Shown one piece after another: positions 1 to 64,000 of a stretch of DNA of 64,000 bases. A program made the position numbers and the translations under genes. Source of the stretch: Yinghuangia seranimata (GTDB lineage: Bacteria; Actinomycetota; Actinomycetes; Streptomycetales; Streptomycetaceae); NCBI RefSeq assembly GCF_029953285.1, contig NZ_JASAOI010000054.1:1-64000 (forward strand), read 5' to 3'. Position 1 is the first letter of the stretch. Every line of letters starts with the position of its first letter. The notes beneath the pieces are model-generated. The model was not told the DNA's origin, made no database searches, and saw nothing but the letters and a program-made list of their open reading frames with translations.

Positions 1-72
1 CCCCCCCCACCCGGCGGGGGGCGGCCGCCCCCGGCCGGCCCGCCACCGGCCGTTGGGGTTTCAGCGCCTCCG

Positions 73-2316
73 TCAGCGGCCGACGGTGACCGGCTCGCGG
101 TCCGACCGGGGGTCTCCGTCGCCGGACGCCTGCCCGTCGATGTGCTTGCGCAGGCTGTCGCCTTCGACGTCGACGTTGGGAAGGATCCGGTCGAGCCACT
201 TCGGCAGCCACCACGCGGACTTGCCCAGCAGCGCGAGCACCGCCGGGACGACGGCCATGCGCACCACGAACGCGTCGAAGAAGACCGCGCCGGCCAGGCC
301 GAGGCCGATCATCTTGATCATCGAGTCGGTCGCGCCGATAAAGCCGGCGAACACCGCGATCATGATGATCGCCGCGGCGGTCACCACCCGGGCCCCGTGC
401 CGGAAGCCGCTGACCACGGCCTCGCGCGGGCTCTCCCCGTGCACGAACGCCTCACGCATGCCGGTGACCAGGAACACCTCGTAGTCCATCGCGAGGCCGA
501 ACACCACGCCGACCAGGAAGATCGGCATCATGCTCATGATCGGCCCGGTCTGCTGGACGCCGAACAGGTCGGCCATCCAGCCCCACTGGAAGATCATGAC
601 CACCAGGCCCAGCGACGCGGCGACCGACAACAGGAAGCCGAGCGCCGCCTTGAGCGGCACCAGGATCGACCGGAACACCGCGATCAGCAGCAGGAACGCG
701 AGGCCGACCACGAGGATCAGGTACGGCAGCAGCGCGTCGTTCAGCTTCTGCGAGAAGTCGATGTTCATCGCCGGGGTGCCGCCCACGTAGGTGCGGGTGC
801 CCGCGGCGTCGTCCGCCTTCCCGACCGCGGCGCGGATGTCGTGCACCAGCGTCTCGGTCTTGGGGTCGCTCGGCTTGGTGGTCGGGGTCACCGCGATGGT
901 GGCCAGGTCGCCCTTGCGGTTGAGCATCGCCTGGCCGACCGACGCGACGCCCTTGCCCCGCAGCCCGTCGACCTGGTTGCGCACCGCCTCCGCGGCACCG
1001 TGCGGGTCGGAGGCCTTCGCGGTGTCGACGACCAGCAGCAGCGGCCCGTTGAAGCCGGGGCCGAAGCTCTCGGCGAGCATGTCGTACGCCTTGCGCTGCG
1101 TCGTGCTCGTCGGCTTGGCGCTGTCGTCCGGCAGGCCGAGGTTCATGCTCGCGGCCGGAAGCGCGATGGCACCGAGGCCGAGGACGGCCGCGATGAGCAC
1201 CAGCGCGGGACGGCGCAGCACGAAACGGGCCCACCGCGACCCCATGTTCGGCTTCTCGTCCGCGGGCGGCGCCGAGACGTTCAACTCGGCGGCACGCTTG
1301 CGGTCCTTGCGGCCGAAGATGCGCTTGCCCGCGAAGCCGAGCAGCGCCGGGACGAAGGTGAGCGCCACAAGCACCGCGATGACCACGGTGAACGCCGCGG
1401 CCAGACCCATCTCGGTGAGCATCGGGATGTTCACGACGGCCAGCCCGGACAGCGCGATGACCACGGTCAGGCCGGCGAAGACCACCGCCGAGCCCGCGGT
1501 GCCCACGGCCCGCCCCGCGGCCTCCTCGGGTTCGCGGCCGAGCCTCAGCTCGGTGCGGAAGCGGGAGACGATGAAGAGCGCGTAGTCGATGCCGACCGCG
1601 AGGCCGATCATCATGGCGAGCGTGGACGTGCTGTCCGACAGGTCGAAGACGCCCGCCACCGCGGTGATCCCGGCGATGCCGACACCGACGCCGAGGATCG
1701 CGGTGAGCAGCGGCAGCCCGGCGGCGATCATCGCGCCGAACGTGATCGCCAGCACAACGGCCGCCACAGCCACGCCGATGATCTCGCCGTTGCCGACGCT
1801 GCTCTGGGAGCGCAGCGCGTCGCCGCCCACCTCGACGTCGATCCCGGCGGCACGGCCCTGGTCGACGGCGTTCTCGAGGGTGTCGCGGCTGGAGTCCTTC
1901 AGCAGGTCGGCGCCCACCGTGTAGTCGACGGTGGCGTACGCCGTTCTGCCGTCCGAACTCACCGTCTGCGGCGCGAGCGGGTCCGTCACACCCGCGATCT
2001 CCTGGGTGCCCTTCAGAGCGCCGATGGTCTTCTCGACCGCGGCCTTGTTCTGCGCGGCGTCGATGCGCTGCCCGTCCTTGGCGTGGAACACGACGCGCGC
2101 GGTGGCACCGCCGCCGGCGGCGTCGGGGCTGCGCTCCTCCAGCAGGTCGACGGCCTTCTGGGCCTCGATTCCGGGGATCGAGAACGGCTTGGCGGCGGGC
2201 TTGGACGCGGACGCGGCACCGAAGCCGACGGCGACGAGCACCGCAAGCCATATGAACAGCACCAGGCGCCTTCGGCGGAACGCGGTCCGGCCGAGCCCGT
2301 ACAAGAAGGTGGCCAT
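73..2316 (-). CDS. MMPL/RND family membrane transporter
   Basis: A 747-residue MmpL-type inner-membrane protein, a family that exports lipids or hydrophobic compounds using the proton gradient. Two repeated halves are visible: a basic N-terminus (MATFLYGLGRTAFRRRR) and TM1, a large extracytoplasmic loop, then a cluster of five TM segments, then the same order again. Each half has the conserved Asp-Tyr pair of the proton relay (GIDYALFI near residue 243; AMDYEVFL near residue 608). The frame is open 31 codons further upstream, but I place the start at ATG 2316 because a GGAG lies just upstream and the hydrophobic N-terminus begins there. No lipid or polyketide biosynthesis genes adjoin it, so the substrate is unknown. 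Confidence 0.9.
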   Translation of the reverse strand: MATFLYGLGRTAFRRRRLVLFIWLAVLVAVGFGAASASKPAAKPFSIPGIEAQKAVDLLEERSPDAAGGGATARVVFHAKDGQRIDAAQNKAAVEKTIGALKGTQEIAGVTDPLAPQTVSSDGRTAYATVDYTVGADLLKDSSRDTLENAVDQGRAAGIDVEVGGDALRSQSSVGNGEIIGVAVAAVVLAITFGAMIAAGLPLLTAILGVGVGIAGITAVAGVFDLSDSTSTLAMMIGLAVGIDYALFIVSRFRTELRLGREPEEAAGRAVGTAGSAVVFAGLTVVIALSGLAVVNIPMLTEMGLAAAFTVVIAVLVALTFVPALLGFAGKRIFGRKDRKRAAELNVSAPPADEKPNMGSRWARFVLRRPALVLIAAVLGLGAIALPAASMNLGLPDDSAKPTSTTQRKAYDMLAESFGPGFNGPLLLVVDTAKASDPHGAAEAVRNQVDGLRGKGVASVGQAMLNRKGDLATIAVTPTTKPSDPKTETLVHDIRAAVGKADDAAGTRTYVGGTPAMNIDFSQKLNDALLPYLILVVGLAFLLLIAVFRSILVPLKAALGFLLSVAASLGLVVMIFQWGWMADLFGVQQTGPIMSMMPIFLVGVVFGLAMDYEVFLVTGMREAFVHGESPREAVVSGFRHGARVVTAAAIIMIAVFAGFIGATDSMIKMIGLGLAGAVFFDAFVVRMAVVPAVLALLGKSAWWLPKWLDRILPNVDVEGDSLRKHIDGQASGDGDPRSDREPVTVGR

Positions 2317-2865
2317 GAGAGGGAACTCCGGGTCGATCAGAGGGAAAACGGACGCATAGGACCGGCCCGCGGCGACGTAGGTCGCCGCTCCGGAACGCGG
2401 CCAGGGCACACCGCGACCGCGGGTGCCGGCTCAGCCGCACAAAGGGAGAGGTGAGGAGAGGTGAAAGGTCTGGTGAAGTGACGCCCGCCGCTGGCCGACG
2501 GCGTGGACGTCAGACGCCGCCGCGTCTCCCGCGCACCCGCACCCGCGGCACAGGCCGGCGACGTGTCGGGCGGGCATCAGCGATGCGGAGCAGGTGGTGC
2601 ATGCGGCGGTTCTCCTGAAGGACGGCCACCCCACGAAGGGGCCGGCCGCCGGATGAATCCATTAATCGAACAATCACAAGTCTCGCCGCCGCCCGGCCCC
2701 CGGGAGTCCTCCACGAGGCCCGAAGTTCCGTACTTCGCGGGGCGTACGCCCGCCGTCTCAGCACTCCCGCCACGCGCCCACCGGCCGACGCCGCCGAACT
2801 CCTCGGACGCGTAGTGGCGTTCGTCACGGCCACCCCCGAACCGCCCGGGGCCGCACACGCAGAAA
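2317..2865. other. Long upstream region of the MMPL gene
   Basis: About 550 bases between the MMPL gene and the tRNA terminator. It contains a perfect 8-bp hairpin (GCGGCGAC, loop GTAG, GTCGCCGC) at 2369-2388, a 30-codon reading frame on the minus strand with a good ribosome binding site (2510-2602), and an AT-rich patch at about 2652-2680 that could hold a minus-strand promoter. Other reading frames here look like chance. Confidence 0.5.
2510..2602 (-). CDS. Possible short leader ORF upstream of MMPL gene
   Basis: A 30-codon frame beginning MHHLLRIADARP and ending in an Arg-rich tail (RRRPVPRVRVRGRRGG). On the minus strand its ATG is preceded by AGGAG at a spacing of about 9 bases. It lies between an AT-rich, promoter-like patch and the MMPL gene, with a hairpin at 2369-2388 in between. 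I do not recognise the peptide. Position and Shine-Dalgarno suggest a translated leader or attenuator peptide, but with only 30 codons chance cannot be excluded. Confidence 0.3.
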   Translation of the reverse strand: MHHLLRIADARPTRRRPVPRVRVRGRRGGV

Positions 2866-2894
2866 CGCCCCGGACGAGGATCTCGTTCGGGGCG
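2866..2894 (-). terminator. Terminator of the tRNA cluster
   Basis: A 13-bp stem (CGCCCCGGACGAG against CTCGTTCGGGGCG, one G-T pair) with a 3-base loop. Read on the minus strand it lies just downstream of tRNA-Phe and is followed by TTT. Confidence 0.75.
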
Positions 2895-2914
2895 ACTGGA
2901 CTCTTCAGAGCGAG

Positions 2915-2988
2915 TGGCCAGGGGCGGGGTCGAACCGCCGACCTTCCGATTTTCAGTCGGACGCTCGTACCAACTGAGCTACCTGGCC
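2915..2988 (-). tRNA. tRNA-Phe (GAA)
   Basis: Reverse complement folds as a cloverleaf: acceptor GGCCAGG paired with CCTGGCC, D-loop GCTCAGTTGGTACGAGC, anticodon loop CTGAAAA with anticodon GAA, T-loop GGTTCGACC, discriminator A. Last gene of a three-tRNA minus-strand cluster. Confidence 0.96.
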
Positions 2989-3027
2989 TGGAGATTGGAG
3001 AATCCGCCTTGCGGCGGATCCATCCAG

Positions 3028-3102
3028 CGGTCCTGACGGGATTTGAACCCGCGGCCTTCACCTTGACAGGGTGACGAGCACTCCAAACTGCTCCACAGGA
3101 CC
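3028..3102 (-). tRNA. tRNA-Asp (GTC)
   Basis: Reverse complement: acceptor GGTCCTG paired with CAGGACC, anticodon loop CTGTCAA (anticodon GTC), T-arm GCGGGTTCAAATCCCGT, discriminator G. Middle gene of the Glu-Asp-Phe cluster. Confidence 0.96.
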
Positions 3103-3188
3103 TTGCTTTTTTGTTGTACCGAACCGGGTTGTTCCCGCCCCGTTCGGTGTTGCTTCACTCTACCGTACTGGCCGTCCGGCTTCGTGCG

Positions 3189-3261
3189 TGCCCCCAACGG
3201 GATTCGAACCCGTGCTACCGCCTTGAAAGGGCGACGTCCTAGGCCACTAGACGATGGGGGC
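3189..3261 (-). tRNA. tRNA-Glu (TTC)
   Basis: Reverse complement: acceptor GCCCCCA paired with TGGGGGC, D-arm GTCTAGTGGCCTAGGAC, anticodon loop TTTCAAG region with anticodon TTC, T-arm CGGGTTCGAATCCCG. First gene of the cluster in transcription order. Confidence 0.96.
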
Positions 3262-3387
3262 TTGGTGGCCGGTCCGGCGTCTTGTTGCCGTCGGGGACGG
3301 TCAGAACTATACGGGGTGCTCGGCCCGATCGGCAAAACGGATTCCCGGAGGCCTCCCGAGGCGGGGTCCGGCGCGCAGAATGGGGGC

Positions 3388-3738
3388 GTGCTGGAGATGT
3401 CGCGTGAGGAGTTCGAGGAGCTGGTCGCGGAGGCGTTGGACCGGATCCCGCCGGAGCTGACCGCGCTCATGGACAACGTCGCGATCTTCGTCGAGGACGA
3501 CCCGGATCCGGGCGGGCCCGAGCTGCTCGGGCTGTACGAGGGCATCCCGCTCACCGAGCGCGGCGACTGGTACGCCGGGGTCCTGCCGGACCGCATCACG
3601 ATCTACCGGAACCCCACGCTCCGGATCTGCGAGACGTACGAGCACGTGGTCGAGGAGGTCGAGATCACGGTCGTGCACGAGGTCGCGCACCACTTCGGGA
3701 TCGACGACGAGCGGCTGCACGAGCTCGGCTACGGGTGA
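3388..3738 (+). CDS. Small zinc metallopeptidase family protein
   Basis: A 116-residue cytosolic protein of the one-domain zincin-like family (PF06262 type) common in actinobacteria. The zinc motif HEVAHHFGIDDERLHEL is at the C-terminus: HExxH, then a conserved Asp/Glu cluster that would give the third ligand. The N-terminus MLEMSREEFEELV is typical of the family. Start taken at GTG 3388, with a G-rich stretch just upstream; ATG 3397 three codons later is the alternative. It sits beside the tRNA cluster on the opposite strand. Substrate unknown. Confidence 0.85.
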   Translation: MLEMSREEFEELVAEALDRIPPELTALMDNVAIFVEDDPDPGGPELLGLYEGIPLTERGDWYAGVLPDRITIYRNPTLRICETYEHVVEEVEITVVHEVAHHFGIDDERLHELGYG

Positions 3739-3866
3739 GGGCGCGGGCGGTGCGGGTCGCGCTCCGGGCGGCGCGCGGCGCGCCGGTACGCTGACCGGCA
3801 CCGCCGGGCGGAGTCATGTGTGGTCGAGCCCGACCGGAGCATCCGTCGAGCGAGGAGGCCGCAGCG

Positions 3867-4352
3867 ATGAGCCCCGGGCCGCATCCCGTGCCGGGCCCCG
3901 CCGGCACCCCGGACGCGCCCGCGTCGTCGCGACACGGCCAGGGCCCCGTGCTGGCGGCCGTCTCGGTGGGCGGTGCGGTCGGCGCGGTCGCGCGGTACGC
4001 GGCCGGCCTGTGGTGGCCGACACCCGCAGGGACGTTCCCCTGGACCACGTTCGTCGTGAACGTTGTCGGCTGTGCGGCGATCGGCGTCCTGATGGTGCTG
4101 GTCCTGGAGGTCCGCAAGCCGCACCCGCTGTGGCGGCCGTTCCTGGGCACCGGCGTGCTCGGCGGCTTCACGACGTTCTCGACGTACGCCGTCGACATCC
4201 AGCGCCTCGTCGACCGGGGCCGGGCCGCCGTCGCGGTCGCCTACCTCGGGGCGACGCTCCTCGCCGCCATGGCGGCCGTCTGGGCGGCCACGACGCTCAC
4301 CCGCCGGCTGCACCCGATGCCGGCGCCCCAGGCCGCGGAGGCCGGCCCGTGA
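3867..4352 (+). CDS. crcB1: Fluoride efflux channel subunit CrcB/Fluc (1)
   Basis: A 161-residue four-TM protein of the Fluc family, which lets fluoride leave the cell passively. Family signatures are in order: GAVGAVARY (Gly-rich TM1 with Arg), TTFVVNVVG (conserved Asn), and [15 protein letters not shown] with the Phe/Thr track of the pore. Start chosen at ATG 3867, because GAGGAGG lies 8 bases upstream; the frame opens at 3816 without such a site. The stop overlaps the next start as GTGA, so it is co-translated with a second crcB and the product is expected to be a heterodimeric channel. No fluoride riboswitch was seen upstream. Confidence 0.92.
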
Positions 4353-4732
4353 ACTGGCTGCTCGTGGTGCTCGGCGCCATGGTCGGCGCGCCGCTGCGCT
4401 ACCTGACCGACCGCGCGATGCAGGCCGGCCAGGCGCGGACCGACGCCGTCCTCCCGTGGGGCACGTTCACCGTGAACGTCCTCGGCAGCCTCGTGCTCGG
4501 CCTGCTGACCGGCGCCGCGGCGGCGGGGGCGACGTCGTCGCATGTGCAGGTGCTGGTCGGCACCGGGTTCTGCGGCGCGCTGACGACGTACTCGACGTTC
4601 TCGTACGAGACCCTCCGCCTGTACGAGACGGGCAACCGCTGGTCGGCCGCCGCGAACGTCGCCGTGACGCTGGCCGCCGGGCTCGCCGCCGCGTTCGCCG
4701 GAGCCGGGCTCGCCGACGCGTTCTGGGGCTGA
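4349..4732 (+). CDS. crcB2: Fluoride efflux channel subunit CrcB/Fluc (2)
   Basis: A 127-residue four-TM Fluc subunit starting at GTG 4349, inside the stop of crcB1. Signatures: [21 protein letters not shown] (conserved Asn) and [17 protein letters not shown]. Paired crcB genes are usual in Gram-positive bacteria, where dual-topology dimers are replaced by two antiparallel partners. The overlap gives a 1:1 ratio. Confidence 0.93.
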
Positions 4733-4898
4733 TTCCGCGGCCGTTCCGGGGCCGACGGGCTCACCCGCCGACTGATCGCGCGCCGCACGGAACCCGCCCG
4801 CACGCGCTCCCTCGTATGGGTGATGCCGGGGCGCCCGAGGATTCACCCCCGCCGGGCCCGCCAAGGATCCTGACAGGGACTCAGGGCGGGGAGGCACG

Positions 4899-6599
4899 AT
4901 GGGTGAAGACGTCAGGGGGGCACCGGACTTCGAGGAGCCGGCCTTTCGGTACGGACCGAGCAGGCGCTCCGAGCCCCCGCTGAGCGTCGGCGCCTGGACG
5001 GAGAGCGGGACGCGCGCCCCGGCGGCCGACCGCGCGCCGTCCGCCGAGCCGGGACCGTCGGGCATCGGCCCGGAGCGGATGGTTCAGGCGGCGGTACCGC
5101 GCGCCCGGGGGGCGCGGTGGGTTCCGCCGGGTGAGGACGACTTCGGTGGACTGGACGGACTCGGCGGCGGCGGCCCGGTCGGCTCCCGGCTCGGGCCGGT
5201 CGAGTCGGCCCGCCACGTGGAACCCGAGGGGGCCGTGGAACCCGAGGGGCCTGTAGAGGCTTCCGCAGAACCGGAGTTCGGCGGCTGGGAGTCGTCCCAG
5301 ACCTGGTATGCCGGGCCCGTCCCGGAGCCGGTGGAGCGCACCGCGCACACCGAGGATTCGGCGCCCACAATGCCCGCCGAGCCGCCCAGGCCCGCCGAGC
5401 CTGCCGAGCCCGCCGAGCCCGCCGAAGAACCCGAACGCCTCGAACATCCTGAGCTTCCCGAACCGACCGAGCCGCCCGCGTGGACCGGGCACGCGGAACA
5501 GGTCGACCACGCCGAATACGCCGACTCCGCCGCGTACGCCGACGTCGAAGCCGAAGAGCCCGCCTTCGTCGTCACCACCGCCACCATGCACCCCCTCCAT
5601 GCCGCCCACGTCCCCGCTCCGCACATCCCCGCTCCCCAAGTCCCTGCCACCCAGGTGGAGTTGCGCCGCGGCCGGCACACGTCCGACGAGCGCCGCGCCG
5701 GCGAGTCGCTCCCGATCGACGCCCTGGTCGGCCACGAACTGCGGGTGCAGCGCGGCGCGTTCGAGATCGCGGTGATGCTGGTCGCCCCGGCGCTCGCGCT
5801 CGTCGGGCTGCTGTACTACTTCGGCTGGGCCCGCAGCGTGGCGCTCGCCGACTTCCTCGGCATCGACGAGGACGTGCTCGGCTACACGACCCGCGACTAC
5901 CTGCTCCGCAGCGTCGACACGCTCTACCGCCCGATGCTCGTCGCCGTCGCGGTCCTCCTCGCGGCGCGCATGATCCACCCACCGCTCCTGGTCAGACTCC
6001 GCCGCCACCGCCGCCTCGCCGCACGCCTGTCATGGCTGCTGCGCTGCGCATGGCTGTTCGTGCCGGCCGCGACGTGGGCGGTCGTGTTCCGCTGGCCGGG
6101 GCACTGGCCGCAGTTCTGGCCGCTGCTGCTTCCCGGGGCGCTCACGGTGGGCGTGCTGGTGTCGGCGTACGGCGTCCTGCTGTCGCGCCAGGTCGGGTCG
6201 CACCGGCGGGTGACGGGAATGGGCGTGCGGCCGTGGTCGTTGTCAGTGGTGCTGACCGCGGCGGCGGTGGTGCTGTGCCTGTTCTGGACGCTCGGGGCGT
6301 ACGCCCAGGCGAACGGGCAGGTGGCCGCGCTCCGCCTCGTCCGCGACCTCCCGTCGCGCACGTCCGTCCTCGTGTACTCGGCCGACGACCTCAGGGTCGG
6401 CGCCGACCAGGGGGTCACGGTGGAGGCACTGACGGGGCGCGACTCGCCGTACCGCTTCCGGTACGGCGGCCTCCGGTTGCTGCGCCGGGCCGAGGGCAGG
6501 CTGTTCCTGCTGCCCGACCACTGGTCGTGGGACCGGCCGCGGCTCATCGTCGTCCGCGACGACGCAAGGGTGCGTGTGGAGTACGTTCGCACGCGCTGA
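4899..6599 (+). CDS. Pro/Glu-rich N-terminal, multi-TM membrane protein of unknown function
   Basis: A 566-residue protein I do not recognise. The first ~270 residues are low-complexity and rich in Pro, Glu and Ala (including a PAEPAEPAEPAEEPE run), predicted cytosolic and disordered. The rest has about five hydrophobic segments, starting with IAVMLVAPALALVGLLYYFGW, and a C-terminal ~90-residue soluble domain (LRLVRDLPSRTSVLVYSADD..., ending VRVEYVRTR). GGGGAGG sits 5 bases before the ATG. Monocistronic by spacing. The domain after the last TM could be extracytoplasmic; no enzymatic motif was seen. Confidence 0.7.
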   Translation: MGEDVRGAPDFEEPAFRYGPSRRSEPPLSVGAWTESGTRAPAADRAPSAEPGPSGIGPERMVQAAVPRARGARWVPPGEDDFGGLDGLGGGGPVGSRLGPVESARHVEPEGAVEPEGPVEASAEPEFGGWESSQTWYAGPVPEPVERTAHTEDSAPTMPAEPPRPAEPAEPAEPAEEPERLEHPELPEPTEPPAWTGHAEQVDHAEYADSAAYADVEAEEPAFVVTTATMHPLHAAHVPAPHIPAPQVPATQVELRRGRHTSDERRAGESLPIDALVGHELRVQRGAFEIAVMLVAPALALVGLLYYFGWARSVALADFLGIDEDVLGYTTRDYLLRSVDTLYRPMLVAVAVLLAARMIHPPLLVRLRRHRRLAARLSWLLRCAWLFVPAATWAVVFRWPGHWPQFWPLLLPGALTVGVLVSAYGVLLSRQVGSHRRVTGMGVRPWSLSVVLTAAAVVLCLFWTLGAYAQANGQVAALRLVRDLPSRTSVLVYSADDLRVGADQGVTVEALTGRDSPYRFRYGGLRLLRRAEGRLFLLPDHWSWDRPRLIVVRDDARVRVEYVRTR

Positions 6600-6675
6600 C
6601 CTGCGAAAACGTGGTGCGTGGTCAGCGAGCCGGCCGACATCCTGTAGGCTGGTAGATCGACTCGTGTTCATCTCC

Positions 6676-6702
6676 AGACGCCGACGGCAAAGCGTGGCGT
6701 CT
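6676..6702 (+). promoter_or_regulatory. Hairpin in the helicase 5' leader
   Basis: AGACGCC and GGCGTCT form a perfect 7-bp stem with a 13-base loop, about 100 bases before the helicase start. The gap upstream of the helicase is about 200 bases, so a structured leader is likely. Temperature or autoregulation would fit the gene class but is not shown. Confidence 0.35.
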
Positions 6703-6797
6703 CACAGGCTCGTTCAGGTGCTCAGCAGAGGGTCGCCAAGACATGCGACCGATTCAGGGCTGCGGACCTCCGACGTGCCGTATTCGGAAGGTTCTGC

Positions 6798-9002
6798 ATG
6801 CCCCCGCTGTCCCATGACTCTGTCACGCCCATGCCCGCCGACGCCGACGTCGCGGTGACCGAAGAAGCGGTCGTCGAGACCGCCGAGGCCACCGAGGCGC
6901 CCGCGGTCGACATCGACGCGACCACCGCCGTGGACACCGACGACACCCACAACGACACCGCCGACGTCGCGGCCGACGCCGACGACGAGGACCTCGACGC
7001 GGACGACCTCGCCGAGGACGAGGCGGACGACGCCGAGGAAGCCGCGGACGAGGCCGACGCCGAGGAAGCCCCCGAGCTCGGCCCCACGTTCGCCGAGCTC
7101 GGCGTCCCGGACGCCATCGTCGACGCCCTCGACCGCCGCGGCGTCCGCCACGCGTTCCCGATCCAGGCCGCCACGCTGCCCGACGCGATCGCCGGCAAGG
7201 ACATCCTCGGCCGCGGCCGCACCGGCTCCGGCAAGACCCTGGGCTTCGGCCTGCCGACGCTGACCCGCCTGAGCGGCCAGAAGGCCCGCGCGAAGCGCCC
7301 GCTGGCGCTCGTGCTGGTGCCGACCCGCGAGCTGGCGATGCAGGTGCACGACGCGCTCGAGCCGTACGGCCGGGTGCTCGACCTGCGCATGAAGGTGGTC
7401 TGCGGCGGCATGTCGATGCCCCGTCAGATCATGGCCCTCGAGCGGGGCGTCGAGATCCTCGTCGCCACCCCGGGCCGTCTCCAGGACCTCGTCGACCGCG
7501 GCGCGTGCTCGCTCGACTCGGTGAAGATCGCCGTGCTCGACGAGGCCGACCAGATGGCCGACATGGGCTTCCTGCCCGAGGTCTCCGCGCTTCTCGACCT
7601 GGTTCCGGCCGGCGGCCAGCGCATGCTGTTCTCGGCGACGCTGGACAACGGCGTCGACGCGATCGTCAAGCGCTACCTGACCGACCCGGTCACGCACTCG
7701 GTCGACCCGCACGCGTCGTCGGTCACCACGATGACCCACCACGTCTTCACGGTGCAGCCGAAGGACAAGGTGTACGTCACGGCCGCCATCGCGGCGCGCC
7801 GCGGCCGCACCATGGTCTTCGTCCGCACCAAGTTCGGCGCCGACCGGGTCGCCGCGCAGCTGCGCGAGGCCGGGGTGCGCGCCGAGGCGCTGCACGGCGG
7901 CATGACGCAGGGCGCGCGCACCCGCACGCTGGCCGAGTTCAAGGAAGGCCAGACGCCGGTGCTGGTCGCGACGGACGTCGCGGCGCGCGGCATCCACGTC
8001 GACGGCATCGACCTGGTCCTGCACGTGGACCCGGCCGGCGACCCGAAGGACTACCTCCACCGCGCGGGCCGCACGGCGCGTGCCGGCGAGGAGGGCATGG
8101 TCGTGACGCTGGCGCTGCCGCACCAGCGCCGTTCCGTGGACCGGCTGATGGAGGCGGCGGGCATCGAGCCCGAGCGCCTGCGCGTCACCGGCAGCAGCGA
8201 CCAGGAGATGCGCCGCATCACCGGTGCGCGCACGCTCTCCGAGGTCAAGGCGCAGTCGGTCGCCGACGCGGCGGTCGCCGCCGAGGAGGAGGCCGAGCGC
8301 CTCGCGACCCGCATCGTCGAGCTGAAGGCCCGCGCGGCCGAGCTGCGGCGCAAGGCGGCCGAGCTGGCCGAGGCGGCGCAGCGCAAGGACGCCGAGGAGA
8401 AGGCCCGTCCGCCGCGCGCCGAGCGGCCGTACGAGCGCACCGAGCGTTCCTACGAGCGCAGTGACCGTGGTGACCGTGGCGACCGTGGCGACCGCGGCGA
8501 GCGCTCGTACGACCGGGGCGACCGCGGCGACCGCCGTGGCCCGCGCCGCGACGACCGTGGCGACCGTCCGTCGTACGGCGACCGTGGCGACCGTCCCTCG
8601 TACGGCGACCGCGGCCCGCGCCGTGACGACCGTGGTGACCGTGGCGAGCGCCCGTCGTACGGCGAGCGTTCCTACGGCGGCGACCGCGGCCCGCGCCGCG
8701 AGGGTGGCTACCGTGACGGCGGCGCCCGCTCCGGCGGCGGCTTCGCCGGCCGGGACCGGCAGCACGAGGGCGGCTACCGCGGCCCGCGTGGCGACCGTGC
8801 GGACCGTCCGTCGTACGGCGACCGGCCGCGCAGCGACCGCCCGTACAGCGACCGGCCGTTCAACGACCGTCCGCGTGGCGAGCGTCCGTCCTACGGCGAG
8901 CGTTCCTACGGCGGCGACCGCTCGTTCGACCGCGGCCCGCGCCACGACCGGCACGACGGCCCGCGCCGTGAGGGCGACCGCAAGCCGCGCTGGAAGAGCT
9001 GA
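6798..9002 (+). CDS. DEAD-box ATP-dependent RNA helicase
   Basis: A 734-residue RNA helicase. After an acidic, Ala/Asp/Glu-rich tail (residues ~1-95) come the Q-motif region (FAELGVPDAIVDALDRRG), motif I GRGRTGSGKT (~residue 140), PTRELA, TPGRLQD, motif II DEAD (~245), SAT, and the second RecA-like domain with ATDVAARGIHV and HRAGRTARAG. From ~residue 540 the C-terminus is a long basic tail of imperfect DRGDR, RPSYGDR and RGPRR repeats, of the RNA-binding type. GGAAGG lies 6 bases before the ATG. Likely roles are ribosome assembly or RNA decay, as for CsdA/RhlE-type enzymes. Confidence 0.95.
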   Translation: MPPLSHDSVTPMPADADVAVTEEAVVETAEATEAPAVDIDATTAVDTDDTHNDTADVAADADDEDLDADDLAEDEADDAEEAADEADAEEAPELGPTFAELGVPDAIVDALDRRGVRHAFPIQAATLPDAIAGKDILGRGRTGSGKTLGFGLPTLTRLSGQKARAKRPLALVLVPTRELAMQVHDALEPYGRVLDLRMKVVCGGMSMPRQIMALERGVEILVATPGRLQDLVDRGACSLDSVKIAVLDEADQMADMGFLPEVSALLDLVPAGGQRMLFSATLDNGVDAIVKRYLTDPVTHSVDPHASSVTTMTHHVFTVQPKDKVYVTAAIAARRGRTMVFVRTKFGADRVAAQLREAGVRAEALHGGMTQGARTRTLAEFKEGQTPVLVATDVAARGIHVDGIDLVLHVDPAGDPKDYLHRAGRTARAGEEGMVVTLALPHQRRSVDRLMEAAGIEPERLRVTGSSDQEMRRITGARTLSEVKAQSVADAAVAAEEEAERLATRIVELKARAAELRRKAAELAEAAQRKDAEEKARPPRAERPYERTERSYERSDRGDRGDRGDRGERSYDRGDRGDRRGPRRDDRGDRPSYGDRGDRPSYGDRGPRRDDRGDRGERPSYGERSYGGDRGPRREGGYRDGGARSGGGFAGRDRQHEGGYRGPRGDRADRPSYGDRPRSDRPYSDRPFNDRPRGERPSYGERSYGGDRSFDRGPRHDRHDGPRREGDRKPRWKS
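8440..8990 (+). repeat. Imperfect repeats coding for Arg/Asp/Gly-rich tail
   Basis: In-frame degenerate repeats of about 9-27 bases (units such as GACCGTGGC and CCGTCGTACGGCGACCG) inside the helicase gene. They encode DRG and PSYGDR units. Such tracts are prone to slippage, so the exact copy number may vary between strains. Confidence 0.8.
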
Positions 9003-9056
9003 CGCATAACGCGTTCCGGTCCGGCCGCGGGCAGCGGCCTGACCGGTGAAGGCGAA

Positions 9057-9092
9057 GGGGCGGCCCCGGAGGATTTCCTCCGGGGCCGCCCC
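9057..9092. terminator. Bidirectional terminator between helicase and thioesterase genes
   Basis: A perfect ~17-bp stem (GGGGCGGCCCCGGAGGA and its complement) with a 2-base loop, followed by TTT on the plus strand. It lies between two convergent genes. Confidence 0.85.
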
Positions 9093-9158
9093 TTTGTCGT
9101 GCCTGGTTCGGCCTTGCGACTTCGTCGTGCCTGCTTCAGCCTGACGCCGGAAGGCCGT

Positions 9159-10025
9159 TCAGCGCTCCGCGGCCTCGGCCGCGACCTGTCCGGCCGGCCC
9201 GTGGTCCGGCACGCGCGGCGCGGCGAGCTGCGTGGCCTGCGCGACGAGCCGGCCTTCGGCGTCCCAGATCTCGCAGACCTCGTCGATCAGGCCGCCCTGG
9301 ACGAGCCGGGCGTGGTGCCGCACGGTGACCGGGCCGGGGGCGGGTACGGCGCGTACGTACACGGTCAGTTGCAGCGTCGGCACCCAGCCGGGCACGCCGA
9401 GGTCGAGGGTGACCGGCGGAAGGACGTCGGCGATGAACAGCAGCGCGAGCGGGTCGACCGGGTGGCCGTCGGCGAACGCCACGCGGCCCGCGAACTCGCC
9501 GATGCCGGCGGGCGCGCCGACCGCGAAGCCGAGGCCGCTGGGGTCGAGTTCGAGCACGACCTCGTCCATGACCGGCAGCGTGAAGCCGCTGACGGGCTCG
9601 TACGTCGGGACGCGCATGAGGTGTTCGGGCGGGGACAGCGGCGCGGGCGGATTGGCGCCCCACCACGGCTCGTCGCCGGCCTCCAGCGTGCCGAGGGTGA
9701 GGTTGGCCTCGATGCGGGCGCGGCCGTCCTGGACGAGCCGGGCGCGCGCGTTGGTGACGGTGCGTCCGGCGCGGATGAGTTCGACGTGGACCTCGGCGGG
9801 GCCGGGGTCCGGCGCGACTATGTACGCGGCGGTCGCGGCGAGCGGGTGCGCGTGCGCGGACCCCGCCGCGGCGGCCTCGGCCAGCGCGGCCCTGGCCAGC
9901 ACCGCGAGCAGGTAACCGCCGTTGGGCTTGCCGCCGATGGTCCACATGGCGTCGATGTCGACGCGGTGGACGCCGGGTGCCCCGGGGACCGGGGTTGTTG
10001 CCGTCGCGGCCGCGAACCCTGCCAC
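9159..10025 (-). CDS. Acyl-CoA thioesterase family protein (double hotdog)
   Basis: A 288-residue cytosolic protein of the TesB-like/4HBT_3 thioesterase group, which hydrolyses acyl-CoA thioesters. The N-terminal hotdog signature WTIGGKPNGGYLLAVLARA (~residues 28-46) and the second half (FIADVLPPVTLDLGVPGWVPTLQLTVYVRA) are typical. Starts at GTG 10025 with AAGGAGG about 8 bases upstream. No lipid pathway genes next to it; the substrate chain length cannot be told from sequence. Confidence 0.82.
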   Translation of the reverse strand: MAGFAAATATTPVPGAPGVHRVDIDAMWTIGGKPNGGYLLAVLARAALAEAAAAGSAHAHPLAATAAYIVAPDPGPAEVHVELIRAGRTVTNARARLVQDGRARIEANLTLGTLEAGDEPWWGANPPAPLSPPEHLMRVPTYEPVSGFTLPVMDEVVLELDPSGLGFAVGAPAGIGEFAGRVAFADGHPVDPLALLFIADVLPPVTLDLGVPGWVPTLQLTVYVRAVPAPGPVTVRHHARLVQGGLIDEVCEIWDAEGRLVAQATQLAAPRVPDHGPAGQVAAEAAER

Positions 10026-10168
10026 AGCGATCGCCTCCTTGCGGTGCTACTGCACGTTTCTCGGTGCTCGGTTCATCAAGGGAACCGACGGTAGCAGGAC
10101 ATAGTTACCGATGGGTAATAATCGTGTGGCGCGTCTCACGCGGGGACGGGTCCCGCGCGGAAACGGAA

Positions 10169-10195
10169 GGCGGGCATCCGCCGGGGATGCCCGCC
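10169..10195 (-). terminator. Terminator of the VWA gene
   Basis: Perfect 11-bp stem (GGCGGGCATCC / GGATGCCCGCC, 5-base loop) just past the stop of the minus-strand VWA gene. No clear T-run. Confidence 0.65.
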
Positions 10196-10230
10196 ATCCG
10201 TACGCCCGCCGGGAGCCGGCCCGCCGGCCG

Positions 10231-12264
10231 TCAGCCCGTCGGCCGCACGTGCACGAGGATCTGCGCGATCGCCTTGATGAGGTCGCCCGGGTCGGTCGAG
10301 GGCACCGCGAGGCCGCCGGTGGCCTTGGCGATGTCCGTGAGCGTCGCCATGTCGGCGTTGGCGCCGTACCCGACCGCGAAGATCGGCAGCGGCTTCTGCG
10401 GGTTCTGGAGCTTCTGCAGCTGCGCGAGGAACGCCGGCTTGGCCATGCTGAACGCGGTGTCCTCGTCCTTGCCGTCGGTCAGCAGGAAGATCTGGTTGAA
10501 CGCCGCCGGGTCGTACGACTTCTGCGCGTCGGCGACCGCGTCCAGCACCGTGCGGTACAGCGGGGTCCCGGCGCCGTTCTGCGCGGCCAGTGTGGTGAGC
10601 GTCTTGGTGACGGTCTCCTTGCGGGACGCGCCGCCGGACAGCTTCTCGTCGAGCGGGCCCTCGGGCACGCGTTCGACCCACGGGCCCTTCTGCGTCGGCG
10701 AGACCGCGAACTGGCGGACGCCGACCTCGGTCGTCTTGCCCAGCAACTGCGTCGTCTCGATGCTGGATTCGCGCATGATGTCGGCCTTGGTCTTGCCGTC
10801 CTTGCCCTTCACCGGCTCGTTCATCGAGCCGGAGCCGTCCACCAGGATCATCACCCGGAACGGCATCGGCTTGTAGTCCGCCCACGCCTGCACCATCTTC
10901 GCGACCTGCGACAGGTCGCCGGACGGCGCCGCCTGCTGCGGCGTCGGGGGCGCGAAGCGCACGGTCTGCGACAGCGCGGGCGGCGGCTGCTGGTCGGGGC
11001 CGCGGAACCCGGCCTGCGCGACCGCCTTCATCCCGTCGGCCGAACGCAGCGCGCCGAGCACCTCGTTGGCGCGGTCGGCGGTGCGCTTGTCGGCGCTCGC
11101 GGACTGCGACAGCACGGCCGGGTAGTCGGCCTGGACCAGGGTGCCGGACGGGTACAGCGGGACGTACGGCACGCCCGGGTGGTTGTGGTCGTACGCCCAC
11201 AGCGCCTGCTCGGTGACGGCGAACGCGCCGACCTCGTTGAGCGCCTGCTGCGGGTCGGACATGCCCGACGACTTCGACATCAGCGTCGCCGCCGGCGTCT
11301 CCGCGTCGCTGATGTTGCTGCGGAACGCGAACGTCTTCATCGCCGCGACCATCGGGTCGTTGTTCATCGCGCTCATCGACGCGGTCAACGCCACGACGCC
11401 CAGCAGGCCTTCGGTGGTGCGGGTGCTGCTGACCGTGAACCTCGGCAGCGTCCGGTCGTCGATCCGGTTGAGGAACGTCACCCAATCCGGCGGTTTCTCA
11501 AACCACTTCTGCGCGATCGCCACGGACTCGGGAGCCGCGACGACGAGCGGCGAGAACGCCGTCGGCGTGCCGGTCAGCGGGTACGGATTGCGGTCGCCCA
11601 GCACCGCCGCCGCCTGTTGCAGGCGCATCGACGAGTCGGCGATCCACAGGTCGGGGACGGGCTCGGAGCCCGCCCGTAACGCGCCCAGCAGGTCCGCGGC
11701 CGGACGGCTGCTCACCTCGACCGCGTTGCAGCCCTTGCTCTTGTTGATGCCGCCCGCGACGGTGGCCACGACCGGCGCGAACTCGGGCGAGGCGACCGCC
11801 CGCACCGGGGCGGCACCGCCGCACCCGCCCTGGCCCGCGGCCGTACCGCCGTTGCGGCCATGGCCCTTCGTCGGACCGTGGTACATCAGCACATACGCGA
11901 CGCCTAAGCCGAACGCGACCAGGAACGCCAGCACCGCCAGGATCCGACCGCGCCGCCCGGCCCGGCGCGGACTCCTGCGTCCGCCACCGCCACCACCGCC
12001 GCGCGCCGACCGCCGCCGGTCCGCCCGGCTCGGCGGCCCGGCGGGCGGCTGATACACGGCGGGCCGGTCGTACCCGGGCGCCTGCCGCGCGCCGTACCCC
12101 TGTTCCCCACCACCCCCTACGGGCGTCCCGCGCGCGGGCGTGGGACTCACCGACCAGGGCACCCCGGAAGGAGGCTGATGCGGCAGGTCGCGCGGGTCCG
12201 CCTGGTTGACCCTGCGGTGTCCTCTGGGGGCGCCGTGTCCGTGCCGCCGCTGTCTGCTCGCCAT
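10231..12264 (-). CDS. Membrane-anchored solute-binding/VWA domain protein
   Basis: A 677-residue protein with four parts. Residues ~1-100 are Pro/Arg/Gly-rich and cytosolic; one TM helix follows (~103-125, ILAVLAFLVAFGLGVAYVLM). Next is an extracellular domain that resembles a type II periplasmic binding protein (VRAVASPEFAPVVATVAGGINKSKGCNAVEV..., ~150-400). Last is a von Willebrand factor A domain with an intact MIDAS motif DGSGSMN (~475). Start taken at ATG 12264 (MASRQRRHGH), not the upstream frame opening. This architecture recurs in actinobacteria; the ligand is unknown and the VWA domain suggests metal-dependent protein contact at the cell surface. Confidence 0.85.
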   Translation of the reverse strand: MASRQRRHGHGAPRGHRRVNQADPRDLPHQPPSGVPWSVSPTPARGTPVGGGGEQGYGARQAPGYDRPAVYQPPAGPPSRADRRRSARGGGGGGGRRSPRRAGRRGRILAVLAFLVAFGLGVAYVLMYHGPTKGHGRNGGTAAGQGGCGGAAPVRAVASPEFAPVVATVAGGINKSKGCNAVEVSSRPAADLLGALRAGSEPVPDLWIADSSMRLQQAAAVLGDRNPYPLTGTPTAFSPLVVAAPESVAIAQKWFEKPPDWVTFLNRIDDRTLPRFTVSSTRTTEGLLGVVALTASMSAMNNDPMVAAMKTFAFRSNISDAETPAATLMSKSSGMSDPQQALNEVGAFAVTEQALWAYDHNHPGVPYVPLYPSGTLVQADYPAVLSQSASADKRTADRANEVLGALRSADGMKAVAQAGFRGPDQQPPPALSQTVRFAPPTPQQAAPSGDLSQVAKMVQAWADYKPMPFRVMILVDGSGSMNEPVKGKDGKTKADIMRESSIETTQLLGKTTEVGVRQFAVSPTQKGPWVERVPEGPLDEKLSGGASRKETVTKTLTTLAAQNGAGTPLYRTVLDAVADAQKSYDPAAFNQIFLLTDGKDEDTAFSMAKPAFLAQLQKLQNPQKPLPIFAVGYGANADMATLTDIAKATGGLAVPSTDPGDLIKAIAQILVHVRPTG

Positions 12265-12777
12265 TGACCCTTGTCCCCCGACGCAGTCTGAAGAAGGAAT
12301 CGACGTGCCAAAGACATTTCGATCGGAACAATAGCGCGGAAGAAACAAGATCACTCTAAAATGGGCATATTACTGAAAGTAACTCAACACTCCGTCTCGC
12401 TATGCCGACAAATTCCCCCGAACCCGCTCCACCGCAGACCAGCGGCCTGATCCACCACCTAACAGCGCGTCAGATCACCGCCTGGGAGCGGAACCTGTAA
12501 TTCCGACATCTGCCACCATTTCCCCGGCGAATTCCCCGCCTTAATGCCCGCCCGCCACGCGGAGAGTCACCGCCCCGCCGACCCCCGCAGAATTCCCCAC
12601 GCGCCCCGCACCGCGCCCCGCCCGCCTTTCCCCGCCCCGGCCAACCACCCACAGTGGCGGTCCCGCCACCCCACCCCGACCCGCGCCACCCCACGGGCGG
12701 ATACCCCGAAGCATCAGACAGACGATCCGGGTACTCTTCCCCTGGGCACGGTGCCGACCACGACCACCGCCGCCCAC
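12265..12777. other. Intergenic region upstream of the VWA gene and tRNA-Lys
   Basis: About 510 bases without a convincing gene. 12300-12400 is AT-rich for this genome and holds a small palindrome TTACTGAAAGTAA (12371-12383), a plausible promoter/operator for the minus-strand VWA gene. 12540-12720 is C-rich and low in information. Confidence 0.5.
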
Positions 12778-12850
12778 GGGCCGCTAGCTCAATCGGCAGA
12801 GCAGCGGACTTTTAATCCGCGGGTTCAGGGTTCGATCCCCTGGCGGCCCA
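12778..12850 (+). tRNA. tRNA-Lys (TTT)
   Basis: Acceptor GGGCCGC paired with GCGGCCC, D-arm GCTCAATCGGCAGAGC, anticodon loop ACTTTTAAT with anticodon TTT, T-arm CAGGGTTCGATCCCCTG, discriminator A. Not flanked by an integrase or att-like repeat. Confidence 0.97.
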
Positions 12851-12859
12851 CCCGCAAAA

Positions 12860-12885
12860 AACCCCGGCCCATGAGGGCCGGGGTT
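12860..12885. terminator. Terminator after tRNA-Lys
   Basis: Perfect 11-bp stem AACCCCGGCCC / GGGCCGGGGTT with loop ATGA. It has a T-rich 3' side on plus and an A-run on the 5' side, so it can stop both tRNA-Lys and the convergent lipoprotein gene. Confidence 0.85.
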
Positions 12886-12924
12886 CTGTGTTTGCGGCCG
12901 TGCCGCGGAGCATCGCGCTACGCG

Positions 12925-13674
12925 TCAGCCGCCCTGGCCGGCGCTGCCGATCGGGCCGACCTTGATCGGGGCGCCGCCGCTCTTGACGGGGAGCTTGGCG
13001 GCGCCGGGCCAGGCGACGGTGACGGACTTCGTCTCGTCCGGCGGGGTCACCACCAGGCCGGTGATGCGGACCCCGGAGGCCTCGCCCATGTTCTCGACCG
13101 GGTAGTTGACGCCGAAGGACACCCCCTTGCCGCTCTTGAGCGTGATCGAGACGGGCTCCTGGCCGGTGCGCTGCGCGGGTATCTCGCCCGCGTCGGTCTT
13201 CAGGTTGACGCCCGCGTAGCCGGCCATCGTGCAGTCCGGGCCGTTGTTCGTGAACGTGACCGCGACAGTGCCGTCGGGGTCGCCGCCGATGGTGTTGTCG
13301 ATCGCGGTGGTCTTCAGCTGGTCGGTCCGGCACTTGGCGGTCTTGCCGCCGCCGCCCGAGGTGGTTCCGGCGCCGGCACTCGTACCCTGGGCGCCGCCGT
13401 TGCCGCTCTGCCCGCCGGACGCCTTCCCGCCGCCCTGGCTTCCGCTGCCCGGGCTTCCGCCGCCCTGGGTTCCGCCTTGACTGCCTTGGCCGGTGCCACC
13501 TGAACTTCCGCCGGGGTTGGCCGTGTTGGGCGCGGCGGGCGCCTGGCCTCCGGGCGTGTTGGACGAAGCACCTTGCGCAGCGCCGGAGTCCGAGCCCTGG
13601 CAAGCGGTCATCAGCAGGGCGCCGACGACGAGGGCTGCGGAGGCGAGGACGGTCTGGCGGCGGTTCGCGGACAT
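12925..13674 (-). CDS. DUF4232-type secreted lipoprotein
   Basis: A 249-residue lipoprotein: signal peptide with lipobox LMTAC (Cys25), then a Gly/Ser/Gln-rich linker to about residue 105, then a ~140-residue beta-rich domain matching DUF4232 (CRTDQLKTTAIDNT..., DCTMAGYAGVNL, VRITGLVVTPP). It acts outside the membrane; molecular function unknown. The low-complexity linker is typical of actinobacterial cell-envelope lipoproteins. Single gene, terminated by the shared hairpin at 12860-12885. Confidence 0.85.
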   Translation of the reverse strand: MSANRRQTVLASAALVVGALLMTACQGSDSGAAQGASSNTPGGQAPAAPNTANPGGSSGGTGQGSQGGTQGGGSPGSGSQGGGKASGGQSGNGGAQGTSAGAGTTSGGGGKTAKCRTDQLKTTAIDNTIGGDPDGTVAVTFTNNGPDCTMAGYAGVNLKTDAGEIPAQRTGQEPVSITLKSGKGVSFGVNYPVENMGEASGVRITGLVVTPPDETKSVTVAWPGAAKLPVKSGGAPIKVGPIGSAGQGG

Positions 13675-13913
13675 GCAAAGACCCCTTGATATCGCGTAGT
13701 TGAAGCCTCGATCGAGCCGGGCTCCCCGGTGCTTGCGTGATCAACCCTGTCGGGCCCGCCACGGTCTCGGGAACCCACGTCGGCGTTCCACGACACCGCT
13801 GTCACCAACCAGTGACATGGTCACAAGACGCAACAGGCCCCCGACGCGTGGCGGACGGAAGCCTCCGTGGAATGCACGCTTACGGCCCACGCTCGCTGCG
13901 ACACTGAACGGGG

Positions 13914-15461
13914 ATGTCGTTGCGGCCGGGCAGGGGGCGGACCGTGGGGCGCAAGCAGGCACTGTTGATCGCGACGTACGACTACGCCGACGCCGCGCTG
14001 AGCCGACTGACCGCGCCCGCGCACGACGCGGACGACCTCGCCGAGGTGCTCGGCGACCCCGCAATCGGCGGCTTCGAAGTGACGATGCTCGTCAACGAGC
14101 CCCACCACCGCGTGGGCGAGGCCATCGGCGACCTGTACCGCGACCAGCGGCGCGACGACCTGACGCTGCTCTACTTCACCGGGCACGGGCTCAAGGACGA
14201 CAGTGGCCGCCTGTACATGGCGATGGCCAACACCCGCCGCGACAACCTCCTGTTCACGGCGGTCACTGCCGAACAGGTCGACCAGGCCATGTCGGCGTCG
14301 ATGGCGCGGCAGAACGTCCTGGTCCTCGACTGCTGCTACAGCGGCGCGTTCCCAGCGGGACGGTTCGCCAAGGCGGACAGCAGTGTGCACGCGCTGGACC
14401 GGTTCCGCGGCCAGGGCCGCTCGGTGCTGACGGCGTCCGACGCCACGCAGTACGCCTTCGAGGGCGACCAGCTGCACGGCGAGACCGCCGCCAGGTCGGT
14501 CTTCACCCGTCACCTCGTCGCCGGGCTGCGCGACGGCAGCGCCGACCTCGACCGTGACGGCAACATCACGTTGGACGAGCTGTACGGCTACGTGTACGAC
14601 CGGGTCGTCGCCGAAGTCCCGCAGCAGCGCCCGAAGAAGCAGGACAACGTCGAGGGGCGCATCGTCATAGCGCGCAACGTCAACTGGACGCTCCCGGAGC
14701 ACGTCCGCGACGCGCTGCGAAGCCCGCTCGTCGAGACGCGTCTGAGCGTGTTCACGGCCCTGGGGCACCTCGGTCGGGTCGGCAACGCGACGGTGCGCGC
14801 CAAGGTCGTTTCCGTGCTCGAGGAACTGACGGACGACGACAGCCGCCGCGTGTGCGCCGCGGCCGCGGACGTTCTGCGCGAACTCGGTGAGGCGCCGCCT
14901 GAGACTCCCGCGGTCCCGGACGCCGACGCCGACGCCGACGCCGCTGAAGCGCGGATTGCCGCGCTGACCAGCCAACTGGCGGCAGCGAAAGAGGAATTCG
15001 AGGACTGGAAGCTGGAACTCGCGCAACAGCTCTGGGCCGAGGGTCCACACGGGGACACTGTGCTCGTGTGGCCTTGGCTCGAGGAATTCACCACCATGGC
15101 AAAGGCCTTGCGTGAGTCTCCCTCTCACCTCTTGCGGGATCGGCGGCGGGCAGGGCTTCCGGAGATCGGCATCGAAGAGGCGATGCGCGCCGCGCGTCGC
15201 CTCTCACCCTGGGAGGACATCATGCTGGGCTCCGGCCCGCCGCCCGGGCCACCGCCCTTACCTGTCTTCCGCCCTTTCTGGTTCTCGGTGCCGGAGCCAC
15301 GCCGGATGGTGTCGCCGCCTGGGCCGCCCGCCGCCGAGCTGATCGCTGTTCCGGGCATCTGGTACCTCGCGGTCGGAGAACTCGACGACGGGTGGATCGT
15401 GGAGGTGGAGAGCGAACGCTGGGTGCTGAAGGACGTCAGCCGCGTCCAGCGCGGCGACTGA
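13914..15461 (+). CDS. Caspase-like (peptidase C14) protein with EF-hand loop and helical C-terminus
   Basis: A 515-residue protein with an N-terminal caspase/metacaspase fold. The catalytic dyad is visible: His91 in YFTGHGLKDD and Cys141 in VLDCCYSGAF. A canonical EF-hand loop DLDRDGNITLDE (residues 211-222) follows in the p10-like part. Then comes a helical, possibly HEAT-like segment (~240-330), a short coiled coil (AARIAALTSQLAAAKEEFEDWKLEL region) and an unassigned ~110-residue C-terminal domain. It resembles the actinobacterial caspases associated with EACC1/trypsin-type conflict systems, but no such partner adjoins it. Start uncertain: ATG 13914 or GTG 13944, the latter having AGGGGG 6 bases upstream. 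Confidence 0.85.
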   Translation: MSLRPGRGRTVGRKQALLIATYDYADAALSRLTAPAHDADDLAEVLGDPAIGGFEVTMLVNEPHHRVGEAIGDLYRDQRRDDLTLLYFTGHGLKDDSGRLYMAMANTRRDNLLFTAVTAEQVDQAMSASMARQNVLVLDCCYSGAFPAGRFAKADSSVHALDRFRGQGRSVLTASDATQYAFEGDQLHGETAARSVFTRHLVAGLRDGSADLDRDGNITLDELYGYVYDRVVAEVPQQRPKKQDNVEGRIVIARNVNWTLPEHVRDALRSPLVETRLSVFTALGHLGRVGNATVRAKVVSVLEELTDDDSRRVCAAAADVLRELGEAPPETPAVPDADADADAAEARIAALTSQLAAAKEEFEDWKLELAQQLWAEGPHGDTVLVWPWLEEFTTMAKALRESPSHLLRDRRRAGLPEIGIEEAMRAARRLSPWEDIMLGSGPPPGPPPLPVFRPFWFSVPEPRRMVSPPGPPAAELIAVPGIWYLAVGELDDGWIVEVESERWVLKDVSRVQRGD

Positions 15462-15534
15462 GCGGGCACGGTCGCGACGGGGCGACCACACACCGGCAAC
15501 CGCTGTCAGCGTTTTCACCGGTTAGACTGACGGC

Positions 15535-16095
15535 ATGACCGCCGCCGACCCCCGCCCGCTCTCCGGTGAGCCGATGTCGATCGACCTGCTCAACACGGTG
15601 TGGACCGACGCGGCCGGGGAGCACGACCTGCTCGGCGATGCCGCCGGGCTCGTTGTGTGGCTGGGTACGCCCACGGTGGCGGCCCGGGTGCCCGGCGGTC
15701 TGCCTGCCGAGGCGACGGGCGCCGAGGCGGTCGCGAATCTGCGCGTCGCCCGTACCGCGGTGGCGGAGGTGTTCGAGGATCCGGACGCGCCCGCCGCCCA
15801 CGTCGCGTTCAACGCCGTGCTCGGGCACGGTGCGTTCCGTCGCGCGCTCACGTCGGACGGGCCCGCGGCCGTCCCCGAGACCGACTCACCCTCCTGGCTG
15901 GTGGCGTGGCTCGCCGTCGAGGACTATCTCCGTCTGCTGGAGGACCGCCCGGCCCGGTTGCGGCGTTGCGCGAACCCGGCGTGCACGCTGCGGTTCTACG
16001 ACACGTCGAAGAACGGTACCCGGCGCTGGTGTTCGATGTCCGGCTGCGGCAACCGCGCCAAGGCGTCGCGGCATTACGACCGGCACACGCGGTAG
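15535..16095 (+). CDS. CGNR zinc-finger domain protein
   Basis: A 186-residue protein with an N-terminal ABATE-like domain (SIDLLNTVWTDAAGEHDLL...) and a C-terminal zinc finger (RRCANPACTLRFYDTSKN...WCSMSGCGNRAKASRH). The four Cys and the CGNR signature are intact. The family is predicted to bind DNA and act as a transcriptional regulator in actinobacteria. ATG 15535. Convergent with the GlxA-type gene. Targets unknown. Confidence 0.88.
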   Translation: MTAADPRPLSGEPMSIDLLNTVWTDAAGEHDLLGDAAGLVVWLGTPTVAARVPGGLPAEATGAEAVANLRVARTAVAEVFEDPDAPAAHVAFNAVLGHGAFRRALTSDGPAAVPETDSPSWLVAWLAVEDYLRLLEDRPARLRRCANPACTLRFYDTSKNGTRRWCSMSGCGNRAKASRHYDRHTR

Positions 16096-16113
16096 GTCCG
16101 CCCGGCGTAACCG

Positions 16114-17064
16114 TCAGCGGCCGACGGTCCGGAACGCGCCGCGGTACGCCTGCGGTGTCGTCCCCACCACCCGCCGGAACCGCTCCCGAAAGGCGGTCGG
16201 TGACCCGAACCCCGCCTGCAGCGCGATGCGTTCGACGGGGTGGTCGGTGCTCTCCAGCAGGTACTGCGCGTTCCGCACCCGCGTGCGGTGCAGCCACTGC
16301 AAGGGCGTCGTGCCGGTCTGGTCGCGGAAGTAGCGGTTGAGGGTCCGCGTGCTCATGCCGGCCTGCGCCGCTATGGCGTCGAGGGTGAGTTCGCGGTGCG
16401 CGTTGTCGGCGAGCCAGCGCAGCACCGGTTCGAGGGCCGACCCCCGCGGCGCGGGCGGATGCTCGCGGACGATGAACTGGGCCTGGCCGCCCTCGCGTTC
16501 GAGCGGCATCACGGCCCCTCGGGCGGCCTCCGCAGCGACCGCGGAACCGTGGTCGCTGCGGATCATGTGCAGGCACAGGTCGAGCCCGGCGGCCGCGCCC
16601 GCCGAGGTCAGCAGCTGGCCGTTGTCGATGTACAGCACGTCGGGATCGACGTCGATCAGCGGGTAGCGCGCGGCGAGTTCGGCGGCGGCGAGCCAGTGCG
16701 TCGTGGCGCGCAGTCCGTCGAGCAGGCCGGTCGCGGCGAGGATGAACGCGCCGACGCAGACTGACGCGATGCGGGTCCCGGCGGCGGCCGCCGTCCGCAG
16801 GGCGTCCAGCACCTCGTCGGGCACCGGCGCCGCGATGTCCTCGACGCCGGGCAGCACGATCGTGTCGGCACCTTCGAGCCCGTCGAGCCCCCACGGGGCG
16901 GAGAGCCGGAAGGCGCCCGCGTCGACGTCGGGGCCGAGCGCGCAGACCCGGGTCGCGTAGCCGGGCGAGCCGTCCGCGAGCCGGATGCGCTTGAACGCCT
17001 CGAGCGGCGTGGCCAGGTCGAACGGGATGACGCCGTCGAGCGCGAGGATCGCCACGGTGTGCAT
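16114..17064 (-). CDS. GlxA/AraC family transcriptional regulator
   Basis: A 316-residue regulator: N-terminal DJ-1/PfpI-like domain (residues ~1-185; nucleophile-elbow region ASVCVGAFILAATGLLDG) and C-terminal AraC HTH (~215-310; LTLDAIAAQAGMSTRTLNRYFRDQTGTTPLQWL, second helix pair FGSPTAFRERFRRVVG). It starts 93 bases from a divergent membrane-protein gene, so control of that gene is plausible. Confidence 0.9.
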   Translation of the reverse strand: MHTVAILALDGVIPFDLATPLEAFKRIRLADGSPGYATRVCALGPDVDAGAFRLSAPWGLDGLEGADTIVLPGVEDIAAPVPDEVLDALRTAAAAGTRIASVCVGAFILAATGLLDGLRATTHWLAAAELAARYPLIDVDPDVLYIDNGQLLTSAGAAAGLDLCLHMIRSDHGSAVAAEAARGAVMPLEREGGQAQFIVREHPPAPRGSALEPVLRWLADNAHRELTLDAIAAQAGMSTRTLNRYFRDQTGTTPLQWLHRTRVRNAQYLLESTDHPVERIALQAGFGSPTAFRERFRRVVGTTPQAYRGAFRTVGR

Positions 17065-17157
17065 GCCGCGAGTCTAGGCCGGCCGTGGCGGGAATCCGTG
17101 GGGACGGGTCGTTTTTGCCACTGCCCGGGCACGGCAGCCGCCCGTAGCGTCGGGGCG

Positions 17158-17634
17158 GTGAACAAGTTCCTGCTGACCCTCCACGTCCTCGCCGCGGTCC
17201 TGGCGGTGGGTCCGGTCGCCGTGGCCGCGAGCATGTTCCCGGCGGCGGTGCGCCGGGCGGTGGCGGACGGCGGCGGGCCGGGGTCCGTCGCGTCCGTCCG
17301 CACGCTGCACCGTGTGTGCCGGGTCTACGCGGTGCTCGGCATCGGCGTCCCGGTGTTCGGTTTCGCGACCGCGAGCTCCATGGGCGTGCTCGGCAGCGCG
17401 TGGCTGGTCGCGTCGATCGCGATCACGACCGTCGCGGCGGGCGTCCTCGCGGTGTTCGTCCTGCCGCGGCAGGACGCGCTGCTGTCCGACGTCGCCGCCC
17501 TGCCCGGCGGCGCCGCCGCGCCGGACCCGCGGCGGCTGGTCCGGCTGGCGATGCTGACCGGCGCGTTCAACGTCCTGTGGGCGACGGTGACCGTCCTCAT
17601 GATCGTGCGCCCCGGCTCGACCACGGGTGCGTGA
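17158..17634 (+). CDS. Four-TM membrane protein, function unknown
   Basis: A 158-residue integral membrane protein with four hydrophobic segments (NKFLLTLHVLAAVLAVGPVAV..., LGIGVPVFGFATASSMGVLG, WLVASIAITTVAAGVLAVFVL, and a C-terminal MLTGAFNVLWATVTVLMIV). Resembles DUF2269-type small membrane proteins. GTG 17158 chosen because the upstream extension is not hydrophobic and overlaps the divergent gene. Likely target of the divergent GlxA-type regulator, by position only. Confidence 0.65.
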   Translation: MNKFLLTLHVLAAVLAVGPVAVAASMFPAAVRRAVADGGGPGSVASVRTLHRVCRVYAVLGIGVPVFGFATASSMGVLGSAWLVASIAITTVAAGVLAVFVLPRQDALLSDVAALPGGAAAPDPRRLVRLAMLTGAFNVLWATVTVLMIVRPGSTTGA

Positions 17635-17671
17635 TCGGGCCGGGGCGCACAGCGCGGGCCGGACGGACGAA

Positions 17672-19255
17672 CTACGCGGTCTCGGCCTCCGCCGCGCCGG
17701 CGGCCGGTGCGGCCGAGCTCACCGGGATCGTCTCGCCGCGGAAGAACCCCGGCCGGATCGCCCGGTAGCCGAACATCAGCACGGCACCGACCAGGAGGCC
17801 GCCGATGCCGGTGAGGAACACACCGCCGAGCTCCCAGTGCGGCGGGAAGGGCAGCGTCCAGAACGTCGACCCGTAGTCGGGGTCGGCGTAGACGACGCAC
17901 GCGTCGACGAAGAAGTACAGGAGCAGCAGGCCACCGAGCAGCGGCATGACGCCCTTCGTCAGCATGTCGCGCGGGCTGCGCCTGAGCACCTTGCGGTAGT
18001 ACCAGGCGCACGCGAACCCGGTGAGCCCGTAGTAGAACGCGATCATCAAGCCGATCGAGCCGATCGAGTCGGTCAGGATGTTGGTGCTCACTCTCGTGAG
18101 GACGACATAGAAGACGACCGACGCGATGCCCATGCCGACCGTCGACCACGTCGGGATCCGGGTGCGCGGGTGGATGCGCGCGAACTTGTCGGGGATCGCC
18201 TTGAAGGCGGACATCGAGAGCGCCGTGCGCGCCGTCGGCAGGATGGTGGTCTGCGTCGACGCCGCGGCCGAGGTCAGGACCATGAACACGAGCAGCTTGG
18301 CCAGGAACCAGCCGACCCCGGCCGTGCCGAACACCTCGGTGCCGAGGCCGGACAGCACGTCGCCGGCGTTGTCCGGGTTGGCCAGGCCGATCCCGGTGTC
18401 GCCGGCCCCGGCGTACGCCTGGGCGGAGGTGCTGATCAGGACGTACACCAGGAGCAGCAGCACCGTGGAGATGACCGCGGCGCGCCCGGGCGTGCGTTCC
18501 TTGTCCTCGGTCTCCTCGTTGACCGCGACCGCGGAGTCCCAGCCCCAGTAGATGAAGACGCCGGCCAGCACGCCCTTGGTGAGCGCGTCCGTCGAGTCGA
18601 TCTCGAACGGGTTGAACCACGACCACGCGACGTGCGACGACTCGGCCGGCGCCGAGCCGAAGTACACGTGCCACAGCGCCGTGACGCCGAGCACGGCGAG
18701 CATGATGACCTCGATGCTCAGCAGCACCTTCTGGAAGTTCGCCGAGACCTCGATGCCCAGGTAGCAGATCCAGGTCATCAGGACGATCCACACCACGCCC
18801 GCGAGCGTGGTCCACCACGTGCTGTCGGCCAGCCCGTAGGCGCCGACCAGTTGGAACCCGTACTGCCCGGCGATCTGCGCCAGGTTGGCCATGACGATGA
18901 TGTCGGCGGCGATGATCCCCCAGCCGCCCATCCATCCGGTCTTGGGGCCGAACGCCCGCGAGCCCCACGTGAACGTGGTCCCGCAGTCGGGGTCGGCCTC
19001 GTTCATCTCCTTGTACGCGTAGGCGACCAGGAACATCGGGATGAACGCCAGGACCATCACGATCGGGGACTGGAGCCCGACCCCGGCCACGATGATCCCG
19101 AGCGTCGCCGCGAGACTGTACGCCGGCGCCGTAGACGCCAGTCCGATCACAACGCTGGACACCAGTCCCAGCGCACCGCTCTTGAGCCCCTTGCCGCCCG
19201 GTTCCGGTTCAGGGACGGGACCGGCGGCTCTCGGGATGTTCGCGGTGGCCATCAA
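17672..19255 (-). CDS. APC family amino-acid permease
   Basis: A 527-residue transporter of the amino acid-polyamine-organocation family. The conserved TM1 motif is LVSSVVIGLASTAPAYSLAATLG (given here in part), followed by NEADPDCGTTFTWGSRAFGP and about 12 TM segments. Proton- or cation-coupled uptake is the family role; the substrate cannot be told from sequence. Stands alone; no biosynthetic or catabolic partner next to it. Confidence 0.88.
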   Translation of the reverse strand: MMATANIPRAAGPVPEPEPGGKGLKSGALGLVSSVVIGLASTAPAYSLAATLGIIVAGVGLQSPIVMVLAFIPMFLVAYAYKEMNEADPDCGTTFTWGSRAFGPKTGWMGGWGIIAADIIVMANLAQIAGQYGFQLVGAYGLADSTWWTTLAGVVWIVLMTWICYLGIEVSANFQKVLLSIEVIMLAVLGVTALWHVYFGSAPAESSHVAWSWFNPFEIDSTDALTKGVLAGVFIYWGWDSAVAVNEETEDKERTPGRAAVISTVLLLLVYVLISTSAQAYAGAGDTGIGLANPDNAGDVLSGLGTEVFGTAGVGWFLAKLLVFMVLTSAAASTQTTILPTARTALSMSAFKAIPDKFARIHPRTRIPTWSTVGMGIASVVFYVVLTRVSTNILTDSIGSIGLMIAFYYGLTGFACAWYYRKVLRRSPRDMLTKGVMPLLGGLLLLYFFVDACVVYADPDYGSTFWTLPFPPHWELGGVFLTGIGGLLVGAVLMFGYRAIRPGFFRGETIPVSSAAPAAGAAEAETA

Positions 19256-19323
19256 ACGCCTCCCCGGGGATGGGGTGCGCCGCCGCCGCGCTCACCGCAC
19301 AGGGGTGCCGTGGAGGGTGCTCG

Positions 19324-20763
19324 TCAGCGGGGCGCAGCCTTGGAAGGTGCAGCCGGAAGATGCCTGCCTGTCTGGTTTACCCGCGTTGAGCCCGTTGTAC
19401 GTCCAGGCGCGACCGCGGCGGCCGCCAGTCCCACGAGCGGCGCAACGGCGGCCACCCACAGGGCCGGCTTGGCCCCGTCGATGAACGCTCCGGGCGACCC
19501 GTAGCCGCCGTTGGCGGCGAACACCGCGGTCAGCACCGCGACACCGAACGCGCCACCCAGTTGGCCGAGTGCGCGGCTGATCCCGGACGCCACACCCGCG
19601 TCCTGCGGCGGGACCGCGCCCGCGACCGCCGCGCCGACGGCCGGGAAGCCCATCGAGATCCCGACCCCGGACACCACCAGCGGTGCCACGAGCGCGCCGT
19701 AGCCGACCCCGGTGTGCACGGCGGCCGCCAGCCAGCCGAGTCCGATCGCCTGCAGCAGGAGCCCGGTCACCAGGAGCACCCGGGTGCCGACCCGCCCGAC
19801 GACCGCTCCGGCGAGCGGCGAGACGACCACCGGCGTGCACGTCCACGGCAGCATCCGCAGCCCCGCGCCGAGCGCGTCGTGCCCGAAGCCGCGCTGCATC
19901 AGCTGCGCGATGACGAAGAGCGAGCCGAGCAGGGAGAAGTACTGCACGAAGATGACGCCGTTGCCGGCCGTGAAGCCGGGCTTCCCGAAGTAGCCCAGCG
20001 GCACCATCGGGAAGGCCGCCCGGCGCTGCCAGGCGAGGAACGCGCCGATCGTCACCACGCCCACCACGAGCGCGCCGACCACCTCCGTACTCCCCCAGCC
20101 CGCGTCGGGCGCGCGCACCGGAGCCCACGTCAGCGCGAAGCTCCCGAACGCCGCGAGCAGCATCCCGGGCACGTCGACCTGCGGCCGCGGCCCGCGGCTC
20201 TCCCGCAGCACCGCCGGGGACACGGCCAGCAGCAGGATCCCGACCGGCACGTTCAGCCAGAAGATCGCCTGCCACGACAGGCCCTGCGCGACCGCCCCGC
20301 CGACCACCGGTCCGGCCGCGACGCCGATGCCCGTGATGCCGGACCACAGCCCCAGCGCCCCGCCGAGCTTCTCGCGCGGGTACACGTCGATGATCAGGGT
20401 CATCGACAGCGGCATCACCAGGGCGCCGCCGACGCCCTGCACCACGCGTGCGGCGATCAGCGGCCCCACGCTCGACGACAGCGCCGCCCCCACCGACCCG
20501 ACCGTGAAGACCGCGACGCCGGCGAGGAACACCCGCCGCCGCCCGTAGCGGTCGCCCAACGCCGAGCCCGTCAGGAACAGGCACGCGAACACCAGCGTGT
20601 ACGCGTTCACCACCCACGCGAGGTCGGCCAGCGACGCGCCCAGGTGCTCCTGGAGCACGGGCACGGCGGTCGCGACCACGACCGTGTCCAGCGCGGTCAG
20701 GAACGAGCCCAGTGACGCGAGCACCAGCGTGCCCGCCGGATGCCCGCGCAGTCCCTCTCTCAT
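19324..20763 (-). CDS. MFS drug/H+ antiporter, DHA2 (14-TM) family
   Basis: A 479-residue exporter. TM1 motif FLTALDTVVVATAVPVL and loop motif GDRYGRRRVFLAG mark the EmrB/QacA (DHA2) group, with 14 predicted TM segments. The frame is open far upstream, but ATG 20763 (MREGLRGHPAGTL) is preceded by GGAG at 6 bases. No dedicated regulator adjoins it; the nearest upstream gene on the same strand, 83 bases away, is the TIGR03086-type protein. Confidence 0.88.
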   Translation of the reverse strand: MREGLRGHPAGTLVLASLGSFLTALDTVVVATAVPVLQEHLGASLADLAWVVNAYTLVFACLFLTGSALGDRYGRRRVFLAGVAVFTVGSVGAALSSSVGPLIAARVVQGVGGALVMPLSMTLIIDVYPREKLGGALGLWSGITGIGVAAGPVVGGAVAQGLSWQAIFWLNVPVGILLLAVSPAVLRESRGPRPQVDVPGMLLAAFGSFALTWAPVRAPDAGWGSTEVVGALVVGVVTIGAFLAWQRRAAFPMVPLGYFGKPGFTAGNGVIFVQYFSLLGSLFVIAQLMQRGFGHDALGAGLRMLPWTCTPVVVSPLAGAVVGRVGTRVLLVTGLLLQAIGLGWLAAAVHTGVGYGALVAPLVVSGVGISMGFPAVGAAVAGAVPPQDAGVASGISRALGQLGGAFGVAVLTAVFAANGGYGSPGAFIDGAKPALWVAAVAPLVGLAAAAVAPGRTTGSTRVNQTGRHLPAAPSKAAPR

Positions 20764-20846
20764 GTCCACTCCGATCCACAGGTGCGGACGGCCGTTCGGC
20801 CGCCCGCACATGCAGACCATCCGTGCGCCGGAAATTCGCCGCGTGG

Positions 20847-21602
20847 TCACCGGTTTTCGGGTGCCCGCCCCAAGAACGCCACCAGCCGGTCGCTCGCGCA
20901 CGCCCGCGCGGGCACCGGGACGACCGGCCCGAACTGCGGCGCCCGGTCGTCGTCCGGCACGAGCAGCACCGCGGCCGCGAGCAGGCGGTCGGCCAACGCG
21001 CGGGGTATCGGCCGGTCCAGGCCGCACGCGCGGGCGATGTCCCAGCCGTGCACCGCGAGTTCGACGGCGCCGACGTATGCGAGCAGCCCGCTGGGCAGCG
21101 CGCGGTCGACCACCGCGACCGGTGTCCCGGCGGCCGGGCACACGGTCGTCCACAGGCCCATCAGCAGCGCCGAGCGGCTGCGGAACGTCGCCACCAGGTC
21201 GGCGGCGGCGGACCGTTCGGCGGCGGGGCACGCGCCGTGCCGCCAGTCCGCCCGCACCGCGTCGTACGGCTCCGCGCCCGACGGCCCCCGCGACCCCGGA
21301 GACCCCTCGTCCGGCGCCCAGGCGTCGGGCGGATCGCCGCCGGCTCCGTCGTCCGGCTCCGCGTCGACCGTGCCCAACGCCGCGCCCGCGCACAGCGCGC
21401 CCAGGGAGTCGTTGGTGTGGGCGAGCAGGGTGCGCAGATCCCATCCGGCGCACGGGGTCGGCCGGTCGAGTGCGGCGGCCGGGACCTCGCCGACCCGGCC
21501 GAGCGCGTACCCGACCGCGCGTTCCAGTAGCTCGAACCCCGGCTCGTACGGCGCGCCCGCGCGCCCGCCCGCCGAACCGCCCGTGTCGCGCCCGCCGTTC
21601 AC
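20847..21602 (-). CDS. TIGR03086-type metal-binding (DinB/MDMPI-like) protein
   Basis: A 251-residue protein of the mycothiol-dependent maleylpyruvate isomerase N-terminal/DinB-like four-helix fold. Conserved features: RPTPCAGWDLRTLLAHTND (residues ~35-53, first metal His) and ELAVHGWDIARA (later His). Starts at GTG 21602 overlapping the sigma-factor stop (GTGA), so it is translationally coupled to the sigma gene. It may be a thiol S-transferase; it could also relate to control of the sigma factor. Confidence 0.8.
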   Translation of the reverse strand: MNGGRDTGGSAGGRAGAPYEPGFELLERAVGYALGRVGEVPAAALDRPTPCAGWDLRTLLAHTNDSLGALCAGAALGTVDAEPDDGAGGDPPDAWAPDEGSPGSRGPSGAEPYDAVRADWRHGACPAAERSAAADLVATFRSRSALLMGLWTTVCPAAGTPVAVVDRALPSGLLAYVGAVELAVHGWDIARACGLDRPIPRALADRLLAAAVLLVPDDDRAPQFGPVVPVPARACASDRLVAFLGRAPENR

Positions 21603-22615
21603 ACCGCACCGCCGTGGCACGCGGTGACGGCCAACGGGTCGGACCCGCCGCTCAGGGTCTCGGGAAGGCCCAACCGGACCACCCAGCGCGGGTCGTGGAA
21701 CGAGGTGATGCGCGAGATACCGCCAGGCGTCACGCCGAGCACCTGCACGCCGTGCGCCCGCAGGACACCACCCGAGTCGTCGACCGCGCGGGTGTAGGAC
21801 GCGGTCGCCGGTTGCCCGTTCACCGACACCGGCAGCATCCGCCAGGTGTACCGGCCCGAGAGCGGGCCGCGCAGCAGGAAGGCCAGGACGTCGGCGCGCC
21901 CGGCGAACCACTCGAGGACCGGCGGCATCTCCAGCTCGACGTCGTGCCGCAGCAGCCTCAGCAGCGCGTTCGTGTCCTGGGTCTCGAACGCCTCGACGTA
22001 CCGCTCCAAGGTCGCGCGGCGCTGCGGTTCGGACGGTTCGCGGGTGTCGTCCTCGCGGATCCCGACCTCGCCGATCCGGACCCGGGCGCGCAGCAGCGCG
22101 CTGTTGACGGCCGTCGCGCTCGTGTCGAGCACGTCCGCGACCTCGGCGGCACGCCACCCCAGCACGTCGCGCAGGATCAGCACGGCGCGCTGCCGTGCGG
22201 GAAGGTGCTGCAGAGCCGCGACGAACGCCAGCCGGACGCTTCCTCGCGCGGTCACCAACGCCTCGGGGCCGGCGCCCGGTTCGGCGATCAGCCGGTCCGG
22301 CAGCGGCTGGAGCCACGGCAGATCGGCCCCGGTCACCGCGGTGTCGGGCGCGCTCGGTGTACCGATGCCGGACGGCAGCGGACGCCGCGCGCGCCGTTCC
22401 AGGTCGGTCAGGCACGCGCGGGTCGCGATCTTGTAGAGCCACACACGCAGCGACGAACGGCCCTCGAAGCCGTCGAAGGAACGCCACGCGCGCAGGTACG
22501 TCTCCTGGACGAGGTCCTCCGCGTCGTCGACCGAACCGAGGATCCGGTAGCAGTGCGCGAGCAGCTCGCGGCGGAACGGATCGGTCAGTTCGGCGAACCG
22601 CTCACTGTCGGCCAC
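21599..22615 (-). CDS. Sigma-70 family (SigG/TIGR02960-like) RNA polymerase sigma factor
   Basis: A 338-residue ECF-type sigma factor with an extra C-terminal domain. Region 2: LTDPFRRELLAHCYRILGSVDDAEDLVQETYLRAWR; region 4: LPARQRAVLILRDVLGWRAAEVADVLDTSATAVNSAL. The last ~130 residues form a SnoaL/NTF2-like domain (EAFETQDTNALLRLLRHDVELEMPP), a feature of the group that includes mycobacterial SigG, where it modulates activity in place of a classical anti-sigma factor. GTG 22615 start. Co-translated with the downstream gene, divergent from an AraC gene. Confidence 0.88.
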   Translation of the reverse strand: MADSERFAELTDPFRRELLAHCYRILGSVDDAEDLVQETYLRAWRSFDGFEGRSSLRVWLYKIATRACLTDLERRARRPLPSGIGTPSAPDTAVTGADLPWLQPLPDRLIAEPGAGPEALVTARGSVRLAFVAALQHLPARQRAVLILRDVLGWRAAEVADVLDTSATAVNSALLRARVRIGEVGIREDDTREPSEPQRRATLERYVEAFETQDTNALLRLLRHDVELEMPPVLEWFAGRADVLAFLLRGPLSGRYTWRMLPVSVNGQPATASYTRAVDDSGGVLRAHGVQVLGVTPGGISRITSFHDPRWVVRLGLPETLSGGSDPLAVTACHGGAV

Positions 22616-22726
22616 GTCGATTCCCTTCTCTGCGCGGATGTGTCCGAAATACAGACCAGCCGGAGCCCGGAAATTCATCGCGACCTGCGGATACGGTAGG
22701 CACGTTCCCGAGAGTCCGGAATCCGC

Positions 22727-23569
22727 ATGCTTGATGGATACGCACCTCCCGGTCCCCGTCTGGCCGGCCACGTCGAGCGCTACTGGTGGCGTGAGTTCGG
22801 CCCCGGGCGGCTTCCCCTGCTGTTGCCGGGCACCGGCGCCGAGCTGTGGATCCACCTCGGCGGCGCGGTGCGCCTCGTCACCCCCGACGGCGCGCGCGAC
22901 CTGCCCGCCGCGCACCTGGTGTGCCTGCGGCGCACGGCGTGGTCGCTGGACGCGCCCGACGGCTGCTCGGTGCTCGCGGTCCGGCTGCGCGCGGGCGCGC
23001 TGGCACACCTCGCCCGGGTCCCGGTCGACGAACTCGCCGACGCCGTGGTGGCCGCCGACGACCTGTGGGGCGCCGACACGACGCGCGTCATCGACGACAT
23101 ACGCCAGGAGTCCGGTCCGCTGCCCCGAATCGCGGCCCTCGAACGGGTGCTGGGCGGACTGCTCGACGTCGACGGCACCCCCGGGCCGGTACCGCCCGAG
23201 GTCGACGCCGCGGTGTCCCTGATCTACCGTCGCCGCGGCGGCGTCCGCATCGACGACCTCGCCGCCGAACTCGGCGTCGGCGTCCGCTGGTTGCAGCGCG
23301 CGATGCCGGCCGCGACCGGCGTGCGCCCCAAGGAGTTCCAGCGCCTGGCGCGGTTCCAGCACGTCGTCCGGGTCCTGCTTCTCTCCGGCGAGACCCGCTA
23401 TCTGGAGGCCGCGCTGGACGCGGGTTTCTTCGACCAGAACCACTTCATCCGGGAGTTCCGCGCGTTCACCGGAAGCACGCCGGGCGCGCTGCTCACGGCG
23501 AGGCCGTCGCATTTCTACTATGGGCCGCCCTCCCCCGACCGCCAGTCTGATCACGCAAGCGGTACGTGA
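22727..23569 (+). CDS. AraC family transcriptional regulator
   Basis: A 280-residue regulator. N-terminal cupin-like sensor (GPRLAGHVERYWWREFGPGR; DUF6597-type) and C-terminal AraC HTH (RIDDLAAELGVGVRWLQRAM ... FFDQNHFIREFRAFTGSTPG). The divergent sigma gene starts 111 bases away, and an ABM monooxygenase gene follows after 13 bases, so this is probably an operon of regulator and enzyme. Confidence 0.88.
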   Translation: MLDGYAPPGPRLAGHVERYWWREFGPGRLPLLLPGTGAELWIHLGGAVRLVTPDGARDLPAAHLVCLRRTAWSLDAPDGCSVLAVRLRAGALAHLARVPVDELADAVVAADDLWGADTTRVIDDIRQESGPLPRIAALERVLGGLLDVDGTPGPVPPEVDAAVSLIYRRRGGVRIDDLAAELGVGVRWLQRAMPAATGVRPKEFQRLARFQHVVRVLLLSGETRYLEAALDAGFFDQNHFIREFRAFTGSTPGALLTARPSHFYYGPPSPDRQSDHASGT

Positions 23570-23582
23570 GAGAGGACGAACG

Positions 23583-23885
23583 ATGAGCGTGGTCACAGCG
23601 GTTCTGCGGGCGCGGCCCGAATGCGCGGACATCCTCGGAGCGACCCTGCGCGAGGTCGCCGAGTCGACCCGCGCCGAAGCCGGGCTGGTCGGCTACACGG
23701 TCGTGCGGCTGCCGGACGACGTGTTCGTCCTGTCCGAGCGCTACGCAGACGTGGCGGCGCGCGAGGCGCACATGGCGTCGCCGTACGTCGCCAGGCTGCT
23801 GGCGCAGTTCCCCGAGCTGCTGGCGGAGAACCCCGGCGTGGAGTTCGGCACGGAGGCCGTCGAGTTCGTCGACTTCCGCAAGTAG
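23583..23885 (+). CDS. ABM-domain (antibiotic biosynthesis monooxygenase-type) protein
   Basis: A 100-residue dimeric alpha/beta ferredoxin-like protein (VVTAVLRARPECADILGATLREVAESTRAEAGLVGYTVVR...). The family includes quinol monooxygenases such as YgiN and heme-degrading enzymes. AGAGAGGA lies just before ATG 23583; it follows the AraC gene by 13 bases. Substrate unknown. Confidence 0.8.
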   Translation: MSVVTAVLRARPECADILGATLREVAESTRAEAGLVGYTVVRLPDDVFVLSERYADVAAREAHMASPYVARLLAQFPELLAENPGVEFGTEAVEFVDFRK

Positions 23886-23925
23886 CCGCCCGCGGTTCGG
23901 ACTGCCGCCGTCGACGCCGACAACG

Positions 23926-23962
23926 CCGGGAGCCATGGGCGTGTGAGGTCCATGGCTCCCGG
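23926..23962. terminator. Terminator between convergent genes
   Basis: Perfect 12-bp stem CCGGGAGCCATG / CATGGCTCCCGG with a 13-base loop, between the ABM gene (+) and the MFS gene (-). No T-run. Confidence 0.7.
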
Positions 23963-24000
23963 TGTCGCGGGGTCCCGGCGGTGCGCCGGGCGGCGACAGC

Positions 24001-25461
24001 TCACGCGTTCTGCCGCGCGGGTTCGGCGGTGGCGGTCTCCGCCTCGGCCGCGGCGCCCTGTCCGGCGCGGGGGCCGCGCAGGGTGACGAGCGCCAGCAGC
24101 GCGCCGGCGAGCGCGATGACTGCCGCCCCCAGGAAGGCCGCCGAGTATCCGTCGGTCAGCGCCGCGGCGTTGCCCAGTTCGTCGGCGCCGTGCGCGGTGG
24201 CCAGCGCGGTCATCGCCGCGAGGCCGAGGGCCGATCCGACCTGGTAGCTGGTGCTCACGATGCCGGACGCCAGGCCGCCCTCCTCCGGGCGGGCGCTGGA
24301 CAGCGCGGTGCCCAGGGACGGGATGAACGCGAGCGACATACCGGTCGCGGCGACCAGCGAGGCGGGCAGCACGTCGACCGCGAACGAGCCGTCGGAGCGG
24401 GCGAAGGACAGCCACAGCATGCCCGCCGCGACCAGCGCGAGCCCGGCGACGACCAGCGGCTTGGTGCCGAAGCGCGCGATCAGGCGCGGCGCGACGGTGA
24501 TCATCATGAGCATGATCGCGGCGGTCATCGGCAGCAGCGCCGCGCCGCTGGCGAACGCGCCGAGGCCGAGGACCTGCTGCAGGTAGAGGTTGAGGAAGAA
24601 CCACATCGGGATCCACGCGGCCGCCATCAGGAACTGCGCGACGTTGGCGCCCGCGAGGTTCGGGGCCTTCCAGATGCCGAGCCGCATGAGCGGTTCGCGG
24701 CGCCGGGCCTGAAGCGCGACGAATCCGGCGAGCAGCGCCACACCGGCGGCGAGGACGAGCAGGGTCTGCGCGGACGCCCACCCGGCGTCGGCGGCGCGGA
24801 CGACGGCGAACACCACGGCACCCAGGCCGGCGGTCACGGTGGCGGCGCCGAGCCAGTCGGTCGAGCCGCTGCGCGCGGGGGTCGCGGGCATCAGGCGCGG
24901 CGTGGCGACGAGGGCGACCAGCGCGACGGGGATGTTGATGTAGAAGACCCACGGCCAGCTGGCGTATTCGGTGATCAGGCCGCCGAGGAAGACACCCGCG
25001 GTACCGCCGGCCGGGGCCGCGGCGCCGTAGAGCGCGAAGGCCTTGGTGAGCTCCTTGGGGTTGCCGCCGAAGAGCATCATCAGCAGGGTCAGCGCGGACG
25101 GCGCGATCAGCGCGGCGCCGACGCCTTGGAGCGCGCGTCCGGCGAGTTCGACCGCGACGCCGTTCGCGAGGCCCGCGGCGAGCGAGCCGGCCGCGAGGAC
25201 CGCCCATCCGGCGGCGAACAGCCGCTTGGCGCCGAGCAGGTCGGACAGCCGGCCGCCGAGGAGCAGAAGGCCGCCGAAGGCGACCACGTAGGCGTTGAAG
25301 ACCCAGGACAGGCTCTCGGGCGAGAACCCGAGGTCGGTGCGCATCTCGGGCAGGGCCACGCCGATGATCGACGTGTCCATGATGACCATGAACTGCGCTG
25401 CGGCGATCAGCGCCAGCGCGTACCAGCGCCGCCGGTCGGGCGCTGCGGCGGTCTCGGACAT
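24001..25461 (-). CDS. MFS transporter, DHA2 (14-TM) family
   Basis: A 486-residue exporter with TM1 motif FMVIMDTSIIGVALPEM and loop motif GGRLSDLLGAKRLFAAG, 14 TM segments, of the EmrB/QacA group. ATG 25461 (MSETAAAPDR) chosen because AGGAGAG lies just upstream; MTESQESAM is an alternative 8 codons earlier. The promoter region is shared with a divergent ABM gene and carries several palindromes, so the two are probably co-regulated, perhaps for a quinone- or polyketide-like compound. Confidence 0.88.
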   Translation of the reverse strand: MSETAAAPDRRRWYALALIAAAQFMVIMDTSIIGVALPEMRTDLGFSPESLSWVFNAYVVAFGGLLLLGGRLSDLLGAKRLFAAGWAVLAAGSLAAGLANGVAVELAGRALQGVGAALIAPSALTLLMMLFGGNPKELTKAFALYGAAAPAGGTAGVFLGGLITEYASWPWVFYINIPVALVALVATPRLMPATPARSGSTDWLGAATVTAGLGAVVFAVVRAADAGWASAQTLLVLAAGVALLAGFVALQARRREPLMRLGIWKAPNLAGANVAQFLMAAAWIPMWFFLNLYLQQVLGLGAFASGAALLPMTAAIMLMMITVAPRLIARFGTKPLVVAGLALVAAGMLWLSFARSDGSFAVDVLPASLVAATGMSLAFIPSLGTALSSARPEEGGLASGIVSTSYQVGSALGLAAMTALATAHGADELGNAAALTDGYSAAFLGAAVIALAGALLALVTLRGPRAGQGAAAEAETATAEPARQNA

Positions 25462-25470
25462 CGCACTCTC

Positions 25471-25485
25471 CTGACTTTCCGTCAT
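25471..25485. promoter_or_regulatory. Operator-like site 1 (TGAC-N5-GTCA)
   Basis: CTGACTTTCCGTCAT, first of three copies of TGAC(A/T)TTCCGTCA in the MFS/ABM divergent region. It sits in the MFS leader. Confidence 0.45.
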
Positions 25486-25518
25486 CCGGCGCGAGCGGGC
25501 TTCGCTCACGTCGAGGAA

Positions 25519-25542
25519 CATACCCTAGGGGGGTAGGGTATG
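25519..25542. promoter_or_regulatory. Perfect 9-bp inverted repeat, CsoR-like operator
   Basis: Arms CATACCCTA and TAGGGTATG with a GGGGGG spacer, in the middle of the MFS/ABM divergent region. The form, ATACCC followed by G-rich spacer and GGGTAT, resembles operators of CsoR/CstR-type (copper or sulfane-sulfur) repressors in actinobacteria. That identity is an inference. Confidence 0.6.
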
Positions 25543-25544
25543 CA

Positions 25545-25559
25545 ATGACGGAATGTGAC
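25545..25559. promoter_or_regulatory. Operator-like site 2
   Basis: ATGACGGAATGTGAC; its reverse complement, GTCACATTCCGTCAT, matches sites 1 and 3 with one change in the left arm. Confidence 0.4.
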
Positions 25560-25618
25560 GCCCTCGGCTCTTCCTCCCGCGACCGGACTGACCGAAGATG
25601 GCGCCCGGCGCCCCGCGC

Positions 25619-25633
25619 CTGACATTCCGTCAG
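25619..25633. promoter_or_regulatory. Operator-like site 3
   Basis: CTGACATTCCGTCAG: 5-bp arms CTGAC/GTCAG around ATTCC, 19 bases before the ABM start and next to its ribosome binding site. Confidence 0.45.
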
Positions 25634-25651
25634 CTCGACAGGAGGACGAAC

Positions 25652-25957
25652 ATGCTGGTCATCAGCGGTTTCCTGACCTTCAAGCCCGAGGACCGCGACG
25701 AGGTCGTCGCCGGACTGCTCGCCGTCTCCGAGGACAGCCGCAAAGACGCCGGCTGCGTCGAGTACTGGTGGGCCGAGGAGCTGGAACGCCCCAACACCTT
25801 CCGCTTCTTCGAGGCGTGGGAGACGCCCGAGCTGTTCGAGGCGCACCGCGGCATGCCGTACGAGGAGGAGTTCAACGCCCGCTACCTGCCGAAGCTGATC
25901 GGCGTGGACGCGCACGTCTACACCGTCACGGAGCGCACCTCGGCCCTGGGCATGTAG
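25652..25957 (+). CDS. ABM-domain monooxygenase-type protein
   Basis: A 101-residue ABM-fold protein (MLVISGFLTFKPEDRDEVVAGLL..., EYWWAEELERPNTFRFFEAWETPELFEAHRG). AGGAGG lies 6 bases before ATG 25652. Divergent from an MFS exporter and sharing its operator region, so a small-molecule oxidation plus export (resistance or detoxification) pair is likely. Distinct from the ABM gene at 23583, to which it is only distantly similar. Confidence 0.82.
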   Translation: MLVISGFLTFKPEDRDEVVAGLLAVSEDSRKDAGCVEYWWAEELERPNTFRFFEAWETPELFEAHRGMPYEEEFNARYLPKLIGVDAHVYTVTERTSALGM

Positions 25958-26008
25958 CCCCGCAGGCAGCCCAGCAGATCGCCCCGCGGGCAGCCGCCCG
26001 CACGCGCG

Positions 26009-26049
26009 CTGGGGACAGCCCCCTACCCCGTTCGGGGGGTTGTCCCCAG
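26009..26049 (+). terminator. Strong hairpin after the ABM gene
   Basis: Outer arms CTGGGGACA / TGTCCCCAG (9 bp, perfect) with inner GCCCCC / GGGGGG pairing. Its 3' arm touches the palindrome of the next gene, so it may also take part in control of that gene. Confidence 0.6.
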
Positions 26050-26083
26050 TGCACAGAAACCTGTGCACAAATTACTGTGCATA
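26049..26083. promoter_or_regulatory. Palindromic operator upstream of the ArsR-type gene
   Basis: GTGCACAG-AAAC-CTGTGCAC is a perfect 8-bp inverted repeat (26049-26068). A third half-site CTGTGCAT follows at 26075-26082 and ends 2 bases before the ATG at 26085. Placed to repress the regulator and the coupled permease; autoregulation is inferred. Confidence 0.6.
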
Positions 26084-26084
26084 C

Positions 26085-26777
26085 ATGCCCCAGCAGCCTG
26101 ACCAGCAGGAACAGCACGCGGAGCGGGACCGCGGAGCCGCCGCCGAGCCGCCCGCGCCGCGCGAGCTCACCGACGTCGCGGCCCTCAAGACGCTCGCCCA
26201 CCCGCGCCGCGGCCGCATCGTCCGGCACCTCGCCGCGCACGGCCCCGCGACCTCCGCGGGCCTCGCCCGCGCGCTCGGCCTCAACACCGGCGCCACCAGC
26301 TACCACCTGCGCGAGCTGGCCCGGCACGGCTTCGTCGAAGAGGCCGTCGTCGACGGCGCCCACGGCCGCGAACGCTGGTGGCGCGCGGTCCGCGCCGACC
26401 TCCGCTTCCCGCCCCGCAGCCGCCAGACCGCGGAGATGCGCGCCGCGATCGACGAGGTGACGCGGCTGTCGTTCGCCGCCGACGTCGAGGCGTTCGTGCG
26501 GTTCCAGGAGGAGACCCCCGCGGACGACCCGTGGGCCGACGCCGCGCCCTACTCGCGCGGCACCATCCACGTCACCTCCAGCGAACTCGCCGACTTCTTC
26601 GAAGAGTTCATCGCGCTGGTCAACCGCTACAAGCGCCCCGACGGCACGCTCCCACCGGACGCGCGCACCGTCATGACCCGGTTCCTCGCCTTCCCGGCAC
26701 CGAGCCCCGCGCCCGCCGCCGCACCCCCCGCCGACCCGTCCCCCGCCGCAGGGCAGGACACGGACAAGGAGTCCTGA
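26085..26777 (+). CDS. ArsR-type winged-helix transcriptional regulator
   Basis: A 230-residue regulator with a winged helix (LTDVAALKTLAHPRRGRIVRHLAAHGPATSAGLARALGLNTGATSYHLRELARHGFVEE, shown in pieces here: HPRRGRIVRHL, TSAGLARALGLNTGATSYHL) and a ~120-residue C-terminal domain (WWRAVRADLRFPPR...). ATG 26085; no clear Shine-Dalgarno because the operator fills the upstream bases, so the message may be leaderless. Stop overlaps the permease start by one base (TGATG), so regulator and permease are co-translated. Confidence 0.85.
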   Translation: MPQQPDQQEQHAERDRGAAAEPPAPRELTDVAALKTLAHPRRGRIVRHLAAHGPATSAGLARALGLNTGATSYHLRELARHGFVEEAVVDGAHGRERWWRAVRADLRFPPRSRQTAEMRAAIDEVTRLSFAADVEAFVRFQEETPADDPWADAAPYSRGTIHVTSSELADFFEEFIALVNRYKRPDGTLPPDARTVMTRFLAFPAPSPAPAAAPPADPSPAAGQDTDKES

Positions 26778-29332
26778 TGCTCAGCATGCTCGGCCTCGCG
26801 TGGTCCACCCTCCGCGCCCGCAAGGGCGGCTTCATCGGCGCGTTCGTCGCCCTCGTCTGCGCCGCCGCGCTCGTCACGGCCTGCGGCGTCATCCTGGAGA
26901 CCGGCCTGCGCGGCGGCATACCCACCGAGCGCTACGCCAGCGCCCCCGTCGTCGTCACCGCCGACCAGAACCTGCACTGGACCAAGCACAAGGGCGGCAA
27001 GGAGAAGGTCAAGTCCAAGCCGCTCACCGAGCGCGCGTGGCTCGACGCGGCGACCGCCGACAAGCTGCGCGGGCTGCCCGGCGTACGCGCCGTCGTCCCC
27101 GAACTCACCTTCCCCGCCACCGCGTTCACCGCGTCCGGCAGTCCGCTCGCCGGCCCCGCCGGCGGCTCCTCGTGGGGCCACGCGTGGGACTCCGCCGAGC
27201 TCACCCCGTTCGTCCTGACCGCCGGACAGGCTCCCGCGACCGCCGACGACGTGGTCCTCGACACCGCGCTCGCCCGCCGCGCCGGCCTCACCGTCGGCGC
27301 GACCGTCACCGTCCAGTCCGGCGCCGCCCCCAAGACCTACCGCGTCACCGGCCTGGCCGCGCTGCAGAACGGCGGCGAACCCGTACGCCAGGCCGCGCTG
27401 TTCTTCTCCGGCGCCGAGGCCGCGCGGCTCGCCGCGCACCCCGGCCGGGTCGCCGCACTCGGCGTCCTCACCACGCCCGGCGCCGACACCTCCGCCGTCG
27501 CCAAGCAGGTCGGCCGCGCGCTGGCCGGCACCGGCGCCCAGGTCCGCACCGGCGACGACCGCGGCCCCGCCGAGTTCCTGGACGCCTCGGGCGCCCGCGT
27601 CCGCCTCGTCAGCCTCGGCGGCGCGCTCGGCGGCACCTCGCTCCTCGTCGCGATCCTCGTGGTCTCCGGCACCTTCGCGCTGTCGCTCCAGCAGCGCCGC
27701 CGCGAAATCGCCCTGCTCCGCGCCATCGGCGCCACCCCGCGGCAGATCCGCCGCATGGTCGGCCTCGAAGCGCTCACCGTCGGCCTGGTCGCCGGAGCGA
27801 TCGGCGCGTTCGCCGGACTCGGTCTCGCCCACTGGCTGCACGGCCGCTTCGTCGACGCCGGCGCGATGCCCGAGACCCTCGAACTGACCGTCAGCCCCTT
27901 CCCGTTGTTCGGCGCCGTGCTGACCACGCTGCTCGCCGCCTGGGCCGCCGCCCGCGTCTCGGCGCGCCGCCCGGCCCGCATCCGGCCCACCGAGGCGCTG
28001 TCCGACGCCGCGATCGAGTCCGCCCGGCCCGGCGTCGTCCGCACCGCGCTCGGGGTCCTGCTGCTCACCGGCTACGTCGTCCTGCTCGTCGTGCTCCGCT
28101 CGCTCCACACCGACGCCGCGGCGACGCCCGTCACTTTCCTGTCCGTCGTCCTCGCCGCCGTCGCCGTCTCCCTCCTCGGCCCCGTCCTCGCCCGCGCCGC
28201 CACCGCGGTCCTCGCCCTGCCGATGCGCCTGCTCGCCCCGGTCGGCGGCCGCCTCGCGGCGAGCAACAACCGGGCCCGGCTGCAGCGCGTCGCCGCCGTC
28301 GTCACCCCGCTCACCCTGGCCGTCGCGATGACCTCGACGATCCTGTTCGTCCAGAGCACCACCGCGCACGCCGCCGACGCCCAGGTCACCGCGGGCACCC
28401 ACGCCGACTACGTGCTGGCCTCCGGCGGACCCGGCGTCCCCGACGCGGCCGTCGACGCGGTGCGCCGCGTGCCGGGCGTCACCGACGCCACCGCGATGCT
28501 GCGCACCACCGTGCGCGCCGGACAGGACAAGTTCCCCGCCCAGGGCGTCACCACCGCCGGCGTCGCCCACGTCCTCGACCTGAAGACCACCGAGGGCGAC
28601 CTCGCCGGCCTGGCCGCCGGCACGGTCGCGGTCAGCACGCAGGCCGCCCGCACCAAGCACGTCGGCGTCGGCGACCGGCTCGACATCACGCTCGGCGACG
28701 GCGTGAAGACCACCGCACGCGTCGTCGCGGTGTACGAACGCGGCCTCGGCTTCGGTGACCTGACACTGCCTCACGACCTGGTCGCGGCGCACGTCGACAA
28801 CCCGCTCGCCGCCCAGGTCGCGGTGCGCACCGACGGCAGGGACCGCGCCGCGCTGACCACGGCCGTGCGCGCCTTCCCCGGCCTGCGGCTCCTCGACCGC
28901 GCCGAGGTCGAGGCCGCACGCAAGGACCAGCAGGGCACACAGGCCCAGGTCAACCTGGTCGCGATGGGCCTGATCATCGCCTTCACCGCGATCGCCGTCG
29001 TCAACACCCTGGTCATGGCCACCTCGGCGCGCTCCCGCGAGTTCGCGCTGATGCGCCTGGTCGGCATGACCCGCCGCCAGATCCTGCGGATGCTGCGCAT
29101 GGAGACCGGGGTGGCCGTCCTGATCGCCGTGGTCCTGGGCACGGCGGTGGCGTGGGGCACGCTCAGCGCCTACGCGGCCGGCATGACCGGCACCGGCACC
29201 CCGTACGCGCCGCCGCTCACCTACGCCGGCATCCTCGCGGCCGCCACGGCACTCGCCCTCGCCTCCACGGCACTGCCCGCCCGGCTCGCGCTCCGCGCCA
29301 ATCCGGCCGACGCGATCGGCACCAAGGAGTAG
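26777..29332 (+). CDS. FtsX-like ABC transporter permease (two-domain, MacB/LolCE type)
   Basis: An 851-residue permease. N-terminal TM (GGFIGAFVALVCAAALVTACGV), a large extracytoplasmic domain, three TM with FtsX signature (LSLQQRRREIALLRAIGATPRQIRRMV), a second extracytoplasmic domain (~530-720), and a C-terminal FtsX segment (SARSREFALMRLVGMTRRQILRMLRMET). Such permeases work with an ATPase in trans. Here no ATPase gene is adjacent, which is unusual: the ATPase normally lies between regulator and permease. Possible role: export of a peptide or antibiotic under control of the coupled ArsR-type protein. Confidence 0.9.
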   Translation: MLSMLGLAWSTLRARKGGFIGAFVALVCAAALVTACGVILETGLRGGIPTERYASAPVVVTADQNLHWTKHKGGKEKVKSKPLTERAWLDAATADKLRGLPGVRAVVPELTFPATAFTASGSPLAGPAGGSSWGHAWDSAELTPFVLTAGQAPATADDVVLDTALARRAGLTVGATVTVQSGAAPKTYRVTGLAALQNGGEPVRQAALFFSGAEAARLAAHPGRVAALGVLTTPGADTSAVAKQVGRALAGTGAQVRTGDDRGPAEFLDASGARVRLVSLGGALGGTSLLVAILVVSGTFALSLQQRRREIALLRAIGATPRQIRRMVGLEALTVGLVAGAIGAFAGLGLAHWLHGRFVDAGAMPETLELTVSPFPLFGAVLTTLLAAWAAARVSARRPARIRPTEALSDAAIESARPGVVRTALGVLLLTGYVVLLVVLRSLHTDAAATPVTFLSVVLAAVAVSLLGPVLARAATAVLALPMRLLAPVGGRLAASNNRARLQRVAAVVTPLTLAVAMTSTILFVQSTTAHAADAQVTAGTHADYVLASGGPGVPDAAVDAVRRVPGVTDATAMLRTTVRAGQDKFPAQGVTTAGVAHVLDLKTTEGDLAGLAAGTVAVSTQAARTKHVGVGDRLDITLGDGVKTTARVVAVYERGLGFGDLTLPHDLVAAHVDNPLAAQVAVRTDGRDRAALTTAVRAFPGLRLLDRAEVEAARKDQQGTQAQVNLVAMGLIIAFTAIAVVNTLVMATSARSREFALMRLVGMTRRQILRMLRMETGVAVLIAVVLGTAVAWGTLSAYAAGMTGTGTPYAPPLTYAGILAAATALALASTALPARLALRANPADAIGTKE

Positions 29333-29351
29333 CGCTCCACGGAGGGCCGCC

Positions 29352-29392
29352 AGGCCGGTGGGGGAAGGCACACCGCCTTCCCCCGCCGGCCT
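29352..29392. terminator. Terminator between the permease and livG
   Basis: An 18-bp stem (AGGCCGGTGGGGGAAGGC against GCCTTCCCCCGCCGGCCT, one G-T pair), 5-base loop, between convergent genes. Confidence 0.85.
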
Positions 29393-30211
29393 TCACGCGG
29401 TCCCGCCCAAATACGCGTCGCGCACCGCCTGGTTCGCGCGCACCTCGGCGGGCGTGCCCTCCGCGAGGACCGCGCCCAGGTCGAGCACGACCACCCGGGA
29501 CGCCAGCCCCATGACGAACGCGACGTCGTGCTCGACCAGGAGCACCGCGCAGTGCTCGTGGTCGACCAGGCGCCGGACCACCTCGCCCAGCCACCGGCTC
29601 TCGGTCGGCGACATCCCCGACGCCGGCTCGTCGAGCAGCAGCACCTTGGGCGGATCCACGACCGCCCGGGCGAGTTCGACAAGGCGGGCCTGCCCGACGG
29701 GCAGGGTGCCCGCATAGGTGTCGCGCAGCGCGGCCAGGCCGCACAGCTCGAGGATCTCCTCGGCTCGCGCCCGCCGTTCCCGCTCACGGCGGCGCCGCGA
29801 CGGCAGGCCCAGCAGGTCGGCGGCGATGCCGCCCCCGCCGCCCCGCCACTCCTCGGCCACCACGAGGTTGTCCAGGACGGTCAGCCGGCCGAACAACTGC
29901 TGGCGCTGGAACGTGCGGCGCATGCCGTGCCGGGCGCGCCACACCGGGCCGCGCGCGGACACGTCGGCGCCGTCCAGCGACACGCTGCCGGCGTCCGGCC
30001 GGCGGATGCCGGAAAGGACGTCGAACAGCGTCGTCTTGCCCGCGCCGTTGGGCCCGATCAGGCCGCAGACCTCGCCCGCGCGGACCTCGAGCGTGACGTC
30101 GCGCAGGGCCTTGATCCCGCCGAAGTGCACGCCCACGTGCTCGGCCCGCAGCACCGGGAGCGGCGTGCCCTCGGCGGGGGCCGACCGGGGCTCGACCACG
30201 ACGCCGGTCAT
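29393..30211 (-). CDS. livG: Branched-chain amino-acid-type ABC transporter ATPase LivG
   Basis: A 272-residue ABC ATPase. Walker A GPNGAGKTT (residues ~53-61), LivG-type RRTFQRQQLFGRLTVLDNL, Walker B VLLLDEPASGMSP. The signature reads LPVGQARLVE in place of LSGGQ, a deviation seen in LivG-type proteins (LPYGQQR). ATG 30211 overlaps the stop of the fused permease gene (ATGA). Supplies one of the two ATPase sites of the transporter; the other is fused to the permeases. Confidence 0.9.
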   Translation of the reverse strand: MTGVVVEPRSAPAEGTPLPVLRAEHVGVHFGGIKALRDVTLEVRAGEVCGLIGPNGAGKTTLFDVLSGIRRPDAGSVSLDGADVSARGPVWRARHGMRRTFQRQQLFGRLTVLDNLVVAEEWRGGGGGIAADLLGLPSRRRRERERRARAEEILELCGLAALRDTYAGTLPVGQARLVELARAVVDPPKVLLLDEPASGMSPTESRWLGEVVRRLVDHEHCAVLLVEHDVAFVMGLASRVVVLDLGAVLAEGTPAEVRANQAVRDAYLGGTA

Positions 30212-32958
30212 GACGGCACCTCGTCCGCGACCGCTCCGCCGTCCAGCGCCATGCCCAAGTACGCCGCCGTGAGCCGGTGTTCGTCGACCTCATCGCGCGG
30301 CCCGCACCACGACACGCGGCCGACGCTCATGAAGGCGACGGTGTCGGCGACCGTGAGGATCTCCGACGCCTTCTCCTCGACCAGCAGCAACGCCACTCCC
30401 ATCTCGCGCAGTTCGGCGACGAACCGGAAGATCTCCTCGACGACCAGCGGCGCCAGGCCCAGCGACGGCTCGTCGGCGATCAGCACCTTCGGCGGCCGGA
30501 CCAGCAGCGGCGCGACGGCGAGCTGCTGCTGTTCGCCGCCGGAAAGCGACCCGGCGGGCACCTTGCGGCGCGCGGCCAGGCCGGGGAAGCGCTCGTAAAC
30601 GCGGTCGCGTTCGGCGGGCGCGCGGAGCCACATCGCGAGGTTCTCGTCGATCGTCAGGGACGGGAAGATGCCGCGGCCCTCGGGCGCGAGCAGAACGCCG
30701 TCGCGCGCTCTGCGCACGGCGGACAGGCGGGTGACGTCGCGGAACCCACCGTTCGTGTCCGCGAGTTCGACGCGGCCCGCGGACGGTGCCAGCAGCCCTG
30801 CGGCGACCGCGCACGCGGTGGTCTTGCCCGCGCCGTTCGCGCCGAGCAGCGCCAGGATCGACCCGGCGCGCACATCCAGGTCGACGCCGTGCAGCACGTC
30901 CACGCCGCCGTAGCCCGCGTGCACGCCGCGCAGCCGCAACAGGACGCCCGCGTCGGCGGACGGCGTCGGCGCGGTCTCCCGCACGTCGGCCCGCGCGACC
31001 GGCGCTTCCGGCTCGTGTCCGGCGGACTTCGCCGGAGTGCCCGCGAACCGGGCCCGCAACGCGTGCCCGGCCTCCGCCATCTGCACGATCCAGCCCTCGG
31101 GGTTCCCCGCGAGCGCGAGACCCGCGAGGCCGAAGAGGATCACCGGCACCTGCGGCGTCTCGGTGACGTACTCCTCCATGAGGTGCGGGAACAGCGCGAA
31201 CGTGAGCCCTGCGACCACCGCGAACTGCGGCCGCCGGATGCCCGCCGCGACCACGATCGCCAGCCACACCAGGCCGTTCATCGCGGTGAACTCGGTCGAG
31301 GTGATGCGGGTGTTGAACGACGCCCAGAACACCCCGCCGAACCCGGCGATGCCCGCCGAGATACCGAACAGCGCGAGCTTCGTGCGCACCACCGACACCC
31401 CCGACGCCATCGCCGCCGGGGGTGCCGACCGCACCGCGAGCATCGCGCGCCCCGACGCCGAGTTCTCCAGGTTGCGGATCAGCACGACGACGACCGCGAC
31501 GATGATCAGCAGCGCGAGGGCGAGCGCGCGATCGTCGTTGAGGTCCACCGGCCCGACCACCGGGCGCGGGATCGACCAGCCGCTGTCGCCGTTGCGCAGC
31601 CAGCGCATCTGGAACAGCACCTGGTCGCCGAGGAACGCCAGCGCCAGCGTGGCCAGCGCGAGCATGCGCCCGGACAGCCGCAGCGCGGGCAGTGCCACGA
31701 CGACGCCGAGCAGCGCCGCGACCACTGTGCCCGCCACCAGGGCGAGGAAGAACGAGACGCCGTGGCTCATGAGCAGCCCGGCGGTCAGCGCGGACGCGGT
31801 CACGAACGTCGCCTGCGCGAGGCTGACCATGCCGCCGAGCCCGGTGACCACGGTGAACGACAGGAACACCAGTGCCGCCGCGAGCCCTTGCGCGATGAGC
31901 CCGATCCAGAACGCGGTCGTCCACGTGTACAGGCTGACCGCGAGGAACACTCCGGCGGCCAGCCACGGCGCCCAGCGGCGCAGCGGCGACATGCCGGCCA
32001 GGTAGTCCGGCGGCGGCGCGTCGACGGCGGCGGTGCCGGCGCTGCGCTTGCTGCGGGACAGCACGAGCAGGCCGACGAACAGCAGCAGGAACGGCACGGA
32101 CGTGCGGAAGCCGGTGATCTTCTCCGTCCACGACGGCGCGTACCCCGCGACGAGGTTCTGCACGACGCCGAGCAGCAGCCCGCCTCCGAAGGCGATCGGC
32201 ACCGACTTGAAGCGGCCCAGCACCGCCGCCGCGGCGGACACGAACAGGATGAGCGTGTAGTCGACCGAGCTGAGCGCGAGCAGGGGCGCCGCCAACACGC
32301 CGACGGCGCCCGCGAGTCCGGCGGAGATCATCCACGCGATCCCGGAGAGCCGGTCGGCGCTGACGCCGCGCAGTTCGGTGAGCGTCCGGCTGTCCACGGA
32401 CGCGCGCAGCCGCAGGCCCAGCGGCGTGTGCCGCATGAGGATCCACAGCGCGACCGCGACCACGGCCGTGACGATCCAGGTGATCAGCTGGTCGGAGTCG
32501 ACGCCGACGCCTTCCATGAGCTTCCAGTGCTTCGCCGGGCTCGGCCCGACACCCGGAAGCCCGTACTGGTTCTCGGCCTTCGCGAGGTCGACGCCCGCGT
32601 CGGTGAGGAGCTTGACCACCCACAGGCCGAGTGCGGGCAGCGCAACCAGCAGGCCGATGGTCGCGACGATCTGCGGGGTCTCGCCGAGCCGGGCGAGCTT
32701 GCGGAACATGACGCGGTCGAGCAGCCAGCCGAGCGCCGGGGCGAACCCGAAGACGGTGCACAGCGCGGCCGGTACCGCGGGCAGGCCGAGCCCCTGGTTC
32801 AGCTCGAAGAACACCAGGGCCGAGAGGTACGCGGTGGCCCCGTGCGCGAAGTTGAGGACCCCCGAGGCGGAGTAGGCGAGGACGAGTCCGGCGGCCAGCA
32901 GGGCGTAGATCGCCCCGGTGACCAGGCCGCTGATGATGAAGCCGACGAGCTCGCTCAT
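30208..32958 (-). CDS. LivH-LivM-LivF fusion: two permeases and one ATPase in one polypeptide
   Basis: A 916-residue protein. Residues ~1-290 are a LivH-type permease (FIISGLVTGAIYALLAAGLVLAY, SGVLNFAHGA); ~315-630 a LivM-type permease (ending YVTETPQVPVILFGLAGLALAGNPEGW); ~665-916 a LivF-type ATPase with Walker A LLGANGAGKTT (~706), signature LSGGEQQQLAV (~804) and Walker B VLIADEPSLGLAP (~826). These are normally three genes. ATG 32958; co-translated with livG. The likely substrate class is branched-chain amino acids, amides or short peptides. Confidence 0.9.
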   Translation of the reverse strand: MSELVGFIISGLVTGAIYALLAAGLVLAYSASGVLNFAHGATAYLSALVFFELNQGLGLPAVPAALCTVFGFAPALGWLLDRVMFRKLARLGETPQIVATIGLLVALPALGLWVVKLLTDAGVDLAKAENQYGLPGVGPSPAKHWKLMEGVGVDSDQLITWIVTAVVAVALWILMRHTPLGLRLRASVDSRTLTELRGVSADRLSGIAWMISAGLAGAVGVLAAPLLALSSVDYTLILFVSAAAAVLGRFKSVPIAFGGGLLLGVVQNLVAGYAPSWTEKITGFRTSVPFLLLFVGLLVLSRSKRSAGTAAVDAPPPDYLAGMSPLRRWAPWLAAGVFLAVSLYTWTTAFWIGLIAQGLAAALVFLSFTVVTGLGGMVSLAQATFVTASALTAGLLMSHGVSFFLALVAGTVVAALLGVVVALPALRLSGRMLALATLALAFLGDQVLFQMRWLRNGDSGWSIPRPVVGPVDLNDDRALALALLIIVAVVVVLIRNLENSASGRAMLAVRSAPPAAMASGVSVVRTKLALFGISAGIAGFGGVFWASFNTRITSTEFTAMNGLVWLAIVVAAGIRRPQFAVVAGLTFALFPHLMEEYVTETPQVPVILFGLAGLALAGNPEGWIVQMAEAGHALRARFAGTPAKSAGHEPEAPVARADVRETAPTPSADAGVLLRLRGVHAGYGGVDVLHGVDLDVRAGSILALLGANGAGKTTACAVAAGLLAPSAGRVELADTNGGFRDVTRLSAVRRARDGVLLAPEGRGIFPSLTIDENLAMWLRAPAERDRVYERFPGLAARRKVPAGSLSGGEQQQLAVAPLLVRPPKVLIADEPSLGLAPLVVEEIFRFVAELREMGVALLLVEEKASEILTVADTVAFMSVGRVSWCGPRDEVDEHRLTAAYLGMALDGGAVADEVPS

Positions 32959-32986
32959 GGACCGGTGTCGCTCCCTGGTGTGCGGG

Positions 32987-33014
32987 CCGGCGCCCGTCCG
33001 GGGGCGGGCGCCGG
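32987..33014 (-). terminator. Hairpin between substrate-binding and permease genes
   Basis: Perfect 10-bp stem CCGGCGCCCG / CGGGCGCCGG in the 64-base gap. Without a T-run it probably attenuates or stabilises the message, keeping the binding protein more abundant than the permease. Confidence 0.55.
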
Positions 33015-33022
33015 CGGCTCCG

Positions 33023-34294
33023 TCACTTAAATGGGACGGTCGGGTAGCACTTGTACGGCGCGGTGATCGTGTACTTGTCGCCCTTCAGCTGCACCATGGC
33101 GCCGCAGCCGAAGGAGTCCTTGCGGCCGACGGGGAACTTCCGGTCGCCGACCAGCGGGTAGGTGTCGGAGAAGTTCGCGGCCGACGCCTGGAACGACTCG
33201 ACGGTGAGGTTGTCGCCGGCCTTCGCGGCGATCGCCAGGAACAGGTCGGCGGAGTTCCAGCCGACCATCATCGACTGGTTCCACTCGGTGACCGGCGAGC
33301 CCTTGGCCTTGGAGAGGTACTCCTTGAACTTCCCCATCTCCGGCAGGTCCGACTCGAACGGCATGTTCTGCACGAAGATCTGGACGTCCTGCAGCGCCTC
33401 CTTCGACGACGCCTGCTTGAGCAGCGCGGGGTCGTAGTCGGTCGCGTCGGTGAGGACACCGGTGAAGCCGGCCCGCTTGAGCGCGGTGAACAGGCCGATG
33501 TTGGCGGGCGTCTGCATGATCGACACCACGACGTCCGGGGCCTTGCCGTTGTTGCTGCTCATGATCTCGCTGACCCACGGGCTCCAGTCCGTGGGCACGG
33601 TGGTGCCGGGCACCGTCGACTTGCCGTACGACACGGTGAACCCGGAGGGCGGGAAGGCCTGTTGGTACGTGCGCAGGCCGAACTTGCCGGCGTCGGTGTC
33701 CTGTGTGACCAGCGCGACCGACTTGCCCTTCGCGTCGCCGCCGAGGATCGCGGTGAGCAGGCCCGGCCAGGACGTGTTGACGCTGCCGCCGGGCATCGGT
33801 ACCAGGCAGCCGTTGTAGCCCATGCCGTACTCCTGGTTGCAGAACGCGGGCAGCGTCCCCCAGCCGATGTACGGCGTCTTGTTGTCCTTGAGGAAGTCGG
33901 CCGAGCCGCCGATGGTCGTCGTGTTGACCGGCACGACCGCGAACACATGGTCCTGCTGGACGAGTTTGCGCACCGCGGTGGTGGTGCGCGCGGGGTCCTG
34001 GCCGTCGTCTTCCGAGCCGATGTAGTCGATCTTGCGGCCGTTCACTCCGCCCGCGTCGTTCGCCATCATGAAGCGGGCCTTGGCGCCGAGGTCGGTGTCG
34101 GCCTTGCTGTAGCCGGACGCGGAGGTCTTCGAGACCACGCCGCCGATCTTGATCGGGTCCTTCGATGCGCTTGCCGACGCGCCCTTCTGATCGGGCGTCT
34201 GGTCGGTCTTCTTCTTCGTCGTCGACGAGTTGCATCCGGCGAGCAACAGGACCGGCACCATCACCAGCCCTGCGGCACGTACGAGACGAGCCAT
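33023..34294 (-). CDS. ABC transporter substrate-binding lipoprotein (LivJ-like)
   Basis: A 423-residue lipoprotein: signal peptide MARLVRAAGLVMVPVLLLAGC with lipobox LLAGC (Cys21), then a Ser/Lys/Thr linker, then a type I periplasmic binding fold (PIKIGGVVSKTSASGYSKADTDLGAKARFMMANDAGGVNGRKIDYIGSEDDGQ, shown by its first 20: PIKIGGVVSKTSASGYSKAD). ATG 34294 with GGGGAA upstream. Captures substrate outside the cell for the fused LivHMF and LivG proteins. Ligand not readable from sequence. Confidence 0.9.
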   Translation of the reverse strand: MARLVRAAGLVMVPVLLLAGCNSSTTKKKTDQTPDQKGASASASKDPIKIGGVVSKTSASGYSKADTDLGAKARFMMANDAGGVNGRKIDYIGSEDDGQDPARTTTAVRKLVQQDHVFAVVPVNTTTIGGSADFLKDNKTPYIGWGTLPAFCNQEYGMGYNGCLVPMPGGSVNTSWPGLLTAILGGDAKGKSVALVTQDTDAGKFGLRTYQQAFPPSGFTVSYGKSTVPGTTVPTDWSPWVSEIMSSNNGKAPDVVVSIMQTPANIGLFTALKRAGFTGVLTDATDYDPALLKQASSKEALQDVQIFVQNMPFESDLPEMGKFKEYLSKAKGSPVTEWNQSMMVGWNSADLFLAIAAKAGDNLTVESFQASAANFSDTYPLVGDRKFPVGRKDSFGCGAMVQLKGDKYTITAPYKCYPTVPFK

Positions 34295-34448
34295 GAATTC
34301 CCCATCCACGAGGATTGTCGATCAAACGACTGGCTGAGATTGGTGATTGTGTGCCCGCCCTGACGCATCATCAAGAGCCGTTACCGGACAGAGATGTCCG
34401 CCGCCGATGACGTGCCGGAAGAGGGGTGGGACCCGAACCCGCGGGTAA

Positions 34449-35126
34449 TCAGAAGGCGCGCGCGGGCGCCGCGAACGCGCCCGCGAGGAAGTCCACCAGT
34501 TGGTCGAACAGCACCTTTTCGTCATCGGACGCGTGCCGGCGCAGCCACTCGCGCACGGCGCCCTGCCGCAGCACGCGGTTCACCAGGTCCTTGGCGATCC
34601 CGAAGCGGAACAGGATGACGTCGCGCGGAACTTCGGGCAGCGCACGCTCGAGGACCGACAGGTAGCGGGCGGTCAGCGGGTCCAGCTCGTCGGTGATCAG
34701 GTGCATGGACGTGGGGTGTTCGCCGACCGCGACCAGGAAGCCGAGGTAGTGGTGGCCGCCGCCGCGCCGGTCCCGGCTGAGCTCGACGGTGGGCAGCAGC
34801 AGCGCCGCGACGACGTCCCGCAACTCCGGCTTCTCGTCGGCCTCGAGGTCGGCCAGCAGCTGCTCGCGGCGCGCGCCGAGCGCCTCCATGCGGCGGTGCA
34901 GGATCGCCGCGATGAGGTCCTGCTTCGACCCGAAGTGGTAGTGCACGGCCGCGCTGTTGGCGCCCGCGGTGCCGGTGATGTCGCGCACGGAGACGCCGTC
35001 GATGCCGTTCTTCGCGAACAGCCGCTCCGCGGTGCGCAGCAGCTTCGCCCGAGTGGCCTCACCCGAACTGTTGCCGTTCCGGGGGTTCGTGTCGCCCGCC
35101 CCGGTCTCCCGCGCACTCCTGGACAT
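34449..35126 (-). CDS. TetR family transcriptional regulator
   Basis: A 225-residue regulator. N-terminal HTH (RAKLLRTAERLFAKNGIDGVSVRDITGTAGANSAAVHYHFGSKQDLIAAIL, recognised by VRDITGTAGANSAAVHYHFG) and a C-terminal ligand domain. Start ATG 35126 (MSRSARETGAGD); the frame opens 16 codons earlier. It lies 154 bases upstream of the binding-protein gene on the same strand, so control of the transporter is likely. Confidence 0.88.
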   Translation of the reverse strand: MSRSARETGAGDTNPRNGNSSGEATRAKLLRTAERLFAKNGIDGVSVRDITGTAGANSAAVHYHFGSKQDLIAAILHRRMEALGARREQLLADLEADEKPELRDVVAALLLPTVELSRDRRGGGHHYLGFLVAVGEHPTSMHLITDELDPLTARYLSVLERALPEVPRDVILFRFGIAKDLVNRVLRQGAVREWLRRHASDDEKVLFDQLVDFLAGAFAAPARAF

Positions 35127-35529
35127 GCCGACCACTTTAGGGCGTCCCGACACACGGCGATCACCCGGTTTCAATCAGCCGACCCGGTGAATTCCGGGGC
35201 CGCCCCGCGAGCCGAGCCAACCATTCTGTTCATCGGCCTGGGCGAGCGGTGGCGGCGGCCGCGCCGATCACCTCGGCCGCGGACCCGAAAACGACGCCGA
35301 ACGACCCCGGAGAGGGCGTTCGCGACCGTTCCGTGTGACGCAGGTCACGGTTTTGACTGGAAATGATTTTCAGAAGAGGCCGGAAACAGGCCGTGCATTG
35401 TATGTGATATTTTACTGAGGATTGCGCTGGACGCGCCGGACCGCCGCCCACCGGGCACCCCGGCGGCGGCCTCACGGCGACCCCAGACCCCGCCCCGACG
35501 GCCCGCGGGCGATCCGGAGACGGCAGAAA
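35127..35529. other. Gene-free region with an AT-rich patch
   Basis: About 400 bases without a convincing gene. 35345-35425 is notably AT-rich; it contains TTGACT (35353-35358) and a Zur-box-like palindrome (35358-35372). 35430-35520 is GC-rich and structureless to the eye. Confidence 0.5.
35358..35372. promoter_or_regulatory. Zur-box-like palindrome
   Basis: TGGAAATGATTTTCA matches the 7-1-7 actinobacterial zinc-uptake-regulator box (TGAAAATGATTTTCA type) with one mismatch. It overlaps a TTGACT that could be a plus-strand -35. The controlled gene is unclear. Confidence 0.4.
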
Positions 35530-35569
35530 AACGTCGCCCCCGGATCCGGCGGGATCCGGGGGCGACGTT
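35530..35569 (-). terminator. Terminator of bldC
   Basis: Perfect 18-bp stem (AACGTCGCCCCCGGATCC and complement) with loop GGCG. On the minus strand it is followed by TTT, 40 bases after the bldC stop. Confidence 0.92.
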
Positions 35570-35607
35570 CAAGACGAACGGCTGATGCAGGTGGCCCTGC
35601 CTCGGCT

Positions 35608-35814
35608 TCAGGCCTCGCTGCGCTGCTGCGGAATGCCCGCGAGCAGGGCACGAACCTCCGCCTCACGGTAGCGACGGTGGCCACCGAGGGTGCGGATCGA
35701 CGTGAGCTTGCCGGCCTTGGCCCAGCGCGTGACCGTCTTCGGGTCGACGCGGAACATGGTGGCAACCTCGGCCGGCGTCAGCAGCGGCTCGGCATCAGGC
35801 GTACGAGCGGTCAT
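35608..35814 (-). CDS. bldC: Developmental regulator BldC (MerR-type winged helix)
   Basis: A 68-residue single-domain DNA-binding protein (MTARTPDAEPLLTPAEVATM...RWAKAGKLTSIRTLGGHRRY...QQRSEA). It appears identical to S. coelicolor BldC as I remember it, and is the full family length. BldC binds DNA head-to-tail on direct repeats and keeps vegetative growth going by holding back sporulation genes. ATG 35814 with GAGGAGG 8 bases upstream (the frame opens 11 codons earlier). Strong terminator downstream. The next genes (conserved unknown, vdh, DUF3073, purM) match the order I recall from Streptomyces genomes. Confidence 0.97.
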   Translation of the reverse strand: MTARTPDAEPLLTPAEVATMFRVDPKTVTRWAKAGKLTSIRTLGGHRRYREAEVRALLAGIPQQRSEA

Positions 35815-36274
35815 GAGCGGCCTCCTCGGGAGAACCGAACCAAGCACGGTTCTTTCTTCAAATTCTGCACCTTGACCCTCGATGTCCGAAATGGTTCTCG
35901 GGGGCCAAGTCGGTTATAGGACGAACGGCTTGTCCTTCACAGTACAAGTACACCATCCGGCGGCCCTGGTTGGCCAAACCGCCGGAATTGGCATCGCAGC
36001 ACTCAACCGGCGCGATCCCGAAGGACCGTACATAGCGGACAGTCACCCGACTGTGACGAAGAGTCACTTCCGGCCTACCGGACCCGTTCTTTCACCTCAG
36101 CCCCACCAGCCCCCGGCCGAGGCCAGGGGGGAGTGAGCCCCGAAAAGAACAACTGGATAGGTCGGGGTGTTGGTCACCCTTTGTCCGATTCATCATATAC
36201 GAGCAATTCGGCGACGTATGCGCCCTATGAGATGTTGATCTCAGAAAATCTTGGCACACCCGGGTTTGGACCCC
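35815..36274. other. bldC upstream region
   Basis: A 460-base gap with lower GC than average, presumably holding bldC promoters (minus strand). Short plus-strand frames here have poor codon use. No strong palindrome seen. Confidence 0.5.
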
Positions 36275-37150
36275 TCAACTGGCGTGCTCCAGAGCCCGTA
36301 CGGCGGACCACCGCTCGGTGATGCGGCGGTACGCCTCCGACGCGCGCGCCCCGTCGCCCGCCGCGAGGGCGGTCAGCCCCTCCGCGACGTGCTCGGCCGT
36401 GCGCTCCTCCACGAGGTCGCCGGACGGGATCAACCGCACCAGCCCCCCGAAGTCCAGCTCGACCATCGCACGGGGGTGGAACTCCTCCAACCACCGCCCC
36501 AGCTGCTCGAGCCCGGTGATCAGCGCGCCCTCCTCCAGCGTGTCCCGCAGCACCCGCAGCGCCCTCGCGACACGTCGCCGCGCCTGCACCATGGGTGTCC
36601 TGTAATAGAGCTCGCCCGGCCCACCGGCACCGTCGCCGGCCGGCGCCACGAGCACCCGCTCCTCCTGCGAGAAGAGCACGAACCACCGCATCGGAACATG
36701 CCACGTGCTGCTGTGGATGTGGGGCTGGACATCCGGATTGCGCGAGCGCCAGCGGTCGTGGTCCGCCTCCGCCTGCGCGAGCACCACCTTCGGCCAGAAC
36801 GCGTCGAGCACCACCGGCGGGAACTCCCGGCGCATTTCGGCCAGCGCGCTCCAGCAGCGCAGCCGCGTCTGGCGCGGGCACACCACGGGGATGCCGTCGA
36901 TCTCCGCGACGAACGCGTCCTCGCTCTCGTGCGGCGGGGCCGGCTCCGGCGGCGTCGCGAGGATGCCCTCCAGCGCCACCCGCTGTTCCTCGGCGGTCAG
37001 TTCGGCCGTCGTGCCCGAGCCCCACACGCGGCGTGTGTGCACGTCGCGCACGTAGTCGGCCCAGTGCGACCGCTCGGGCTCGGGGAACGCCGCGAGCGGC
37101 TCGTAGACGCGCAGGTATGCCGAATAGGGGGCCACCACCGAAGTCCGCAC
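36275..37150 (-). CDS. Conserved actinobacterial protein of unknown function
   Basis: A 291-residue soluble protein (VRTSVVAPYSAYLRVYEPLAAF..., PRQTRLRCWSALAEMRREFPP, ...ERWSAVRALEHAS). I recognise it as the conserved neighbour of bldC and vdh in Streptomyces but know no function. Start GTG 37150; the frame continues upstream through the divergent vdh gene as a shadow. No signal peptide or TM. It may be a cytosolic protein with a beta-rich N-terminus. Confidence 0.78.
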   Translation of the reverse strand: MRTSVVAPYSAYLRVYEPLAAFPEPERSHWADYVRDVHTRRVWGSGTTAELTAEEQRVALEGILATPPEPAPPHESEDAFVAEIDGIPVVCPRQTRLRCWSALAEMRREFPPVVLDAFWPKVVLAQAEADHDRWRSRNPDVQPHIHSSTWHVPMRWFVLFSQEERVLVAPAGDGAGGPGELYYRTPMVQARRRVARALRVLRDTLEEGALITGLEQLGRWLEEFHPRAMVELDFGGLVRLIPSGDLVEERTAEHVAEGLTALAAGDGARASEAYRRITERWSAVRALEHAS

Positions 37151-37285
37151 GTAGGGAATGTTCGCACGCCCGAACGGCCGGTGCCCGGAGGGGCGGACAT
37201 GTCCCCGGCGCGCTGCGCGCGGTCCTAGGGTTGAGGCAGACGCCCGCGACCACCCTTCCGCGGGCCGGACTCGGGAGTCACCACA

Positions 37286-38401
37286 GTGACGACAAGCACC
37301 ACGGGCACCACCGTACGGACCGGCGACCCCGGCACCGTGTTCGGCAAGGGCACCGGCCACGAGCAGGTGGTGTTCTGCCAGGACGAGGCGAGCGGCCTGA
37401 AGGCCGTCATCGCGATCTACTCCAGTGCCCTCGGCCCCGCCCTGGGCGGCACGCGGTTCTACCCGTACGCGACCGAAGAGGACGCCGTCGAGGACGTCCT
37501 CAACCTCTCCAAGGGCATGGCCTACAAGAACGCCATGGCCGGACTCGACCACGGCGGCGGCAAGGCCGTCATCATCGGCGACCCGAAGCGCGACAAGACC
37601 GAGGCCCTGCTGCGCGCCTACGGCCGCTTCGTGCAGTCGCTCGGCGGCCGCTACGTCACCGCCTGCGACGTGGGCACCTACGTCGAGGACATGGACGTCG
37701 TGGCGCGCGAGTGCGCATTCACCACCGGCCGCTCCCCCGACAACGGCGGCGCCGGCGACTCCTCCGTGCTCACCGCCTACGGCGTCTTCCAGGGCATGCT
37801 CGCCGCCGCCGAGCACCGCTGGGGCACCGGGACGCTCCGCGGCCGCCGGGTCGGCGTCGCGGGTGTCGGCAAGGTCGGCAAGCACCTCGTCCGGCATCTG
37901 GTCGAGGACGGCGCCGAAGTGATCGTGACCGACGTCGACGCGGACGCCGTCGATCGCCTCCGTACAGCCCATCCCGGGATCGCCGTCGCCGCCGACACCG
38001 AGGCCCTCATCCGCGAGCCGCTCGACGTGTACGCCCCGTGCGCCCTCGGCGGCGCGCTGGACGACCGCACTGTCGGCATCATCACAGCCGCGATCGTGTG
38101 CGGCGCCGCCAACAACCAGCTGGCCCACCCCGGCGTCGACAAGACCCTCGCCGAGCGCGGCGTGCTCTACGCGCCGGACTACGTCGTCAACGCCGGCGGC
38201 GTCATCCAGGTGGCCGACGAGCTGCACGGATTCGACTTCGACCGGGCCAAGCGCAAGGCGTCCGGCATCCGCGCGACCACCGCGCGGGTGTTCGCGCTGG
38301 CCGACGAGGAAGGCGTCCCGCCCGCCGCAGCGGCGGACCGACTCGCCGAGCGGCGCATGGCGGATGTGGGTCGTCTGCGCGGGATCTACCTTGGAAGCTG
38401 A
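37286..38401 (+). CDS. vdh: Leucine/valine dehydrogenase (Glu/Leu/Phe/Val family)
   Basis: A 371-residue NAD-dependent dehydrogenase that oxidatively deaminates branched-chain amino acids to 2-oxoacids, feeding acyl-CoA pools for fatty acid and polyketide synthesis. Substrate-binding Gly-rich motif [14 protein letters not shown], catalytic Lys in [21 protein letters not shown], and Rossmann motif [16 protein letters not shown] 37286. Divergent from the conserved unknown gene. Family length is 360-370, so full-length. Confidence 0.93.
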
Positions 38402-38640
38402 ATCACAGGGTATCGTCAGCCTCGGCGAAGGACCCACGATCAGGCCCCTGACCAGCCGGAACAGTGTTGCCGGGTCGGGGTCCGAGCCCACCTGTCACCC
38501 ATGCGACGTACCGTCGCGCCGCGGAAGCAGGTACCGTTAATGCTCCACGGGCCGGTTCTCGAACCTGGATGAACCGACCCTGATCGTGAACGCGTGTCAA
38601 GACCTGGGGCCGTGAGCCCCGTCGTTGAGGGGGTCGAGCC

Positions 38641-38886
38641 ATGGGGCGCGGCCGGGCCAAGGCCAAGCAGACAAAGGTCGCCCGCCAGCTGAAGTACAAC
38701 AGCGGCGGAACGGATCTGAACCGTCTGGCCAATGAGCTGGGCGTGTCGTCAGCCGATGAACCGAAGGTTCAGCCGGAAAGCGACGACACGTATGAAGACG
38801 AGCTCGACGATCCTTACGCGGCGTACGCGGACTACTACGACGATGACGACGACGAGGAAGACGCCGGCCCCTCGGGCCGCCGCTGA
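38641..38886 (+). CDS. DUF3073 family protein
   Basis: An 81-residue protein with basic N-terminus MGRGRAKAKQTKVARQLKY and acidic tail (DDPYAAYADYYDDDDDEEDAG). The basic half suits nucleic-acid or ribosome contact; function unknown. A GAGGGGG-type site precedes the ATG. Conserved next to purM in actinobacteria. Confidence 0.92.
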   Translation: MGRGRAKAKQTKVARQLKYNSGGTDLNRLANELGVSSADEPKVQPESDDTYEDELDDPYAAYADYYDDDDDEEDAGPSGRR

Positions 38887-38948
38887 CCCCGTCGCGGACC
38901 TCGTCTGACGGTTCGCCACCCGTGTCAGGGGTGTAGCAGCACCCAATC

Positions 38949-39022
38949 GGTCCGGGACCCGACCACATGCGGTCGGTCCCGGACCCTTTGTGCTGCCCGC
39001 ACCCCGGAGGGGCGGGCAGCAC
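38949..39022. terminator. Back-to-back terminators between DUF3073 gene and purM
   Basis: First hairpin: GGTCCGGGACCCGACC with GGTCGGTCCCGGACC (38949-38985, one bulge), then CTTT. Second: perfect 11-bp stem GTGCTGCCCGC / GCGGGCAGCAC (38990-39022). They serve the plus-strand gene and minus-strand purM respectively. Confidence 0.8.
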
Positions 39023-39026
39023 CGCG

Positions 39027-40088
39027 TCAGCCCGCGTAGGAGCCCTCCAGGACCGCCTGGCCGGTGCCCGCGACCACGGTGCCCAGCGTCCACGCCGGAA
39101 CGCCCCGCTCCGCCAGCACGGCGAGCGCCGCGTCGGCCGCCTCGGGGGCCACCACGGCCACCATGCCGACGCCCATGTTCAGGGTCTTCTCAAGCTCCGG
39201 CTGCGCCACGTTGCCGACGCCCTCGACGAGCGAGAACACCGCGCCGGGCGTCCACGTCGAACGGTCGAGGCGGGCGTCCAGGTGCGCGGGCAGCACACGC
39301 GCCAGGTTCGCCGCCAGGCCGCCGCCCGTGACGTGCGAGAAGGCGTGCACCTCGGTGCGGCGCGCCAGGTCCAGGCAGTCCAGCGAGTAGATGCGGGTGG
39401 GCTCCAGCAGCTCCTCGCCGAGCGTCCGGCCGAACTCCGGGACCTCGCGGTCCAGAGCCCACCCGGCCTGGGTCAGGAACACGTGGCGCACCAGCGAGTA
39501 GCCGTTGGAGTGCAGGCCCGACGAGGCCATCGCGATGACGACGTCACCCTCGCGCACCCGCTCGGCGCCGAGCAGCTTGTCGGCCTCGACCACGCCGGTG
39601 CCGGCGCCCGCGACGTCGTACTCGTCCGGGTCCAGCAGGCCCGGGTGCTCGGCGGTCTCGCCGCCCACCAGCGCGCAGCCGGCCAGCACACAGCCCTCGG
39701 CGATGCCCTTGACGATCGCCGCGATGCGCTCCGGCACGACCTTGCCGGTGGCGATGTAGTCCGTCATGAACAGCGGCTCGGCGCCGCACACGACCAGGTC
39801 GTCCACGACCATGCCGACCAGGTCGTGCCCGATCGTGTCGTGCTTGTCCATGCGCTGCGCGATCGCCACCTTGGTGCCGACGCCGTCGGTCGAGGTCGCC
39901 AGCAGCGGACGCTCGTAGCGCTTGAACGCGGAGGCGTCGAACAGGCCCGCGAAGCCGCCGATGCCCCCCAGGACCTCGGGGCGGGACGCCTTGCCCACCC
40001 AGGACTTCATCAGCTCGACGGCGCGGTCGCCCGCCTCGATGTCGACGCCGGCGGCGGCGTAAGTGGAGGAGGAGGGGGTGTCGGTCAC
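39027..40088 (-). CDS. purM: Phosphoribosylformylglycinamidine cyclo-ligase (AIR synthetase)
   Basis: A 353-residue enzyme that uses ATP to close FGAM into AIR, fifth step of IMP synthesis. Signatures: ATSTDGVGTKVAIAQRMDKHDTIGHDLVGM (short form DGVGTKVAIAQ), GGETAEHPGLLDPDEYD, and HVTGGGLAANLARVLP. GTG 40088 (VTDTPSSSTYAAAGVD). Follows purF by 124 bases on the same strand; terminated by the hairpin at 38990-39022. Confidence 0.97.
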   Translation of the reverse strand: MTDTPSSSTYAAAGVDIEAGDRAVELMKSWVGKASRPEVLGGIGGFAGLFDASAFKRYERPLLATSTDGVGTKVAIAQRMDKHDTIGHDLVGMVVDDLVVCGAEPLFMTDYIATGKVVPERIAAIVKGIAEGCVLAGCALVGGETAEHPGLLDPDEYDVAGAGTGVVEADKLLGAERVREGDVVIAMASSGLHSNGYSLVRHVFLTQAGWALDREVPEFGRTLGEELLEPTRIYSLDCLDLARRTEVHAFSHVTGGGLAANLARVLPAHLDARLDRSTWTPGAVFSLVEGVGNVAQPELEKTLNMGVGMVAVVAPEAADAALAVLAERGVPAWTLGTVVAGTGQAVLEGSYAG

Positions 40089-40212
40089 GACGGCGGCCCT
40101 TTCGGGTCGTGGTGGTACTCGGTGGAAGTACGGGGTCGGAGCCCGCGCGAACGCGCGGGCGTCGGCACCGCGGGGGCTGCGGGGGCGCACCGGGCGCCCC
40201 CGCGTACGTCCG

Positions 40213-41769
40213 CTACGGGCGGCGCAGGGCGTCTTCCGCGCCCGCGCCCCCCAGCAGGGTCTGGACGCCGTCCGCATCGCTGCGTACGGCCTGCTCCAGG
40301 CCCTCCAGGAGGTGCTTGCCAAGGCGCTCGGGGTCGGGCAGCTCGATGGGGTACACCCCGTCGAAGCACGCCCGGCACAGGTTGTCCTTGGGGATCGTGG
40401 TCGCCTCGACCATCGCGTCGATCGAGATGTACGCGAGCGAGTCCGCGCCCAGAGACTTGGCGATCTCGTCGACGGACAGGCCGTTCGCGATCAGCTCGGC
40501 GCGGGTCGCGAAGTCGATGCCGAAGAAGCACGGCCACTTCACCGGCGGCGACGAGATGCGTACGTGCACCTCGGCGGCGCCCGCCTCGCGCAGCATGCGC
40601 ACCAGGGCGCGCTGCGTGTTGCCGCGCACGATCGAGTCGTCCACGACGACCAGCCGCTTGCCGGCGATGACCTCGCGCAGCGGGTTCAGCTTCAGGCGGA
40701 TGCCCAGCTGGCGGATGGTCTGGCTGGGCTGGATGAACGTGCGGCCCACGTACGAGTTCTTGACGAGGCCCTGGCCGAACGGGATGCCCGAGGCCTCCGC
40801 GTAGCCGATCGCGGCAGGCGTCCCGGACTCCGGTGTCGGCATGACCAGGTCCGCCTCCACCGGGGCCTCCTTGGCCAGCCGGCGGCCCATCTCCACACGC
40901 GCGGCGTGCACGCTGCGGCCGGCGATCGCGGTGTCGGGGCGGGCGAGGTAGACGTACTCGAAGACGCAGCCCTTGGGCTCGGCCTTCGCGAACCGCTGCG
41001 TGCGCAGGCCGTGCTCGTCGATCGCGACCAGCTCGCCCGGCTCGATCTCGCGGATGAACGACGCGCCGACGATGTCCAGCGCGGACGTCTCGCTCGCGGC
41101 CACCCAGCCGCGCTCGAGGCGGCCGAGGACCAGCGGGCGGATGCCCTGCGGGTCGCGGGCGGCGTACAGGGTGCCCTCGTCCATGAAGACGAGCGAGAAG
41201 GCGCCCTTGAGCTTCGGGAGGACCTGCATCGCGGTCTCTTCGAGCGACAGGTCCGGGCGGCCGGCCAGCAGCGACGCCAGCAGGTCCGTGTCGCTGGTCG
41301 CCTCGATGCGGCCCTGGTAGGGGTAGTTGATCTCGCCCCGGTCCGGGCCCTGCTCGGCGACCATGCGGGCGAGCTCACCGGTGTTGGTGAGGTTCCCGTT
41401 GTGGCCGAGCGCGATGCTCCCGGTCGCGGTCGCCCGGAACGTCGGCTGGGCGTTCTCCCAGACGGACGAGCCGGTCGTCGAGTAGCGGGCGTGACCGACG
41501 GCCATGTGGCCGCGCAGCGATCCCAGGGTCGCCTCGTCGAAGACCTGGGACACGAGGCCCATGTCCTTGAAGACGAGGATCTGGGAGCCGTTGCTCACTG
41601 CGATACCGGCGGATTCAGTCCCGCGGTGCTGCAGTGCGTAGAGCCCGAAATAGGTGAGTTTCGCAACCTCTTCGCCGGGGGCCCAAACGCCGAAGACACC
41701 GCAGGCGTCCTGCGGGCCCTTCTCGCCGGGGAAGAGATCGTGGTTGAGTCGTCCGTCGCCACGTGGCAC
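40213..41769 (-). CDS. purF: Amidophosphoribosyltransferase (glutamine PRPP amidotransferase)
   Basis: A 518-residue enzyme for the first committed step of purine synthesis. A ~22-residue propeptide precedes the Ntn nucleophile Cys23 (QDACGVFGVWAPGE). PRPP-binding loop VVDDSIVRGNTQRALV near residue 378. C-terminal CRACFDGVYPIELP contains Cys of the Fe-S type enzyme. ATG 41769. Likely co-transcribed with purM. Feedback inhibition by AMP/GMP is known for the family. Confidence 0.97.
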   Translation of the reverse strand: MPRGDGRLNHDLFPGEKGPQDACGVFGVWAPGEEVAKLTYFGLYALQHRGTESAGIAVSNGSQILVFKDMGLVSQVFDEATLGSLRGHMAVGHARYSTTGSSVWENAQPTFRATATGSIALGHNGNLTNTGELARMVAEQGPDRGEINYPYQGRIEATSDTDLLASLLAGRPDLSLEETAMQVLPKLKGAFSLVFMDEGTLYAARDPQGIRPLVLGRLERGWVAASETSALDIVGASFIREIEPGELVAIDEHGLRTQRFAKAEPKGCVFEYVYLARPDTAIAGRSVHAARVEMGRRLAKEAPVEADLVMPTPESGTPAAIGYAEASGIPFGQGLVKNSYVGRTFIQPSQTIRQLGIRLKLNPLREVIAGKRLVVVDDSIVRGNTQRALVRMLREAGAAEVHVRISSPPVKWPCFFGIDFATRAELIANGLSVDEIAKSLGADSLAYISIDAMVEATTIPKDNLCRACFDGVYPIELPDPERLGKHLLEGLEQAVRSDADGVQTLLGGAGAEDALRRP

Positions 41770-41889
41770 GTCGTCGAGTCTAACCAGACGCCGACCGGGT
41801 GACCGACCGAGGGCTGGCCGACCCCCGGCGCACGGCCGACCTTCCGTGTCGACTTCCCCACCCTGACCTGCGGTTTTACCGTGAACCGG

Positions 41890-42678
41890 CTAACCGAGCA
41901 GCGGCAGGAAGGGGTGCAGGTCACTTCGCTCACCGCTCGCCCGGACGCCGCCCTGACCGATCGCTTCCGGCCACCCGATCCGGCCGGCGGCCAGGCGCAG
42001 CCAGGTGCGGGGGTCCGTCTCGACGACGTTCGGCGGGGTGCCGCGGGTGTGCTTGGGCCCGGTCACGCACTGCACCACGGCGAACGGCGGAATCCGCACC
42101 TCGACCGAGTGACCCGGCACACGCACCGCGAGGATGTCGGCAAGAACGCGGGTGACGATCGCGAGCGCCTGCCGGTCGTGCGGGAACGCGGAGCCGGTGG
42201 CGCGCTCCAGGTCGTCGGCATGGACGACGGCCTCGACCAGGCGCGTGATGACCATGTCCGACACCTTCATCGGCCCGATCCGCGTGACCGTGAGCCGACC
42301 GTCCGACGTGTCCTCGAGCACAGCGGCCGCCGCGTCGACGAAATCGCTCGGGGTCCTGCCCGCCGCGGCCATCTCCTGAGCCAACTCGGAAATCGCCTTC
42401 GCCGCGGCAGCGGTCCCCCCGGCCCACTCCTCGACCCCGATCGGCGGCCCGTCGGGCACGGGCTGCCCGATCCACCGCGACACCGCCTCGATCCCCGCCG
42501 CGACGTGCCCGACGAGATCAGCCGTCGTCCACCCGTCCAGCCCCGACGGCTCCGCGAGCCGCGCCGCGTCGAGCCCGTCCGTGAACGCCGCCAACGCTTG
42601 CCACTCCGCAAGCAACGCGGCCCGCGCACGCACGGGATCGACAGGACGGATTCCGGGGGCACGCGACGCGGCAGGCAT
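41890..42678 (-). CDS. Maleylpyruvate isomerase-like/sterol carrier family protein
   Basis: A 262-residue protein with an N-terminal DinB/MDMPI-like helical domain (EPSGLDGWTTADLVGHVAAG; VEAVVHADDLERA) and a C-terminal SCP2-like domain (VEVRIPPFAVVQCVTG...). The combination is the actinobacterial sterol carrier family protein often found beside purF. ATG 42678. Lies 120 bases upstream of purF on the same strand, possibly same transcript. The first His is in GHVAAG. Function unknown; mycothiol-related chemistry is possible. Confidence 0.8.
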   Translation of the reverse strand: MPAASRAPGIRPVDPVRARAALLAEWQALAAFTDGLDAARLAEPSGLDGWTTADLVGHVAAGIEAVSRWIGQPVPDGPPIGVEEWAGGTAAAAKAISELAQEMAAAGRTPSDFVDAAAAVLEDTSDGRLTVTRIGPMKVSDMVITRLVEAVVHADDLERATGSAFPHDRQALAIVTRVLADILAVRVPGHSVEVRIPPFAVVQCVTGPKHTRGTPPNVVETDPRTWLRLAAGRIGWPEAIGQGGVRASGERSDLHPFLPLLG

Positions 42679-42742
42679 GGCCGGAGGATACGGCGGCGAA
42701 GGGGCGGGCCGGGGCGAATTACCGGGCGGGTGGGGTCGTGGG

Positions 42743-42780
42743 TTTTCCACGGGTTGGAGGTCAGTTCGGGGTTTTCCACA
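42743..42780 (+). promoter_or_regulatory. Two DnaA-box-like 9-mers
   Basis: TTTTCCACG (42743-42751) and TTTTCCACA (42772-42780), 20 bases apart in the 201-base gap upstream of the WXG100 gene. The second is a common weak DnaA box. Confidence 0.3.
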
Positions 42781-42879
42781 GCTGTTCGGGTGGTCGGGCG
42801 ACAGGTCGGCGGGGCGGGTTGACCATGGATTCGCGGGGGCGGGTGGGCCGGCTCCGGGTTCGAGGGTGAGGAGTTCGCC

Positions 42880-43152
42880 ATGTCCATCGGTTCCGGTGCT
42901 GTGCAGGGGTATCCGGCGTGCGTTCGGGCTCATGCGGCCTCGTTGGCGGCGTGTGCCGTGCGGATCGATGACGACGCGGTTGTGCTCGCCGGGCGGGTGC
43001 GGGAGGCGTTGGGGCACTGGTCGGGGCCGGCGGCCGAGGCGTTTCGGAGCTATGCGGCGGCGCTCGACGCGGCGCGGGCCGAGGCTTCGACCGCGTTACG
43101 GCGCGCGGCCGATCGGCTGCGGGAGCACGCCTCGGCGTTGGAGGCGGTGTGA
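42880..43152 (+). CDS. WXG100-like small helical protein
   Basis: A 90-residue protein with two predicted helices around a WSG turn (W47-S48-G49 in LGHWSGPAAEAFRSY), the layout of ESAT-6/WXG100 proteins. GAGGAG lies 6 bases before ATG. Stop overlaps the next start (GTGA), so it is coupled to the NlpC/P60 gene. Could be a partner or chaperone of that protein, or part of a Type VII secreted pair; no ESX machinery genes are in the window. Confidence 0.7.
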   Translation: MSIGSGAVQGYPACVRAHAASLAACAVRIDDDAVVLAGRVREALGHWSGPAAEAFRSYAAALDAARAEASTALRRAADRLREHASALEAV

Positions 43153-44141
43153 ACGCGCAGGTGCGGACCGATCCCGGGGTGCTCGCCGAGCTGGCCCGTC
43201 AGTTCGAGCGGACCGCGCCCGGCGTCAAGGAGGCCGTGCGGGCGTTGCGCGCCGCGCGCGGCGACTCCCGGGCCGCGCTCGGCCACGAGTCCGCGCCCGG
43301 CACGTGGGCCGCCGTCGAGGACGCCCTCGCGGGTGCGGATCGCGAGCTGCGTCAGGTCCGCGCAGCCGTCGAGGCCACGCCCGCGATGCTCGGTGCCTGC
43401 GCCGAGGGCTACCTCACCGGCGACCGGCTCGCCGCCGAGCTGTTGCGCGCACTCGACACCGGCGCGGATCCGCCCGCGCCGCTCTCGTTGGCCGGGCTCG
43501 CCGCTCCGGCGGCCCCCGTCGCGCCCCCGCACGCGGTGGTGCGGGCCGACCGCGGTGCCGGGCTGCCGCAGCCGTTCCGGCTGCCGCCGTCCGGCGCCCT
43601 GGACTTCGGCGCCCGGGTCGCGGGCGTCGGCAGCAGCGCCTCCCCCGCGGTGTCGCCGCGGGTCACCCCGACTCCGGCCGGAAGGGACACGGCAGTGCTG
43701 AGTGAGGACGAGCCCAGAACCACGACGCCGCCGCGCGATGTGCGGCGCTCCACGATCATCCGGAGGGCCCGCCGCTGGGCCGACCTCGGGCTGGGCTACA
43801 GCATGGCCGACACGTTCGAGGGCTACCGGACCGACTGCTCGGGCATAGTGTCGATGGCCTGGGGCCTGCCCGCACCCGGCATGACCACGGTCACGCTGCC
43901 CGACGTCGCGCACCGCATCGACAAGGACGACCTGCAGCCCGGGGACATCCTGCTGAACACCGCCCCGGGCGCGGCCGGCCACACCCTCCTGTTCGCCGGT
44001 TGGGCCGACGCGGCGCACACGCAGTACTTCGCGTACGAGGAAAGCGGCGGCAAGGGCGCGCACTTCGGCACGGTGCCGTATCCGTACTGGCCGGGGCACG
44101 GGACCTTCCGGCCGTACCGCATGAACGCGTTGGACGGGTGA
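43149..44141 (+). CDS. NlpC/P60-like hydrolase with helical N-terminal domain
   Basis: A 330-residue protein. Residues ~1-100 are helical and resemble a second WXG100/EspA-like domain; ~105-190 are a Pro/Ala-rich linker; ~200-330 are a C40 NlpC/P60-like hydrolase with Cys230 (YRTDCSGIVSMAW), LQPGDILLN, and His278 (AAGHTLLFAGW). Such enzymes cut peptidoglycan peptides. No signal peptide, consistent with secretion through the coupled WXG100 partner. GTG 43149. Convergent with the LuxR gene. Confidence 0.78.
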   Translation: MNAQVRTDPGVLAELARQFERTAPGVKEAVRALRAARGDSRAALGHESAPGTWAAVEDALAGADRELRQVRAAVEATPAMLGACAEGYLTGDRLAAELLRALDTGADPPAPLSLAGLAAPAAPVAPPHAVVRADRGAGLPQPFRLPPSGALDFGARVAGVGSSASPAVSPRVTPTPAGRDTAVLSEDEPRTTTPPRDVRRSTIIRRARRWADLGLGYSMADTFEGYRTDCSGIVSMAWGLPAPGMTTVTLPDVAHRIDKDDLQPGDILLNTAPGAAGHTLLFAGWADAAHTQYFAYEESGGKGAHFGTVPYPYWPGHGTFRPYRMNALDG

Positions 44142-44448
44142 CGCCGTGGCCGTCCGTCGGGGGATCGTCGGCCAGCTCCGCGGAAGCGTGCGGGCACTGC
44201 TACGGCGAGGGGTCGGTGCCGCACGCGCCGTGCATTCCACTTTGGTGCCATGGATCGGACCGACCGGCTGTTCCACCATGGAGGCGTGGGGGGAAGACAG
44301 CCGGCGGAGCGCCCCGTTGCCGCAGGCTGTCGCCACCGTTCGCCGGGGGGACCCGTCGACGCTGGGGGGACGTCAGTCGGCGGCAGGCCCCGCTGCCGCC
44401 GGCTGGCACCGGCACCGCCGTAGGGGCCGGGGGGCGCCCTGCCGTGGT
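44142..44448. other. Gap between NlpC/P60 and LuxR genes
   Basis: About 300 bases. A hairpin GGCGGCAG / CTGCCGCC at 44379-44400 may end the plus-strand operon. Short frames on both strands look like chance. Confidence 0.5.
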
Positions 44449-45246
44449 TCAGCCGGCGAGGGCCATCGCGACGAACTGCGTGCGGCTGCCGCACGCGGTC
44501 GCCCGCAGGATCGCGCTGACGTGCTTCTTCACCGTGTCCACACCGATGTGGAGTTCGGCCGCGATCGCCTGGTTCGAGCTGCCGAGCAGGATGAGCCGCG
44601 CCACCTTGTGCTGGGTCGGGGTGAGTCCGCGCGACCACGAGGGTTCTCCGCCGCCGGGTATGCGCGCGTCGAGCATCGGCGGCAGGTACTGGCCGATGAG
44701 TGTGAGAAGCACGCGCTCCTTGACGCCGAAGTCACCGGATTCGCGGGCCAGCAGGCCGATGCCGCCGACGCACGTCTCGGCGACGAGCGGCTGGACGAGC
44801 TTGTCGTGGATGCGCTGCCGGAACAGGAACCGGTGCAGGTAGTCCTTGTGTTCGTCCCGCAGGTGGGCGCCGAGCTCGTCGAGGGTGATGGGGCCGGGCC
44901 CGCCGGCGAACGGTTTGGTGGTGCCGAGCGTCGCGAACGGGTCGATGCGGTGGAAGTCGTCGATGTAGGCGTCGAGCATCGACTGCGTGCGCCCGATGAA
45001 CTCCGGTTCGGTGTCCTGGAAGAGGCCGGGCACCGTCGCGCCGAGGAAGAACGTGATGTCGCGGTAGCCGAACCGGCGGGCGAGCGAGTCCAGCAGCGTG
45101 CGGCGCAGTTCGCGCAGCGTGCGGGTGGCGCCGCAGTCCGCGAGCAGCGCGAAGAAGGCGTCGTAGTCCTGGTGGGTGAACACTTCCGCGTGGTGCGGCA
45201 GCGGCTTCGCCACAGGGTCCGCCCGTCCTCGGAGTTCAGGGCACAC
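44449..45246 (-). CDS. LuxR family transcriptional regulator
   Basis: A 265-residue regulator with C-terminal LuxR HTH (GLTPTQHKVARLILLGSSNQ, AAELHIGVDTVKKHVSAIL) and a ~180-residue N-terminal domain (FTHQDYDAFFALLADCGATRTLRELRRTLL...) resembling LuxR-solo sensor domains, not a response-regulator receiver. GTG 45246 is the first start; GTG 45210 is an alternative. It lies downstream of purL on the same strand, behind the 21-bp inverted repeat. Sensor ligand unknown. Confidence 0.8.
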   Translation of the reverse strand: MCPELRGRADPVAKPLPHHAEVFTHQDYDAFFALLADCGATRTLRELRRTLLDSLARRFGYRDITFFLGATVPGLFQDTEPEFIGRTQSMLDAYIDDFHRIDPFATLGTTKPFAGGPGPITLDELGAHLRDEHKDYLHRFLFRQRIHDKLVQPLVAETCVGGIGLLARESGDFGVKERVLLTLIGQYLPPMLDARIPGGGEPSWSRGLTPTQHKVARLILLGSSNQAIAAELHIGVDTVKKHVSAILRATACGSRTQFVAMALAG

Positions 45247-45247
45247 A

Positions 45248-45304
45248 CGTCACAAGCCGCGCCCCGGACGCGTGGTGCGACTTTCCGGGGCGCGGCTTGT
45301 GACG
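45248..45304. terminator. Perfect 21-bp inverted repeat between purL and luxR gene
   Basis: Arms at 45248-45268 and 45284-45304 are exact reverse complements (beginning CGTCACAAGCCGCGCCCC) with a 15-base loop. Just after the purL stop and touching the LuxR start codon. Likely the purL terminator; no T-run follows, so a role as attenuator of the downstream regulator is possible. Confidence 0.75.
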
Positions 45305-45309
45305 ATATA

Positions 45310-47601
45310 TCAGGCGAACAGCCCGCGCAGGGGCGCCGAGTTCGCGGCCTTCAGCTCGTCGAGACCGACGGTGAACTGCCCCTGGATCTCCAGGGCGTCG
45401 CCGTCGACCACGCCGATGCGGGCGACCGGCAGGTGCCGCACGCGGCACATGTCGGTGAACCGCAGCTCCTCGCTGCGCGGGACCGCGACGACGGCCCGGC
45501 CGGCCGACTCGCTGAACAGCGCGACGAACGGGTCCAGCTCCTCGGGGAGCACGATCCGCGCGCCGTTGCCGCCGCGCAGGCACGCCTCGACGAGGGCCTG
45601 CGCGAGGCCGCCGTCGGCGAGGTCGTGCGCCGCGTCGACCATGCCGTCGCGCGAGCCGGCGATCAGCACCTCGGCGAGCAGCCGCTCGCGCTCGAGGTCG
45701 ACCTTCGGCGGCAGGCCGCCGAGGTGGTTGTGCACGACGTCGGCCCACACCGACCCCGACAGCTCCTCACGGGTGTCGCCGAGGAGCAGGATGATCTGCC
45801 CCTCCTCGCGGAACCCGATGGGGGTGCGCCGGGTGACGTCGTCGATGACGCCGAGCACGCCGACCACCGGGGTCGGGTGGATGGCGATCTCGCCGGTCTG
45901 GTTGTAGAACGACACGTTGCCGCCGGTCACCGGGGTGCCAAGCACCTGGCAGGCGTCGGCGAGCCCGCGGCACGCCTCGGCGAACTGCCACATGACGCCC
46001 GGGTCCTCGGGCGAGCCGAAGTTGAGGCAGTCGGTGACCGCCAGCGGGCGGGCGCCGGTGGTGGCGACGTTGCGGTACGCCTCGGCGAGCGCCAGCTGGG
46101 CACCGGTGTACGGGTCGAGCTTGCAGAACCGCCCGTTGCCGTCGGTGGACACCGCGACGCCGAGGTTGGTCTCCTCGTCGACGCGGATCATGCCGGCGTC
46201 CTCGGGCTGCGCGAGCACCGTGTTGCCGAGCACGTACCGGTCGTACTGGTCGGTGATCCACGACTTGTCGGCCAGGTTGGGCGAGCCGGTGACCGCGAGC
46301 AGCGCGGCGCGCAGCTCGTCGCCGGTCCGCGGGCGCGGGAGCTGCTCGGAGCCGTCGGCCTGCAGCGCGTCCTGCCACGCGGGGCGCGCGATCGGGCGCT
46401 CGTAGACCGGGCCCTCGTGCGCGACGGTGCGCGGCGGGACGTCGACGATCTGCTCGCCGTGCCAGAAGATCTCCAGCCGGTCGCCGTCGGTGACCTCGCC
46501 GATGACCGTCGCGATGACGTCCCACTTGGCGCAGATCTCCAGGAAGCGTTCGACCTTCCCGGGCTCGACGATGGCGCACATGCGCTCCTGCGACTCGCTC
46601 ATGAGGATCTCCTCGGGAGCGAGCGTGGCGTCGCGCAGCGGCACCTTGTCGAGGTCGACACGCATGCCGCCGGAGCCGGCCGAGGCGAGCTCGGAGGTGG
46701 CGCACGACAGGCCCGCGCCGCCGAGGTCCTGGATGCCGGTGACCAGGTCCTCGGCGAAGACCTCGAGCGTGCACTCGATGAGCAGCTTCTCCTGGAACGG
46801 GTCGCCGACCTGGACCGCGGGGCGCTTGGCCGGGCCGTCCGCGTCGAACGTCTCGGAGGCGAGCACCGACACGCCGCCGATGCCGTCGCCGCCGGTGCGG
46901 GCGCCGTACAGGATCACCAGGTTGCCGGTGCCGGACGCCTTCGCCAGGTGGATGTCCTCGTGCTTCATGACGCCCACGCACAGCGCGTTGACCAGCGGGT
47001 TGCCCTGGTAGCACGGGTCGAAGACGACCTCGCCGCCGATGTTCGGCAGGCCGAGGCAGTTGCCGTAGCCGCCGATGCCGGAGACGACGCCGGGCAGCAC
47101 GCGGCGGGTGTCCGGGTGGTCGGCCGCGCCGAACCGCAGCGGGTCCATGACCGCGACCGGGCGGGCGCCCATCGCGAGGATGTCGCGGACGATGCCGCCG
47201 ATGCCGGTGGCCGCGCCCTGGTAGGGCTCGACGTAGCTCGGGTGGTTGTGCGACTCGACCTTGAAGGTCACCGCGTAGCCCTGGCCGACGTCGACGACGC
47301 CGGCGTTCTCGCCGATGCCGACGAGCATGGCGTCGGACGCGGGGGCCTTCTCGCCGAACTGGCGCAGGTGCACCTTGCTCGACTTGTACGAGCAGTGCTC
47401 CGACCACATGACCGAGTACATCGCCAGCTCGGAGCTGGTCGGGCGGCGGTCGAGGATCGTGACGATGCGCTGGTACTCGTCGTCCTTGAGCCCGAGCTCC
47501 GTGTACGGCTGACCGAAAGTGTGCGCGCCGACCGGTCCGTCCTGGAGCCAGCCGCGGTCCTTCGAGTCGTCCTGGGCCTTGACGACCGTGTCGAGACTCA
47601 T
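45310..47601 (-). CDS. purL: FGAM synthase subunit PurL
   Basis: A 763-residue catalytic subunit of phosphoribosylformylglycinamidine synthase, the small type that needs PurQ and PurS. Signatures: [19 protein letters not shown] (substrate and ATP loop; HCSYK), [51 protein letters not shown] 47601 overlaps the purQ stop (ATGA). Full-length for this type (about 740-760). Product FGAM goes to PurM. Confidence 0.97.
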
Positions 47602-48275
47602 GCGCCTACCAACTTCTTCAGTACGGAGGTGAAGAACCCGAGGCCGTCCGTGGTGGGGCCGGTCAGCGGCTCCACGGCGTGCTCGGGGTGCGGCATCAGG
47701 CCGACGACGTTGCCCGCCGCGTTGCTGATCCCGGCGATGTCGCGGCGCGAACCGTTCGGGTTGAGCTCGAGGTAGCGGGCGACGACCCGGCCCTCCGCCT
47801 CCAGCATGTCGAGCGTGCGCTCGTCGGCGACGTAGCCGCCCTCGCCGTTCTTGAGCGGGACGACGATCTCCTGGCCGGCCTCGTAGGACGAGGTCCACGC
47901 GGTGTCGGAGGTCTCGATCCGCAGCCGCTGGTCGCGGCAGATGAAGTGGAGGTGGTCGTTGCGGGTCAGGGCGCCCGGCAGCAGGTGCGACTCGCAAAGG
48001 ATCTGGAAGCCGTTGCAGATGCCGAGCACGGGGAGCCCGCCCTGCGCCTCGGAGATGATCGTCTCCATGACCGGCGAGAACCGCGAGATCGCGCCGCAGC
48101 GCAGGTAGTCGCCGTAGCTGAAGCCACCGGGGAGGACGACGCCGTCGACGCCGTGCAGGCTGCTGTCACCGTGCCACAGGGCGACCGGCTCGGCCCCGGC
48201 GATGCGGACCGCGCGCTGCGCGTCCCGGTCGTCGAGGGAGCCGGGGAAGGTGACGACACCGATCCGAGCGGTCAC
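47598..48275 (-). CDS. purQ: FGAM synthase glutaminase subunit PurQ
   Basis: A 225-residue class I glutaminase that supplies ammonia to PurL. Triad: Cys in [13 protein letters not shown], His and Glu in [11 protein letters not shown] near the C-terminus. GTG 48275 overlaps the purS stop (GTGA). Confidence 0.97.
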
Positions 48276-48520
48276 TGGTCCTCGACCCTTACGGTGAAGT
48301 CTTCGATGACGGTGTTGGCCAGGAAGGTCTCCGCGGCTTCGCGAATGCGCGCGAGTGCGGCATCGTCGACCGGGCCTTCGACTTCGAGTTCGAATCGCTT
48401 GCCCTGCCGGACATCGCTGATCCCGGAGAATCCGAGGCGCGGCAGTGCACGCTGCACGGCCTGGCCCTGGGGATCGAGAATTTCCGGCTTGAGCATGACG
48501 TCGACGACGACGCGTGCCAC
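48272..48520 (-). CDS. purS: FGAM synthase subunit PurS
   Basis: An 82-residue bridging subunit ([20 protein letters not shown]...FEGPVDD-type...[12 protein letters not shown]) that joins PurQ to PurL for ammonia transfer. GTG 48520 chosen: it matches the MARVVVDV family start and has GGGAG 5 bases upstream. First gene of purSQL. Confidence 0.95.
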
Positions 48521-49130
48521 GCGCACTCCCACTGTGCTGGTGCGGGCCGGTCCACCGTTGCGGGTCTGCAGCGGTGCGGCCCTGCTGCTGGATCTCGGGG
48601 CCGGGTAGGACCCCCTCTTCGGCAGGCCCCAGCCTACCGGGGCGGCTTCCGTGCCCCCTGCGCGGAGGTCGGGTTATCCACAGCGGGCCGGTTGTCCACA
48701 GGCTGTGGGCTGTGGACAACCGGGATCCGGGCAGCGCGGCGACGCCGTTCAGATGATCCGATCACCCGGTTCGACCTGCGTGAATGTCAACAAATTGCCG
48801 AGTCGTCGAGGGTGACACGTGCACCGGGCGGCGCACTCACCCACAGGAGGCGCGAGTTTTCCACAGGGTGTGGACAACACCGGTCCACACGCTCCGCACA
48901 CCGGCGCGTACCGCGCGCACACGGCTCGCGGCCGACGGGCCGCCCGCCCCCGCGCCACACCGGGGGGCGCGACCCGCGCGGGGAGCGCGCAAGGGGCGTG
49001 CGTTCCGCTTCCCGTGGGCCGGCAGACCTTGACGGCAACACGCCACGCCCGCGAATATCGGCAACCCGGGGAATTGAATGTCCGGGCAGTAAATTATCGG
49101 AAGCGGCGCCAAGATCGCACCGACTCAACC
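48521..49130. other. Intergenic region between purS and lsr2
   Basis: About 610 bases with no convincing gene. It holds the upstream region of minus-strand purSQL, the DnaA-box cluster (48674-48877), and GC-rich spacer to ~49020, then an AT-rich slope to the lsr2 promoter. Confidence 0.6.
48674..48877. promoter_or_regulatory. Cluster of five DnaA-box 9-mers
   Basis: TTATCCACA at 48674-48682 (+), TTGTCCACA at 48692-48700 (+) and 48711-48719 (-), TTTTCCACA at 48857-48865 (+), TTGTCCACA at 48869-48877 (-). TTATCCACA is the general consensus and TTGTCCACA the form preferred in Streptomyces. Neither dnaA nor dnaN is near, so this is not an ordinary oriC. Confidence 0.65.
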
Positions 49131-49132
49131 GT

Positions 49133-49160
49133 TTGTCGCCTCATGTCGCGCGCTTATACT
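49133..49160 (+). promoter_or_regulatory. lsr2 promoter
   Basis: -35 TTGTCG (49133-49138) and -10 TATACT (49155-49160) with a 16-base spacer, about 50 bases before the lsr2 start. The area is AT-rich, which is also what Lsr2 binds, so autoregulation is possible. Confidence 0.6.
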
Positions 49161-49211
49161 CGACATTGAGGCATTCCTAATTCCTCAGGTCATCGCCGGA
49201 AGGACACCGTC

Positions 49212-49529
49212 ATGGCCCAGCGCGTAGTGGTGACGCTGCAAGACGACATCGACGGCAGCGCGGCGGCGGAGACCATCCGCTTCGGCCTCGACGGCAAGTC
49301 GTACGAAATCGACCTGTCCGAGGACCACGCCCGCCAGATGCGTGAACTGCTGGGTCGCTACGTCGACGCCGCGCGCCGCACCGCCAAGTCGGGCAAGCCT
49401 TTCAAGCAGACCACCGTCGCGCCCGACCCGGCCGCGGTCCGCGCGTGGGCCCGTGCGCAGGGCATGGACGTCCCCACCCGCGGGCGTATTCCGAGCAGCA
49501 TCTACCGGGAATTCGAAGCCGCGAACTGA
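49212..49529 (+). CDS. lsr2: Lsr2 family nucleoid-associated protein
   Basis: A 105-residue xenogeneic silencer. N-terminal dimerisation half (MAQRVVVTLQDDIDGSAAAETIRFGLDGKSYEIDL, in part MAQRVVVTLQDDIDGS) and C-terminal DNA-binding half ending AWARAQGMDVPTRGRIPSSI, with the R-G-R AT-hook-like motif that reads the minor groove of AT-rich DNA. GGAAGGA lies 8 bases before ATG. Represses acquired AT-rich genes, including many antibiotic clusters in Streptomyces. Confidence 0.96.
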   Translation: MAQRVVVTLQDDIDGSAAAETIRFGLDGKSYEIDLSEDHARQMRELLGRYVDAARRTAKSGKPFKQTTVAPDPAAVRAWARAQGMDVPTRGRIPSSIYREFEAAN

Positions 49530-49674
49530 GCGGCCGGCGGGGCGTCGTCGGCACTCGATTCAGCAGACTTAACGGCGATTTCCGACATCTGCCGACGTAT
49601 CGCTTCGGCGGTGGCCACGACGCCCTCGTTGCTCCGCTAGAGTTCTTCTCGCACGCCGGGTTCGCCCGGAGCGC

Positions 49675-49746
49675 GCAGGTGTAGCTCAGTGGCAGAGCGC
49701 CCCCTTTCCAAGGGGGAGACGCAGTGTTCGATCCCTGTCACCTGCT
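49675..49746 (+). tRNA. tRNA-Gly (TCC)
   Basis: Acceptor GCAGGTG with CACCTGC, D-arm GCTCAGTGGCAGAGC, anticodon stem-loop CCCCCTTTCCAAGGGGG (anticodon TCC), T-arm CAGTGTTCGATCCCTGT. A TAGAGT (-10-like) lies at 49638-49643. Confidence 0.95.
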
Positions 49747-49836
49747 CGGCCTTGACCGGCCCCGGAAGCGGTGGTCACGACCACCCGCACCGATGGGGTA
49801 GAGTTAGGGCACGACGAGGGCGCAAGTCCAAGTCAC

Positions 49837-49909
49837 GCGGACGTGGCTCAGTTGGTAGAGCATCACCTTGCCAAGGTGAGGGTCGCGAGTTCGAATCTCG
49901 TCGTCCGCT
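49837..49909 (+). tRNA. tRNA-Gly (GCC)
   Basis: Acceptor GCGGACG with CGTCCGC, D-arm GCTCAGTTGGTAGAGC, anticodon stem-loop TCACCTTGCCAAGGTGA (anticodon GCC), T-arm GCGAGTTCGAATCTCGT. A TAGAGT also occurs upstream, at 49799-49804. Confidence 0.95.
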
Positions 49910-49915
49910 CAGATG

Positions 49916-49947
49916 AAGGCCGGACCATCGAAAGATGGTCCGGCCTT
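49916..49947 (+). terminator. Terminator after tRNA-Gly (GCC)
   Basis: Perfect 14-bp stem AAGGCCGGACCATC / GATGGTCCGGCCTT with a GAAA tetraloop. Confidence 0.88.
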
Positions 49948-49977
49948 CTGCGTTGTCCGGTAATCCGATCAGGCGCA

Positions 49978-50106
49978 CCGGGCCCGGGGGGGGCCGCCCG
50001 GGGGGGGCGGCGCGGGGGGGGGGGGGGGGGGGCCCGGGGGGGGCCCCGCGCCCCGGGCCCCCCCCCCCCCCGGGGCGCGCGCCGGGGGGGCGGCCCCGGG
50101 CCGGGG
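49978..50106. repeat. 129-base tract of only G and C, with long homopolymers
   Basis: No A or T from 49978 to 50106. It includes 19 Gs (50014-50032) and 14 Cs (50058-50071). It lies between the tRNA terminator and the purC stop. Such tracts are far beyond what base composition predicts and are a classic place for sequencing or assembly error; the true sequence may be shorter. Confidence 0.85.
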
Positions 50107-50112
50107 AAGCGG

Positions 50113-51015
<903 letters not shown>

Positions 51016-51090
51016 AAGTAATCCCTTGGTTCGCTGCTCGGCTCGGCGCCGGGGCGGTCCCGCCACGGCGCCAGGTGCCCGGCGAGTCTT

Positions 51091-52665
51091 TCACGCGGCT
51101 TTGCGGAGCCGGTCGAACAGGTTCTTCGTGGCCCGCTGAATGCGCTCGTCCTGGAACCTGGGGTGGTTGAGGGCGAGCGCCCAGTTGAAGGTCCCGGCGC
51201 AGAACAGCAGCGTGCCGTCGGAGCGTTCGTACAGCGACGTGCTCTGCACCTGGTGCGCGCCGCTGCGCAGCGTGTACGGCGACCGCGACAGGAGCGTCTG
51301 CCGGACGTCCGACGGCACCGCGACCCCCGACTCGACGCCGTCCGCCTCGCCGCCGACGACGCCCGCGATCGTGTCGCCGTCCCGCACCCCCGTGCCCTGC
51401 CACAGCCAGTGCTCGGCCGAGCTGACCACCAGCGGCGTCGGCGCGGCGACGATGCCGTTGTACTGGACGCCGAGGAACTCCTGCTCGGGACGCCGGATCC
51501 GGCGCCACTGGTCGGTCGCCGCGGACAGCGACGGCGCGCCCGGATCGGCGTCCTCCCGCCAGCAGTTCATGACCCGGTGGCCGGTGCCGCGCGCGTTCGC
51601 CTCGAACCGGACATTCCAGTACATGTTGTTGGCGGTCAGCCACGCCTGCCCGACGCGCGCCTTCTGCGCCTCCTCCACGACCTTCCTTATCGGCTCCGAC
51701 CAGTACTCGTCGTGCCCGCAGAAGACGAGCGCCCGGTACCAGGACGGGTCGACGCGGCCGGTCTCGACGTCGATCGTCGACGCGTACGTGACGTCGTAGC
51801 CCGAACGCTCCATCCAGACGATCGCGTTCTGGTCGAGGTCGAACCGGCTCGGAATACCGTCGTCCATGTACGGGCGGTCGAACGAGACCTTCCGGGCGCG
51901 CGCCTGATAGGTGTTCGTGCCGCCGGGGCCGTAGCCGTAGTAGAGGCTCTTCCCGGCACGGCCGTCCAACGGGTACTGGTTGTAAGCCTGGTAGGTCGAG
52001 AACGGCAGCACGACCAGGAAGTCCGACGAGCGGTGGTCGTCCCGAACCACGAACACCGTGTAGCTGCGGTTGCCGCGCTCGTCGTCGAACACGGCCAGAT
52101 ACGCGCCCGACGTCCAGTCGTTCGGCACGTTCAGCGTCCATCCGACCGGCCAGTCGCAGGACAGCATGCCGCTGGACTCCTCCAACACGGCGCGCGCGCC
52201 AGGCTTTCCGGTCAGCCGCGGGCTGGTCAGCAGGTGCCGCGCGCCGGCGCCGTCGTAGTGGCCGAGCCGGTAGACGCCGACGGTGTACGGCCCGCCCGGA
52301 TGGACCGCGACGTGGAAGTCGAGGGCCCCGCCCACCGGCACGCTCGTCGCCGACGCGTAGCCCTTGATCTGGTGCGCGCTGTCGTTCGCCGCCCGGATCC
52401 CGCCCCGGCCCACCTTCCACGCGGTGCTGCCGCGCCGGGCGTTCTCCGTCGCGATCCGCCGCGGGTCCGACGGCGGCACCGCCCGGGCCCGCTCCGACGG
52501 CGGCAGCAACGCGGGCGCCGACACCGACGCCTGCGCCGTAGGCGCCACCTCGCGCACCGCCGCGGCCTCACGCTCCGGCGTCCCCCGCCACCACAGGAGC
52601 CCCACCGCCGCGGCCCCGACGGCCCCCAACGCGCCCAGCGCCCCGCGCCGACTCACCAACGGCAC
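51091..52665 (-). CDS. Secreted N,N-dimethylformamidase beta-subunit-like protein
   Basis: A 524-residue protein. Twin-arginine-like signal (SRRGALGALGAVGAAAVGLLWW) then a Pro/Ala linker, then a domain resembling the C-terminal part of the dimethylformamidase large subunit (PF20254 type; AHQIKGYASATSVPVGG..., FSTYQAYNQYPLDGRAGKSLYYG, FCGHDEYWSEPIRK). The family is a large amidohydrolase-like group with an Asp/Glu/His site; amidase activity here is untested. It is conserved near purC/purD in Streptomyces genomes as I recall. ATG 52665. Confidence 0.8.
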   Translation of the reverse strand: MPLVSRRGALGALGAVGAAAVGLLWWRGTPEREAAAVREVAPTAQASVSAPALLPPSERARAVPPSDPRRIATENARRGSTAWKVGRGGIRAANDSAHQIKGYASATSVPVGGALDFHVAVHPGGPYTVGVYRLGHYDGAGARHLLTSPRLTGKPGARAVLEESSGMLSCDWPVGWTLNVPNDWTSGAYLAVFDDERGNRSYTVFVVRDDHRSSDFLVVLPFSTYQAYNQYPLDGRAGKSLYYGYGPGGTNTYQARARKVSFDRPYMDDGIPSRFDLDQNAIVWMERSGYDVTYASTIDVETGRVDPSWYRALVFCGHDEYWSEPIRKVVEEAQKARVGQAWLTANNMYWNVRFEANARGTGHRVMNCWREDADPGAPSLSAATDQWRRIRRPEQEFLGVQYNGIVAAPTPLVVSSAEHWLWQGTGVRDGDTIAGVVGGEADGVESGVAVPSDVRQTLLSRSPYTLRSGAHQVQSTSLYERSDGTLLFCAGTFNWALALNHPRFQDERIQRATKNLFDRLRKAA

Positions 52666-53171
52666 CTTGCAGCTCCTGCCTGGCCGGTACGCGGACGCCG
52701 CGCCCTCCGACCGCTCGTGCGTTCACCCATGCGGTCGGCCGCGACGACGCGAACACCCGTCGACTGACCGGATTTTTCCGGTTTTATACCACTACACACG
52801 CACGGCCAGTCCGGCCATCCGGGCGGGAAATGTGACTGTCAGTCATGACCCGGACACCATACTCACGCCCACCACCCCGAACAGCGCACCACGAACCCGA
52901 GGTTCGCCCACCCGAGTGACGCCCCGACGGGAACCCCCGCCCCAACGCAGGTGACGCGGACCGGACCTCGAACGAACGGGCCCCTCGACGAACCCCCCGC
53001 GGACTCCGACACAAGCCGTCGCACAACACGAACCAGCCCGCCGCCCACATGCCTGACGTGGCGTAAGCGCGACGTGGTCACGACCAACCGACCATGCCCG
53101 CTCCACCAGGCGAGCCGGTGGAGGTGGCACGTTCCGGGGTCCACCGGGCGGCGTGTTGGAGGTTCGTCGGG
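52666..53171. other. Upstream region of the dimethylformamidase-like gene
   Basis: About 500 bases without a gene. A small palindrome CCGGATTTTTCCGG (52768-52781) and an AT-rich stretch to 52790 may include the minus-strand promoter. The remainder is featureless. Confidence 0.5.
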
Positions 53172-54593
53172 TCAGAGGCGGATGGGCTCGGCTGTGCGGA
53201 CGCCGATGCCGTCGAGCCAGCGTCTCAACGGGCGGTCGTCGTGGTCGTCTACGGCTTGGCCTACGAGGCCTGCCACGTCGGCGACGCGGCCGGACTGGTC
53301 GACGAGGACGGCGCCGTCGAGCCAGTCGACGGCCGGGCGCATGCGGCCGGTGTCGACGGCGGCGCAGGCGACGAGGGCGATCACGTGCTCGGTCATCCGC
53401 TCCGGGTCGAAGCCCGACGGGTCGCCCGTACCTGCGCCGTCGCGGATGCGGTCGAGGACGCGTCCGACGTTGGCCGGGCCCGGGCGGCCGTCGGAGGCGT
53501 CGAGCGCGTCGACCAGTACCGTCGCCCGCGCGCGCCAGATCGGTTCGATGACGCGGGACGGGTAGTCCGCCCAGCCGACCGGCTGCCGCGAGGCCCGGTC
53601 GGCGAAGATGTCGGCGGCGAGCCGGGAGACCTGCGCGTCCACCCGCTCGGGCGACAGCAGCAGGTCGCTGGCGGGCCGGTCGGCGAGCCGGGCCCCGAAC
53701 ACGTCGGCGAGCCGGTCGCGCTGCGACAGTTCGGTCAGCGCGGCCACGACGCCGGCCATCAGCGCGTCGGGGTAGCTGCCGAGGTTCCAGGCGGGCGCCG
53801 CCAGCCGCGTGAGCAGCCGGTCCCAGCCGGCGTACGCGAGCCCGACCTGCTCGTGCGCGGTGGCCCGCAGCACCGCGTCCAGGTCCTGCGCGCGCGTGGA
53901 CGCCCACGCCGCGACGTCGCGCTCCATGGTCTCGGCCTGACCGCGCGTCAGGTCCAGCAGCTGGCGGGCGAACGCGCGCGGGACCCGGCGCAGCGGCGCG
54001 GTCCACGGCGCGACCTTGGCCGGCCGCACGCGCGCCGCGTACGGGTGCGCCAGCGCGTCGAGGCGCCGCACCCACGCGCGGGCCGCGGCGATGTGCGGGT
54101 CGGCCGACGGCTCGGTCCCGGCGACGACCGGCGCCAGCAGCGCCCGCAGCTCGCCCACCCGCAGCCACCACAGGAACGGCGCGCCGACCACCAGCACGGT
54201 GCGCCGCCGCCGCAGCCCGAACCACCGGCCGCCGCCCTGCTCCAGCCAGCTGTCGCATTCGGGGCAGACCCGGACCTCGTCGGGCTCGGGCACGCGCAGG
54301 TCGGCGGCCAGCTCGCGGATCATGCCGTGGAACTCCGGCGCGGCCTCGCGCGGCAGCGGCACCGCGGCGCTCGCGGGCCGGCGTACGAGCAGGAGCCCGA
54401 GCGCCGCCCACACGAGGACACCGGTGAGCACCACGGCGGCGACGGCCAGCACGGTGCCCGCCCCACCGCTGCCGGCGCTGCGGGCCGCCCCGACGAGGAG
54501 CAGCGCGGCCGCGCCGACGGCGCACACGGTCGCTCCCGTGCGCAGCCGCAGCACACTTCTGGCCCGCGCACGGGCTTCGGCGGCACCGGTCAC
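53172..54593 (-). CDS. Degenerate M48-like membrane protein (no HExxH)
   Basis: A 473-residue protein. Two N-terminal TM segments (GATVCAVGAAALLLVGAA; VLAVAAVVLTGVLVWAALGLLL), then a domain laid out like an M48 peptidase (MIRELAADLRVPEPDEVRVC..., GLRRRRTVLVVGAPFLWWLRVGELRALLA). Where M48 enzymes have HELGH after LRALLA, this reads PVVAG, so the zinc site is lost. The remaining ~300 residues resemble the helical C-terminal part. Start GTG 54593 chosen by position; MIQGTRR earlier in frame is an alternative. Function unknown; a non-catalytic scaffold is likely. Confidence 0.65.
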   Translation of the reverse strand: MTGAAEARARARSVLRLRTGATVCAVGAAALLLVGAARSAGSGGAGTVLAVAAVVLTGVLVWAALGLLLVRRPASAAVPLPREAAPEFHGMIRELAADLRVPEPDEVRVCPECDSWLEQGGGRWFGLRRRRTVLVVGAPFLWWLRVGELRALLAPVVAGTEPSADPHIAAARAWVRRLDALAHPYAARVRPAKVAPWTAPLRRVPRAFARQLLDLTRGQAETMERDVAAWASTRAQDLDAVLRATAHEQVGLAYAGWDRLLTRLAAPAWNLGSYPDALMAGVVAALTELSQRDRLADVFGARLADRPASDLLLSPERVDAQVSRLAADIFADRASRQPVGWADYPSRVIEPIWRARATVLVDALDASDGRPGPANVGRVLDRIRDGAGTGDPSGFDPERMTEHVIALVACAAVDTGRMRPAVDWLDGAVLVDQSGRVADVAGLVGQAVDDHDDRPLRRWLDGIGVRTAEPIRL

Positions 54594-54913
54594 CCGTTCG
54601 CCCCCATCCACGATCCGGGGATCACTCGACTCGGCCCGCCCGATGACGACCCGTGCTCGCACGATAATGCGACGAGTTCCCTGGATCATCCGGTTCGGCA
54701 CGAACTCCATCCGCAGGAGTGAGCGACGCGCCGATTCGAAGGGGCCGACCGGCCCACAGTACGACTGTCCGACCGGAGTTGCGGGCGGCAGTGCGCCCCG
54801 CACGACGGAAGCCGCCCGACGAACCGGCGCCCGCAAAAGGCACGGGCGGCCGGGCCGAAGCCCGACCGCCCGAAAGCAGAACGCCACACGCCGCCGCAAA
54901 AGGCGGCGCCGCG
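54594..54913. other. Gap between purD and the M48-like gene
   Basis: About 320 bases. Two hairpins near purD (54844-54871; 54890-54907, GCCGCC/GGCGGC with GCAAAA loop) probably terminate it. The rest may hold the promoter of the M48-like gene. Confidence 0.55.
54844..54907 (-). terminator. Terminator region of purD
   Basis: Two consecutive hairpins directly after the purD stop on the minus strand: GCCGCC/GGCGGC and the longer GGGCGGCCGGGC/GCCCGACCGCCC with CGAA loop. Confidence 0.65.
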
Positions 54914-56173
54914 TCAGACGCTGATCTCGCCCTTGACCGCCCGCGCCGCGATGTCCGACCGGTAGTGCGACCCGGCGAGCCGCACCCGCGCGACCGCCTC
55001 GTACGCCCGGTCCCGCGCCGTCGCCAGCGTGTCGGCCGTCGCCGTCACCGAAAGCACGCGCCCTCCGGACGACAGCACCGTGCCGTCCTCGGCGCGCCGC
55101 GTCCCGGCGTGCAGGACGTACGCGTCGGTGACCTGACCGACCTCGTCCAGCCCCTCGACGGGGTCGCCGGTGCGCGGCGTCCCCGGGTAGTTCTCGGCGG
55201 CCACCACGATCGTGACGGCGGCACCCTCGCGCCAGCGCAGCGGCTCCAGGTCGCCGAGCCGCCCGACCGCGCTCGCGTGCAGCACCGACGCCAGCGGCGT
55301 CTTCAGACGCGCCAGCACCACCTGCGTCTCGGGGTCGCCGAACCGGCAGTTGAACTCGATGACCCGCGGGCCGCGCGACGTCAGCGCCAGGCCCACGAAC
55401 AGCACACCGGAGAACGGCGTGCCGCGGCGGCGCATCTCGTCGATGGTCGGCTTCACGACCGTGGCCATCAGGTCCTCGACCAGCCCGTCGGGCGCCCACG
55501 GCAGCGGCGAGTACGCGCCCATGCCGCCGGTGTTCGGGCCCGCGTCGTCGTCGCCGACCCGCTTGAAGTCCTGCGCGGGCTGCAGCGCCACCGAGTCCGT
55601 CCCGTCGGTGATCGCGAACAGCGACACCTCGGGCCCGTCGAGGAACTCCTCGATGACCACGCGCTCGCACGACGCGGCGTGCTCGCGCGCGGCGTCGAGG
55701 TCCTCGGTCACGACGACGCCCTTGCCGGCGGCGAGGCCGTCGTCCTTGACGACGTACGGCGGGCCGAACGCGTCCAGCGCGGCGTCGACCTCCTCCGGCG
55801 TCGTGCACACGTAGGAACGCGCGGTCGGCACGCCGGCGGCGGCCATGACCTCCTTGGCGAACGCCTTGGAGCCTTCCAGGCGCGCGGCGGTGCCGGACGG
55901 CCCGAAGCACGCGATCCCGCGCGCCCGCACCGCGTCGGCGGCGCCGGCCACCAGGGGGCCTTCGGGTCCGACGACGACCAGGTCGACGCCGAGCTCGGCG
56001 GCCAGGTCCGCGACGGCGGCGGCGTTCGCCGCGTCGACCTGACGCAGTTCGGCGATGTCGGCGATCCCGGCGTTGCCGGGCGCGCAGTAGAGGGAGTCGA
56101 CCGCGGGGTCGAGGGACAGCGAGCGGCACAGCGCGTGCTCGCGGGCACCGCTACCGATGACGAGGACCTTCAC
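54914..56173 (-). CDS. purD: Phosphoribosylamine-glycine ligase (GAR synthetase)
   Basis: A 419-residue ATP-grasp enzyme for the second step of IMP synthesis. N-terminal MKVLVIGSGAREHALCRSL, ATP-grasp core VVKDDGLAAGKGVVV (~residues 140-154), and metal-binding ...PRVIEFNCRFGDPETQ. ATG 56173. Divergent from the small secreted protein gene. Confidence 0.97.
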   Translation of the reverse strand: MKVLVIGSGAREHALCRSLSLDPAVDSLYCAPGNAGIADIAELRQVDAANAAAVADLAAELGVDLVVVGPEGPLVAGAADAVRARGIACFGPSGTAARLEGSKAFAKEVMAAAGVPTARSYVCTTPEEVDAALDAFGPPYVVKDDGLAAGKGVVVTEDLDAAREHAASCERVVIEEFLDGPEVSLFAITDGTDSVALQPAQDFKRVGDDDAGPNTGGMGAYSPLPWAPDGLVEDLMATVVKPTIDEMRRRGTPFSGVLFVGLALTSRGPRVIEFNCRFGDPETQVVLARLKTPLASVLHASAVGRLGDLEPLRWREGAAVTIVVAAENYPGTPRTGDPVEGLDEVGQVTDAYVLHAGTRRAEDGTVLSSGGRVLSVTATADTLATARDRAYEAVARVRLAGSHYRSDIAARAVKGEISV

Positions 56174-56567
56174 GGGGTCGAGCGTAGTGCCCCGCCGGAC
56201 GGGCTCTTCAGGCCGTTGGTCCCGGCTGGTCCCGGACGGGCCCTGATGACCGGAAATCGGCCGGGGAGATCAAGGTCATCTCACCGCAGACCACCGCGAA
56301 AAGGCGACCCGGTTTACGCATTGCGAACAAGCTGTTCAATTGGCCTTGGGATGGAATATGAAATTTAGGCCAACCAACGGCTACGGGGACCCCCAAAAAG
56401 GCACATAACATACCCGCCGGGTTGTCCGGAAGCGTACTTCCACCCTTCCCTACGATCGGTTGGCCCGGCTAGCATGCGCATCCGTATTGGCGTCTTCGTT
56501 CCGCCGCGCACCCTCGCGGATACACAGCCGAAGGCGCCTGGGTGGGATACTTCAAATCGGAGTGAAC
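56174..56567. other. Divergent promoter region, lower GC
   Basis: About 390 bases between purD (-) and the secreted protein gene (+). 56290-56470 is distinctly AT-richer than the rest of the window. It should carry promoters for both; no palindrome of note was seen. Possible Lsr2 target by composition. Confidence 0.5.
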
Positions 56568-57053
56568 ATGCTTCGCAAACGCATATACGCGATGTCGGCC
56601 ACCATGGCCGTCGCGGCTGCCCTGTCGACCGGCACCGCAATCGCCGAGCCGTCGGCCACAGGTCCGACGAAAGACAAGAAGCACTGCGTCTATAACGTCG
56701 ACACCAAGGTGGCCAGGTGCTACGCGACCCTGGCCGAGGCGCATGCGCCAGGGGCCGACGGCTCCCCGTCCGCGCGCGGCACCCTCACGGCCAGCGGAAG
56801 CGCCTACCTGGCGTTCATGTACGACGCCAATGGCGCGTCGCTCACGCTGACAAACACCAACGGGTGCAGCCAGAAGTCTGCCGAGAATATCCCCGGCTGG
56901 TGGAACGACCGGATGACTTCGGTTGACTCCTATTGCTACATGACGTTCTATCAAAACGCCTGGCAGGGCGGCGCGGGCTGGGGCGTGGTTCCGGGCCCCA
57001 ATTACGCGCCGAACTGGTTCTATGCGGTGGCGTCCTCGTACAAAGTCCTGTAA
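56568..57053 (+). CDS. Small secreted protein, beta-gamma-crystallin/I36-like
   Basis: A 161-residue secreted protein: signal peptide MLRKRIYAMSATMAVAAALS...AIA, cleavage near EPSATG, then a ~130-residue domain with Cys pairs (HCVYNVDTKVARCY; TNGCSQKS; SYCYMTF). The core LTNTNGCSQKSAENIPGWWNDRMTSVDSY resembles beta-gamma-crystallin/peptidase-inhibitor I36 domains (in part, PGWWNDRMTSV). GGAGTG sits just before ATG 56568. Codon use has more A/T at wobble positions than its neighbours, suggesting recent gain. Convergent with the sigma-factor pair. Confidence 0.7.
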   Translation: MLRKRIYAMSATMAVAAALSTGTAIAEPSATGPTKDKKHCVYNVDTKVARCYATLAEAHAPGADGSPSARGTLTASGSAYLAFMYDANGASLTLTNTNGCSQKSAENIPGWWNDRMTSVDSYCYMTFYQNAWQGGAGWGVVPGPNYAPNWFYAVASSYKVL

Positions 57054-57065
57054 CACCTAGGCGGG

Positions 57066-57671
57066 TCAGCCGGCCTTTCCGGACTTCGGCGCCAGCGGCG
57101 CCAGCGGCGGCAGGCCGGCGTCACGGCAGAAGTGCGGATCCGCCGGGAACACCGCTGCGAAGTCCTCGACGACGCAGACCACGAACTCGGGCACCGGGGA
57201 CGGCGTCTGCGGCGGTTTGCCGCCGACGACCGGGCGCGGAGCCCCCGGCCGCAAGAGCCCGACCGCCCACATATCGGCGCACTGCTCCACGGCGAACTGC
57301 GAGTTGTCGGCTTGGTCCACCCGGACCAGGGTGGTGCCGTGGAACGGCCGGGCCTTCAAGTCGGTGTCCGTGTAGCAGCGGACACCTTCGATGTGCGCCG
57401 GCGACTTCGCGTCCGGATACACCAGCGCGACGGCGACGCCCGTCGATGCGGTCAGGAAGACGGTCAGTGGCACCCACCACTTGCGCCGGGCCCAGCCGGT
57501 GAGTGACCGGCGCGGTGTCGGCCCGACCCCTGTACGGGTCGACACCGCGCCGGGGCGGGAGACGAGGATGTCCTCGAGGGTGTAGCGGGCCCGGTCGGAG
57601 AGTTCGGCGGGGAGGTCGGGCGCTGGGTCGTTCGGTTGCATCAGCGCGCGGACGTCGTCCGTCAGACGCAT
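57066..57671 (-). CDS. Single-pass membrane protein, putative partner of the ECF sigma factor
   Basis: A 201-residue protein with ~65 cytosolic residues (MRLTDDVRALMQPNDPAPDL...), one TM (WWVPLTVFLTASTGVAVALVY) and an external domain with four Cys (RCYTD, EQCADMW, VVCVVED, HFCRD). It overlaps the sigma gene end by 10 bases, the standard position of an anti-sigma factor; however, no zinc HxxxCxxC motif is present. Role inferred from position. Confidence 0.65.
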   Translation of the reverse strand: MRLTDDVRALMQPNDPAPDLPAELSDRARYTLEDILVSRPGAVSTRTGVGPTPRRSLTGWARRKWWVPLTVFLTASTGVAVALVYPDAKSPAHIEGVRCYTDTDLKARPFHGTTLVRVDQADNSQFAVEQCADMWAVGLLRPGAPRPVVGGKPPQTPSPVPEFVVCVVEDFAAVFPADPHFCRDAGLPPLAPLAPKSGKAG

Positions 57672-58240
57672 CGCTCCTCCAACCCCACTCGCACGGGCAC
57701 CTTCGGGTCGTCCCGAGGGTCCTCGTTGTCCACGTCCTGCCGGTCAAGCGCGTTGCGGAGGCGGCGTTTAGCGCGGTAGAGGCGCGCGGTGAAGGCGGGT
57801 ACGGAGCAGCCCATCACCTTGGCCGCCGACGATATGTCGAGGGCCTCCCAGCCGACGAGCGCGAGGACCTCGCGGTCGGTTTCGCCCAGGCTCTGCCAGG
57901 CGGTGACGACGGTGTCCCGTTCGGCGGCCTGTTCGGCCAGGTCGCGGCCCGGCTGGTCGCGTTCGACCATGAGCCGGGCCTCGAGCTGCTGCCCCCGGTT
58001 CTCCGAGCGCAGGAAGTTCTGCACGACGCCGCGGCCGACTCCGTAGAGCCACGGCAGAGGGTCCAGCCGCGGCACGGTCTCCCAGCGCCGCCACGCAATC
58101 AGGAAGACCTCGGCCGCGACGTCGTGTGCGGTGTCGGGACCGACACGGCGCCAGGCGTAACGGAACACGGCGTTGTAATGCTCCCGGTATAGATCCCGGA
58201 ACGCCTCGTCCCGCCCCACCTGCACCCCCTGCCCCTTCAC
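57662..58240 (-). CDS. ECF-type RNA polymerase sigma factor
   Basis: A 192-residue ECF sigma factor. Region 2: DEAFRDLYREHYNAVFRYAWRRVG, EVFLIAWRRWETVP; region 4: LGETDREVLALVGWEALDISSAAKVMGCSVPAFTARLYRAK. GTG 58240 is used; GTG 58225, preceded by AAGGGG, is possible. Overlaps the membrane partner gene. Likely controls an envelope-stress or extracellular function; the nearby secreted protein is a candidate target. Confidence 0.85.
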   Translation of the reverse strand: MKGQGVQVGRDEAFRDLYREHYNAVFRYAWRRVGPDTAHDVAAEVFLIAWRRWETVPRLDPLPWLYGVGRGVVQNFLRSENRGQQLEARLMVERDQPGRDLAEQAAERDTVVTAWQSLGETDREVLALVGWEALDISSAAKVMGCSVPAFTARLYRAKRRLRNALDRQDVDNEDPRDDPKVPVRVGLEERCV

Positions 58241-58422
58241 CGTCGCCTGTCTATGTCCGGGTGCCCCCGGTTCCTTGCAGGGTCGGCGGAACTTTTTTGG
58301 AAAGTTCCTCGAGGTGCGGGGACGAAGCGGACAGATGCCCGCCAATTGGTGTGACGGTACGTCAGAAACACGGCCGGGGCGAGCGGAAATCCGCGCGCCC
58401 CGCCCGGTGGTGCGGCTCCGCG

Positions 58423-59028
58423 TCAGGCGAAGACGATCATCGACCCCTGTCCGACGCTCAGCTGCGCAGCCCGGTACAGGACCGCCCACACGTGCCGCTC
58501 GCGGGCGTACGGCGAGGCGTCGTACGTCGGCGCGGGGCGCGGCGGGTCGAGCAGGTCCACGCCGATGTACGGCGCCAGGTCCTCCAGTTCACGGAGCATG
58601 CCGAGGCTGGACCCGAGCGGCCCGCCGTCCTCCGGCAGCGGCTCGTCGATCAGCGGCCGCGGGAAGTCGACGGGCAGGTAGGCCCCGGCGTGGTCGTAGT
58701 GCCACACCAGGTGGGAGTGCTGCGCGGCGGCCTCGAAGGTCTCCAGGAGCTGGTCGTAGTCCGCGCCGAGGCTGTCGACGGGGGTGACGGGGAACCCGGT
58801 GCGGTGCAGCAGGTAGGCGCGCCGGAGGTAGTGCAGGGAGTCGTGGTCGAAGGCGCCGACCGCCCACACGCCCTTCTCGAGGCCTTCGGACCAGCTGCGC
58901 ACCGGGATGACGGGCAGGCCACTGGCCGTCAGGACGGCGTCGTAGGCCGCCAGTTCGTCCTTGAAGGGGTTTTCCGGGCTGTGGCACAGCGCCTCGACGA
59001 GCGGTACGAGCCAGACGTCACAGTCCAC
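58423..59028 (-). CDS. Hypothetical protein, function unknown
   Basis: A 201-residue soluble protein (VDCDVWLVPLVEALCHSPENP..., FDHDSLHYLRRAYLLHRTGFP, HLVWHYDHAGAYLPVDFPRP). GGGAG lies 7 bases before GTG 59028, deciding the start; the longer upstream frame is a shadow of the GntR gene. No domain recognised. Only 44 bases after the GntR gene, so co-transcribed with it. Confidence 0.7.
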   Translation of the reverse strand: MDCDVWLVPLVEALCHSPENPFKDELAAYDAVLTASGLPVIPVRSWSEGLEKGVWAVGAFDHDSLHYLRRAYLLHRTGFPVTPVDSLGADYDQLLETFEAAAQHSHLVWHYDHAGAYLPVDFPRPLIDEPLPEDGGPLGSSLGMLRELEDLAPYIGVDLLDPPRPAPTYDASPYARERHVWAVLYRAAQLSVGQGSMIVFA

Positions 59029-59072
59029 AGCGGAGCTCCCAGGGCGATACGGGCGGGCGCGGTGGACAAACG

Positions 59073-59783
59073 CTAGCCGAGGTCGCCGGGTCCGTCTCCG
59101 ACGAGGCGGCGTGCGAAGTCGCGCTGTCCGGCCAGGCAGTCGCGCATGATCGCCTGCGCGGCGTCGGGGTCGTGCGCGGCGAGCCGGTCGACCAGCTCGC
59201 GGTGCCGCCGCCACGCGCCGGCAGGGCCGGTCGCGGCACGCAGGTGCGGGCCGAGGTACATCCAGGCCTGGACACGCAGCAGGCGCAGCATGCCGACCAG
59301 CCGTTCGTTGCCGCACAGCCGGCCGATCTCGGCGAAGAAGCGCCGGTCGACGAGGGCGGTCTCGTTGGTGTCGCCGTACCAGCGCGCGGCGTCGAGCCGG
59401 TCGGCGAGCAGCGCGAGGCCGGGCACGGCCTCGTCGGGCACGGTGCGCGCGACGCGGCCGATGAGCGGGACGGCGATGAGCTTGCGGGCCTCGACTATCT
59501 CGGTGAAGTCGACCCAGGTGTAGCGCGGCACCTGGAAGCCTCGGTGGTGGCCGCCGGTGAAGAGGCCGTGGGCGGCCAGGTGGATGAGCGCTTCGCGGAC
59601 GGGGGTGGCGGACACCCCGAAGCGGCGCGCGGCGTCGTTGACGGTCAGCGAGGCGCCCGCTGGGAGGCGTCCGCTGACCAGGTCGTCGCTGAGCGCCTCG
59701 GCGATCTCTTCGCGCAGGCTGATGCGGCGTACCGCGCCCGCGAACGAGATGCCGGTGAACACGTCGGTCTCGGCCGGCTGCAC
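59073..59783 (-). CDS. GntR family (FadR-type, FCD) transcriptional regulator
   Basis: A 236-residue regulator. N-terminal winged helix (REEIAEALSDDLVSGRLPAG, LTVNDAARRFGVSATPVREALIHL) and C-terminal helical FCD domain (IVEARKLIAVPLIGRVART...RHRELVDRLAAHDPDAAQAIM) with a metal-binding Asp/His set. Probably controls acid or amino-acid metabolism genes. Located 204 bases downstream of the class III aminotransferase gene on the same strand. Confidence 0.88.
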   Translation of the reverse strand: MQPAETDVFTGISFAGAVRRISLREEIAEALSDDLVSGRLPAGASLTVNDAARRFGVSATPVREALIHLAAHGLFTGGHHRGFQVPRYTWVDFTEIVEARKLIAVPLIGRVARTVPDEAVPGLALLADRLDAARWYGDTNETALVDRRFFAEIGRLCGNERLVGMLRLLRVQAWMYLGPHLRAATGPAGAWRRHRELVDRLAAHDPDAAQAIMRDCLAGQRDFARRLVGDGPGDLG

Positions 59784-59987
59784 GTAGGTCTCTTCTCACC
59801 CCGGCCGTCGGCGCCCCCGCGCCGACGGATATCCCCCATCGAGATCCGCTCGATCATATGGAATGAATGTCCGGATTGGGCAAGTAATGTTCTGGCAAAG
59901 CCGCGAGGGCCGCACCCACTCGGTCGAGCGGGCACGGCCCTCGGCACTGCTTCTGACGCGTCGTCAGCGGTGCGGCCTACGCCGGAA

Positions 59988-61340
59988 TCACTCGCAGAAC
60001 GCGTCCGCGACGGTGAGCGCCTCGTCGAGGATCGCCAGGCCCTCCTTGGCGTCCGCCTCGGTCGTCGTGCACGGCGGCACCACGTGCGTGCGGTTCATGT
60101 TGACGAACGGCCACAGGCCGCGCGCCTTGCACGCCGCCGCGAAGTCGTTCATCGCCTTCGCGTCCGCGCCCGCCGCGTTGTACGGCACCAGCGGCTCGCG
60201 GGTCTCCTTGTTCTTGACCAGCTCGACGGCCCAGAACACGCCCAGGCCGCGCACCTCGCCGACCGACGGGTGGCGCTCGGCCATCGCGCGCAGCTCGGGG
60301 CCGATCACCGACTCGCCGAGCCACTTGGCGTTCTCGACGATCTTCTCCTCGCGCATCGCGGTGATCGTCGCGACGGCGGCGGCGCACGCCAGCGGGTGGC
60401 CCGAGTAGGTCAGACCGCCCGGGAAGGGGCGCTCGCGGAACGTCTCGTAGATGGCGTCGGAGATGACCACGCCGCCCAGCGGCACGTAGCCGGAGTTCAC
60501 GCCCTTGGCGAAGGTGATCAGGTCCGGGGTGACGCCCCAGTTGTCCACCGCGAACCAGGCGCCGGTGCGACCGAAGCCGGCCATGACCTCGTCGGCGATG
60601 AAGACGATGCCGTACTTGTCGCACAGCGCGCGCACGCCGGCCAGGTAGCCGGGCGGCGGGACCAGGATGCCGGCGGTGCCGACCACGGTCTCGAGCACGA
60701 TCGCGGCGACCGTCGACGCGCCCTCGAACACGATGGTGTTCTCCAGGTGCGCGAGCGCGCGCTCGGTCTCCTGCGCCTCGTCCGCCGAGTAGAACGGCGA
60801 GCGGTAGGCGTACGGGCCGAAGAAGTGCACGATGCCGGACACACCGGTCTCGTTCGGCCAGCGGCGTGGGTCGCCGGTCAGGGCGATCGCGTTGGCGGTG
60901 GCGCCGTGGTACGAGCGGTAGGTCGACAGCACCTTCTGGCGGCCGGTGTGCAGGCGCGCCATGCGGATGGCGTTCTCGTTCGCCTCTGCGCCGCCGTTGG
61001 TGAAGAAGATCCGGTTCAGGTCGCCCGGCGCCAGCTCGGCGATGAGGCGGGCGGCCTCGCTGCGCGCGTCGTTGGCGAACGCGGGCTGGATCATGCAGAG
61101 CTTGTCGGCCTGCTCCTTGATCGCCGCGACGACCTTGGGGTGCTGGTGGCCGATGTTGGTGTTCACCAGCTGCGACGCGAAGTCGAGGTAGCGGTTGCCC
61201 TCGTAGTCCCAGAAGTAGGAACCTTCCGCTCCGGCGACCGGCAGGGGCGCGATGAGTCCCTGCGCGGACCAGGAATGGAAGACGTGCGCACGGTCTGCTT
61301 CGTACACGGCCTTTCCGGCCGCCGGGTCCACGATGGTCAT
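59988..61340 (-). CDS. Class III (PLP) aminotransferase, aspartate aminotransferase family
   Basis: A 450-residue omega-transaminase-type enzyme. PLP Lys in DLITFAKGVNSGYVPLGG (~residue 276), preceded by the VFIADEVMAGFGRTG cofactor motif, and the N-terminal FWDYEGNRYLDFASQLVNTNIGH (in part YEGNRYLDFASQ). ATG 61340 (MTIVDPAAGKAVYEAD); no clear ribosome binding site, possibly leaderless. Transfers an amino group from a terminal amine to pyruvate or 2-oxoglutarate; the substrate (beta-alanine, taurine or similar) is not readable. Confidence 0.88.
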   Translation of the reverse strand: MTIVDPAAGKAVYEADRAHVFHSWSAQGLIAPLPVAGAEGSYFWDYEGNRYLDFASQLVNTNIGHQHPKVVAAIKEQADKLCMIQPAFANDARSEAARLIAELAPGDLNRIFFTNGGAEANENAIRMARLHTGRQKVLSTYRSYHGATANAIALTGDPRRWPNETGVSGIVHFFGPYAYRSPFYSADEAQETERALAHLENTIVFEGASTVAAIVLETVVGTAGILVPPPGYLAGVRALCDKYGIVFIADEVMAGFGRTGAWFAVDNWGVTPDLITFAKGVNSGYVPLGGVVISDAIYETFRERPFPGGLTYSGHPLACAAAVATITAMREEKIVENAKWLGESVIGPELRAMAERHPSVGEVRGLGVFWAVELVKNKETREPLVPYNAAGADAKAMNDFAAACKARGLWPFVNMNRTHVVPPCTTTEADAKEGLAILDEALTVADAFCE

Positions 61341-61456
61341 GGGGCACAGCCTAAGCACCGCAAAACGTCCCGGACACCGGCACAGTGACAGCCGTTGCCC
61401 CCCGGGGCCGACATGGTGTCAGCCCCGGGGGTTCCGCTATGCGGAACAGCTCCGGA

Positions 61457-62743
61457 CTAGTCCAGGAAGGACCGGATCGCGATCGTCTGGTCGCGGCCCG
61501 GGCCGACACCGATCGCCGAGATCGGCGCGCCCGACATCTCCTCCAGCGCCTTGACGTACGCCTGCGCGTTCTTCGGCAGGTCGTCGAACGTCTTGGCCTC
61601 GGTCAGGTCCTCCTGCCAGCCCGGCAGCATCTCGTAGACCGGCTTGGCGTGGTGGAAGTCCGACTGCGACATCGGCATCTCGTCGTGCCGCACGCCGTCG
61701 ATCTCGTACGCGACGCAGACCGGGATCTGCTCCCAGCCGGTGAGCACGTCCAGCTTGGTGAGGAAGAAGTCGGTCAGGCCGTTCACCCGGGTCGCGTAAC
61801 GCGCGATCACCGCGTCGAACCAGCCGCAGCGCCGGTCGCGCCCGGTGGTGACGCCGCGCTCGTGGCCGATGGTGCGCAGCTTGTCGCCGTCCTCGTCGAG
61901 CAGCTCGGTCGGGAACGGGCCCGATCCGACGCGTGTCGTGTACGCCTTGAGGATGCCGATGACCCGGCTGATCTTCGTGGGACCGATGCCGGAGCCCGCG
62001 CACGCACCGCCCGAGGTCGGGTTCGACGACGTCACGAACGGATAGGTGCCGTGGTCGACGTCGAGCAGCGTGCCCTGGCCGCCTTCGAGCAGCACGACCT
62101 TGCCGTCGTCGAGCGCCTTGTTGAGGATGTACGTCGTGTCGGCGACGTAGTCCTTGATCGCGTCGGCGTACTCCAGGTACTCCTCGACCACGGCCTGCAC
62201 CGACAGCTCGCGCCGGTTGAACATCTTGACCAGCATCTGGTTCTTGTCGCGCAGCGCGGACTCGACCTTCTGCTGCAGGATGCCGGGGTCGAACAGGTCC
62301 TGGACGCGCAGCCCGACGCGGTTGATCTTGTCGGCGTACGCGGGACCGATGCCACGTCCGGTGGTACCGATCTTCCGGTTGCCGAGGAACCGTTCCGTCA
62401 CCTTGTCGAGGGTGCGGTGGTAGGGCGTGATGAGATGCGCGTTGCCGGAGATCAGCAGCTTGGACGTGTCCACGTCCCGCTCCTGGAGCGTGCGGATCTC
62501 CTGGAGCAGCACACCGGGGTCGACGACGACTCCGTTGCCGATGACCGGGGTGCACCCCGGCGTGAGGATGCCGGAGGGCAGAAGGTGCAGCGCGTACTTC
62601 TGGTCCCCGATGACAACCGTGTGGCCGGCGTTGTTGCCGCCCTGGTATCGGACCACGTAGTCGACGGAACCGCCGAGCAGGTCGGTGGCCTTCCCCTTGC
62701 CCTCGTCTCCCCATTGGGCACCGACGAGCACGAGTGCGGGCAT
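61457..62743 (-). CDS. purA: Adenylosuccinate synthetase
   Basis: A 428-residue enzyme that makes adenylosuccinate from IMP, Asp and GTP, first step to AMP. P-loop [15 protein letters not shown], catalytic His in [11 protein letters not shown], and [19 protein letters not shown]-type motif ([12 protein letters not shown]). ATG 62743 ([15 protein letters not shown]); frame opens 27 codons upstream. Divergent from the DAG-kinase-like gene. Confidence 0.97.
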
Positions 62744-62865
62744 GAGGCGTACACCCCTTCCAGGCGGGGCATGTTTGTTCACGGGAGCCCCGGAAAGTCC
62801 AAGCCCCTTGACGCCTGCGCGCAAGGGGCTCTTGCGGGGAGAGGTTACCTGAGGAAGGACGACCG

Positions 62866-63888
62866 GTGTCGGCCGAGCGCGCGCTGCTCGTGATCACAGA
62901 CCCCGCGGCACGCTCGGCGGACGGCGAGTCGGTACGGGTCGCGCTCGACGTTTTGCGGGCCGCGGCCCCCGCGAAGATCGTCGTTCCCACCGATTCGGCC
63001 GATCTCGAACGGGCGCTCGCGCGTCGCGGCCGTCGGCGTGTCGTGGTCGTCGCCGGCGACGGCGGACTGCACACCGTCGTGCGCCTCCTCGACCGCGCCG
63101 GCGAGCTAGCCGGGACGCCGCTCGGCGTCGTCCCGGTCGACACCCGCGCACTCCCGGCCGCCGCCGACGACGCGCACGCGATGGCCCACGCGCTGGGCCT
63201 GCCAAGCGAACCCGCGAAGGCGGCGCGCGTCGCGCTCGGCGAGCACGAGCGCCCGCACGACCTGTTGTGCGACGACCTCGGCGGGGTCGCGCTGCGCTCG
63301 GTGCGGATCGGGAACGGGGTGCGCGCGGCGCGTCCGGCGGCCGCGGCGGGGCTGGTCGGGCGGCGTGGCTGGCGGTCGATCTGGGACCGCGCGGCGCACA
63401 CCGTGACGGCGGCGGTCGGGCCCGCGGGGCACCGGCTGCGCGTCGAGGCGGACGGCCGCGTCATCGCCGACGTCGACCAGCCGGTGCTCTCGGTGCATGT
63501 GGGATGTGACGATCGTGACATCTGCCCGGCAGTGTCCGTGAACGGGTCCGGCTCGCCGTCCGTAATCATGCAGGAACGGTCCGCCAACATCGCGGAGCCC
63601 GCTGTCGGCACCGCGACGGTGCTGGTGACGGCCTATCCCTCGGCGGGCCGCTTCGGTCTGCCGGCCCAGACGCGCGGGACCGCCGCCCGTCCCGCTCCGG
63701 GCGACGACGGCGACCCCGACGCCGGGCCGCCGCCCGCCGCGCACCTCGAGGTGCGGGCGCGCGAGATCACGGTGTGCGGACCGGACTTCACGTACGAGGC
63801 CGACAACCAGGCCACCGGGCCGGTACGGCTGCGGACGTGGACGCTGCGGCCGGGGGCGTGGCGGCTGTACGTGCCCGCGTCGAGCTGA
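62866..63888 (+). CDS. Diacylglycerol kinase catalytic domain-like protein
   Basis: A 340-residue protein with the N-terminal domain of lipid/DAG kinases ([17 protein letters not shown]..., [31 protein letters not shown]). The nucleotide motif GGDGT reads AGDGG (residues 63-67), and the usual GTxNDFAR reads DTRALPAAA, so activity may be altered or lost. C-terminal beta-rich half as in YegS-type proteins. GAGGAAGGA lies 7 bases before GTG 62866. Divergent from purA, a common pairing in Streptomyces. Confidence 0.75.
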
Positions 63889-63932
63889 CGCCGGGCGGCG
63901 GAAGCCGGAAGCCGGGAGCGGCACGCAACAGG

Positions 63933-63970
63933 ACGGCCCGCGGCGGCCGCGAGGCCGAACCGCGGGCCGT
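63933..63970. terminator. Terminator after the DAG-kinase-like gene
   Basis: Perfect 11-bp stem ACGGCCCGCGG / CCGCGGGCCGT. A minus-strand stop codon (TGA, 63987-63989, preceded by Phe-Glu-Gly codons) suggests a convergent gene cut off by the window end. Confidence 0.7.
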
Positions 63971-64000
63971 GCCCGACGGGTTGGCGTCAGCCCTCGAAGA

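Follow-up and report, generated by a model that had tools for sequence, protein, structure and literature searches.

A conserved DnaA-box cluster between purS and an lsrL-type gene in Yinghuangia and Embleya, a candidate DnaA titration site

Features of the purS-lsrL gap

The window analysed, a 64,000-nucleotide stretch of Yinghuangia seranimata DNA, contains five exact matches to TTNTCCACA within 204 bp (48674-48877) of the intergenic gap between purS and a divergent gene of the Lsr2 family. All five DnaA-box 9-mers listed by the initial annotation were re-found as exact, intergenic matches of the composition claimed. The features of the gap and its flanks are as follows.

After purQ: purL, identified from position and sequence, without a profile scan
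47598-48278: purQ, GATase match in a profile scan
48272..48532, minus strand: purS, PF02700 match, followed by purQ and then purL
48631..48636, minus strand: likely purS -10 hexamer, TAGGCT in the minus-strand reading (inferred), 37 bp from box 1
48674..48682, plus strand: DnaA box 1, TTATCCACA, exact 9-mer, identical in 7/7 genomes
48692..48700, plus strand: DnaA box 2, TTGTCCACA, 18 bp after box 1, exact 9-mer, identical in 7/7 genomes
48711..48719, minus strand: DnaA box 3, TTGTCCACA, in 3/3 Yinghuangia, none in Embleya
48786..48795, no strand assigned: conserved A+T-rich element GTCAAYAAAT between both box groups, minus strand TTGAC
48857..48865, plus strand: DnaA box 4, TTTTCCACA (TTATCCACA or TTGTCCACA in relatives), varying at position 3 alone in 7 genomes
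48869..48877, minus strand: DnaA box 5, TTGTCCACA, tail to tail with box 4 across a 3-bp gap, exact in 2/3 Yinghuangia and with one change in the remaining one, degenerate in Embleya
49133..49160, plus strand: likely lsrL promoter, TTGTCG-16-TATACT, consensus match only, partly conserved
49212..49529, plus strand: lsrL-type Lsr2 paralog, PF11774 and PF23359, divergent from purS

The neighbouring genes had been named purS and lsr2. The first name stands and the second gene does belong to the Lsr2 family, but it is probably the lsrL paralog, because a second Lsr2-family gene, 45% identical to the purS-side copy, was found on contig C94 of Y. seranimata and because the purS-lsrL order is kept in all 80 of the 80 Streptomycetaceae loci examined. 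The LsrL protein of Y. seranimata is 90% identical to a Yinghuangia soli protein. Deletion of lsrL in S. venezuelae has little effect (PMC6584129).

A genome-wide count of box clusters, proposed as a check in the initial annotation, showed that exact boxes are nowhere denser in the 9.8-Mb Y. seranimata genome than in the purS-lsrL group; apart from this group, three or more exact boxes within 300 bp occur only upstream of dnaB. The claim that even one box is rare by chance held only in part, since single TTNTCCACA 9-mers occur at background frequency genome-wide (65, against 58 for a reversed control pattern), whereas their grouping is extreme: approximately 1e-11 windows with at least five boxes in 204 bp are expected under a uniform Poisson model, and a chance origin of the grouping was therefore rejected.

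Conservation among relatives

Conservation was assessed in three Yinghuangia and four Embleya genomes, which represent two lineages, Embleya being the sister genus of Yinghuangia (PMC13152386). No part of the gap is better conserved in these seven genomes than the boxes, the flanks and gap lengths having diverged; 33 of the 45 box columns are invariant, as against 151 of the 634 columns in the rest of the gap. When the box mask, which includes the box 3 missing in Embleya, was shifted circularly, none of the 678 shifts reached 33 invariant columns (best shift, 32). Substitutions in box 4 are confined to position 3, which is the position at which TTATCCACA and TTGTCCACA, the canonical high-affinity DnaA boxes, differ (PMC4285127). 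Because the seven genomes represent two lineages, this conservation is evidence for selection at the level of the boxes without amounting to many independent events. The alignment supports the view that these are real DnaA boxes under purifying selection. Embleya retains three exact boxes and one that is degenerate or lost, and the cluster may be weak there.

At 77 other loci that share the purS-lsrL order no exact box was found, and in further genomes examined only a single TTTTCCACA was present, in three genomes of one genus. The expectation that relatives with the same gene order keep the boxes was thus borne out in Yinghuangia and Embleya and failed in Streptomyces, Kitasatospora and Peterkaempfera. 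The element GTCAAYAAAT was found in every Yinghuangia and Embleya locus and in no other (10 of 110 gaps, all ten being copies from those genomes).

In the Y. seranimata window, boxes 2 and 3 together make up a perfect inverted repeat of 14 bp, the basis for reading the site as a structured RNA or terminator. This reading is scarcely credible, as boxes 1 and 2 are kept in Embleya although box 3 is missing there, and a scan found no terminator-like site.

Position relative to oriC

The placement of the cluster away from dnaA and dnaN, as initially annotated, was confirmed: dnaA of Y. seranimata lies on a separate contig, C31, and, this genome being fragmented, the distance to dnaA was taken from closed relatives, in which it is 230 kb (Yinghuangia G001) and 199 kb (Embleya G005). 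Within 250 kb of dnaA, G001 carries 19 exact boxes where 5.6 are expected, an enrichment. The distance to oriC is not independent evidence, because it is set by the conserved purS-lsrL position. Relative to the orientation of dnaA, G005 has lsrL on the same side as dnaB and G001 has it on the opposite side, a difference suggestive of an inversion around oriC. A second origin, or oriC itself, was rejected as an identity for the cluster, there being no dnaA nearby and the site not lying between dnaA and dnaN but 199-230 kb off in the closed relatives. A link with the secondary chromosome of Embleya was dropped, as the closed Yinghuangia is described with a single replicon (PMC13152386).

The dnaA-dnaN gap of Y. 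seranimata holds no exact box and 18 one-mismatch boxes, while those of the other two Yinghuangia and the two Embleya checked hold one or two exact boxes each; in Kutzneria this gap is likewise without an exact box (PMC4210621). Among the degenerate boxes of the Y. seranimata gap lies the palindrome CACTCGGTCGAGTG (L001:2921-2934), to which a 9/10 match occurs at the S. scabiei dnaA locus (L149:390); CACTCGTTCGAGTG is found close to box 3 in the closed Yinghuangia G001 (L004:1053). Two exact boxes with a near-exact one between them were also observed within the coding sequence of dnaA, ahead of the part for the ATPase domain (L001:1327-1361 on contig C31; also L151, L152 and L153). These intragenic boxes are present in Yinghuangia and Embleya and absent from the two Streptomyces checked, and they may reflect protein constraint.

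Comparison with known clusters and the titration reading

Origin-proximal DnaA-box clusters of Streptomyces coelicolor were reportedly described by Smulczyk-Krawczyszyn et al. in 2006, and we take those at dnaB, crgA and pheA to be H24, H69 and D78. Clusters of this type can repress untimely initiation in S. coelicolor (PMC4585315). The purS-lsrL cluster resembles them in having several closely spaced exact boxes, in an intergenic position, near oriC (230 kb in G001, 199 kb in G005) and outside the dnaA-dnaN gap, but it occupies a different locus. In S. scabiei, exact boxes occur at crgA, dnaB and serS-pheA, with Yinghuangia counterparts at crgA, at dnaB and near pheA; in Yinghuangia or Embleya the boxes lie at dnaB-MATE, at crgA-rhomboid and near pheA, with corresponding places in S. 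scabiei. Identity of the purS-lsrL cluster with any of these was rejected, since they are separate loci in the same genome or genus. Judged from sequence, purS-lsrL looks like an additional, lineage-specific fourth cluster, seen in Yinghuangia and Embleya alone of the genomes examined. Genera thus appear to differ in the DnaA-binding clusters that surround oriC, which offers a natural comparison for the weight of titration sites. Two further observations were made at the known clusters: an apparent intein interrupts dnaB at the Walker A lysine in Yinghuangia G001 (L158:1143-2300) but is absent from dnaB of Y. seranimata, and in Embleya G005 the box cluster on the pheA side is overlain by a gene that, by eye, resembles a phage antirepressor of the BRO/KilA-N type (L162:932-1762).

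The cluster is very probably bound by DnaA. A search for DnaA domain IV (PF08299) detected only a single protein in Y. seranimata, and one each in 50 of the 51 genomes searched. The geometry of boxes 4 and 5 (9+3+9) is that of a pair upstream of the organism's own dnaA (L001), the first box of which is degenerate (TATTCACAGGCTGTGGACAA); among the tail-to-tail pairs listed, the 3-bp gap is the second commonest (12/54), after 22 bp (21/54).

The reading preferred here, with moderate confidence, is that the gap is a DnaA-binding titration cluster of the D78 or datA kind, at which bound DnaA would also occupy DNA upstream of the purS promoter. We infer that DnaA would bind cooperatively at the 18-bp direct pair formed by boxes 1 and 2, with box 3 extending the assembly in Yinghuangia, and would also bind the tail-to-tail pair formed by boxes 4 and 5. 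The locus, copied soon after initiation and carrying high-affinity sites, would then take up DnaA and restrain re-initiation, as is reported of the S. coelicolor clusters, while bound DnaA would also cover the DNA just upstream of the purS promoter. The cluster is probably an extra sponge or a local DnaA control point, and sites of this kind are known from Streptomyces. The E. coli datA locus is likewise an intergenic DnaA-box cluster away from oriC and lowers the DnaA-ATP available; it uses IHF and promotes ATP hydrolysis (PMC10950094). Titration outside oriC, as initially suggested, emerges as the best-supported function, by analogy only, the exact cluster near oriC and the conserved boxes being in its favour.

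Box positions and the purS promoter

The likely purS -10 hexamer was assigned by comparison with TAGTCT in the gaps of Streptomyces and Kitasatospora (a similar CCCCAGACTACCGGGG in Kitasatospora). Box 1 lies 34-37 bp upstream of this predicted element in 7/7 genomes of the two lineages, although the sequence between them has diverged and other gap lengths vary. Titration alone does not need such a near-constant distance of boxes 1 and 2 from the likely -10, which argues against a pure sponge and is consistent with the boxes being chiefly a promoter element, at which DnaA bound to boxes 1-3 would activate or repress purSQL and link purine synthesis to DnaA level or nucleotide state, titration being incidental. 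The 17-18 bp TTRTCCACA pairs of the family, which mostly precede genes, also favour this. DnaA control of nucleotide genes has precedents in E. coli guaB and nrdAB; purS resembles these in having DnaA boxes near a (predicted) nucleotide-synthesis promoter and differs from them in the genes concerned and in box layout. However, boxes 4 and 5 are largely conserved too, at a distance of over 220 bp from the purS -10, the -10 is itself a predicted position, the lineages are two only, and relative to the gene the pair is inverted at purS compared with the DNA-uptake genes described below; a role chiefly in purS control is considered rather unlikely. The titration reading is tentatively favoured over it because the five boxes over 204 bp include the distant conserved pair and because the oriC-near clusters of S. 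coelicolor titrate; the two are compatible, and both can be true.

The link to purine synthesis proposed initially thus gains positional support from boxes 1-3, just upstream of the likely purS -10. The proposed link to Lsr2 is weak, the gene being probably lsrL and its likely promoter lying approximately 250 bp beyond box 5, the nearest box, at a variable distance. If DnaA affects transcription here, purS is therefore a better candidate than lsrL.

Box pairs at DNA-uptake genes

Direct pairs of TTRTCCACA were surveyed in 61 genomes of the family. Among the 150 pairs listed, in which Streptomyces is under-represented, the spacing is 17-18 bp in 79 and 12 bp in 31. The flanking DNA of most 17-18 bp pairs was examined; they recur in several genera upstream of comEA (SLBB and HHH_3), a CpaE/TadZ-like ATPase gene, ssb, yraN followed by comM, and a DUF6099 gene, and also upstream of a gene before mscL that resembles CpaB/RcpC by eye. 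In the DNA-uptake groups the first box is usually preceded, at a distance of 5-7 bp, by a CACTC-N4-GAGTG palindrome, with mean scores of 7.6-8.6 out of 10 against a shuffled mode of 5; the palindrome was picked after the sites had been viewed, so that the score is descriptive and not an independent test. Pairs of 17-18 bp, usually with the palindrome, were observed at L119, L136, L131, L168, L142, L205 and approximately 70 more loci, and in Y. seranimata at a tadZ-like gene (L249, contig C4). Three Embleya genomes carry an 18-bp box pair without the palindrome at a metallophosphatase-like gene (L172, L196 and L198). The pairs upstream of DNA-uptake genes across the Streptomycetaceae point to a candidate regulon of the competence type whose operator contains DnaA boxes.

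The DNA-uptake operator was defined in this analysis as the palindrome together with a 17-18 bp pair. Boxes 1 and 2 at purS have the pair (18 bp, direct), but no CACTC-N4-GAGTG palindrome precedes it, the score of 5-6/10 in the 7 loci being that of the shuffled background, and the purS pair was rejected as an operator of this type. The same result bears on a reading in which the 18-bp pair is the operator of a transcription factor other than DnaA, shared with comEA, ssb, yraN/comM, tadZ and the cpaB-like gene, its likeness to DnaA boxes being convergent. The dominance of the 17-18 bp spacing among the direct pairs listed is in line with such a factor, as is a two-mismatch search of Yinghuangia and Embleya, blind to gene identity, in which matches other than purS were mostly ssb, tadZ-like, comEA and cpaB-like loci. 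Against it, the palindrome of the DNA-uptake groups is missing at purS, the purS pair is accompanied by a tail-to-tail pair like that upstream of dnaA, and these genomes yielded no second protein with DnaA domain IV, although such a factor could use an unrelated DNA-binding domain; we regard another factor as improbable.

A wider hypothesis, which we hold to be doubtful, is that DnaA itself acts as a transcription factor through the 17-18 bp TTRTCCACA pair as a module, controlling DNA-uptake genes of the Streptomycetaceae (comEA, ssb, yraN/comM, tadZ and the cpaB-like gene), usually with the palindrome, and that the module was recruited before purS in Yinghuangia and Embleya, which would couple replication state to purine synthesis and DNA uptake. 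If DnaA does bind the family-wide 18-bp pair, replication initiation would be tied to DNA uptake in actinobacteria, in which the control of competence is little understood (PMC12849477, PMC8467076). The literature searched, which takes in a minority of subscription journals, yielded no account of DnaA boxes in competence promoters, and this does not prove novelty. In Micrococcus luteus, a CpaB/RcpC-type gene that lies beside an HTH protein was implicated in com gene expression (PMC8467076), which fits the set of DNA-uptake genes identified here.
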